This document shows positions 1 through 35,206 of a DNA stretch of 35,206 nt, piece by piece. A program made the translations under genes and the position numbers. Position 1 is the stretch's first letter; each line of letters opens with the position of its first letter. This DNA is from Methanomassiliicoccales archaeon (lineage in GTDB: Archaea; Thermoplasmatota; Thermoplasmata; RBG-16-68-12; SOIM01), in contig JAUVHO010000023.1 of assembly GCA_030593295.1 (NCBI GenBank), positions 1 to 35,206 on the forward strand, written 5' to 3'. Below the pieces are notes generated by a model, which was given only the letters and a program-made list of their open reading frames with translations, did no database searches and was not told where the DNA came from.

Positions 1-1
1 G

Positions 2-1291
2 GACGGGCAAGTTGTCCCACTGCATCAGGAGAAGAAGGACTCCATCAACCGCGCTACCGAAGCCATGGCGATGAAGGGTCTGAGGACCTTGGCACTTGCC
101 TATCGACCCCTTCCTGACGATCTCACTGATTTCTCCGAGGAGGTCGTGGAGAAGGACCTCATATTCCTTGGACATGTCGGCATGATCGATGCTCCCAGGT
201 CCGACGCTATGAAGGCCATCGAGGAGTGCAAGCAGGCTGGGATACATGTTGTGATGATCACCGGCGACCACAAGCTGACGGCGACGGCGGTTGCAAAGGA
301 AATGGGGCTCATCGAGGAACACGTCGACCATGCGCTCACAGGGAGTGAGCTGTCCAAGATGTCTGATCAGGAACTCCACGATCAAGTCGAGTACACGCCC
401 GTTTACGCGCGCGTCTCCCCCGCCGACAAGTTGAGAATCATCGATGCCTGGAAGAAGAAGGGTCACATCGTTGCCATGACCGGCGATGGCGTGAATGATG
501 CACCAGCACTGAAGAAGGCGGACATAGGGGTCGCTATGGGGATCACCGGCACTGACGTTTCGAAGGAGTCCGCAGACATGATCCTGACCGATGACAACTT
601 CGCTTCCATCGTTCACTCGGTGGAAGAGGGTCGGTCTATCTACGACAACATCAGGAAGTTCGTTCTCTATCTTCTGTCCTGCAACACTGGCGAAGTTGCC
701 ACCATGTTCATCGCTACCCTGATCTTCGTCGATCCTAGTATACTGCCGTTCTTCCTGCCAGTCCAGATATTGTGGATGAACCTCGTCACTGATGGACTCC
801 CGGCCCTCGCGTTGGGGGTCGAGCCCGCAGATCCGAATGTAATGGAAAGGAAACCCAGGGACCCGAACGAGCCGCCCATTACAAGGGACATGATCGCCAT
901 CATGATCGCAGTCGGCCTCATCATGGCTTTCGGCACGCTTTTGATCTTCCACCTGGAGTTCAGTGCAGGAGTCGGTGTTGATAGGGCGAGGACAATGGCC
1001 TTTTCTACCTTGGTGCTGTTCCAGATGTTCTTCGTGTTCTCTGCCAGGTCGCCTTACATCCCGCTGCATAAGCTCGGATTCCTGGGGAACAAGAAGCTGA
1101 TACTCGCGGTCGCGGTCTCCATTCTCCTGCAGTTGATGATCATCTATGTCCCACCTCTCCAGACGGCCTTCTCCACATCCCCGTTGGAGCTGATGGACTG
1201 GTTTTGGATGATACTGACAGCCTCGTCGGTTCTCATAATCATGGAATCGTTCAAAACGTGGCGGTACCGGAGAAGGTCCGCGCCCACCTAG
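2..1291 (+). CDS. P-type Ca2+-transporting ATPase, C-terminal part (5'-truncated by window edge)
   Basis: The reading frame is open from base 2, so the Met at 65 is internal and the gene starts outside the window. What remains (429 codons) is the end of the nucleotide-binding domain, the phosphorylation-domain motifs MITGD and TGDGVNDAP, the hinge segment that follows, and the C-terminal membrane domain. The membrane motifs NTGEV and MNLVTDGLPALALG followed by a PRDP stretch are those of the P2 (SERCA/PMCA-like) calcium pumps. The enzyme would use ATP to export Ca2+ or a similar divalent cation across the cytoplasmic membrane. The phosphorylated Asp (DKTGT) and the TM4 ion site lie upstream and cannot be seen, so the exact ion is inferred from family resemblance. 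The gene converges on a decayed epimerase copy that begins right after its stop codon. Confidence 0.93.
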   Translation, partial: DGQVVPLHQEKKDSINRATEAMAMKGLRTLALAYRPLPDDLTDFSEEVVEKDLIFLGHVGMIDAPRSDAMKAIEECKQAGIHVVMITGDHKLTATAVAKEMGLIEEHVDHALTGSELSKMSDQELHDQVEYTPVYARVSPADKLRIIDAWKKKGHIVAMTGDGVNDAPALKKADIGVAMGITGTDVSKESADMILTDDNFASIVHSVEEGRSIYDNIRKFVLYLLSCNTGEVATMFIATLIFVDPSILPFFLPVQILWMNLVTDGLPALALGVEPADPNVMERKPRDPNEPPITRDMIAIMIAVGLIMAFGTLLIFHLEFSAGVGVDRARTMAFSTLVLFQMFFVFSARSPYIPLHKLGFLGNKKLILAVAVSILLQLMIIYVPPLQTAFSTSPLELMDWFWMILTASSVLIIMESFKTWRYRRRSAPT

Positions 1292-1606
1292 GAGATCTGG
1301 CCAGTTCTACACCGATTATTCTGGAGATCCTCTCACCCGCTTTTCCATCTCCGTAACTCTCCCCTCTCCCCATCCGGTTCGAAGGTCCTTACAGCGTCCA
1401 GGATCTTATCCTTATCACCTCCCACCAGAACATTCCACCCGTCCTTCACGGTCTCCACCCACTCGGTCTCTTCCCTGAGGGCGATGCAGGGCAGCATCAT
1501 ACATAACGTCCCCGACAGTGTGGACCCCTTTTGTCATTCCTTCCATCTCGAGGTTCTCGACCGCTGTCTTCGTCAGGCCATACTGCCCGATCCCCTTCTG
1601 CCTCGG
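1292..1606 (-). pseudogene. Decayed UDP-N-acetylglucosamine 2-epimerase-like gene remnant
   Basis: Read on the minus strand, this stretch encodes pieces that line up with the intact epimerase at 4705-5769. TAVENLEMEGMTKGVH and VGDVMYDAALH match residues 148-175. CIALREETEWVETVKDGWNV matches residues 291-310. YGDGKAGERISRII matches the last 20 residues. Residues 1 to about 145 are absent. Residues about 176-290 are deleted at roughly 1484-1489, and the deletion changes frame. A second frame change (about 2 bases lost) lies near 1361-1375. A 44-base block at 1433-1476 is identical to 4844-4887, while the rest is clearly diverged. It cannot make an epimerase. The 5' boundary is approximate. Confidence 0.85.
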
Positions 1607-1625
1607 GGGATATAGTGTCAATATT

Positions 1626-1640
1626 CCAAAATATACGTAT
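1626..1640 (+). promoter_or_regulatory. TATA-like promoter of the AbrB-like gene, with ATACGTAT palindrome
   Basis: The sequence CCAAAATATACGTAT looks like an archaeal BRE plus TATA box. Its centre is about 27 nt before the ATG at 1663, which predicts a leaderless transcript. The box contains the palindrome ATACGTAT (1633-1640), and the 10-mer ATATACGTAT recurs at 2092-2101. Confidence 0.5.
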
Positions 1641-1662
1641 TTGTTCGATGTCGTGGATAATT

Positions 1663-1848
1663 ATGCAACTGGACCTGGACAGAGTTCTTCACATAGAAGA
1701 GACAACCGTTACAGTGAGCGGCTATCGTCACAGGACAACCATCCCCTCATCTATCTTTGTGCATCTCAAGCTTCAAAACGGGGACGCCATAAGGTGGATT
1801 CTCACCAAGGATGGGGCCGTGACCGTGATGAGAGTTGAGGCTGACTAG
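1663..1848 (+). CDS. Small AbrB/SpoVT-like (swapped-hairpin) DNA-binding protein
   Basis: This is a 61-residue protein that is essentially one domain. The core, from TVTVSGYRHRTTIPSS through LKLQNGDAIRWILTKDGAV to a final beta strand, follows the pattern of AbrB-type swapped-hairpin domains: a strand, R-x-TIP, a short helix, GD, then two strands. Such proteins bind DNA as dimers and act as regulators or antitoxins. The ATG at 1663 was chosen because the TATA-like box sits at leaderless distance and no Shine-Dalgarno is present. An in-frame ATG at 1648 would add five residues. No toxin partner is adjacent. A function in controlling itself and the downstream 2.1-4.5 kb genes is inferred from a shared promoter palindrome. 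The assignment rests on pattern recognition and is moderate. Confidence 0.6.
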   Translation: MQLDLDRVLHIEETTVTVSGYRHRTTIPSSIFVHLKLQNGDAIRWILTKDGAVTVMRVEAD

Positions 1849-2086
1849 AGATCTCTTGGAGTTGCCCGGATACACATTCTCCCAAGAACTACCAGACTTG
1901 CTTTTCTGAAATGCGACAAGTTGCCCCATCCACGTTCTGAGTATTCACTCACTGCATATTTCGGGTGGTCTGGATTGCTTTCAGACTTCATTCTGAGATT
2001 GTCAGGCAGAATGCAGCATTTTTGAATGTCGATCCTCCTTGCTCCGCTTTCAGGAATCTACGGTAATGATTATAAACATAACACTA

Positions 2087-2101
2087 GTATTATATACGTA
2101 T
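2087..2101 (+). promoter_or_regulatory. Putative TATA promoter/operator upstream of the stress-protein/transporter operon
   Basis: GTATTATATACGTAT carries a TATA-like core and the same 10-mer (ATATACGTAT, 2092-2101) found in the AbrB-like gene promoter. A start site near 2118 would give a leader of about 250 nt before the gene at 2375, or about 35 nt before the small ORF at 2153. A second TATA-like sequence lies at 2070-2077. Confidence 0.4.
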
Positions 2102-2152
2102 CGACTGATTTTGGCATATGGTATGAGGGTGTGACATTGGGGGAAAAGACAA

Positions 2153-2350
2153 ATGGTGCTCAAACTGGGTTCTTTGGTGTTTTTCGCTCTGGCCTTTGTA
2201 AGAATGGAAGATGAAGAGAAGTTCTATCAGAAGAAAAGTGCGGTAATAGAAGCCAATCAACGCGGTGATTACCCCCCTTCTCCCGTTGGAGGCTCAAATC
2301 TCGTTACAACAGTCTTACGGCATCTGAGATTAGGCAAACACACATGGTGA
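2153..2350 (+). CDS. Possible small protein, unrecognised
   Basis: This is a 65-codon open frame. It starts with a hydrophobic stretch (LGSLVFFALAFV) followed by a charged segment (RMEDEEKFYQKK). A purine-rich GGGGGA lies about 8 nt before the ATG, and a TATA-like box lies about 60 nt upstream. It ends 24 nt before the universal-stress-like gene and could be a short membrane or leader peptide of that operon. No family was recognised, and the second half looks like random translation. It may equally be non-coding leader. Confidence 0.18.
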   Translation: MVLKLGSLVFFALAFVRMEDEEKFYQKKSAVIEANQRGDYPPSPVGGSNLVTTVLRHLRLGKHTW

Positions 2351-2374
2351 GAAGTCCAAGAAGCAGGTGCCTCA

Positions 2375-3202
2375 ATGTTCCAGAAAATACTCGTTCTAGC
2401 GGACAACTACAAACTGATTGACTTTCTTCTCAGATATACTCCTCGTGTTTTCCCTTTGTCGGAATATCATGTTCTCAGCACCATAGACTTCGGATACGAC
2501 ATCATATCAGTGACCCCCTACGTCGAAGACACCTTGGAAGATAGCGCACTTCGGGCCATGCTTCATTGCGCATCAGTTCTTGAGGAGGCAGGAATAGACA
2601 GTCGAAAGACGATAAAGAAAGGGAACTTCCAGGCCATAGTGGACAAATATGTTAGGGAGAACGAGATTGATCTCGTGGCCATCGAGACCTACATCGACGA
2701 AGAGAAGAAGAAATCGCACTTCTCCGAACATTTGGAGGGGCTGTTCAGAGCCGTGAAGATACCCATTCTCTTCATGGACAGACCGGCCGATCTGAAGAAA
2801 CCCGAATCTGTGTGCATTCTCTATAGTGGCACGGGACATTCTGAAGAAGCCGCCAGCCTCGGAATGAGACTTTCCAAGTGGCTGGGAGCTTTCTGCACAA
2901 TCCTCTATGTTGGAAGGCTCAAGAGCAGTCAGGTGTTCCCACATCTGGAAGGGAAGGCAGAAAAGATTGGCGTCCGCGTGGAAATTGATTTTGTTGGACA
3001 TACATCGGCTAGAGAACTGGCCGAAACCATCGGGAGCCATGACCTGTTTGTAACCAGCCGAGGGGGGCAGAGCTGGAAGGATAGAGTGATCATGGCTATC
3101 AAGAGACTTCCTTTGAAGAACATCGAGATTGGGGCGATCATGTACGCTCCAATTCCTACGATTCTTGTCGGGGAAACTCCGGGAGTGAGCCATGGCTACT
3201 GA
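2375..3202 (+). CDS. Two-domain universal-stress-protein (UspA)-like protein
   Basis: The protein has 275 residues and looks like two tandem UspA-type alpha/beta domains. The first begins MFQKILVLADN, with a helix/strand pattern running to IPILFMDRP near residue 135. The second begins near residue 145 with SVCILYSGTGHSEEAASLGM and ends with TILVG. UspA proteins are cytoplasmic, some bind ATP, and they often modulate a partner transporter. A clear G-2x-G-9x-G(S/T) ATP-binding motif is not obvious in either half, so nucleotide binding is uncertain. AGGTG lies 7 nt before the ATG. The end overlaps the start of the transporter gene by 11 bases, indicating translational coupling. A regulatory role for that transporter is inferred from this coupling. 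Confidence 0.65.
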   Translation: MFQKILVLADNYKLIDFLLRYTPRVFPLSEYHVLSTIDFGYDIISVTPYVEDTLEDSALRAMLHCASVLEEAGIDSRKTIKKGNFQAIVDKYVRENEIDLVAIETYIDEEKKKSHFSEHLEGLFRAVKIPILFMDRPADLKKPESVCILYSGTGHSEEAASLGMRLSKWLGAFCTILYVGRLKSSQVFPHLEGKAEKIGVRVEIDFVGHTSARELAETIGSHDLFVTSRGGQSWKDRVIMAIKRLPLKNIEIGAIMYAPIPTILVGETPGVSHGY

Positions 3203-4514
3203 TGCACAGATAATCACTGCCGTCATCTTCGTGTTCACCTTCGTTCTCATAGCATCCGAGAAGCTGCACAGAACAACCTCGGCTCTCTTCGGTGCGATGC
3301 TCATGATTATTGCAGGAACAGTAATGAGCTTCTACGACACCTCGAAAGGTTTCGGCGCCATCGATTTCAACACCATCGGCCTTCTTTTGGGGATGATGAT
3401 CATCGTTGGGGTGATCATGGAAACTGGCTTCTTTGACTGCATCGCCATAAAGATGGCGAAAATAGCCAAAGGGGACATTTGGAAGATAATGTTGATGTTT
3501 ATGGTGGCGACCGCAGTAGCGTCAGCCTTCTTGGACAATGTTACAACTGTCCTCCTAATGATCCCCATCACTGTTACAATCGCCAATACGCTGGAAATAA
3601 AGGCCACTCCCCTGATAATGGCAGAGATACTCGCATCGAACATTGGTGGTGCGTCGACAGTGATTGGAGATCCTCCCAATATCATGATAGCAAGCTATGC
3701 GGAGATACCTTTTCTGACGTTCATCCTTAACATAGGCCCCATAATAATCGTAACAATGCTTATTTCGATCTTTCTTCTGAAGTGGATGTACAAAGAGGAT
3801 CTGAAGCAGGAACCCAAGCACGTAGAGATTCTGATGGAAAAAGATGAGTGGAAGGAAATCAAGAACATGCCGGTTCTGAAGAAGTCGATGGTAGTGTTCG
3901 GGGCTGTGATTGTCTTATTCCTGGTTCATCACACTCTCCACATTCCAATCGCGGTTGTAGCCTTAATGGGAGCCATCACCATCTTGGTCTGGGCAGGGAT
4001 TCATCCCGGGGATGCATTACAGCATGTCCATTGGTCCACCCTCTTCTTCTTCGTGGGACTCTTCATACTGGTCGGAGGTGTGGTGGAGGTGGGGATCATG
4101 GATCTACTCGCGGGAGGATTAGAAACTCTCACAGGTGGCAATCTCTTCGTTGCGCTCCTTTTCATATTATGGGTTTCAGCCTTCGCGTCCGCTGTCATGA
4201 ACAACATACCTGCCACTGCGACCATGATACCGTTGATAGCAGCTTTGGCCGCAAGCCCGATATTTGCCCCCCAGCTGGCTTCATTCCACGTCAATCCAAT
4301 GTGGTGGGCCCTTTCCATCGGGGCGTGTTTGGGAGGAAACGGTTCGTTGGTAGGCGCCTCTGCAAATCTGGTGGCCGTCGGGTTGTCGGAGAAATTCGGG
4401 TACCCCATCGGATTCCGTGAATTCTTTGTCAAAGCATTCCCCTTCATGATCATTACCCTGTTAGTGGCAACCGTTCTGTTGATGGTCTCAGTCGGTCTGC
4501 AGGTGATTATGTGA
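3192..4514 (+). CDS. ArsB/NhaD-type ion transporter (ion transporter superfamily)
   Basis: This is a 440-residue polytopic protein with about 11 membrane segments. The paired motifs AFLDNVTTVLLMIP (about residue 113) and NIGGASTVIGDPPNIM (about residue 148) are diagnostic for the ArsB/NhaD/P-protein branch of the ion transporter superfamily. The mirrored second-half motifs VMNNIPATATMIP and GNGSLVGASANLVA agree. A cytoplasmic loop (WMYKEDLKQEPKHVE onward) separates the halves. Members export arsenite or exchange Na+ and H+, while others carry organic anions, and the substrate cannot be decided here. No arsR, arsA or arsC gene is nearby. The start overlaps the preceding universal-stress-like gene and has GGAGTGA just upstream, so the two are co-translated. 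The length is normal for the family. Confidence 0.85.
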   Translation: MATDAQIITAVIFVFTFVLIASEKLHRTTSALFGAMLMIIAGTVMSFYDTSKGFGAIDFNTIGLLLGMMIIVGVIMETGFFDCIAIKMAKIAKGDIWKIMLMFMVATAVASAFLDNVTTVLLMIPITVTIANTLEIKATPLIMAEILASNIGGASTVIGDPPNIMIASYAEIPFLTFILNIGPIIIVTMLISIFLLKWMYKEDLKQEPKHVEILMEKDEWKEIKNMPVLKKSMVVFGAVIVLFLVHHTLHIPIAVVALMGAITILVWAGIHPGDALQHVHWSTLFFFVGLFILVGGVVEVGIMDLLAGGLETLTGGNLFVALLFILWVSAFASAVMNNIPATATMIPLIAALAASPIFAPQLASFHVNPMWWALSIGACLGGNGSLVGASANLVAVGLSEKFGYPIGFREFFVKAFPFMIITLLVATVLLMVSVGLQVIM

Positions 4515-4704
4515 TTGCGGATCTTATGGATCTGAGTTTGGGCTTCGAGGGCTCATCGACCACTGGATTCGCGCTCTTGTCTTGATGTATGGCCAGCGTA
4601 CCCTCAGCGACTTACTTGGATCATGAGGATGTGTATGTTCCTCCCTCCATAGCAGTTGCCAGATGCTCAGAACTCAAGATGACAAAATCCTTCCACGCGT
4701 GCGT

Positions 4705-5769
4705 CTATGCCAGTTCATCATCAATGATCTTGGCCATCTTCTCGCTCGCCTTCCCATCCCCGTAGCTCTCCCTTCTCTCCCCCTTCGGTTCGAAGGTCCT
4801 GATGGCATCCAGGATTCTCTCCCTGTTCGCCCCTACCAGGACGTTCCACCCGTCCTTCACGGTCTCCACCCACTCGGTCTCTTCCCTCAATGTAATGCAT
4901 GGCACCCCGTGGAAGTAGGCTTCCTTCTGCACCCCTCCGCTGTCAGTGAGGATCTTCTTGGCGTTCATGGCCAGATAGGTGAAATCCAGGTATCCAGCTG
5001 GTTCTATGAGCTTGATCGCCTCGTCCAGCTTGGCGTGGAGCTTGAACTTCTTGAGGGATTTGAGCGTCCTCGGATGGACCGGAAGGACGATGGTCTCACC
5101 GGACGATATCAGAGCATCCACAATCGCTTCCAGGTTCTCTCTCTTATCGGTGTTCGAAGGCCTGTGAACCGTGACCAATAGGTATTCCTTCTTCCTCAAT
5201 CCCAGTTTCTCGAGCATCTGGCTCTTCATAGCAAGTTCTTTGTTGTGCAGTGCGGCGTCGTACATCACATCCCCGACCAGATGAACTCCTTTGGTGATCC
5301 CTTCCTTTTTCAGGTTCTCCACCGCGGTCGTCGTTGGACAGAACAATAGTTGTGACATGCGGTCGACTAGGATCCGGTTTATCTCCTCAGGCATCTTGTT
5401 GTTGAAACTTCTAAGACCGGCTTCAACGTGGGCGACCGGGATGTGCACCTTCACTGCTGCCAATCCCCCTGCAAGAGTGGAGTTCGTATCTCCGTAGACC
5501 AGGACCAGGTCGGGTTCCTCATCCATCAGTATCTTCTCGACGCCCACAACCATCTTCCCCGTCTGCTCTGCGTGTGTACCTGAGCCCACTCCAAGATCGA
5601 AATCCGGCTTAGGTATCTTGAGTTCGTCAAAGAAGTTGCCGCTCATTGGGGGATCGTAATGCTGTCCGGTGTGGACGATGATCTCCTCATGACGCTTGCG
5701 GATCTCCTTGGAAACCTGGGCGGCCTTGATGAACTGGGGTCTTGCACCCACAACTGAAACGATCTTCAT
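4705..5769 (-). CDS. wecB: UDP-N-acetylglucosamine 2-epimerase family (WecB/WbpI-like)
   Basis: This is a 354-residue non-hydrolysing UDP-GlcNAc 2-epimerase family enzyme. It inverts C2 of UDP-GlcNAc (WecB) or of a UDP-2,3-diacetamido-glucuronate (WbpI). Family motifs are GARPQFIKA (8-16), HTGQHYD (33-39), GDTNSTLAGG (93-102), HVEAGLRSF (114-122), MPEEINR (126-132), HRPSNTD (202-208), HPRT (232-235), DSGGVQKEA (276-284) and REETEW (295-300). The ATG at 5769 begins the expected MKIVSVVGARP; the upstream 28 codons are not conserved-looking, and a TATA-like box fits this start. It diverges from the dehydrogenase gene at 5989. Because the locus also has the 3-oxidoreductase, 3-aminotransferase and N-acetyltransferase, a WbpI-like role is at least as likely as WecB. 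A degraded relative lies at 1292-1606. Confidence 0.9.
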   Translation of the reverse strand: MKIVSVVGARPQFIKAAQVSKEIRKRHEEIIVHTGQHYDPPMSGNFFDELKIPKPDFDLGVGSGTHAEQTGKMVVGVEKILMDEEPDLVLVYGDTNSTLAGGLAAVKVHIPVAHVEAGLRSFNNKMPEEINRILVDRMSQLLFCPTTTAVENLKKEGITKGVHLVGDVMYDAALHNKELAMKSQMLEKLGLRKKEYLLVTVHRPSNTDKRENLEAIVDALISSGETIVLPVHPRTLKSLKKFKLHAKLDEAIKLIEPAGYLDFTYLAMNAKKILTDSGGVQKEAYFHGVPCITLREETEWVETVKDGWNVLVGANRERILDAIRTFEPKGERRESYGDGKASEKMAKIIDDELA

Positions 5770-5794
5770 GAACGGCTCTCGAAAGTGATACGAA

Positions 5795-5802
5795 GTTAAA
5801 TG
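5795..5802 (-). promoter_or_regulatory. TATA-like box for the epimerase gene
   Basis: On the minus strand this reads CATTTAAC. Its centre is about 29 nt before the ATG at 5769, which fits a leaderless or near-leaderless start. Confidence 0.4.
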
Positions 5803-5955
5803 TTTTCTTGTCTTTGGCGTCCGCCGAGAACCATACAAATAGCACAAATCCATTGGCGTTCCAAATGATCAGGACCTGTGTTTCAGCAGGTTGGACCGTC
5901 TTCCTTCTGTATGTCTTCAGGAAACTTGACTGGTTGTAGCCTTCGGGCAATAAGG

Positions 5956-5962
5956 TTAATAT
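5956..5962 (+). promoter_or_regulatory. TATA-like box for the UDP-sugar dehydrogenase gene
   Basis: TTAATAT, preceded by the purine-rich AATAAGG, is centred 30 nt before the ATG at 5989. This predicts a leader of only a few nucleotides. Confidence 0.45.
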
Positions 5963-5988
5963 GGTCATGTTGTTCTTGTGACGACGCC

Positions 5989-7287
5989 ATGAAGAAAGTA
6001 GTGGTAGTTGGACTTGGGTACGTCGGCACTCCCGTCGCCTGCTGCTTCGCGAATGCCGGATTCAAAGTGGTTGGAATAGACATTGCCCAGTCAAAGATCG
6101 ATATGATCAACAGGGGCGAATCCCCCATCAAGGGCAAGGAGCCAGGACTGGACGAGCTTCTCAAGAAGGTCCACAAGGCAGGCAAGCTGAAAGCAACTGA
6201 CGATTACTCCGAATGCAAACGCGCCTACGCCATTTTGATCATGGTCGAGACCCCGGTGGATGACAAGAACATACCCAGATACAAGGCCCTGAGGTCCGCA
6301 CTTACATCGGTCGGGAAGAACCTCAGCAAAGACACGCTGGTCTCCATCGAATCAACCATTGCTCCGAGGACCACGACCGATCTGGTCAAACCTATCTTGG
6401 AAAAGGAGTCCGGCCTGATAGCAGGAGAGGATTTCTACCTCGCACACTGCCCCGAAAGGTTGAGGGCGGGCGTGCTTCTGGAGGCCATCACCAACTATAA
6501 CAAGATCATAGGCGGCATAAACGAAGCGAGTTCAAAGAAGGCCAAGGAGCTCTATAAGAAGATCATCAAGGCCAAGATATACGTCACCGACTCGCTCACG
6601 GCCGAGGTCACCAAGACCACCGAGAACGCATACAGGGATACGCAGATCGCTTTCGCGAATGAACTGGCCTATCTTTCCGAAGAGTTGGGAATAGACGTTT
6701 TCGAATTGAGGAAACTGGTCAACACCTCACTTTCCAGGGCCATGCACTTCCCCGGTTCGGGCGTCGGCGGTCATTGCCTGCCTAAGGATCCCTGGCTCTT
6801 GTTGCATGGTTCTGGGAAGACATTCAAACCCAAGTTGATACCTGTTGCGAGGGAGATCAACGACTCCATGCCTTTTCACATGATAGAGCTGGCCGAAGAA
6901 GCGATGAAAGAATCCGGCGTCACTCCAAAGAAAGCGAAGATAGCTGTCATGGGTTACGCGTTCATCGAGGATTCGGATGACACAAGGGACACGCCGGCTG
7001 CCCCAGTGATCAAGCACTTCATGGATATCGGATCGGAGGTCATCGTTCACGACCCGTACGTCAAAGCCGTGGATGGATTGGAGATGACTGGAGACCTCAA
7101 CAAGGCACTGGTAGGAGCGGACTGTGCGATCTTCGTGACCGCTCACTCACGCTACAAGAGCATGAAGCTGAAGAACCTGGTGCAGAAGATGAAGAACTCG
7201 ATAATCATCGATGGAAGGGACCTCTTCGAAAGGAAGAAATGCATCAAAGAAGGATTCGTCTACAAAGGCGTCGGCAAGAAGCACTAG
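5989..7287 (+). CDS. wecC: UDP-N-acetyl-hexosamine 6-dehydrogenase (WecC/WbpA-like)
   Basis: This is a 432-residue UDP-glucose/GDP-mannose dehydrogenase family enzyme. It oxidises C6 of a UDP-N-acetylhexosamine to the uronic acid with two NAD+. The N-terminal Rossmann motif is GLGYVGTPVA (8-17). HCPERLRAG (153-161) and EVTKTTENAYRD (206-217, Lys209 and Asn213) are substrate and catalytic elements. GSGVGGHCLPKDP (256-268) carries the catalytic Cys263, and a C-terminal UDP-binding domain follows. The ATG at 5989 begins MKKVVVVGLGYVG and has a TATA-like box at leaderless spacing. The stop codon overlaps that of the convergent oxidoreductase gene by 4 bases. Next to a 2-epimerase it could act on UDP-ManNAc (WecC); with the rest of the locus it more likely acts on UDP-GlcNAc (WbpA role). 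Confidence 0.9.
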   Translation: MKKVVVVGLGYVGTPVACCFANAGFKVVGIDIAQSKIDMINRGESPIKGKEPGLDELLKKVHKAGKLKATDDYSECKRAYAILIMVETPVDDKNIPRYKALRSALTSVGKNLSKDTLVSIESTIAPRTTTDLVKPILEKESGLIAGEDFYLAHCPERLRAGVLLEAITNYNKIIGGINEASSKKAKELYKKIIKAKIYVTDSLTAEVTKTTENAYRDTQIAFANELAYLSEELGIDVFELRKLVNTSLSRAMHFPGSGVGGHCLPKDPWLLLHGSGKTFKPKLIPVAREINDSMPFHMIELAEEAMKESGVTPKKAKIAVMGYAFIEDSDDTRDTPAAPVIKHFMDIGSEVIVHDPYVKAVDGLEMTGDLNKALVGADCAIFVTAHSRYKSMKLKNLVQKMKNSIIIDGRDLFERKKCIKEGFVYKGVGKKH

Positions 7288-8261
7288 AGCTCTACCTTTT
7301 TCTTGGTCTTACTGGATTCCGCGGCGGCCATTACAACCCTCATTGTCTTGAGGCCGTCCTCACCGCTGACCAACGGGTCCCGCTTCTCGTTCACCGCATC
7401 CAGAAAATCATTGAGCTCGTTCTTGAGAGGCTCTTCTTTCTGCAGGGAGACCCTTCTGATGTCGTATTCCAGATGTATCTGGTACAGGTTGAATGGATCG
7501 AACTCCCCTAATGATGACGAGGATATCACCAGCGATTGCTTGACGTAGTCCAATTCCACGAAGTTCTTGGAACATGTCAGTGAAAGCTTCCTGACCTTCA
7601 TGGGCGTCAACCAGTTTATCTCAACGAATCCCGTGGTCCCGTTCTCGAAATCAAGGAGTATGTTTGCATGGTCCTCGAAGACCTTATGTTTCCGTCTTCT
7701 ACCCTGTGTGAAAACGCTCTCCACCTCGCTTCCCAAGAGGTACCTCATCACGTCAATATCGTGGATACCGAGATCCATGATCACCCCGACGTCCTTTATC
7801 CTCGCAGGGAAAGAGCTCACCCGCCTGGCCGCAAGTGCAATTGCATCTCCGTAGGCGCCGTCTTCGAGAGCTTTCTTGGTGAATCCAACTACCGGGTTGT
7901 GCCTCTCGATGTGTCCAACGGCCATGGTGAGTCCTGCGTCCTTCGCCAGACCGACCAGCTTCTCCGAGTCCTCCAGCGTCGAGCACATGGGCTTCTCCAC
8001 TAGGAAGTGGATGCCCTTGGATATCACGTCCTGGGCGATGCCGAAATGCATCTCGGTCGGGGTCGCGATGCAGGCGGCCTGGATGTCCTCATCGAGCATG
8101 TCGTGGTAGTCTTCGAAATACTGGGCTCCGGTCTTGCTGGCCACTGATTGTCCTGCACTCTTGTCCGGGTCCGCGATTCCAACTAGGTTGGATATCTCTG
8201 AGAGAACCCTCGCGTGGTTCTTGCCCATGGATCCTACACCAATGACGCCTGTGTTCAGCAT
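7284..8261 (-). CDS. Gfo/Idh/MocA-family UDP-sugar 3-dehydrogenase (WbpB/WlbA-like)
   Basis: This is a 325-residue NAD(P)-dependent oxidoreductase of the Gfo/Idh/MocA family. The N-terminal Rossmann segment is TGVIGVGSMGKNHARVL (4-20). Further family marks are the EKP motif in HFLVEKPMCS (about 88-97) and MDLGIHDIDVMRYLLG (about 161-176) with the conserved D-x-x-x-HD-x-D pattern. In the Wbp/Wlb pathway such an enzyme oxidises C3 of UDP-GlcNAcA to the 3-keto sugar for transamination. The gene directly follows the aminotransferase with no gap (its ATG occupies 8259-8261, the upstream stop 8262-8264) and ends against the convergent dehydrogenase gene. Substrate assignment comes from this neighbourhood, since the family itself is very broad. 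Confidence 0.85.
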   Translation of the reverse strand: MLNTGVIGVGSMGKNHARVLSEISNLVGIADPDKSAGQSVASKTGAQYFEDYHDMLDEDIQAACIATPTEMHFGIAQDVISKGIHFLVEKPMCSTLEDSEKLVGLAKDAGLTMAVGHIERHNPVVGFTKKALEDGAYGDAIALAARRVSSFPARIKDVGVIMDLGIHDIDVMRYLLGSEVESVFTQGRRRKHKVFEDHANILLDFENGTTGFVEINWLTPMKVRKLSLTCSKNFVELDYVKQSLVISSSSLGEFDPFNLYQIHLEYDIRRVSLQKEEPLKNELNDFLDAVNEKRDPLVSGEDGLKTMRVVMAAAESSKTKKKVEL

Positions 8262-9359
8262 TTACCAACTCCCCCCCAGGACCTTGACCGTGTCGATAAT
8301 GTAAGTGATATCTTCATCCGATACCAGTGGATGCACTGGGAGTTCCATCATCTTTGGAAGCATTCCTCTGGCAACGGGACAATCCGCACTCGCACCCAAT
8401 GTTCTGAGTATCGCCTGCTCGCTGAGAGGTTTTGGATAGCTGGGTCTGGCTCCTATATCCTTGCTCTTCAAGAACTCGACCAGTTCGTCCCTGTTCAACG
8501 GGAAATCGTCAACCTTGATGATGTACTGATAGTAAACGTGTGATGCATTATCAATGACCTTCGGGGTCTGGATGCCTTTCAGGTCGCCCAATCCTTCGTT
8601 CAGTCTCTTCGCGTTCGCCTGTCTCTTCTCGATGAACCCAGGCAGCTTCTTGAGCTGTTCCCCTCCGATGGCCGCCCCTATCTCTGTCATCCTGAAGTTG
8701 TAGCCCAGAACAATGTGTTCATATTGGGTGATCTCGCCGTGTTCCCTCAGGAGCATGCACTCTGTCTTGAGGTCGGCGTCGTCAGTCGTTATCATTCCGC
8801 CCTCGCCAGCGACCATGTTCTTGGTCGGGTAGAAGCTGAAACAAGAAGCGTCACCAAAGGTGCCCACTTTCTTACCATCATACTCTGCCCCGTGGGACTG
8901 GCAGGCGTCCTCGATGATCTTCAGGTCATGATTCTTCGCTATCTCCATCAGGGGTTTCATGTCCACTGGCTGTCCGAACATGTGAACCGGCACAATCGCC
9001 TTGGTCTTGGGAGTGATCGCCTCATCTACCTTCTCGATGTCCATGTTGAACGTATCTGGATCCGTGTCTACGAACACTGGTTTGGCACCGCAGAACAGCA
9101 CCGTGGATGCAGTTGCGAAGAAGGTCACTGGTGGTATCAGGACCTCATCGTCCTTTCCTATCCCGTTCGCAAGCAGTGCGATGTGAAGCGCTGTCGTCCC
9201 GGAGCTGGTGCTTATGGCGTGTTCGGTCCCGATGTACTGAGCGAAAGAAGCTTCGAACTCCTTGGTCTTGGGGCCCCTGGCCAGCATTCCGGACCTGAGA
9301 ACCTCCAGAACGGCTTCTTCCTCCTCCTTCCCGATATTGGGCTTGGCGATGGGTATCAT
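8262..9359 (-). CDS. DegT/DnrJ/EryC1-family sugar aminotransferase (WbpE/WlbC-like)
   Basis: This is a 365-residue PLP-dependent aminotransferase of the DegT/DnrJ/EryC1/StrS family. Evidence is STSSGTTALHIAL (50-62, phosphate-binding region), PPVTFFATA (76-84), IIEDACQSHGAEYDGKKVGTFGD (about 148-170, Asp of the PLP ring contact) and FSFYPTKNMVAGEGG (174-188) with the Schiff-base Lys180. In the proposed pathway it adds an amino group to C3 of the 3-keto UDP-uronic acid. The start overlaps the end of the acetyltransferase gene by 4 bases and its stop abuts the start of the oxidoreductase gene, so the three form one tight operon. The exact sugar is inferred from context. Confidence 0.9.
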   Translation of the reverse strand: MIPIAKPNIGKEEEEAVLEVLRSGMLARGPKTKEFEASFAQYIGTEHAISTSSGTTALHIALLANGIGKDDEVLIPPVTFFATASTVLFCGAKPVFVDTDPDTFNMDIEKVDEAITPKTKAIVPVHMFGQPVDMKPLMEIAKNHDLKIIEDACQSHGAEYDGKKVGTFGDASCFSFYPTKNMVAGEGGMITTDDADLKTECMLLREHGEITQYEHIVLGYNFRMTEIGAAIGGEQLKKLPGFIEKRQANAKRLNEGLGDLKGIQTPKVIDNASHVYYQYIIKVDDFPLNRDELVEFLKSKDIGARPSYPKPLSEQAILRTLGASADCPVARGMLPKMMELPVHPLVSDEDITYIIDTVKVLGGSW

Positions 9360-9895
9360 TCGAAAGCTCCCACGTTCACTCTCTTGTCGCAGCGCTCGCA
9401 GTAGTTGTTCATCAGTTTCCTGCCGCAGTGACAGACGTACCCCACTCTCTTGGCCGGGTTGCCGATTATGAGCTCATGCGGCTCCACATCCCTTGTCACC
9501 ACCGAGCCCGCTCCGATCATGGCGTACTCACCGATGGATATGCCGCAGAGTATGGTCGAATTGGCTCCTATGGAGCTTCCATCCTTGACTATCGTCGGAA
9601 TAACCTTCCAGTCGACCGTTGCCGCTCTTGGATAGAGGTCGTTGGTGAACACCACGTGAGGGCCTATGAAAACACCACTGCCCACTTTGACCCCTTGGTA
9701 GATTGTGGCCCTGTTCTGGATCTTGCAGTTGTCGCCGATCTCCACGTCCACGCCTATGTAAACACACTTGCCAAGTCTGCAGTCCTTGCCCACTTTCGCT
9801 CCTTCCCTGATCTGGACCTCGTGCCAGACCTGGGTGCCTTCTCCGATTTGGGCGTCCTCGGACACATGTGCCGTGGGATGTATTGTCGGTGCCAT
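9356..9895 (-). CDS. Left-handed beta-helix N-acetyltransferase (WbpD/WlbB-like) with C-terminal metal-ribbon
   Basis: This is a 179-residue hexapeptide-repeat acyltransferase. It has runs of imperfect hexads such as AQIGEG, VWHEVQIREGAKVG, DVEIGD and SSIGANSTILCG, typical of a left-handed beta helix. The C-terminal tail VCHCGRKLMNNYCERCDKR has four cysteines arranged as a small zinc ribbon, a common addition in this subfamily. The proposed role is acetyl-CoA-dependent acetylation of the C3 amino group made by the neighbouring aminotransferase. The ATG at 9895 (MAPTIHPTAHVSEDA) was chosen because the longer open frame upstream is hydrophobic junk crossing the promoter, and a good TATA-like box sits 30 nt before this ATG. 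It is the first gene of a three-gene operon. Confidence 0.88.
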   Translation of the reverse strand: MAPTIHPTAHVSEDAQIGEGTQVWHEVQIREGAKVGKDCRLGKCVYIGVDVEIGDNCKIQNRATIYQGVKVGSGVFIGPHVVFTNDLYPRAATVDWKVIPTIVKDGSSIGANSTILCGISIGEYAMIGAGSVVTRDVEPHELIIGNPAKRVGYVCHCGRKLMNNYCERCDKRVNVGAFE

Positions 9896-9920
9896 GGAAT
9901 TCTTACTCACAAATGTATGC

Positions 9921-9930
9921 GGTAAATAAA
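9921..9930 (-). promoter_or_regulatory. TATA-like promoter of the acetyltransferase-aminotransferase-oxidoreductase operon
   Basis: On the minus strand it reads TTTATTTACC with purine-rich AAAGAG just upstream. It is centred about 30 nt before the ATG at 9895, giving a leader of only a few nucleotides. Confidence 0.55.
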
Positions 9931-9993
9931 CTCTTTGTGCTAATCCCAACAGAATTGGGCCTGAGTACCGTAGAGGGCCTGGTATCAAGAAAA

Positions 9994-10020
9994 CTATATA
10001 TAACATATAATAACATATAG
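9994..10020 (+). promoter_or_regulatory. Promoter/operator of the toxin-antitoxin pair with 10-bp tandem repeat
   Basis: A TATA box (TATATATA, 9995-10002) leads into two exact head-to-tail copies of ATAACATATA (10000-10009 and 10010-10019). The whole block is also bounded by the inverted hexamers CTATAT and ATATAG. The ATG of the antitoxin is at 10041, so a start site near 10025-10028 would leave a short leader. A ten-base repeat places two protein-binding sites on the same DNA face, as expected for autoregulation by a dimeric ribbon-helix-helix antitoxin. That function is inferred. Confidence 0.6.
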
Positions 10021-10040
10021 AAATCCATAAGGGCATTGTC

Positions 10041-10229
10041 ATGAGCCAGGTTACTACGATACAGATTCAGAAGGATACCCGGGACAGGCTCCGAGAGATT
10101 GGACATAAGGGTGAGACATACGACAAGCTCATCAGACGGTTGATGAAGGCTGCGAGGGAAATCGAATTCTACGCGGATCTGGATAGGATAGTGGACAAGG
10201 AGGAGTTCGTTCCCCTTGACGAAGTATGA
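10041..10229 (+). CDS. Antitoxin, ribbon-helix-helix-like
   Basis: This is a 62-residue protein. The N-terminal pattern TTIQIQKDTRDRLREIG, then GETYDKLIRRLM, is that of a ribbon-helix-helix DNA-binding domain: one strand, then two helices with a turn at KGET. The C-terminal half (AREIEFYADLDRIV) would wrap the toxin. It overlaps the toxin gene by 14 bases and lies directly downstream of a repeat-containing promoter, the usual arrangement of type II antitoxins. Predicted roles are to neutralise the neighbouring RelE/ParE-type toxin and repress their shared promoter. The family resemblance is to archaeal VapB/RelB-like small proteins, and no finer name is supported. Confidence 0.78.
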   Translation: MSQVTTIQIQKDTRDRLREIGHKGETYDKLIRRLMKAAREIEFYADLDRIVDKEEFVPLDEV

Positions 10230-10494
10230 AGTGCTGGTCTCCCAGACCGCCAGAAAGCAGCTGCGCATTCTGGAAGAGGGGGCCAGGGAACGCGTCAAGA
10301 AAGCTCTCATTGAGATAAGTGATGATCCGACCCATTCTCGACCGAAGGCTGATATCAGCCGACTCAAGGGCCCCAGGAGGGATTACTTCCGATTGCGCGT
10401 CGGGGATTATCGAGTGGTGTATACCATCGAAGAGAGTGAGATTCTCGTTGTGAGGATCTTTCATCGGAGTTCGGGATATTCCTGGTTGGAGTGA
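10216..10494 (+). CDS. RelE/ParE-superfamily toxin
   Basis: This is a 92-residue protein with the compact RelE/ParE fold pattern. It has an N-terminal strand (KYEVLVSQTARKQL), two helices, a basic loop (RPKADISRLKG) and the hallmark RLRVGDYRVVYTIEESEILVVRIFHR, with conserved arginines in GDYRV and FHR. RelE members cut mRNA on the ribosome and ParE members poison gyrase; the residues visible favour a RelE-like mRNA interferase but do not prove it. The start is TTG at 10216, supported by AAGGAGGA 11 nt upstream inside the antitoxin gene; GTG at 10231 is an alternative. The overlap with the antitoxin gene implies coupled synthesis. Confidence 0.82.
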   Translation: MTKYEVLVSQTARKQLRILEEGARERVKKALIEISDDPTHSRPKADISRLKGPRRDYFRLRVGDYRVVYTIEESEILVVRIFHRSSGYSWLE

Positions 10495-10553
10495 ATCAGC
10501 GGCAAGAAACCATTAGATACAGGAATGAGTTGCGCTATCAGTAAGGTGCGAGG

Positions 10554-11585
10554 ATGATCGAGATAGACGGCTCCTATGGAGAAGGAGGCGGACAGATACT
10601 CAGGCTATCAGTTGCTCTGTCTGCAGTGACTGGCAAGAGCGTCAAGATAGTGAAGATCAGGGCCGGAAGAAAGAAGCCCGGTCTGGCCGCACAGCACCTG
10701 ACCGCGATCAGGTCCGTGGGAGAGATTTCCAGTGCCCAAGTGGAAGGTTTGGACATAGGGTCCCAGACGGTCGAGTTTCATCCGGGAGAACTGAGAGGCG
10801 GGAAGTTCCGCTTCGATATCGGGACTGCAGGCAGCATCACTCTTGTCTTCCAGGCGTGTTTCATACCCGCACTTCACGCACCTACGAAGTGCGTTCTGAC
10901 CGTCACTGGCGGTACAGATGTACGCTGGGCTCCTCCTATGGACTATTTCCAGAACGTATTCCTGCCAATGGTCGGGAAGATGGGCGTCTCCGCAAAGGTG
11001 GACAGCATAAAAAGGGGCTATTATCCCAAAGGCGGAGGAAAGGTCGTACTTCACATCGAACCCCAAGAAACGCTTTCACCCCTGCAACTGGATGAACTGA
11101 GGGGACAGCTGATAATCAAAGGTATCTCACACGTTAGCAATCTGCCTGACCACATCCCTGAACGGATGGTCAAGTCCGCCAAGAAGGACCTCATCAGATT
11201 GGGGAGACCCGATATCGTTTCCGAGACATTCAGCGGGGATGAAGCATTTGGTCAAGGAGGAGCGATAGTCATCTGGGCCAAGAACGAAGACACCATCTTG
11301 GGTGGGAACGCCACTGCCGAAAGAGGTGTCAAGGCCGAGACCGTCGGTGAGATTGCATCAAAAGAGCTTTGGAAGGAGATTAAGAGCGGTGCAACGCTGG
11401 ACATCCACCTTTCCGACCAGATACTGCCCTACATGGCCATGGCCGATGGGGAATCATCCTTCCTCGTGAGGGAGCTGACGAATCACACCAAGACCAACAT
11501 GTGGCTCATTGAACAGTTCTTTGACGTAGAATTTGAAAAGTCAACGCATGGAGATCTGCACAAAATCAGCGTAAGGCCCGGGTAA
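10554..11585 (+). CDS. rtcA: RNA 3'-terminal phosphate cyclase
   Basis: This is a 343-residue RtcA. It converts an RNA 3'-phosphate to a 2',3'-cyclic phosphate using ATP, through an adenylated histidine. Family motifs are IDGSYGEGGGQILR (4-17), GRKKPGLAAQHL (38-49), FDIGTAGSITLVFQ (87-100), RGYYPKGGG (154-162) and HLSDQILPYMA (285-295), where His285 is the expected AMP-accepting residue. The length is normal. Upstream are a weak TATA-like sequence (10511-10520) and AAGGTG close to the ATG. The gene is convergent with the PAC2-family gene, with one base between stops. No rtcB or tRNA ligase gene is in the window. Confidence 0.95.
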   Translation: MIEIDGSYGEGGGQILRLSVALSAVTGKSVKIVKIRAGRKKPGLAAQHLTAIRSVGEISSAQVEGLDIGSQTVEFHPGELRGGKFRFDIGTAGSITLVFQACFIPALHAPTKCVLTVTGGTDVRWAPPMDYFQNVFLPMVGKMGVSAKVDSIKRGYYPKGGGKVVLHIEPQETLSPLQLDELRGQLIIKGISHVSNLPDHIPERMVKSAKKDLIRLGRPDIVSETFSGDEAFGQGGAIVIWAKNEDTILGGNATAERGVKAETVGEIASKELWKEIKSGATLDIHLSDQILPYMAMADGESSFLVRELTNHTKTNMWLIEQFFDVEFEKSTHGDLHKISVRPG

Positions 11586-11586
11586 T

Positions 11587-12366
11587 CTAACCGTACATGG
11601 AAGGCCGCGTTGGAACCGGGGACTTCTTTGCCACCTGCGTCTGCGCGTGTATCGTCTTCAGTTGGTCCTCGATCCTCTCCGCCTCTTCATACAACGGCTG
11701 TGCGTCAAGTTCGGTGTGCAGAAGCAGTTTGTCTATCGTCTCTATGACTCTGGCAGCTGCCCTTGCGTCCGGATAATCTGGATGCGCCTCGGATAGAAGG
11801 CTGAGGACGTTGAAATCCCTCTTCTTGCCCTCGTTCAGGAGAACGCCCGCGACACCGGTGATTACACCTTCCTCGAAGATGGTCACGTTATGGTTCTTCA
11901 GCAGTTCCGAACCCTCCTTCGTACTGCCTATTCCATACACCTCGATGTTCTCGTTGATCACCATGTCCTTGTCCTTATCGACTATCAATCCCTCGGGGCA
12001 CACCATCATTTCGCATTTCTGTTCCTGCGCCCAGTCCAGTACCGTCGATGCGATCACCTTTATGAGGTTCGGAGGTGGCTGGAACTCGGAGATGAACACC
12101 ACTATCTTGTCATGGGGCTTAGCTGTGGGCTCCTTCCCGGCATAGATCCTCACCGGGTTCATCGGCTCACCCTCTCTGATGAGTGAAACCGTTGGGAAGT
12201 AGACAGAGTCCATCATGCCTATCTGTTCGAGTGAGAGGGCGTTTATGAGATAGTTCGCCACTATGGAGCTGACCAGACCGACGCTCGGAAAGCCGTCGAT
12301 AACGGTCGCCCCCTTAAGGTCCATCCTCTTCAATTCGTATATGTGGACATCACCCTGTGGAGCCAT
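11587..12366 (-). CDS. PAC2-family protein (proteasome assembly chaperone-like)
   Basis: This is a 259-residue member of the PAC2 family (archaeal relatives of eukaryotic proteasome assembly chaperone 2). Evidence is GATVIDGFPSVGLVSSIVANYLINAL near the N-terminus, the SVYFPTVSLIREGEPMNPVRIYAG segment, and the VYGIGSTKEGSELLKNHNVTIFEEGVITGVAGVLL region. The C-terminus is helical and charged. The biochemical role in archaea is not established. The ATG at 12366 was chosen because a TATA-like box lies 28 nt upstream and the 18 extra codons of the longer frame cross that box. It is divergent from the riboflavin reductase gene, with an 81-base shared promoter region. Confidence 0.88.
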   Translation of the reverse strand: MAPQGDVHIYELKRMDLKGATVIDGFPSVGLVSSIVANYLINALSLEQIGMMDSVYFPTVSLIREGEPMNPVRIYAGKEPTAKPHDKIVVFISEFQPPPNLIKVIASTVLDWAQEQKCEMMVCPEGLIVDKDKDMVINENIEVYGIGSTKEGSELLKNHNVTIFEEGVITGVAGVLLNEGKKRDFNVLSLLSEAHPDYPDARAAARVIETIDKLLLHTELDAQPLYEEAERIEDQLKTIHAQTQVAKKSPVPTRPSMYG

Positions 12367-12390
12367 TAAGAAGGCAAATCCACTATCCCT

Positions 12391-12397
12391 ACTTAAA
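12391..12397 (-). promoter_or_regulatory. TATA-like box for the PAC2-family gene
   Basis: On the minus strand it reads TTTAAGT, centred 28 nt before the ATG at 12366, as for a leaderless transcript. Confidence 0.5.
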
Positions 12398-12418
12398 CCT
12401 CTTGATAAGATTACCAAC

Positions 12419-12426
12419 AATTATTA
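12419..12426 (+). promoter_or_regulatory. TATA-like box for the riboflavin reductase gene
   Basis: AATTATTA is centred 26 nt before the ATG at 12448, so transcription would begin at the start codon. Confidence 0.5.
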
Positions 12427-12447
12427 TGAGGAGTGTGAATACCCTGG

Positions 12448-13089
12448 ATGTTGCGTCCACATACCATTATCAACTGTGCAATGTCCGCAGACGGCAAGAT
12501 TGCTCTGCCCTCCCGAAAGCAGACTAGGATATCGAACGAAGAGGACATGGGGAGGGTCCACAGACTCAGGAATGAGTGCGATGCGATCCTCGTCGGCATC
12601 GACACCATTCTATCTGATGACCCCAAGCTCACCGTGAAGGAGAAGCACGTGGATGAGGTCAGGAATCCCCTACGTGTCGTCCTGGATTCGAAGGGAAGGA
12701 CACCGATGGACTCCGAGGTCCTGAGTGATGATGCACCTACTCTGATACTGACTACGCGATCCTCTGAATCAACATTCGGCGAGGCCGATGTCGCAAGGTT
12801 CGGGAATGAGATGGTGGACCTTTCTGCCGCGGTGGAGTTCTTGTACGAGAGGGGCGTCAGGAAACTGCTTGTGGAAGGCGGGGAAACGGTGATTTGGTCG
12901 TTCTTGAAGGAAGGGCTCGCCGATGAGCTCAGGGTATTCGTTGGAAGCATGATCATCGGGGGCACTGGATCTCCCACCACGGCAGGCGGCGAGGGTGCGA
13001 CCTCGTTCGAGGACATCATCGCGCTTGCTCTGACCAGGTCGACGCAGCTTGGGGATGGGATTCTCCTCGAGTATGAGGTGAAGCGTTGA
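12448..13089 (+). CDS. 2,5-diamino-6-(ribosylamino)-4(3H)-pyrimidinone 5'-phosphate reductase
   Basis: This is a 213-residue RibD C-terminal/dihydrofolate-reductase-like enzyme of the archaeal riboflavin pathway. It reduces the ribosyl side chain of the pyrimidine intermediate to ribityl, using NAD(P)H. Evidence is the family start PHTIINCAMSADGKIAL (4-20), the block RNECDAILVGIDTILSDDPKLTV (about 41-63), PLRVVLDSKGRTP, and the glycine-rich RKLLVEGGETVIWSF near residue 140. No deaminase domain is fused, as is usual in archaea. The ATG at 12448 lies at leaderless distance from a TATA-like box. The gene overlaps the Mut7-C gene by 4 bases, suggesting co-translation. Confidence 0.9.
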   Translation: MLRPHTIINCAMSADGKIALPSRKQTRISNEEDMGRVHRLRNECDAILVGIDTILSDDPKLTVKEKHVDEVRNPLRVVLDSKGRTPMDSEVLSDDAPTLILTTRSSESTFGEADVARFGNEMVDLSAAVEFLYERGVRKLLVEGGETVIWSFLKEGLADELRVFVGSMIIGGTGSPTTAGGEGATSFEDIIALALTRSTQLGDGILLEYEVKR

Positions 13090-13535
13090 AGTTCGTGTGC
13101 GACCACATGCTTGGAACTCTTGCCAAATGGTTGAGGCTTCTGGGGTTCGACGTCATCTATCCAGGGCCGGTCGCGGACAGCGAGATTAAGGATATCGCCG
13201 CTCGAGAAGACAGGATGGTCCTCACCAGGGACAAGGAGCTCGCCAGCACCACCAAAGTACGAACACTCTACGTCGAGAGCGGCGTTCTCGAAGAACAGCT
13301 GAAGTTCGTCCTGTCCGAGCTCGACCTGAAGGTCACCGATCCAATGTCAAGGTGCTCCCTGTGCAATTCTCTTGTTGATAGGGTAGACAAGTCCTCTGTG
13401 GAAGGCAAGGTTCCCGAAGGGGTCTTCGACCGACAAGAGGATTTCTGGTTCTGTTCAGAATGTGAAAAGTACTACTGGCAGGGCAGTCATTGGGACAAGA
13501 TCGCCAAAACGATTGAAGAACTGGATATGTCCTGA
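13086..13535 (+). CDS. Mut7-C RNase-domain protein with zinc ribbon
   Basis: This is a 149-residue protein. The N-terminal part has the Mut7-C/PIN-like pattern: MKFVCDHMLGTLAKWLRLLGFDV with the acidic Asp6, the Asp/Glu-rich VADSEIKDIAAREDRMVLTRDKEL, and a further strand. The C-terminal part has CSLCNSLVDRV and CSECEKYYW, four cysteines forming a zinc ribbon. Mut7-C domains are thought to be nucleases related to PIN domains, and no substrate is known for the archaeal stand-alone forms. It is translationally coupled to the upstream riboflavin reductase gene, but a functional link between the two is not evident. Confidence 0.85.
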   Translation: MKFVCDHMLGTLAKWLRLLGFDVIYPGPVADSEIKDIAAREDRMVLTRDKELASTTKVRTLYVESGVLEEQLKFVLSELDLKVTDPMSRCSLCNSLVDRVDKSSVEGKVPEGVFDRQEDFWFCSECEKYYWQGSHWDKIAKTIEELDMS

Positions 13536-13542
13536 TGGGCCT

Positions 13543-13983
13543 CTAGAACTCTCTTTCCCTGACCGATCTCAACCTGTCCTTGATTGCCATCGTCAGGGAC
13601 CTTCTGATGATCCAAATGGATATCACGGCTATCACAGAGATGACGAACCGTATCGCGGGATGGTAGGGGCTTGCCGAAATGAGGATGACGACCACGCCGG
13701 CTATCAGAAGGAAGACCAGCGGCAATATGATCTTCACAGATCTCCTCTCCATGCCCAGTCTCTTAAAGGCCAGTCTGTGCCATTCGTACACGATTCCCCC
13801 GGCGATGAAGGCTATCCATATTGACAGTGCGAAGTACAGGCTGTACGTGCTGTTAGGATTCCCGGTTGTGTTGTTGAGTATCTCACCGAGTATCAGCAGA
13901 AGGAAGATGGACGCGATGACATAAAGGAGAATCATGTACGTTCGACCTATGAACGCAAGCTCGAGATGGCTCTTCTCGTTCAT
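13543..13983 (-). CDS. Membrane protein of unknown function, four predicted TM segments
   Basis: This is a 146-residue protein with four hydrophobic segments: about 13-33 (TYMILLYVIASIFLLLILG), 49-67, 84-104 (IILPLVFLLIAGVVVILIS) and 112-128. Short basic loops and a charged C-terminus (KDRLRSVRERE) suggest cytoplasmic ends. No family was recognised. The gene starts one base after the stop of the glycine-rich small protein gene, with GGAGG and GGTGAG overlapping that stop, so the two are co-expressed. It converges with the Mut7-C gene. The function is unknown. Confidence 0.75.
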   Translation of the reverse strand: MNEKSHLELAFIGRTYMILLYVIASIFLLLILGEILNNTTGNPNSTYSLYFALSIWIAFIAGGIVYEWHRLAFKRLGMERRSVKIILPLVFLLIAGVVVILISASPYHPAIRFVISVIAVISIWIIRRSLTMAIKDRLRSVREREF

Positions 13984-13984
13984 C

Positions 13985-14191
13985 TCACCAACCTCCCTCG
14001 TGGTCCTTCTTGGTCATTTCGAAATGTTCAATGAACTGTCCGACCATTGCTCCAAGAACCCCGCCTATGGCAGCCCCAATGCCGCCACCTGCAACCCCTC
14101 CAATCACAAGACCTATCGCTCCACCCAGCATCAGGCCAACGCCCATTTGCTCTGGCTGCGGCTTTTCGTTTTGAGAAGGGGAGGCTGCCAT
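13985..14191 (-). CDS. Small glycine-zipper membrane protein
   Basis: This is a 68-residue protein. A polar N-terminus (PSQNEKPQPEQ) precedes a Gly/Ala-rich hydrophobic stretch at about 17-51 with repeated GxxxG spacing (GGAIGLVIGGVAGGGIG), then a charged tail (EHFEMTKKDHEGG). Glycine zippers pack into membranes or oligomers. It is the first gene of a two-gene unit with the four-TM protein. A TATA-like box lies about 34 nt upstream of the ATG. No specific function can be given. Confidence 0.7.
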   Translation of the reverse strand: MAASPSQNEKPQPEQMGVGLMLGGAIGLVIGGVAGGGIGAAIGGVLGAMVGQFIEHFEMTKKDHEGGW

Positions 14192-14220
14192 CTAAGGACC
14201 CGAACTTCAGAACATCCCGA

Positions 14221-14230
14221 GAAATAAATA
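14221..14230 (-). promoter_or_regulatory. TATA-like box for the two small membrane-protein genes
   Basis: On the minus strand it reads TATTTATTTC, centred about 34 nt before the ATG at 14191. Confidence 0.45.
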
Positions 14231-14320
14231 ACTTTTCATTGAGAAATCATCAGCGAGAAGAGGAAAAGCGGTAGGAAACACCATATCAGTTCATGTTGCA
14301 CCAGTAGAGGCCATCGATCT

Positions 14321-15178
14321 CTACGAATACAGATCCTCCTTCAGGATCTTGCCCGTACTGGCATTGATGATTATGCTGCCTTTCGAACCCTCCACGCACC
14401 AGATGGGAAGGTACACCAGTCCCAACCCCTCTAACTGGACATCCTCTTTCTTGGGTTTGACGCTCTTCTTCTGTTCAATGGTTGCGTCCTCTCTCTCCTT
14501 GACGCTCTCCCTGACCACGGTCCCAAGTTCTATCGCTTTCCGCTGGGCTATCTGGAAGGCCTCCACTTCATCTGTCTTGGGCTCCCGCTTCCTGTCGAAG
14601 TACTCGATTCCGTCCATTCTCTCCATGTCATGGTCCCATATCTCCGGGGATTCGGTCAGTGCATTGACCCCGATCGTTCCCTTGGACTCGTGGATCTCTC
14701 CATCATCCTCGACCAAGGATGTGTACTCGAAAACGAAGTATGGGACCAGGTCCAGTATGTAGTTGAACCCGTCAACCATCTTGCTGCCGATCTCCACAAC
14801 GTCTTCCTTCTCAAGCGTCGGTCTAACCATCGCCTCGGGGATCTCATCCATATCTCCCAGGCAGTCGGTTACCATATCTCCCAGGACGGTCTCTCTCGTC
14901 TTCTTCTTTCCAAGAAGGACCTGCATCACGTCGTTCTCCAAACCCTCTCGGTCAAGGACTATGATTCCAGGCACTTCTACGGACTTGTCGAGCAGAGGCA
15001 CCAGCACTCCCTGTCCTCCTTTGCCAGCGATTTGATCCAGTACGTCCTGCAAGGAGTTCTCGGAAGGAAAACCGAAGGTCAACCTCGCGTCACCTCTCGA
15101 TGCCGTAAGAACATCCCCCTCCAATGACACCGAACATCCAGTTGATCGTAGAAGCTTCGCAATGAGCTGTCTAATCAT
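14321..15178 (-). CDS. Protein of unknown function, 285 residues
   Basis: No family was recognised. The protein is soluble and acidic overall. The N-terminal 70 residues look like a small alpha/beta domain (MIRQLIAKLLRSTGCSVSL, then a strand ending RLTFGFPSE). A second part has strands VLVPLLDKSVEVPGIIVLDREG and VVEIGSKMVDGFNYILDLVPYFVFEY. A Lys/Glu-rich linker (VKEREDATIEQKKSVKPKK, about 226-244) precedes a C-terminal unit GLVYLPIWCVEGSKGSIIIN followed by ASTGKI, which recalls PepSY-like or propeptide strands. The ATG at 15178 has a TATA-like ACTTAAG on the plus strand about 29 nt upstream. It is transcribed alone, divergent from the membrane-protein gene at 15311. Confidence 0.75.
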   Translation of the reverse strand: MIRQLIAKLLRSTGCSVSLEGDVLTASRGDARLTFGFPSENSLQDVLDQIAGKGGQGVLVPLLDKSVEVPGIIVLDREGLENDVMQVLLGKKKTRETVLGDMVTDCLGDMDEIPEAMVRPTLEKEDVVEIGSKMVDGFNYILDLVPYFVFEYTSLVEDDGEIHESKGTIGVNALTESPEIWDHDMERMDGIEYFDRKREPKTDEVEAFQIAQRKAIELGTVVRESVKEREDATIEQKKSVKPKKEDVQLEGLGLVYLPIWCVEGSKGSIIINASTGKILKEDLYS

Positions 15179-15203
15179 CTCCCTTCGGTAATGCCCGTGA
15201 TAG

Positions 15204-15210
15204 ACTTAAG
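15204..15210 (-). promoter_or_regulatory. TATA-like box for the 285-residue unknown gene
   Basis: On the minus strand it reads CTTAAGT, centred 29 nt before the ATG at 15178. It is a weak match. Confidence 0.3.
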
Positions 15211-15280
15211 GATATTGTCTAGCGTCTTGCTGGCTCCTGGTTCTTCCGTTGAATTGAGAGCATGCCAACCCCGAAAGATA

Positions 15281-15288
15281 TGTATAAA
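15281..15288 (+). promoter_or_regulatory. TATA box for the DUF131-like membrane-protein gene
   Basis: TGTATAAA, with the BRE-like CGAAAG upstream, is centred 26-27 nt before the ATG at 15311. It is the clearest leaderless-type promoter in the window. Confidence 0.6.
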
Positions 15289-15310
15289 AGAACCACCTAG
15301 AAATCCTAGA

Positions 15311-15751
15311 ATGAACAAGTTGAAGATGGCCGCATTTGGACTGATCGCTCTTGGAATAGCGGTACTTGCCATTGGTGCAGCCAATGGTGACGGGGAGTTG
15401 ATGATCCTGCTTTTCATCCCCGTCTACAGGGGGACTGGCCCGTACGCTCTCGGCGGAGGGCTCCTGATATTCCTGGGTATCGTGGTCGGTCTGATCTACA
15501 TGTTCAAACGATACGCTCCGGCGCCGTATCAAGAGACGCCAGGCGCCTCTCGGTCGCCGTCCGGAGGACAGGGAGGGGCTCCTGCCGGGAGGCCAAGGAC
15601 CGGTGGAGTCGTGTTCTTGGGTCCTATACCCATTGTGTGGGGCTCGGACGCGAAGATGACGCTTTACACGATCATCATAGGCATAATCGTCGTCACAGCG
15701 GTACTGGTCTCGATCTTCCTTTATTTCGTTCTCAACACCGCTTCTCCGTGA
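15311..15751 (+). CDS. Conserved archaeal membrane protein, DUF131/TIGR00304-like
   Basis: This is a 146-residue protein with three hydrophobic segments: about 6-25 (MAAFGLIALGIAVLAIGAAN), 46-66 (ALGGGLLIFLGIVVGLIYMF) and 120-142. Between the second and third is a Gly/Pro-rich linker and the signature-like block GGVVFLGPIPIVWGSDAKM at about 101-119, which matches my memory of the archaeal DUF131 (TIGR00304) proteins. The function of that family is unknown. The ATG at 15311 is set by the promoter; the longer open frame to 15191 would run through the TATA box. The gene stands alone between the divergent unknown gene and serA. Confidence 0.82.
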   Translation: MNKLKMAAFGLIALGIAVLAIGAANGDGELMILLFIPVYRGTGPYALGGGLLIFLGIVVGLIYMFKRYAPAPYQETPGASRSPSGGQGGAPAGRPRTGGVVFLGPIPIVWGSDAKMTLYTIIIGIIVVTAVLVSIFLYFVLNTASP

Positions 15752-15754
15752 TAG

Positions 15755-15761
15755 TTTAATA
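15755..15761 (+). promoter_or_regulatory. TATA-like box for serA
   Basis: TTTAATA is centred 35 nt before the ATG at 15793, giving a leader of about 9 nt. Confidence 0.45.
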
Positions 15762-15792
15762 GAGCATTGTCCTTTTCAGGCGGGGAAACACC

Positions 15793-16740
15793 ATGAAAGT
15801 GCTTGTGAATGATCAAATAGCCAGAGAAGCCGTCGAGAAGCTCAGGGCGAAGTACGAAGTGATCGTCAAGTTCCACGACAAGGACGAATTGCTGGACGTG
15901 ATATCCGACTTCGACGCTCTCATAGTCCGGGGCAAGACCAAAGCAACAAAAGAAGTGATCGAGAAGGGGGAGAACCTCAAGGTCATCGGAAGGGCCGGGA
16001 TAGGAGTGGACAATATCGACGTGGATTACGCGACCGAGAGGAAGATCGCAGTCGTCAACGCGCCTCGGTCAAGCACGATGTCGGTCGCCGAACTTGCGAT
16101 TGGTCATATGATATCCCTTGCCAGGCATCTTCCGTTCTCGGACAAGAGCATGAAGGCCGGATTGTGGGAGAAGAAGAAGTTGATGGGCACCGAGCTCCAT
16201 GGGAAGACCCTCGGGCTCGTGGGCTGCGGGAGGATTGGCGCCGAGGTTGCCTCAAGGGCCGTGGCCTTTGGAATGAACGTCCTTGCCTACGACCCATATC
16301 TGCCCAAAGAGGTCCAGGATAAGATCCAGTGCACCTTCACCGAGCTGGATGAACTGTTGAAGAACTCGGATTTCATTTCTATTCATTCGCTTCTTTCGGA
16401 CGAGACCAGAGGGATGATCGGGAAAGAACAGCTCGAGATGATGAAGGACAGCGCATGTGTGATCAACTGTGCCAGAGGCCCCATCATCGAGGAGGCCGCG
16501 TTGGTGGATGCCTTGGAGAAGGGTAAGATAGGAGGCGCGGCCCTCGACGTCTTCGACAAAGAGCCTCCGGAAGAAAGCCCACTTCTGATCGCACCCAATG
16601 TCGTCTTCACCCCTCATCTGGGTGCTTCCACGAAAGAAGCCCAAATCAAAGCAGGGACAACTACCGCGGAACAGGTTGACAAGGTCCTTTCGGGTGAGAG
16701 ACCGGATTTCATAGTGAACGGGCAGATCTACGACTCGTAG
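15793..16740 (+). CDS. serA: D-3-phosphoglycerate dehydrogenase (short, without ACT domain)
   Basis: This is a 315-residue member of the D-2-hydroxyacid dehydrogenase family, most like SerA, which oxidises 3-phosphoglycerate as the first step of serine synthesis. Evidence is GRAGIGVDNIDVDYATERKIAVVN (about 76-99), the Rossmann motif GLVGCGRIGAEVA (about 144-156), NCARGPIIEEAAL with the catalytic Arg, DVFDKEPPEESPL with the catalytic Glu, and TPHLGAST with the catalytic His. It ends soon after the catalytic domain, so the ASB and ACT domains that give serine feedback inhibition in long SerA forms are missing. Other short hydroxyacid dehydrogenases (glyoxylate reductase) are an alternative. The last 13 bases overlap the convergent small gene. 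Confidence 0.88.
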   Translation: MKVLVNDQIAREAVEKLRAKYEVIVKFHDKDELLDVISDFDALIVRGKTKATKEVIEKGENLKVIGRAGIGVDNIDVDYATERKIAVVNAPRSSTMSVAELAIGHMISLARHLPFSDKSMKAGLWEKKKLMGTELHGKTLGLVGCGRIGAEVASRAVAFGMNVLAYDPYLPKEVQDKIQCTFTELDELLKNSDFISIHSLLSDETRGMIGKEQLEMMKDSACVINCARGPIIEEAALVDALEKGKIGGAALDVFDKEPPEESPLLIAPNVVFTPHLGASTKEAQIKAGTTTAEQVDKVLSGERPDFIVNGQIYDS

Positions 16741-16946
16741 GACTTGGCAAGTCTCTCAGCCGCTTTGAGAAGGGTGAGCTTCTTCTTCTGGGAAAGTTGA
16801 CGAATCTCAGATATCAACTTGATATATTCCTCGTAATCTTTCTTGTGATTCCTCACATATCTTCCTATCGCTCTCTCAAGGGTTTCATTGGAATGCAGGT
16901 CCCTCAGCGCTTCCCAGATTATCTCAGCCTTCTCCCTGTCGTTCAT
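16728..16946 (-). CDS. Small helical protein at the end of the GMP synthase operon, unknown function
   Basis: This is a 72-residue, highly charged, probably all-helical protein (REKAEIIWEALRDLHSN, then YVRNHKKDYEEYIKLISEIR, then KKKLTLLKAAERLAKSY). Its ATG overlaps the stop of the GMP synthase amidotransferase gene by four bases (ATGA), so it is translationally coupled to it. Its 3' end overlaps the end of serA by 13 bases on the other strand. The coupling and the consistent amphipathic pattern argue that it is real. No family was recognised. A role in GMP synthase assembly or regulation is only a guess from position. Confidence 0.7.
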   Translation of the reverse strand: MNDREKAEIIWEALRDLHSNETLERAIGRYVRNHKKDYEEYIKLISEIRQLSQKKKLTLLKAAERLAKSYES

Positions 16947-17512
16947 CTATTCTCCTCGCACACATTGAGGAAGTTCTTGAAAATGTCATTTCCGTATTCC
17001 GTATGTTCGACCTCGGGGTGGAACTGTACTCCGTAGATCGGCCTCTTGAGATACTTCATCGCTTGGCACTTGCAGTTGTTGGAATGGGCCAGTCCTATGA
17101 AATCCTCTGGAAGGGCGGTGACCTCGTCGTTGTGCGACTCCCAACCCTGAAAGGCCTTGGGCAGCCCCTCGAAGAGCTCGTCCTCCTCGTCCACCACGAT
17201 CTGGGTCCTGCCGAACTCGGGTATGCCTGATGGTCCAGCTTCACCTCCGAAATGTATGGCCATGAACTGGTGACCCGCACAGATACCCAGTATGGGGAAT
17301 TCCGCCTTCTCGAGATACTCCGCGTTTTTACCCATCTTGTCAGCGTCCAATCCGACCCTTGGGGCTCCGCCCGAGAGGACGAGTCCGTCCACCTCAAGTT
17401 CTTCCAGTGTGGTGGTGTTAGGGACTATCTTCGTTTCAACATCCAGATATCTCAAGACCCTCCATTCTCTGTGGGTCCATTGTCCGCCGTTGTCCACCAC
17501 GAATACTTTCAC
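16943..17512 (-). CDS. guaAA: GMP synthase subunit A (glutamine amidotransferase)
   Basis: This is a 189-residue class I glutamine amidotransferase that supplies ammonia to the separate GMP synthase ATP-pyrophosphatase subunit. The catalytic triad is visible: Cys78 in GICAGHQ, and His165 and Glu167 in FHPEVEH. Further evidence is the N-terminal VDNGGQWTHREWRVLRYL, typical of archaeal GuaA-A, and the LSGGAPRVG motif. Archaea and some bacteria split GuaA in this way. It follows the subunit B gene by 40 bases and precedes the small helical gene with an ATGA overlap. The length is normal for the stand-alone subunit. Confidence 0.95.
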   Translation of the reverse strand: MKVFVVDNGGQWTHREWRVLRYLDVETKIVPNTTTLEELEVDGLVLSGGAPRVGLDADKMGKNAEYLEKAEFPILGICAGHQFMAIHFGGEAGPSGIPEFGRTQIVVDEEDELFEGLPKAFQGWESHNDEVTALPEDFIGLAHSNNCKCQAMKYLKRPIYGVQFHPEVEHTEYGNDIFKNFLNVCEENR

Positions 17513-17552
17513 ATAGGGGCATTGGTTGTTCGTTATTATAGGTTTTCAGAAC

Positions 17553-18497
17553 TCATTCCCACTCTATCGTACCTGGCGGTTTGTTGGTAATGTCGTAGAC
17601 CACTCTGTTGACCTGTGGAAGCTCGTTGGTGATCCTGATGGATATCTTGTCAAGAACTTCGTGTGGAATCCTGGAATACGACGCTGTCATCCCGTCCACT
17701 GATTGGACCGCCCGGATGAAGATGGTGTAGCCGTACGCCCTGATGTCCCCCCTCACTCCCACCGACCTGATCGGAAGAAGGCCGGCAAAGTACTGCCAAG
17801 GCATTTCCATGTCACCATTCTCTGCTGATTTCTCTATCTCCTCTTCAACGATGGCACACGCGTCCCTCGCCGTTTCTGCGGCCTCCGGCGTGACCTCTCC
17901 GAGTATGCGTATCGCAAGAGCTGGCCCGGGGAACGGCTGTCTTTCGGATACCGTCACTCCGAGTTCTCTGCCCACCTTCCGAACCTCGTCCTTGTACAGG
18001 TCCCTCAACGGTTCCACCAGTGTCAGTTCCATCCCTTCGGGCAGTGCGCCCACGTTGTGATGTGATTTTATCGTGTCCCTGAGGTCTCCGCCGCTCTCTA
18101 TCCAGTCAGGGGCTATCGTTCCTTGAACGAGATACTCGGCGCCGATCTCCTTCGCCCTTCTCTCGAATATCTCTATGAACTTGCCTCCGATGGCCATCCT
18201 CTTCTCTTCTGGGTCTAGAACACCTTTCAGCGCCTCGAAGAACTCGTCCTTGGCATCCACGATCTCGTAGTTGACATCGAGGTCCTCCAGCATGCTGGTG
18301 ACCTGCTCCTTCTCACCCTTCCTCATGAGGCCGGTGTCAACGTAAATGCTCAACAGGTCGTCCCCGATGGCCCTGCTGACGATGACCGCCGCCACAGCGC
18401 TATCTACACCGCCTGAGGTCGCTACCACCGCCTTCCCGACTATCTCCTCTCTGACCTTCTCTATGGCCTCGTCAATGAACTTGGAAGCGTCGAACAA
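17553..18497 (-). CDS. guaAB: GMP synthase subunit B (ATP pyrophosphatase)
   Basis: This is a 314-residue PP-loop enzyme that adenylates XMP and aminates it to GMP with ammonia from subunit A. The PP-loop SGGVDS is at 28-33. YVDTGLMRKGE, GTIAPDWIESGG, PFPGPALAIRILGE and the C-terminal dimerisation end NKPPGTIEWE are all present. The start is TTG at 18497, directly after the purE stop; no ATG is near, the N-terminus MFDASKFIDEAIEKV is as expected, and GGTGA lies 5 nt upstream. The operon order is purE, guaAB, guaAA, small gene, which groups an early and a late step of purine synthesis. Confidence 0.95.
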   Translation of the reverse strand: MFDASKFIDEAIEKVREEIVGKAVVATSGGVDSAVAAVIVSRAIGDDLLSIYVDTGLMRKGEKEQVTSMLEDLDVNYEIVDAKDEFFEALKGVLDPEEKRMAIGGKFIEIFERRAKEIGAEYLVQGTIAPDWIESGGDLRDTIKSHHNVGALPEGMELTLVEPLRDLYKDEVRKVGRELGVTVSERQPFPGPALAIRILGEVTPEAAETARDACAIVEEEIEKSAENGDMEMPWQYFAGLLPIRSVGVRGDIRAYGYTIFIRAVQSVDGMTASYSRIPHEVLDKISIRITNELPQVNRVVYDITNKPPGTIEWE

Positions 18498-18962
18498 TCA
18501 ATCACCGAGGCTCTTGGAATCTTCGATTGTCCATTCCTGCAGCTTGAGTCTGTGCTTCTCCAGGTTCTTTGCCAACGTCTTGTTGGAAAGTGCGAGTATC
18601 TCTACTGCCAGAAGCGCGGCGTTCTCCCCCCTGTCAAGTCCAACGGCAGCAACGGGTACCCCCGGAGGCATCTGGACGATCGAGAGGATTGAATCCAGGT
18701 TCACCTTGCCGCTGACCGGAACGCCGATCACTGGCTTGGTGGTATGGGCTGCCACTGCCCCGGGAAGTGCCGCGGAGAGTCCGGCGACCGCTATGAAAAC
18801 ATCCGCCTCGCTCTTCTCCACCGTCTCCACCAGATGCTGTGAGGTCCTGTGTGCCGAAGCAACGACCATCTTGTTCTTGACTTTGAACTGGTCCAGGATG
18901 TTCTTCGCCTTCTTCCCCACCTCAAGATCGCTCTTGCTTCCCAGAATTATGAGGACTGACAT
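18498..18962 (-). CDS. purE: N5-carboxyaminoimidazole ribonucleotide mutase / AIR carboxylase
   Basis: This is a 154-residue PurE, which forms CAIR in purine synthesis. Evidence is LGSKSDLEVGKKA (7-19) in place of the common GSxSDW, VVASAHRTSQHL with the conserved histidine, and AGLSAALPGAVAAHTTKPVIGVPV. No purK is in the window, so the protein could be a class II enzyme that uses CO2 directly, but this was not resolved from residues. The ATG at 18962 (MSVLIILG) fits a TATA-like box 26 nt upstream exactly; the TTG one codon earlier is unnecessary. It is the first gene of the purE-guaAB-guaAA operon. Confidence 0.93.
   Translation of the reverse strand: MSVLIILGSKSDLEVGKKAKNILDQFKVKNKMVVASAHRTSQHLVETVEKSEADVFIAVAGLSAALPGAVAAHTTKPVIGVPVSGKVNLDSILSIVQMPPGVPVAAVGLDRGENAALLAVEILALSNKTLAKNLEKHRLKLQEWTIEDSKSLGD
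18503..18507 (-). promoter_or_regulatory. GGTGA ribosome binding site deciding a TTG start
   Basis: On the minus strand GGTGA lies inside the last codons of purE and 5 nt before the TTG at 18497. This canonical archaeal anti-16S match is the main support for the unusual start codon of guaAB. Confidence 0.65.
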
Positions 18963-18983
18963 CAACCCCAGAAGGACGACTTA

Positions 18984-18993
18984 GGAAATAATG
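18984..18993 (-). promoter_or_regulatory. TATA-like promoter of the purE-guaA operon
   Basis: On the minus strand it reads CATTATTTCC, centred 26 nt before the ATG at 18962, predicting a leaderless purE mRNA. Confidence 0.5.
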
Positions 18994-19003
18994 TTTTCCA
19001 GAA

Positions 19004-19324
19004 TCAGGATTTCATTATGGCGAGCAGGAACAGACCAACAGCGATTCCTGCACCTATGACCGCAGCCAGTATGACCGCAATCGATTGTGAAATGACCTCA
19101 GTTATCCGCACAACATCATCGAGCGGCCCGTAGTTGCTGAAAACGAACGTCACAACGATACCGATTATAAGGCCGATCACCAGCAGTCCAGCGCCGATCT
19201 TCCTGCTCTTTCCGCTTCCAAAGTAGGCGGTGAACACTCCTGCTATGAATAGGAGAAGCGAAAACACCAACAGCAGAACCGTAAGGAAGTTCATTGGGTC
19301 CCAGAAGTTCAAGAAATCCGTCAT
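19004..19324 (-). CDS. Small membrane protein of unknown function, three predicted TM segments
   Basis: This is a 106-residue protein with hydrophobic segments at about 13-34 (LTVLLLVFSLLLFIAGVFTAY), 43-63 (IGAGLLVIGLIIGIVVTFVF) and 79-103 (SIAVILAAVIGAGIAVGLFLLA). A short basic loop (GSGKSRK) lies between the first two. No family was recognised. It follows the AsnC/RAM-domain gene by 11 bases and has TAGGAG about 9 nt before its ATG, so it is probably the second gene of that unit. Confidence 0.72.
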   Translation of the reverse strand: MTDFLNFWDPMNFLTVLLLVFSLLLFIAGVFTAYFGSGKSRKIGAGLLVIGLIIGIVVTFVFSNYGPLDDVVRITEVISQSIAVILAAVIGAGIAVGLFLLAIMKS

Positions 19325-19335
19325 CTTTCAGTCTC

Positions 19336-19569
19336 CTAAAACCTGATCCCTGTCAGGGTCTTGGTGTCGATCACTCCCGGGATGGTCCTGACCTTGTCGA
19401 CCACGATCTGTCCCAGGATGTTGAAATCGTCTGCCTCGATCTTTGCGATGAGGTCGTACTCCCCGAACAAGGGATGTAGCTCAACGATTTCTGGCACAGT
19501 CTGCAGTTGCTCATAGACCTCATGCTCCTTTGCCGGAGCCGTGCTTATGAGAACGAATCCAATAGCCAT
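19336..19569 (-). CDS. Stand-alone Lrp/AsnC ligand-binding (RAM) domain protein
   Basis: This is a 77-residue protein equal to the C-terminal RAM domain of Lrp/AsnC regulators, without the N-terminal helix-turn-helix. The pattern is AIGFVLISTAPAKEHEVYEQL, then VPEIVELHPLFGEYDLIAKIEA, then VVDKVRTIPGVIDTKTLTG. Such proteins bind amino acids or other small effectors and can co-assemble with full-length Lrp proteins. The ATG at 19569 is preferred over a TTG three codons earlier. A TATA-like box lies about 39 nt upstream. It is probably co-transcribed with the small membrane protein that follows. Confidence 0.88.
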   Translation of the reverse strand: MAIGFVLISTAPAKEHEVYEQLQTVPEIVELHPLFGEYDLIAKIEADDFNILGQIVVDKVRTIPGVIDTKTLTGIRF

Positions 19570-19604
19570 ATCCAACAACCCGATATGGAGAAGTTTTGTC
19601 TGTA

Positions 19605-19611
19605 GTTAAAT
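19605..19611 (-). promoter_or_regulatory. TATA-like box for the RAM-domain gene
   Basis: On the minus strand it reads ATTTAAC, centred 39 nt before the ATG at 19569. A start near 19582 would leave a 13-nt leader. Confidence 0.4.
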
Positions 19612-19645
19612 GTTTCTATATTTGGGAACAAGTCCAGTGAACCGT

Positions 19646-20566
19646 TTAACCGTCCTGGAGTCTCTCTATTCTTTCTTCTATCTGCTCCCATGTGGGTATG
19701 TTCGTCTGAGGGCCTTTCTTCTCCACCACGTAGCTCGCGGTGGCAGAGCCAATAAGTCCGCATCTTTCCAGGTCCGAGCCCTTGTGCAGGCCCGCGAAGA
19801 ATCCCGCGCGGTACGCATCACCCGCGCCGGTCGCGTCCTCAACCCGGTCCGGCTGGATGGACGGGATGAACAACCTCTTGTCCTGGGTGATTATGGTGCT
19901 GCCCTTGCCGCCTTTGGTCACGATCAGGACGTCCACGAAGTCCAGGAGCCCCGTGTCCTCCTTCAGGTTGAGGTAGGCCATCGCTGCCTGTACCTCCACC
20001 TGGTTCCCGAAGAAAAAGTCTGCCTTCCGGACAATGCCTCTGAACGATTCCGGCGTGTACACGTAGGACAGCTCCTGGGCCGGGTCGAAGGATATCTTCT
20101 TTCCCAGGCTCGATGCCAGGTCGATGACCCTCTGGTAGTATTCCGGTCTGCCGGTTCCAATGTGGATCATCTGAGAGCTCTCGACCGTGTGCGTTTGCAG
20201 CTCGAAGGCGGCGGCCTCTTTCATGGGACCTTGGTCTATGATGGTCATCTGGTTCTGGTCCGGGTCGGAGAATATCCAGGCCTGCGGCGTTGAGTATCCA
20301 TCCACCGTTTGCAGGTCTTGGATGTCAATGCCAGCCTTCTTCAGAGCACTTCTGTACCCCTTGGGAAAACCTCCGCCGATGAACGAGGCGAGAGCTGTCT
20401 TAACACCCAGCTTCGTGGCGACCATCGCTATGTTGGCCCCAGTTCCTCCATACACTATCTCGGATCCTGACGTGGCCATGGATGAATTCGGCTTGGGCAG
20501 TCTTGGTACGCTGAATATGTTGTCAACAACCACATGGCCGAACACTCCCAGGAAGTTCTCCTCCAC
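19646..20566 (-). CDS. PfkB-family sugar/nucleoside kinase
   Basis: This is a 306-residue ribokinase-like (PfkB) kinase. The N-terminal glycine motif region is YGGTGANIAMVATKLGVKT (about 39-57). The C-terminal signature DATGAGDAYRAGFFAGL (about 244-260) contains the catalytic Asp and anion-hole glycines. The substrate is not fixed by sequence. Its place in an operon with SAH hydrolase, which releases adenosine, makes a nucleoside (adenosine) kinase role attractive. The start is GTG at 20566, supported by AGGTGGTGA 3 nt upstream and by the needed N-terminal strand NFLGVFGHVVVD. The upstream gene's stop lies within that ribosome-binding site. Confidence 0.85.
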   Translation of the reverse strand: MEENFLGVFGHVVVDNIFSVPRLPKPNSSMATSGSEIVYGGTGANIAMVATKLGVKTALASFIGGGFPKGYRSALKKAGIDIQDLQTVDGYSTPQAWIFSDPDQNQMTIIDQGPMKEAAAFELQTHTVESSQMIHIGTGRPEYYQRVIDLASSLGKKISFDPAQELSYVYTPESFRGIVRKADFFFGNQVEVQAAMAYLNLKEDTGLLDFVDVLIVTKGGKGSTIITQDKRLFIPSIQPDRVEDATGAGDAYRAGFFAGLHKGSDLERCGLIGSATASYVVEKKGPQTNIPTWEQIEERIERLQDG

Positions 20567-20569
20567 TTT

Positions 20570-20578
20570 TCACCACCT
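20570..20578 (-). promoter_or_regulatory. Ribosome binding site AGGTGGTGA deciding a GTG start
   Basis: On the minus strand AGGTGGTGA includes the TGA stop of the phosphatase gene and lies 3 nt before the GTG at 20566. It supports a GTG start and stop-start coupling of phosphatase and kinase. Confidence 0.6.
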
Positions 20579-21217
20579 CTTGACCTCTGACATTATGTCC
20601 GCATAACCTTCGATCTCGATGTGTTCTAGACCCTCCCTCCTGTAATGAGAAAGCAGGTCCCCTTTGGCGAACACCACATCGCACGATTTCGCAGGACAGA
20701 TGTCGTTCATGCCATCACCTGCATATATTATCTTCTTTTCCTCGTCCTTCCAGTCCTTCAGGACCTCCAACTTGCACGTGCCGCAGTCCTCGCATTCCTG
20801 TGAGGTATTTGGGAAGCTCACTCTTAATCCCCCGTCCTCGAAGTGCGCCTTGTTGGTGAAGAACGGAACATCGATATCATTCATCCGAAGCAGATGTTCT
20901 ATGTAGAAGTCCAGTCCCTCGCTGACTATCCTGACAGGGATCCCGTTTTCTGTGCAGAAGGCAAGGAAGGGTTTGAAGTCCGGATCGATCCTGGCATTCG
21001 CGTCCAAGAAATCGGTCATCTCCTCTTCTGTCCCCTTGAGCATCTCGAACTCCGTCCTCAGGGCCTCTCGGCAGTTAATCCTCCCCTCCCTGTAATCCTC
21101 TTCGATCTTCTTCCAACTGTTGTCTGTGAACTCATCTAACAACAACGCCGCAACGTCACTCACCGTGACCGTTCCATCGAAGTCGGTCGCGAATGCAAAA
21201 CCGTCGGGAAATGCCAT
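20570..21217 (-). CDS. HAD-superfamily phosphatase (MtnX/phosphoserine-phosphatase-like)
   Basis: This is a 215-residue HAD subfamily IB phosphatase. Motif I is DFDGTVTVSD, with the nucleophile Asp near residue 12. Motif II is VRIVSEGLDFY, with Ser. Motif III/IV is YAGDGMNDICPAK, with the Mg-binding Asp pair. Between them lies a cysteine pair, CEDCGTCK, as in MtnX-like enzymes. Those act in methionine salvage or on phosphorylated sugars and serine. Placement between SAH hydrolase and a PfkB kinase suggests a role in recycling products of SAM-dependent methylation; the substrate is unknown. The ATG at 21217 was preferred to a TTG two codons earlier. It lies 23 bases after the SAH hydrolase stop. 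Confidence 0.82.
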   Translation of the reverse strand: MAFPDGFAFATDFDGTVTVSDVAALLLDEFTDNSWKKIEEDYREGRINCREALRTEFEMLKGTEEEMTDFLDANARIDPDFKPFLAFCTENGIPVRIVSEGLDFYIEHLLRMNDIDVPFFTNKAHFEDGGLRVSFPNTSQECEDCGTCKLEVLKDWKDEEKKIIYAGDGMNDICPAKSCDVVFAKGDLLSHYRREGLEHIEIEGYADIMSEVKRW

Positions 21218-21240
21218 TGCCAAAACCCTGGTCCAGCGCC

Positions 21241-22494
21241 CTACGTTCCCTCTCCCCAGCCCGAGATGTAATCCTTCTGTTCCTTGGTGTGCTTGTCGAT
21301 GCTCACTCCCATGTGCTTCAACTCGATCCTGGCCACCCTCTCGTCGATCTGCCTGGGCACCTCATACACCCTGTTCTCCATCTTCCCGTAGTTCTTCAGA
21401 AGATATTCCGCGGACAAGGCCTGGATGCTGAAGCTCATGTCCATTATCTCCACCGGGTGTCCTTGTCCAGCAACCAGATTGATCAACCTTCCGTCGCCCA
21501 ATAAGTACACCTTCTTCCCGTTCTTGAATGTGAACTCTTCAACGAAGTCCCGCACCTCTCTCTTCCCCTTTGACAGCTTCTTGAGAGCTGGCTTGGACAC
21601 CTCGTTGTCGAAATGGCCAGCGTTGGACAGGACGCAACCGTCCTTGGCCGCCCTCAGGTGCTTCTCGGTCACCACGTCCTTGCAGCCCGTTGTGGTAACC
21701 ACGAAATCCGCGTCCGTTATCGCCTCCAACATCGGCTCCACCGAGAATCCGTCCATCTTGGCCTCTATCGCTTTAACTGGGTCAACCTCCGTCACCGAGA
21801 CGTTCGCTCCCATACCGTCCATTCTCATCGCCACGCCTCTTCCGCACCATCCGTATCCCGCTACCACCACCTTCCTCCCCGCAATCAGGAGGTTGGTTGC
21901 CGACATGATGCCGTCGACCGTTGACTGGCCGGTCCCGTAACGGTTGTCGAAGAAGTGTTTCATCTGTGCGTCGTTGACGTTGATGACCGGGAACTTCAAA
22001 GCTCCGTCCTTCTCCATCGCCTTGAGTCTGGCCACCCCCGTGGTCGTTTCTTCGTTGGCACCCTTGATCACATCCAGTAGGTTCTTCCGCTTGGTGTGCA
22101 CCATGGCGATTAGGTCTCCGCCATCGTCTATGAGGATCTCCGGGTCATGGTCCAGGACCGAGTTCAGATTTGAATAGTACTCCTTCTTGGTCTCACCCTT
22201 CTTGGCAAAAGTGGGCAGTTTGTAACGCTTGTTCAGAGCCATGGGTATGGAATCATCGGTGGACAGGGGATTGCATGATGCCAGCCTAACATCAGCACCG
22301 GCTTCCTTGAGGGTCAGAGCGAGTATGCCTGTCTTTGCTTCCACATGGAGGGCCATTCCTATCTTGACACCTTTGAGTACCTTGCTCTTCTTGAGATCAT
22401 TTCGAATGTTGCCCAGAACCCTCATGTGTTCTCTTGCCCATTCCAGGCGCTTGATGCCCTTGTCCAACAGGTCTTTCGACATTGCACCATCCAT
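21241..22494 (-). CDS. ahcY: Adenosylhomocysteinase (S-adenosyl- or S-inosyl-homocysteine hydrolase)
   Basis: This is a 417-residue SAH hydrolase that splits S-adenosylhomocysteine into adenosine and homocysteine with bound NAD+. Evidence is EAKTGILALTLKEAGADV (about 53-70), EILIDDGGDLIAMVHTKR, NVNDAQMKHFFDNRYGTGQS with the substrate-oxidation Lys/Asp/Asn, VVVAGYGWCGRGVAMRM (NAD binding), GHFDNEV, and the end KEQKDYISGWGEGT. Some archaeal homologues prefer S-inosylhomocysteine, and this cannot be decided here. An alternative start is the ATG at 22482 (MSKDLLDKG), which is 26 nt from a weak TATA-like CATAATC. It is the first gene of an operon with the HAD phosphatase and PfkB kinase. Confidence 0.94.
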   Translation of the reverse strand: MDGAMSKDLLDKGIKRLEWAREHMRVLGNIRNDLKKSKVLKGVKIGMALHVEAKTGILALTLKEAGADVRLASCNPLSTDDSIPMALNKRYKLPTFAKKGETKKEYYSNLNSVLDHDPEILIDDGGDLIAMVHTKRKNLLDVIKGANEETTTGVARLKAMEKDGALKFPVINVNDAQMKHFFDNRYGTGQSTVDGIMSATNLLIAGRKVVVAGYGWCGRGVAMRMDGMGANVSVTEVDPVKAIEAKMDGFSVEPMLEAITDADFVVTTTGCKDVVTEKHLRAAKDGCVLSNAGHFDNEVSKPALKKLSKGKREVRDFVEEFTFKNGKKVYLLGDGRLINLVAGQGHPVEIMDMSFSIQALSAEYLLKNYGKMENRVYEVPRQIDERVARIELKHMGVSIDKHTKEQKDYISGWGEGT

Positions 22495-22542
22495 GATATG
22501 GCTTGATTATGTGGTTTTCGGTCGGAGTCGGCCAAAATGCGT

Positions 22543-25257
22543 TTATTCTTCCACGAGGACCTCGGCTTCTTCTTCGAACTCCTCTTCCTCCTCAACCTCT
22601 TCCTCAGGCTCCTCTTCTTCCTCCAGTTCTTCTTCGAACTCCTCTGCCTCTCCCCTACCGGCCCGCATCCTTCTGGCGGCCAGTGCAAGGACAAGCACCA
22701 TCAGAACTACAACGAGGACGATGATCACAAGGAGCATGGTAATGTCCTCCTCGCCCGCTCCTTCCGGCTGAATGAGAATGGACCTGGGCTGGGACTCTGA
22801 CGTTTCGTATCCCTGTTTGGAAGCGGTAGCCCTGAGGTTGAACAGGGTCGATACTGAGACATCTCCGGTGAACGTGGTCTGGAACTGTCCTGATGGGTTC
22901 GTGATGCCACTGTACTGCTGAAGGCTGCCACCGGCGCCATCAGGTGTGATCGTCAGAAGCAGGGTCACGTCCGGCAGACCTATTCCGGTCAGGTCGTCGG
23001 CCACCTCCACAGTGACTACCGTCTCCTCTCCTGTCATCAGATTGTAGCTCTGCACCCCGACGGTCACATCCATGGACCCCAGCTCTGGATGGACGGTTAT
23101 CGAGTTCGAAGCCGTCGTCTCATCGTACTGCGGTATCCTGACAGTGGCTGTGAAAGTGACAGTTGTCGAAAGCGAGACATCCGGTCCGGTCCAATTGAAC
23201 ACTATCTGGCCAGCTGCATCGGCATAATCGAGGACGATGTCGGAATCATAATCGTTGGTCACCTTGATCCATGCACCCTCAAGTGGAGAGTCGACCAGAT
23301 TTGTGGCCGAAACGACAACATCGATCAATTCTCCAGCCAAGATGGAATCCACCAGCAGGATTATCTGAGCCTTCATCGCTCCGAGCTGTTGGTAGTGCAC
23401 ACCCATGAATGACCAGAAGTTGTTCACCCCACCGGTCATCTGGACCCAACCTTCGTAGTTGATCGTCTCAAAGGATTCAAGGACCTTGTAATGCAGGATT
23501 GTACTGACAGGCGCGGTCTCGGCGATGTAACACAGGGCGTCCTTCACGTAACCCTGTCTGATGCTCTGGTCCACCTGCAGTCTCACGTTGTCCAAAAGGT
23601 CGTTGAGGAAAGGATCGTCCAGGTTGACATCGTTCCTAGAACCGTCCTTGTGGAACAGATCATATAGGAATATCGGATCTGCCTCCACGTCCAGAGTGGA
23701 GAGATAGAGCGAGAAATTGTCCAAGGTCACCTTGTTCCTGATCTCACTGTTCAGTAGGTAGACCGTCTCGGTCTCCACTCCCACGTCATTGAACACCTCT
23801 CCGATCGCCTGCCCGCCGATTGACGCCTTTGCAGGGTCCTCGGTTGTCGGAGGCACCAGGATGCTGAGCTTGAAGTCAGCTCCCGTTGGGTCCTCCAGGT
23901 ATCCGTCCTCATCCGGGTCCAGGTACCCGCTGTCCTGGAAGTGGTTGATGATGTCGGTAAGGATAGGCTGATTGTTCTCGTCCTTTGGAACCCTGAACTT
24001 GGGGCATGTAGGATCGTGCCAATAGGTGTTGGATGGATGTATCATGGTGTCCGCGATGGTCGTACTTGCCTCGAAGCTCATCGCAAGTTCTCTCTTGATG
24101 GACATGGACAGCCCCTTTCTGAACTGGGTGTCGTTCAGCGGGTTCACCGGTGTGTTCATTCCAAGGAACAGCAGTGTGAGCTTGGGGTTGGTCGTTTGGA
24201 CGCTTACGGTGGGTGTGAGGCCGAGAGTGGTCTCGTCAGAGCCACCTTCCCATCTCAGAGCGTTCTGGGCTCCGGACGGTATCTCGAATCCGATGAAGTC
24301 GACCATATTGTCTATCATGGCCTTGATGGCTGAATCCGTGTCAGCATAGAAGGTGTAATTGATCGCGTCCAGGTACGGACGTCGGAAGAAATGCCTTTCA
24401 AAAGCGACCAGGGTGGTGTACTGGCTTGTGCCGCCGTAGTTGGCCGTGACCTCATCTCCAGCGGTGAGCGTCGTGCCGATGAAAGTGACCGTTCCGTTGG
24501 ACGGGTCGACCGAATAGCTGCTACCGGGCATCACCACGCCGTTCTTCAGCAGCTCCGGGTTGGAATCGAGGTAGTGGTAGTGCGCTCCCGCGATAACGAA
24601 CCTCTGGCCTGTGGTTGCATTGTCCTCGACCACGTCATCCATTATGGAGAATGTGCTGGATCCTCTCGTTCCGAACTGGTATGGGCCGGACCCGAGATTC
24701 GAGGGGCCGACTATTGGCATGGTGAGCACCTTGCTGAAGAACACTCCCCTTGCCTGATCGGCGGTTGTTAGATCGAAGGTGACCTTGCCGGTTCCCGCAG
24801 TGCAGACCACGTTCTGAAGCAGGTCGGCCCAGTCCTGGTTAGCGGAACCCTTCATAGTCGTGTATGAATTGCAGACGTCTGTTGGTGTGATATAATGGGG
24901 ACTGTCATCGTGCGAATCGTGCCACTCGACATCCGTCCTGAGGTTCACATCAACAGTATCGTTGGATGTGAGCGTCCAGTTGATGGCCACCCACGGCTCC
25001 GGCAGAAGTGTGACCTCATCTATCTTGGCGAGAGAATCGTACATCAGGCTGACCGCCAGCACGCTGGCATCATCATTTGCAGCCAAGGGGTCCTCCTCGA
25101 TATCGCTCTGCAAGGCGACCCTCAGTTCTCCCCCGAACAATCCTCCCCGCGGCTCAACATCGTCAGCTGCACCAATCAATCCAAAGAAGCCGCTGAGCGC
25201 GAACAGAAAGACGATCGCCAGAACGAATTCCTTCCTAAACCTTTCGCCCACTTTCAA
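22543..25257 (-). CDS. Membrane-anchored extracellular solute-binding protein (SBP_bac_5-like) with acidic cytoplasmic tail
   Basis: This is a large surface protein of about 904 residues. A signal peptide (RFRKEFVLAIVFLFALSGFFGLIGAADD) is followed by a family 5 (peptide/nickel) solute-binding domain of about 550 residues, with features such as YDSLAKIDEVTLLPEPWVA and the later SMSIKRELAM segment. A short inserted module (SYSVDPSNGTVTFIGTTL) lies inside it. Then come two Ig-like or CARDB/Big-like beta domains (about 630-830), one membrane helix (MLLVIIVLVVVLMVLVLALAA), a basic stop-transfer segment (RRMRAGRG), and a roughly 34-residue tail with about 25 glutamates. The start chosen is TTG at 25257, because AAGGAGGA lies 6 nt upstream; ATG at 25287 would add ten residues. 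No permease or ATPase gene is adjacent. The ligand is unknown. Confidence 0.85.
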   Translation of the reverse strand: MKVGERFRKEFVLAIVFLFALSGFFGLIGAADDVEPRGGLFGGELRVALQSDIEEDPLAANDDASVLAVSLMYDSLAKIDEVTLLPEPWVAINWTLTSNDTVDVNLRTDVEWHDSHDDSPHYITPTDVCNSYTTMKGSANQDWADLLQNVVCTAGTGKVTFDLTTADQARGVFFSKVLTMPIVGPSNLGSGPYQFGTRGSSTFSIMDDVVEDNATTGQRFVIAGAHYHYLDSNPELLKNGVVMPGSSYSVDPSNGTVTFIGTTLTAGDEVTANYGGTSQYTTLVAFERHFFRRPYLDAINYTFYADTDSAIKAMIDNMVDFIGFEIPSGAQNALRWEGGSDETTLGLTPTVSVQTTNPKLTLLFLGMNTPVNPLNDTQFRKGLSMSIKRELAMSFEASTTIADTMIHPSNTYWHDPTCPKFRVPKDENNQPILTDIINHFQDSGYLDPDEDGYLEDPTGADFKLSILVPPTTEDPAKASIGGQAIGEVFNDVGVETETVYLLNSEIRNKVTLDNFSLYLSTLDVEADPIFLYDLFHKDGSRNDVNLDDPFLNDLLDNVRLQVDQSIRQGYVKDALCYIAETAPVSTILHYKVLESFETINYEGWVQMTGGVNNFWSFMGVHYQQLGAMKAQIILLVDSILAGELIDVVVSATNLVDSPLEGAWIKVTNDYDSDIVLDYADAAGQIVFNWTGPDVSLSTTVTFTATVRIPQYDETTASNSITVHPELGSMDVTVGVQSYNLMTGEETVVTVEVADDLTGIGLPDVTLLLTITPDGAGGSLQQYSGITNPSGQFQTTFTGDVSVSTLFNLRATASKQGYETSESQPRSILIQPEGAGEEDITMLLVIIVLVVVLMVLVLALAARRMRAGRGEAEEFEEELEEEEEPEEEVEEEEEFEEEAEVLVEE

Positions 25258-25263
25258 AGTTAG

Positions 25264-25271
25264 TCCTCCTT
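25264..25271 (-). promoter_or_regulatory. Strong Shine-Dalgarno AAGGAGGA suggesting a TTG start
   Basis: On the minus strand AAGGAGGA sits 6 nt before the TTG at 25257 and 16-23 nt after the ATG at 25287. It therefore favours the TTG as start of the solute-binding protein; the signal peptide is intact either way. Confidence 0.5.
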
Positions 25272-25325
25272 CATATCCCCCGTTCATGTTGCTTAATGGG
25301 TGTGGAAAAGGGTAGCCCCTCGGTC

Positions 25326-25333
25326 TATTAAAA
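25326..25333 (-). promoter_or_regulatory. TATA box of the solute-binding protein gene
   Basis: On the minus strand TTTTAATA is preceded by BRE-like CGAAAG. It is centred about 43 nt before the ATG at 25287 and 73 nt before the TTG at 25257. A start near 25304 leaves a leader of 17 or 47 nt. The T-rich run may also end L40e transcripts. Confidence 0.5.
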
Positions 25334-25364
25334 ATCTTTCGTAATTACGGAGAAAACGCTGGCT

Positions 25365-25514
25365 CTACTGTCTTCTGGCCTCTTTGGCCTTTGGCCTGAG
25401 TTCCTTGCTCCCGCATTTCCTGCACTGTGTGGCCCTCATGGAGTTCCTGGCACTGCATTTCATGCAAATCTTCTTGTGGAGCAACCTTGCCTCTGCCTCT
25501 GGGAATCGAGCCAT
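25365..25514 (-). CDS. rpl40e: 50S ribosomal protein L40e
   Basis: This 49-codon gene is too short for most ORF filters. The protein begins [19 protein letters not shown] and continues with [20 protein letters not shown]. The four cysteines (C17, C20, C31, C34) form the zinc-ribbon of L40e, and the N-terminus is nearly the archaeal consensus. It is a component of the large ribosomal subunit. The start is ATG at 25514, with GGTG about 6 nt upstream and a TATA-like box about 31 nt upstream. It sits between topA and the solute-binding protein gene on the same strand, with its own promoter just after the topA stop. Confidence 0.95.
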
Positions 25515-25540
25515 ATCAACACCATCCGATTGAGAACCGG

Positions 25541-25549
25541 CTATTTAAA
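25541..25549 (-). promoter_or_regulatory. TATA-like box for the L40e gene
   Basis: On the minus strand it reads GTTTAAATAG around 25541-25549, immediately after the topA stop codon. It is centred about 31 nt before the L40e ATG. Confidence 0.5.
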
Positions 25550-25550
25550 C

Positions 25551-27827
25551 TCATTTCTTCTTGCTGTTCTTCTTTGTTGGACAGTCTGAGTTGACACAGA
25601 GAATCCACGGTTTCTTATTCTTGCTTATGATCTTGACCATTCGCGACCCGCAGGTTTCGCATTCCAGATCGGTCGATAGGAGCAGTCCGTATTGGGGCAG
25701 CGAATGGGTCTCCCTGCATTTTGGATAATTGGAGCATCCCAGGAACCTCTTTCCCGCGCCAGAATGTCTTACGATCAGGTCCCCACCGCACGCCTTGCAC
25801 GTGCCCATGAGCCTTCTTTCCTTTGTCGTGATGCATTCGGAGTCAATGCAGATGACCTCGGTCCTTCCGCCTGATACTGTCTTTATCTTCGGTGAGCCAC
25901 ATTCCTCGCAGACCTCCTCGACCGGAACCACAATTCCACTCCGGGGAAGCGGATGGGTGACCCTGCAATCCGGGAAGTTGGAGCAACCTATGAACCGGCT
26001 GCCTCTCCTCGAATGTCGGATGATTAAATTCCCGCCGCAGCTCTTGCAGTCACCGACCCTCTCCTGTTTCTTGAGGGCCTCAGTGATTTCGCGTCCGATT
26101 TCTTCTTTGTGGGATTCAAGTTTGTTCAATGTGTCGACCAGCATCTCCTGAGATTCGTCGACGACATCCATCAGTTCCTTCTCTCCCTGTGCGATGCCCA
26201 ACATGTCCGCTTCCAGCGTGCTTGTCATCTCAGGCCTTGCTACCTGTTTAGCGTGCTCTTCCAGAGTATTTATGAGAGCCACCCCGCTGGCTGTGGGTTG
26301 CAGGTATTTCCCGAAAACGTACTTCCTCCCGATGAGCTTGTTTATTATTTCGTGGCGTGTGCTCTTGGTCCCCAGACCGAGATTCTCCATCTCCCTTATG
26401 AGCGCCCCCTGTGAGAACCTGAAGGGCGGCTTGGTCTCGTCCTCGGTCATCTCGACATTATTCAGCTGGATGTCCTCACCGGGAACCATCACCGGCAATT
26501 TGTATTCCTTGGTCTCCCAGTATGGATAGTACTTGGACCACCCCTTGTGAACTATGATTGTTCCTTTGGCAGCGAACTCTTCTCCCTCTATGTCCAGTTT
26601 GGCTTCTGAGACATGCAGAACCATGTCCGGAGCCAGTGTGGCCAGAAACCGTCTTGTGACCAGCTCGTAGATCTTCCACTTGTCGCCCTTGAGCTTGCTC
26701 TTGGTCGCACCTGCGACTGGATGTATGGGCGGATGATCGGTGGAGAACTTCTTCCCCCTCGAGGGCTTCAGTTCCTTCTGGGCCAGGATTTGCTTGGCTT
26801 CCTTGGACAGGCTCGATTCAAGGAGTTTCTCGAGTATCCTCTTGAGGCTCAGGGTCTTGGGATAGACGGTGTTGTCCGTCCTGGGGTAGCTTATGAATCC
26901 TGCTGTGTAGAGTCCCTCGGCGACCCTCATGGCCCTTGAGGCCGAGAAGCCGATCCTGTTCGCTTCAGTGAGGAGAGTGGTCGTATCGAACGGTGATGGC
27001 GGTCTCTTCAATTCATCGTTCTCGGTGAATTCCTTCACCTTACCTGTTTGGGCAGATCGCACCTTCTCCAGGATGTCCTTCGCTTCTTTCTCCTCCCAGA
27101 ACTGCCCGTTGGCGTGCTTGGCCCGGAATTCAATATCCTTCTCGAACTCCGCTACGAGTTCCCAGAACGGCACTGGTATGAAGTCATCAATCTCCTTCTC
27201 CCTGTCCACTATGAGAGCAAGTGTGGGGCTCTGGACCCTTCCAACGGAAAGGAAGCTCCGTCCGAGCTTGTTGCTGGCGAGTGACATGAATCTGGTTAAG
27301 GTGGCTCCCCATGCTAGATCTATATACTGTCTCGACTCGGCAGACTGCGCGAGGCGATAGTCGATCTCCTGCAACTCGCTGAAGGCCCGTTCAATCTCGT
27401 ACTTCGTCAGCGCGCTGAACCTCGCCCTTTTCTTTGGGATTTCTTGAACCGAATCTCCAAGCGCCTCCAGAACCTCCACGCCAATGAGCTCACCCTCTCT
27501 GTCGAAGTCGGTGGCGATGATGATCTCGTCCACTCCATCCAGCATCGACTCGGTGGCGGACACGATCGATGGAACGAGGACCTTCTTCTCAGGAGGGGCC
27601 TTGGCCAGTTCCTTCAGGTCGACCCTGTCCCAATCATTCAGTTCTTCAGGATAGTCCAAGGTGACTATGTGACCTCTGAGTCCTATCACAGAATACTCGT
27701 CCCCGTCCCTCACGAAGTTCCAGACCGGGACCTTGTTCACCGATTTCTTCTCGGATTCTCCGTTGGACAGTATGAAAGCTATCCGGGAAGCCGAGATATT
27801 TTTCTCGCATATCACTAGTTTTCGCAT
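25551..27827 (-). CDS. topA: DNA topoisomerase I (type IA) with four C-terminal zinc ribbons
   Basis: This is a 758-residue type IA topoisomerase that relaxes negatively supercoiled DNA through a 5'-phosphotyrosine link. The N-terminal Toprim domain has the acidic motif DFDREGE at 107-113. The core has SVGRVQSPTLALI (194-206) and GFISYPRTDNTVYP (310-323), with the active-site Tyr314. The C-terminus (about 591-758) holds four cysteine ribbons: CKSCGG...CSNFPDC, CEECGS...CIDSEC, CKACGG...CSNYPKC and CETCGS...CVNSDC. Ribbons 3-4 look like a duplication of ribbons 1-2. The helicase domain of reverse gyrase is absent. The ATG at 27827 fits a leaderless promoter. The length is normal for archaeal/bacterial TopA. 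Confidence 0.96.
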   Translation of the reverse strand: MRKLVICEKNISASRIAFILSNGESEKKSVNKVPVWNFVRDGDEYSVIGLRGHIVTLDYPEELNDWDRVDLKELAKAPPEKKVLVPSIVSATESMLDGVDEIIIATDFDREGELIGVEVLEALGDSVQEIPKKRARFSALTKYEIERAFSELQEIDYRLAQSAESRQYIDLAWGATLTRFMSLASNKLGRSFLSVGRVQSPTLALIVDREKEIDDFIPVPFWELVAEFEKDIEFRAKHANGQFWEEKEAKDILEKVRSAQTGKVKEFTENDELKRPPSPFDTTTLLTEANRIGFSASRAMRVAEGLYTAGFISYPRTDNTVYPKTLSLKRILEKLLESSLSKEAKQILAQKELKPSRGKKFSTDHPPIHPVAGATKSKLKGDKWKIYELVTRRFLATLAPDMVLHVSEAKLDIEGEEFAAKGTIIVHKGWSKYYPYWETKEYKLPVMVPGEDIQLNNVEMTEDETKPPFRFSQGALIREMENLGLGTKSTRHEIINKLIGRKYVFGKYLQPTASGVALINTLEEHAKQVARPEMTSTLEADMLGIAQGEKELMDVVDESQEMLVDTLNKLESHKEEIGREITEALKKQERVGDCKSCGGNLIIRHSRRGSRFIGCSNFPDCRVTHPLPRSGIVVPVEEVCEECGSPKIKTVSGGRTEVICIDSECITTKERRLMGTCKACGGDLIVRHSGAGKRFLGCSNYPKCRETHSLPQYGLLLSTDLECETCGSRMVKIISKNKKPWILCVNSDCPTKKNSKKK

Positions 27828-27850
27828 TGCTCCCGTTCAGTAGTAGATAC

Positions 27851-27860
27851 CATATTTAAT
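27851..27860 (-). promoter_or_regulatory. TATA box for topA
   Basis: On the minus strand it reads ATTAAATATG, centred 27-28 nt before the ATG at 27827. It separates topA transcription from the upstream sucCD operon. Confidence 0.55.
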
Positions 27861-27915
27861 CGTTTGCCAAACAATCTTGAGAAGAAAAACTGATGACTGG
27901 CTCGACCGAAGATCA

Positions 27916-28779
27916 CTAAATCTGTCCCATCAAAAGCTTGGAGATGTCCGATGGAAGCGCTGCGACCGGCACCCCGACTTTGTCGAAGGCCTTGATCTTG
28001 CTCTCCGCCGTTCCCCTGCCTCTTGAGATTATCGCGCCCGCATGCCCCATCCTCTTCTCCGCAGGTGCGGTCTGTCCGGCGATGTACGCGAAAACCTTCT
28101 TGCTCATGCTCGGAACGATCTCTGCTGCGTCCTCCTCGGCTGTCCCTCCGATCTCCCCCACCAGGACCACGCTTTCTGTCTCGCTGTCCTTCTCGAAGAA
28201 TTCCATACCCTCGATGAAATTGATGCCTATGACCGGGTCTCCCCCTATGCCCATGCATGTGCTCTGCCCCATGCCGCCCTGCGTGATCCAGTCCACTATC
28301 TCGTAGGTGAGCGTGCCGCTTCTGGAAAGAATTCCGACCTTCCCATTGTTGAAGATGTGACCGGGCATTATTCCTATCTTGCACAGTCCGGGAGAGATTA
28401 TCCCTGGCGTGTTGGGCCCTATGATCTTGGTATCCTTGGATTTCGCGTATGCCATGATCCTCATCGCGTCGTGGAAGGGAATCCTCTCTGTGATCAGCAC
28501 TAATAGTCCGATGCCGGCATCCATTGCCTCATAACAGGCGTCCATCGCGAATCTGGCCGGAACAAGGACCATGGAAGCTGTCGCTCCGGTCTCCGCCAGA
28601 GCCTCTTTCACGCCGTCGAACACCGGAAGACCATGGGCCTCCTCACCGCCCTTGCCGGGTGTTACGCCACCAACGACCTTCGTCCCGTACTCCAGCATTG
28701 CTCCCGCGTGGAACATCCCCTGGTGTCCGGTTATACCCTGGACGATCACCTTCGTGCTCTCGTCGACAAGTATCGCCAT
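27916..28779 (-). CDS. sucD: Succinyl-CoA synthetase (ADP/GDP-forming) alpha subunit
   Basis: This is a 287-residue alpha subunit that binds CoA and carries the phosphohistidine of succinyl-CoA synthetase. Evidence is the N-terminal [23 protein letters not shown] (about 12-34), [44 protein letters not shown], and [13 protein letters not shown] with the phosphorylated His. The ATG at 28779 (MAILVDEST) overlaps the sucC stop as ATGA, with GGTGG just upstream; the longer open frame is the antisense-like extension into sucC. With the beta subunit it links succinyl-CoA to substrate-level ATP formation in the TCA cycle or amino-acid breakdown. Confidence 0.95.
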
Positions 28780-29882
28780 CAGGAACCACCCAGCCTTACC
28801 ACTTCTTCGGCAGCTTCGGAGATGGTGTCCGTGGCGATCATGCCAGCATCCTTGAGGATCTCTTTCGCCTCCTTCTCGTGCAGACCTTTTATCCTCGCGA
28901 CCACGGGGATGTCGATCTTCCACTCTTCGAGGGCCTCCTTGACTCCCAGGGCCACGGTATCGCACTTCGTTATCCCGCCGAATATGTTCAACAATATGAC
29001 GCTGGGTTTGGCCATCTGCATCAGGTAGAACGCTTCCTTCACCCTCTCAGCATCGTCCGTTCCTCCAAGGTCCAGAAAGACCCCGCCCTTGCCCCCTTTT
29101 GCGTTGAGAACGTCCAGAGTCGCCATTGTCAGGCCGGCTCCGTTGGCTATGACTCCAATGTCCCCGTCCAACTGCACGAATGTGATGCCCTTCTTCTTCG
29201 CCTCTTTCTCCAATTCGGAGATGTCCTGCGGCACATTCTGATATTCCGGATGTCTGGCCAAAGCATTGTCATCTATCGTTACCTTCGCGTCAACGGCGAC
29301 GAATCTCCCCTCTTTGGTGACCACCAGCGGGTTGATCTCTATCAGTTCCGCATCTTCCTTCTCGTATGCCTGGTAGCACATGTTCAGAATGCCCGTGAAG
29401 TCCTCAGCTTCCTTTTCGCTGAGGCCTAGGGACCTCGTCAGGTCCTTCAGCACGAACGGTTGAATGCCGACGAGCGGCGATATGTGCGTCTTGATTATCT
29501 TCTCATCAGGAAGGCTCTCGACCTCGACTCCGCCCTCATCGCTGACCATCAGGAGTGTCGTTCCTTCTCTCCTGTCTATCATGAAACTGAGGTAGAGCTC
29601 CTTTTCGGATTCCACCATCTCCTCGACCAACACCTGCTTGACCTCATACCCTTTGATGTCCATCCCGATTATCTGGTCGAAGAACTCCTTTGCCTGTTCT
29701 GAATCCCTTGCGAACTTGACACCGCCTGCCTTCCCCCTTCCGCCGATGGGCACCTGTGCCTTTATGGCGGCAGGAAATGGAAAATCCTTCACCAGCTCAG
29801 GATCGCTTGCAACAACACCTCTCGGCACCGGTATCCCGTATCTGGACAGCACTTCCTTCGCTTTGTGCTCGAGGAGTTTCAT
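28779..29882 (-). CDS. sucC: Succinyl-CoA synthetase (ADP/GDP-forming) beta subunit
   Basis: This is a 367-residue beta subunit with an N-terminal ATP-grasp domain ([20 protein letters not shown], then [21 protein letters not shown]) and the [22 protein letters not shown] block that binds the metal and nucleotide. The C-terminal CoA-ligase domain has [28 protein letters not shown] and [10 protein letters not shown]. It binds succinate and nucleotide and pairs with the alpha subunit encoded immediately downstream. It starts 10 bases after the ilvE stop. The length is slightly shorter than the E. coli protein but complete. Confidence 0.95.
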
Positions 29883-29892
29883 GTCCGAACTC

Positions 29893-30768
29893 TCATTCGT
29901 ATATGGGCGTTCCCGTGCTGTTCACCAGATCCTTGTAGGCCTTCATCAGTTCCAGCGTCATCGGGCCCGGCTTCCCGTCGTTGATAGACCTCCCATCCAC
30001 GTCCACGACCGGGCCGATCTCGGCGGCGGTTCCGGTGATGAAGCATTCCTCTGCCGAGTAGACGTCGAAAAGGGTGAACAACCTCTTTCTGGTCTTCCAC
30101 CCCCTCTGCTCTGCAAGCTCCATTGCCGTGTCCCTTGTGATCCCTCTGAGATTGGTCACCGAAGGTGGGCTGGTGACAACGCCATTGAGGATTATGAAGA
30201 AGTTGTCGGCGGATGCTTCTGAAACGTATCCTTCACTGTCCAGGAATAATGCTTCGTCCGCGTCGGCTTGGTTCGCCTCGATTCTCGCAAGCACGTTGTT
30301 CAGGTAATTCAGGCATTTGATGTTGGGGTTGACGCACTGCGGCGGGTTCCTTCTCCAGCTCGTCGTTACTACCTTCAGACCCTTCTCGTACGCATCCCCG
30401 TAAAGCGGGTCGAACGGTTGTGCAATGATCGCGACAGTTGCTCCTTTGCACCTTCTCGGATCAAGGCCGAGATCTCCTTTCCCCCTGGTCACGATGGGTC
30501 TCATGTATCCATTGACTATCTTGTTCTTCCTGCACAGGTCAATGATAATCCTCTTGAACTCCTCCTTTTCAAGCGGGATTTCCAGGTCAATCGCTTTCGC
30601 CGAATTGTAGAGCCTATCTATATGCTCGTCGAACTTGAAGATTCTCTTGTTGTAAGCCCTTATACCTTCGAATATACCGTCGCCGTACAATAGACCATGG
30701 TCGAAGACCGATATGCACGGCGCATCCCTGTCCATATATTCGCCATTCACATATATTGCGAGTCCCAT
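29893..30768 (-). CDS. ilvE: Branched-chain amino acid aminotransferase
   Basis: This is a 291-residue class IV PLP aminotransferase that transfers the amino group between branched-chain amino acids and 2-oxoglutarate. Evidence is FDHGLLYGDGIFEGIRAYN (early), YMRPIVTRGKGDLGLDPR, NPNIKCLNYLNNVLAR with the Schiff-base Lys151, ALFLDSEGYVSEASADNFFI, RGITRDTAMELA, and ECFITGTAAEIGPVV. The ATG at 30768 was chosen because AGGAG lies about 8 nt upstream; the GTG three codons earlier is too close to that site. The purC stop (TAG) is part of this ribosome-binding site, so the genes are coupled. D-amino acid or aminodeoxychorismate relatives share the fold, but the motifs favour IlvE. Confidence 0.93.
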   Translation of the reverse strand: MGLAIYVNGEYMDRDAPCISVFDHGLLYGDGIFEGIRAYNKRIFKFDEHIDRLYNSAKAIDLEIPLEKEEFKRIIIDLCRKNKIVNGYMRPIVTRGKGDLGLDPRRCKGATVAIIAQPFDPLYGDAYEKGLKVVTTSWRRNPPQCVNPNIKCLNYLNNVLARIEANQADADEALFLDSEGYVSEASADNFFIILNGVVTSPPSVTNLRGITRDTAMELAEQRGWKTRKRLFTLFDVYSAEECFITGTAAEIGPVVDVDGRSINDGKPGPMTLELMKAYKDLVNSTGTPIYE

Positions 30769-30779
30769 ATTCTCCACTC

Positions 30780-31700
30780 CTAAACTTGCGATCCTGATTT
30801 GAAAGGCCGACCCGTTATCCTCTCGTACATCTCCATGTATATGCTTTTCGTCTCTTCCAGGATTTCGGGTGGAAGAGGCGGGATATCCGGCTCCTCAAGG
30901 CCCTTGCTTCTGGCGTCCTCCAGCTGGTCGAAGTAGCTTGTTGAACGGTAATACTGCCTGACCGTCTCCTTGCTGAGCTCCTTGAACTCTCCGTTCTGGT
31001 AAGCTTCGATGTCCCAGAACCTGTCCTCGTCGCATGTGCCGAAGGAATCGATGACCATGAGCTTCCGGTTCTCGTCGAACGCGAACTCCTTCTTGCCGTC
31101 CACGTGCAGGAGCCCCCGCTGTCCCACCTCGTTGCCGATCCTCTCGTCTAGCTCCAGGTTCAACTCCAGAACCTCTTCGTACTCGTCCTCGGTGAGCCCG
31201 GTCATCTTGAGGAGCTCTGCTTTGTCTATCTTCCTGTCCACATCCTCCAGTTTGGTGGTCTGTTCCAGGACGGGCTGCAGGAGTTCGTCCCCGTACTTCG
31301 GCGCGTAACTGGCAGAGAAACCCAGGTCGGTCGGGTCCATCTTGCCGGCCTTCAATCTGTCGTAAAGGGAACCCGCCACATAGTGTCTGGATATCCACTC
31401 AGCAGGTATCAGATAGTTCGTGGTCTCGCTGTTTATCTGACTGTAATCGGGTATCACGTCCACCCTCTTGACCCTCATCCGGTTGGGGGATGGCATGCTG
31501 AGGAAATGCGTCCTGATTCCTATCTCCTGGCTCTTCTCGAACCAGAACGATGCCTCGCCGCAAAGGGTCTCGCCCTTCTTGGGAACATCCGTCGGGACAA
31601 TTTTATCAAAGACAGAGATCCTATCCGTGAAAAGGAACTCTAGTTCGTTCTCGCTCACTTCGAATAGATCCTTCACCTTCCCCCTCTTCAGAAGCTTCAT
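30780..31700 (-). CDS. purC: Phosphoribosylaminoimidazole-succinocarboxamide synthase
   Basis: This is a 306-residue SAICAR synthetase, which ligates aspartate to CAIR with ATP in purine synthesis. Evidence is KLLKRGKVKDLFEV (2-15), the DRISVFDKIVPTDVPKKGE block (about 26-44), IPAEWISRHYVAGSLYDR, the nucleotide and metal site LLHVDGKKEFAFDENRKLMV followed by IDSFGTCDEDRFW, and YYRSTSYFDQLE. It is somewhat longer than short bacterial PurC (about 240) but similar to other archaeal or eukaryote-like forms. It is the first gene of purC-ilvE-sucC-sucD, with a TATA-like box about 33 nt before its ATG. It complements purE, which lies 12 kb away. Confidence 0.95.
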   Translation of the reverse strand: MKLLKRGKVKDLFEVSENELEFLFTDRISVFDKIVPTDVPKKGETLCGEASFWFEKSQEIGIRTHFLSMPSPNRMRVKRVDVIPDYSQINSETTNYLIPAEWISRHYVAGSLYDRLKAGKMDPTDLGFSASYAPKYGDELLQPVLEQTTKLEDVDRKIDKAELLKMTGLTEDEYEEVLELNLELDERIGNEVGQRGLLHVDGKKEFAFDENRKLMVIDSFGTCDEDRFWDIEAYQNGEFKELSKETVRQYYRSTSYFDQLEDARSKGLEEPDIPPLPPEILEETKSIYMEMYERITGRPFKSGSQV

Positions 31701-31728
31701 GCTCTCGCTGACATTATGGTAGCGAACA

Positions 31729-31737
31729 TAATTAAAA
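31729..31737 (-). promoter_or_regulatory. TATA box of the purC-ilvE-sucC-sucD operon
   Basis: On the minus strand TTTTAATTA is centred 33 nt before the ATG at 31700, predicting a leader of about 7 nt. Confidence 0.5.
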
Positions 31738-31813
31738 CTGTGGTTTCACCGTGTCAATTGTAAGCACCGAACAGTCAAGTTCTCGTCGGCAGCAGACGGA
31801 TTCGACACTCGTT

Positions 31814-32506
31814 TCAGAAGACCTCTGCTTCAGTATGGACGATTATCCCATCGCTGGTAATAGTGTAGGGTTTCAATCTCCTGGAATGGCCCAGTCTCCT
31901 CATCTTCACTACCTGGATCACGAGCTGAACATCCGACGACCCCTTGGTGTCCTGGATCTGAAGAGAGATGACGCCATCAGAGACATATTCCACCAGCCCG
32001 TCCTTGGACGACCTCGGGTTCTCGTCCTTCGATTCGGCCGTCAGCAGGGATGTCGCTCCGGAATTCCTCATCAATTGGCAGAGATCGAACAGATGCGCCC
32101 TCCTTTCACCTTCGTTGGGGAACATCATCGAGAGCAGGGAGACAGAGTCCAGCACGATTCGTTCGGCACCGAACTTCTTGATGTACGACGGTAACTCGCT
32201 CCGCACCTTCGTCAAAGTGCTCTTCATGTCAGCAGGTTCCAATTTAACCAACGAAAGACTCTCGCCCTTGAACCGTTCCAGGTCCCAGCCGAATGATTTG
32301 GCGTTCTCGAGTATGGATTCATCCGTTTCCTCGAGGGTGATGAATATGCACTTCTCCCCTCTCTCCAGTCCCTCTTTGATGAACTGCAAGCTCAAGGTGG
32401 TCTTGCCGGTGCCGAACCCTCCCAGGATGGTGACGACATGTCCTTTGGGGACTCCGCCGCCAAGCAGTTCGTCCAATCCCTCAACACCCGTCTTGATAAG
32501 CTCCAT
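31814..32506 (-). CDS. KaiC/RAD55-family ATPase, intact Walker A
   Basis: This is a 230-residue single-domain KaiC/RAD55-like RecA-fold ATPase. It starts TGVEGLDELLGGGVPKGHVV, then Walker A GGFGTGKT (29-36), the catalytic glutamates in FITLEETDES (Glu59-Glu60), Walker B RIVLDSVS (Asp120), and a RecA-like C-terminal sheet ending KPYTITSDGIIVHTEAEVF. Single-domain archaeal KaiC-like proteins act in signalling, motility or recombination, and their partners vary. The ATG at 32506 was chosen because it begins the family N-terminus and GGTGA lies 4 nt before it. It starts 8 bases after the stop of the degenerate paralogue gene, so the two are co-expressed, downstream of RPA genes. Confidence 0.9.
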   Translation of the reverse strand: MELIKTGVEGLDELLGGGVPKGHVVTILGGFGTGKTTLSLQFIKEGLERGEKCIFITLEETDESILENAKSFGWDLERFKGESLSLVKLEPADMKSTLTKVRSELPSYIKKFGAERIVLDSVSLLSMMFPNEGERRAHLFDLCQLMRNSGATSLLTAESKDENPRSSKDGLVEYVSDGVISLQIQDTKGSSDVQLVIQVVKMRRLGHSRRLKPYTITSDGIIVHTEAEVF

Positions 32507-32514
32507 CACATCAC

Positions 32515-33411
32515 CTAGATTATCCTCTCCATGTACAATATCGAAAGACCCTGGTGATTGGTCACCATCGTGGGGAACCTGGAAATGCGCTCGCTCTCCA
32601 AGTGCGGAAGCAGTCCGCTGAACTTCTCCACGTACATGTACCTCTGCCTCTTCGAGCTGTTCAGGTAGTTCCTCCACAGGAATGTAAGAACGCCGTCCAC
32701 GCTGTCCATCAGCATCTGTTGGTATCTGTTCTCCATGATCCCCTGAGTGAGCAGGAGGTACACGATCCCGTTCCAATTCTTGGCCGCTCTCTGCAGCCCC
32801 TTCATGGTCGCAATGAGGTCGTCGTTGCTGATCTCGTCCGTTTCCACGAGGTCGGTTATGGAGTCCACAATGACAACTGAATCCATGGCATTGTCGTCCA
32901 GGTAGGTCACAAGCTTCTCGAGCAGATTCCCGCTCTGACCGCTGAACGGGTTGTCGTCCTCACGGTTCGTCCAAGAAGCCGGCACGACGGTCCTCTTGAA
33001 GTATTCCCCTGAGAAGTCCTTGAATGTGGTCAACCTCTCCATCGCCTCCACGAACTGGGGGTTGAACGACATCGCCACCTCGTTCAATATGTCCCGCTTT
33101 GATCTTGTGAAGCTGATGTAGTGGATGTTTTTGGGCAGCAGACCGTCCTCGGCCGCGGAGCCCATGTAGAACTTCTTCAGGCGAGGGTTCTCGGTCACTA
33201 TGGCTATCTTGGATGCGCTCGTGTAGACGTATTCCCTCTGCCCGGCGCCAACATCTCCCAGGAGAAGAACTACCGAACCCGCGGGCAGACCGCCCTTCAC
33301 GATGGTGTCAAAATCCGAGACTCCGGTGGGTATCCTCCTGGTCGGAAAATCGTCCACTTTGTCCTCTAAGTGCGCTTCAACCATCTCTGGCGTTAGAGGC
33401 ATCCCACTCAT
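32515..33411 (-). CDS. KaiC/RAD55-like protein with degenerate Walker A (probable pseudo-ATPase)
   Basis: This is a 298-residue protein with the KaiC-like layout. The N-terminal lead TRRIPTGVSDFDTIVKGGLPAGSVV matches the family start. The P-loop position reads GDVGAGQREYV (52-62), where the lysine and Ser/Thr of GKT are replaced by Gln and Arg. A Walker B-like SVVIVDSITD (Asp183) follows. The C-terminal half has KGLQRAAKNWNGIVYLLLTQG, then WRNYLNSSKRQRYMYVEKF, with conserved basic residues. Loss of the P-loop Lys suggests it cannot hydrolyse ATP normally and may serve as a structural or regulatory partner of the adjacent intact paralogue. The ATG at 33411 was chosen; an ATG three codons in is possible. 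The pairing role is inferred. Confidence 0.82.
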   Translation of the reverse strand: MSGMPLTPEMVEAHLEDKVDDFPTRRIPTGVSDFDTIVKGGLPAGSVVLLLGDVGAGQREYVYTSASKIAIVTENPRLKKFYMGSAAEDGLLPKNIHYISFTRSKRDILNEVAMSFNPQFVEAMERLTTFKDFSGEYFKRTVVPASWTNREDDNPFSGQSGNLLEKLVTYLDDNAMDSVVIVDSITDLVETDEISNDDLIATMKGLQRAAKNWNGIVYLLLTQGIMENRYQQMLMDSVDGVLTFLWRNYLNSSKRQRYMYVEKFSGLLPHLESERISRFPTMVTNHQGLSILYMERII

Positions 33412-33455
33412 GTGATGGTAAAGGGAATCTTTGGATAAGAATCTATTGTTGGCTG

Positions 33456-34313
33456 CTAGATTTTCTTCATCCGTCCCAGGACGGGTTCGTAGACCAGACC
33501 CTTGTCCAGAAGTTCGTTAGCTATCTCCTCCAACTCGTCCTTCTTGATGCCGGCCTTCTTGGCGCCTTTGAGGATGTCCTCCCATGACGCACCCTTGCCG
33601 TTCTTATCGAGCGATCCTATGAGCTCAAGGACGTCGGTCTCCTTGTCCTCTTTCTCCTCGTCCACCGGCTCTTCCTTGACGTCCGCCTGCTCCCTGAACT
33701 CTGGTAAGAGATACCTGAGAGCGTCGATCAGCAAGCCCGAATACTTGTCCACTTCGAGGTCCAGGTAGTGCTGCTTGGCCCTGACTATGCCGTCCGCCAA
33801 TCGTTCCTTGTAGCCCAGCGCAATGAGTCCTTCCTTCGTCAATGGGTCCATCTGCTGAGCCTCCTTCATGGCCGTTATCCTTTCCCTGAGATTCTTGCAC
33901 GCCTCCAGTACCCAGAAGTCCCTGAGGTCCTCGCTGACCTCGGTGACCATCTCCGGACGGATGGAGACGTATATCGTGCCCTCTTCGGGTGAATAGACCC
34001 TGCTCTTGCCCATGACCGCCGCGAAGACGGGCGGTTCAAGCTTCGCAAGTTGCTGGGCTGCTTCGGGTTGATACTGACCTGCTGAGATGTAGAAGGTCCC
34101 GGTGGAGTCCTCCAGTCTCGCCCTCCACATGGGCTCCTCCTCGGTTGCGATGTTCTCTACCTCGGTTATGACCCCGACCACCAATAGACGGTTGATCCTG
34201 GCTCCGAGCGGGGTGACCACGTATGACGGGGCCCTCTCCCCGCCCTCGGTGTAAACGTAGGTTGAATCGTTGTACTCGCCTGCGAACACTCTCCACGCCA
34301 CCTCCCTTATCAT
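33456..34313 (-). CDS. RPA-associated protein (RPA32-like OB-fold, COG3390 type)
   Basis: This is a 285-residue protein resembling the euryarchaeal RPA-associated (Rpap) proteins. The N-terminal IREVAWRVFAGEYNDST and the OB-fold block VVGVITEVENI, then WRARLEDSTGTFYISAGQYQPEA (about 45-86), followed by TIYVSIRPEMVTEV, are typical. An acidic linker (VKEEPVDEEKEDKETDV, about 212-228) leads to a C-terminal winged-helix-like domain (GASWEDILKGAKKAGIKKDELEEI) ending LVYEPVLGRMKKI. In haloarchaea each such protein is encoded with its RPA and is needed with it for DNA-damage resistance. Here its ATG overlaps the RPA stop by four bases, the same coupling. Confidence 0.9.
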   Translation of the reverse strand: MIREVAWRVFAGEYNDSTYVYTEGGERAPSYVVTPLGARINRLLVVGVITEVENIATEEEPMWRARLEDSTGTFYISAGQYQPEAAQQLAKLEPPVFAAVMGKSRVYSPEEGTIYVSIRPEMVTEVSEDLRDFWVLEACKNLRERITAMKEAQQMDPLTKEGLIALGYKERLADGIVRAKQHYLDLEVDKYSGLLIDALRYLLPEFREQADVKEEPVDEEKEDKETDVLELIGSLDKNGKGASWEDILKGAKKAGIKKDELEEIANELLDKGLVYEPVLGRMKKI

Positions 34314-35206
34314 GTGAGGCCCTCCAGATCATCAAGCATCTCCCTCGCCTCCTTTTCCACCTCGATCTTCAGTATTTCTGCGGTATTGACAATCATCATT
34401 ATGCCGAAGTCGTCCCTGGTGACGTTTCCCTGCACCTCGATGGGTTGGGCTATGAGCATGTCCGCCAGGTCGTCCCTCACGACCTCGTGGGTCATTGCCT
34501 CCTTGGCCATGTCTATGCACACGTCCATGGACTTGTTGAGGAACTTCTCCGTGAGCTCCCTGCCGAAGATGGCAGTGATGGCTCCGCTCCCGTCGTCGAT
34601 GACCGCCTTTATCCTGAGGTCGGCCTCGCCTTCCACTTCCCCGTGGATCCTGCACGCGTTCTTTCTGAGGACCCTTCTGCATTCGGGGCATCTGTAGATC
34701 AATCCGCTTCCTTCCTTCACGTCAACGAGAATGCCCCTGACGGTGGTATCCACCGCGCCGCCTCTCTCGATAAGGTCCTCTATCCAGATCCTCGGCGATG
34801 TCTTCAGGTCATCCATGGACGGGAAGTCCTCGTCGACTATGTTGACGTCCGCCCTCTCGTCGAAGTTCAACTGCGGGATGCCTCTCCACGTCCGTATGTA
34901 ACCGCCTTCGATCTTGACCACGTCGCCTTCCTTCAGTTCATAATCCTTCCATGCCGTGAACTGGGCCTTGCCCGTTTCGTCGGCCATCACTCCGGAATAG
35001 ACCATCTTCTTGTCGCCCTCGACCATGACCTCCCTCTCCTCCACGGAGAGGATCCTCACTGTGATCGAAACGCCTCCGAACCCTTCCCTGAGGTCGGCGA
35101 CCTTCGCGGGTGTCACAGTGGCCGGCCCGGGTGTGAACGGAGGAACCGCCTCCGGGCTCTCGGGGCTGATGGTCGTCCTGTTGCCGAAGTTGATCTGCAC
35201 CTGTCC
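34310..35206 (-). CDS. Replication protein A (single-stranded DNA-binding, OB folds and zinc finger), 5'-truncated by window edge
   Basis: The frame is open to the window edge (Gly-Gln precede the GTG at 35200), so the start probably lies outside and at least one further OB fold may be missing. Visible parts, numbered from that GTG, are an OB fold at about 43-122 ending IRTWRGIPQLNFDE, and a second OB fold with an embedded zinc finger (Cys171, Cys174, Cys183, His186 in CPECRRVLRKNACRIH). A C-terminal part continues with DLRIKAVIDDGSGAITAIFG. Archaeal RPA coats ssDNA in replication and repair. It is coupled by an ATGA overlap to the RPA-associated protein gene and probably co-transcribed with the two KaiC-like genes beyond it. 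Confidence 0.92.
   Translation of the reverse strand, partial: GQVQINFGNRTTISPESPEAVPPFTPGPATVTPAKVADLREGFGGVSITVRILSVEEREVMVEGDKKMVYSGVMADETGKAQFTAWKDYELKEGDVVKIEGGYIRTWRGIPQLNFDERADVNIVDEDFPSMDDLKTSPRIWIEDLIERGGAVDTTVRGILVDVKEGSGLIYRCPECRRVLRKNACRIHGEVEGEADLRIKAVIDDGSGAITAIFGRELTEKFLNKSMDVCIDMAKEAMTHEVVRDDLADMLIAQPIEVQGNVTRDDFGIMMIVNTAEILKIEVEKEAREMLDDLEGLT

Follow-up and report, generated by a model that had tools for sequence, protein, structure and literature searches.

We find that a gene for a KaiC-like protein with a lost ATP site (pseudo-ATPase) and a gene for an intact KaiC-like ATPase are inherited as a unit in more than 20 Thermoplasmata families. Inactive homologues of KaiC and RadA are already known; an obligate pair of a dead and an active one appears to be new. 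Since the dead and the working ATPase always stand side by side, and repeatedly next to different replication or repair genes, we suggest that they form a two-part genome-maintenance machine, which apparently has never been studied.

The window, the whole stretch of 35,206 nucleotides that was analysed, is one complete contig of a 2.1-Mb draft genome, whose closest named relatives are Methanomassiliicoccales/Thermoplasmata MAGs. The order of genes on its minus strand is RPA, a COG3390-like gene, the pseudo-ATPase, the intact ATPase and PurC (Table 1). The pseudo-ATPase and its active partner are likely to share one mRNA. The open reading frame of 320 aa listed for the partner is a mere upstream extension into the pseudo-ATPase gene. 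PurC is probably functionally unrelated to the pair. It is followed on the same strand by branched-chain aminotransferase-like and succinyl-CoA synthetase-like genes (28779-29882 and 27916-28965, named by eye), and this gene order is partly kept in relatives of family f1.

Table 1. The pair of KaiC-family genes and its neighbours in the window.
Feature	Position	Strand	Remarks
Replication protein A homologue	34310..35206	-	cut by contig end, 5' part missing; adjoins the pair in the window's order only
COG3390-like RPA-associated protein	33456..34313	-	predicted OB-like strands and C-terminal winged helix; adjoins the pair in the window's order only
Pseudo-ATPase subunit, KaiC-fold	32515..33411	-	298 aa, ATG start; GDVGAGQRE (no Walker A Lys), SFTRS (Arg at catalytic Glu position), Walker B Asp kept
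Spacer of the pair	32507..32514	-	8 bp; 2-131 nt, median 17, in 78 relatives
Catalytic partner, single-domain KaiC-like ATPase	31814..32506	-	230 aa, ATG start; TIGR03880 KaiC_arch_3 above cut-off
PurC (SAICAR synthetase)	30780..31700	-	downstream of the pair; a neighbour of it in more families than RPA is

Inheritance of the pair

Among the 100 nearest genomes, 78 carry both genes, 21 carry neither, one (G012, with the pair at a contig edge) carries the pseudo-ATPase alone, and none carries the active gene alone. In all 78 pairs the genes share contig and strand, and the active gene lies downstream at the spacings given in Table 1, which were measured between model match boundaries. Among 245 genomes drawn separately and evenly from the phylum, the pseudo-ATPase was found in 31 and TIGR03880 (at E<=1e-60) in 25, all of them within the 31 and at adjacent coordinates. 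As for the remaining six, a diverged partner lies beside the pseudo-ATPase in four, the partner was found in G307, and a contig edge is met in G125. The pair is absent from our samples of families f6, f7, f11, f20 and f22. Searches outside the chromosomes returned weak KaiC-like matches only (viral contigs, for the pair) and generic KaiC homologues of less than 60% identity (plasmids, for the active partner).

The first-pass annotation had read the two genes as an active/inactive ATPase heteromer. The obligate active/inactive gene pair is well supported at the genomic level by sequence (dead and live sites in 94/94, adjacency in 78/78), and from it we infer the physical heteromer. It could be instead that the two proteins work separately, the degenerate one moonlighting or acting as a non-ATPase protein that is merely cotranscribed with a KaiC homologue. 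The profiles of the two families indeed share just about 21% identity in an alignment of about 200 columns, with TLEET of the active protein opposite SFTRS of the dead one, and the complex is our proposal. However, the active gene never occurs without the dead one in the 100 relatives, and the two genes stay adjacent without exception even in families with little other synteny in common. We consider separate action improbable. Long frames in L028, L030 and L131, examined as candidates for natural fusions, looked like non-coding extension in GC-rich DNA.

The two ATP sites

The observation from which the heteromer had been proposed proves stronger than it was first put, and its features were all found: a broken Walker A (GDVGAGQREYV) and a Walker B-like Asp (VVIVDS) in the upstream gene and, 8 bases away, an intact KaiC-like ATPase (GGFGTGKTT, VLDS) with both catalytic glutamates (TLEET).

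The pseudo-ATPase matches the Pfam KaiC model (PF06745) with 35.6 bits (cut-off 26.6; E=8e-9). Its AlphaFold model, built from 42 orthologues (pLDDT 89, pTM 0.87), finds as best solved matches in Foldseek KaiC and the archaeal KaiC-like proteins Sso2452 and PH0186, with target-normalised TM of about 0.74-0.80 against single-domain KaiC/Sso2452 chains. KaiC models and structures outscore RadA for this protein, and the modelled fold is that of KaiC/RadA.

Its sequence predicts that no usable ATP site is left. The Walker A Lys is present in none of 94 distinct orthologues, and its position is taken by Q (41/94), M (15), H (11), G (8), N (8), and also by A, T and others. Thus, the Q-R substitution of the window varies in its letters; it is the loss of the Lys that is kept in 94/94, and an intact P-loop was found in no orthologue among the 94. 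The glycines of the P-loop are retained, the two inner ones in 94/94. Two residues after the lost Lys, where KaiC has Thr/Ser, the pseudo-ATPase has Glu (92/94) or Asp (2/94), and at the position of the second catalytic Glu it has Arg (86/94) or Lys (8/94). The acidic and basic residues of the site have in effect swapped places; from the residue identities we infer a salt bridge between them, which would close the empty pocket. The Walker B Asp is kept in 93/94. In the K-x-R motif the trans Lys is kept in 93/94 and the trans Arg is replaced. Hence the protein has lost not only the Walker A Lys, which a catalytic KaiC-family ATPase would need, but also the pair of catalytic glutamates and the Arg that acts in trans.

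The pseudo-ATPase gene is under purifying selection: against sister genomes its dN/dS is 0.14-0.16; the partner has 0.05-0.06 and the COG3390-like gene about 0.08. A sequencing error, a pseudogene or a private mutation is ruled out by the 94 distinct orthologues and the dN/dS of about 0.15, and the dead site looks ancestral in the sequences compared. The pseudo-ATPase has a motif of its own, D-[FL]-S-x-x-[YF]-[FY]...[VI]-P-x-x-W. Its D, S, P and W are invariant in 94/94, which argues that the protein is constrained for something besides ATP hydrolysis.

The active partner matches the Pfam KaiC model with E=1e-60 and TIGR03880 (KaiC_arch_3) with 279.1 bits (cut-off 249.45, residues 7-230). By this curated cut-off it is a member of KaiC_arch_3, a family without assigned function that has a member also in Haloferax volcanii. 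In 94 distinct partners the Walker A Lys and the Walker B Asp are present in 94/94, the two residues of the Glu pair in 92 and 94, and the trans Lys and Arg of K-x-R in 92 each, with two gaps; every element of a KaiC-family ATPase is thus found in 92-94 of 94. Circadian KaiC has two tandem KaiC domains per chain, and both proteins of the pair are single-domain, with 298 and 230 aa. The C-terminus of the active partner (window 31814-31835) ends in most orthologues with an acidic residue followed by Phe (EVF, DVF and similar), which faintly recalls the acidic-Phe tail of bacterial SSB.

Gene neighbours of the pair

It is only within the window's order (families f1-f5) that RPA and the COG3390-like gene stand upstream of the pair. 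A tandem of RPA41 and COG3390 is already known (Berthon et al. 2008, PMC2643942). From this neighbourhood the first-pass annotation had proposed a four-gene unit for handling of single-stranded DNA or damage signalling. The cluster is codirectional with small spacers in f1, f2 and f3, as one dedicated ssDNA unit would have it; but opposite-strand genes interrupt it in f4 and f5 (a small membrane protein and, in some, also a SirB1-like gene, by eye), and outside the window's order it was not found. Nor does the distribution of RPA and COG3390 track the pair. The COG3390-like gene is present in 92/100 relatives, among them most of those that lack the pair, and where genomes of other families consist of a single contig it lies hundreds of kilobases from the pair (536 kb vs 1435 kb in G049, about 0.9 Mb apart; 1675 kb vs 900 kb in G098). 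We thus regard a dedicated unit of the four proteins as very unlikely. The RPA link is local, and RPA as a universal partner is ruled out. The model of the COG3390-like protein is poor (pLDDT 65). One conserved gene, of about 200 aa and matching no Pfam or NCBIfam model, with a motif like EDFWKIWxxFNK...VHF, stands near the pair in f2, f3, f4, f19 and f26 (L137:3746-4357, L138:6563-7213, L147:7167-7796, L064:1463-2083), upstream of RPA in some and on the opposite strand just downstream of the pair in others.

The DNA or damage role survives through other neighbours. In f12, a FEN1 gene follows the active gene at a distance of 10-16 nt in 5/5 loci, and the one FEN1 checked scores above the curated cut-off of TIGR03674. 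In f15, a DNA polymerase IV gene (PF00817, PF11799) lies directly downstream of the pair in 6/6 pair-bearing genomes of the relatives set and in further loci of the phylum draw. It is the sole Y-family model match in each of the six genomes, and G074, the one f15 genome that lacks the pair, has no match. In f13, SMC and then ScpA- and ScpB-like genes follow 117 nt downstream. Many other families have LonB-NadM-PncC upstream of the pair and PurC downstream, with a divergent Hel308-like gene beyond LonB-NadM-PncC (PncC was identified with PF02464, the other three by eye). The DNA-maintenance neighbours thus differ by lineage and none is universal; a Y-family polymerase as the universal partner is ruled out by its absence in the window's own family, f1-f3 and many others. 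A rough, post hoc estimate puts the probability of four DNA neighbours by chance at a few per thousand, assuming about 5% replication/repair genes and about a dozen independent codirectional neighbours, and PurC is equally recurrent.

The same neighbourhoods may be read in another way, in which the pair is a KaiC-type signal-transduction module of an active hub and an inactivated adapter with no special link to DNA, set among housekeeping operons. PurC, LonB, NadM and PncC recur beside the pair as often as the DNA genes do, neither protein has a DNA-binding domain recognisable by Pfam or NCBIfam, and a class of inactivated KaiC domains (iKaiC) has been described for archaeal signalling (PMC5847659). 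On the other hand, no sensor, receiver or HalOD-like gene was recognised among the neighbours examined, and the pair is arranged tightly and codirectionally with different replication/repair genes in four lineages. We consider a signalling module possible, if rather doubtful.

Proposed function and known systems

We suggest as the most likely reading, held with moderate confidence, a heteromeric KaiC-family ATPase that combines a catalytic with a pseudo-ATPase subunit and acts in DNA replication or damage tolerance. Each gene would encode one type of subunit of a single KaiC/RadA-superfamily ATPase, and only the product of the downstream gene would bind and hydrolyse ATP. The pseudo-ATPase would be a fixed structural or regulatory subunit, which organises the active subunit or recruits partners via D-[FL]-S-x-x-Y-F...V-P-x-x-W. 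In KaiC, a trans Lys helps to complete the ATP site of the neighbouring subunit, and the one retained by the pseudo-ATPase could still complete the site of its partner. The complex may serve replication or damage tolerance in the way of RAD51-paralogue heteromers or of the iRadA of PolB2 mutasomes. This DNA role is a plausible one, proposed from gene context because the pair, depending on the lineage, adjoins RPA, FEN1, a Y-family polymerase or SMC-ScpA-ScpB; with the RPA link a local one, DNA maintenance is still the best guess because the pair abuts the last three in other lineages. Archaeal KaiC-like proteins are mostly discussed as signalling hubs, which counts against it.

A more specific form of this proposal is put forward tentatively, as one that is rather less than probable. 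Here the pair would be a KaiC-fold genome-maintenance ATPase, an obligate heteromer whose converted, nucleotide-free subunit positions the active KaiC at replication forks, with partners (RPA, FEN1, Y-family polymerase, SMC) interchangeable between lineages. Glu at the position two after the lost Lys and Arg/Lys at that of the catalytic Glu would close the empty pocket of the pseudo-ATPase. If true, such a fork-positioned heteromer would be the KaiC-lineage counterpart of RAD51-paralogue mediators.

RAD51-paralogue heteromers (Rad55-Rad57, RAD51B/C/D-XRCC2, Psy3-Csm2) mix ATP-competent and ATP-incompetent subunits and assist transactions of ssDNA. The pair would resemble them as a RecA-family heteromer with a competent and an incompetent subunit. 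However, they belong to the RadA/Rad51 lineage and the pair to that of KaiC, and the likeness is put forward as an analogy.

The iRadA of the PolB2 mutasome is a dead Rad51 homologue encoded beside a translesion polymerase (PMC11791011). The likeness lies in a dead ATPase site within the RadA/Rad51 superfamily next to such a polymerase, as the f15 pair adjoins polymerase IV. Unlike the pseudo-ATPase, which is KaiC-like and has a polymerase neighbour in f15 only, iRadA is closely related to RadA, is partnered by PolB2 and PPB2, and shares its operon with no active ATPase twin. No PolB gene was recognised among the neighbours of the pair examined, and, as described above, KaiC outscores RadA for the pseudo-ATPase.

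Inactivated KaiC homologues of archaea (iKaiC) were reported by Makarova, Galperin and Koonin 2017, as cited in PMC5847659. As far as they are described there, they share with the pseudo-ATPase the KaiC/RadA fold, the lost ATPase site, the archaeal hosts and the proposed networks with active KaiC homologues. In contrast to these, we find a stand-alone dead gene that is tied throughout a class to a single active partner, has no signalling domains and stands among DNA-maintenance neighbours. No description of the pair was found in the literature searched; a prior listing in Makarova et al. 2017 is possible.

KaiC homologues are expanded in archaea and few of them have a known job. The pair is a testable entry to the action of KaiC-type ATPases at the replication fork, and raises the question whether archaea evolved mediators like the RAD51 paralogues twice. 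Being a small two-gene system, it also offers a way to test the use that RecA-superfamily machines make of pseudo-ATPase subunits.

Two minor observations concern further proteins at these loci. In f19, the gene right after the active one encodes a small uncharacterised protein of about 115-130 aa (L147:6492-6881, L091:7545-7892). In f29 and f12, the opposite strand carries a third KaiC-like ATPase gene next to the pair or close by, and f19 has a weaker relative (L142:6579-7298, L141:6560-7279, L086:1862-2644).
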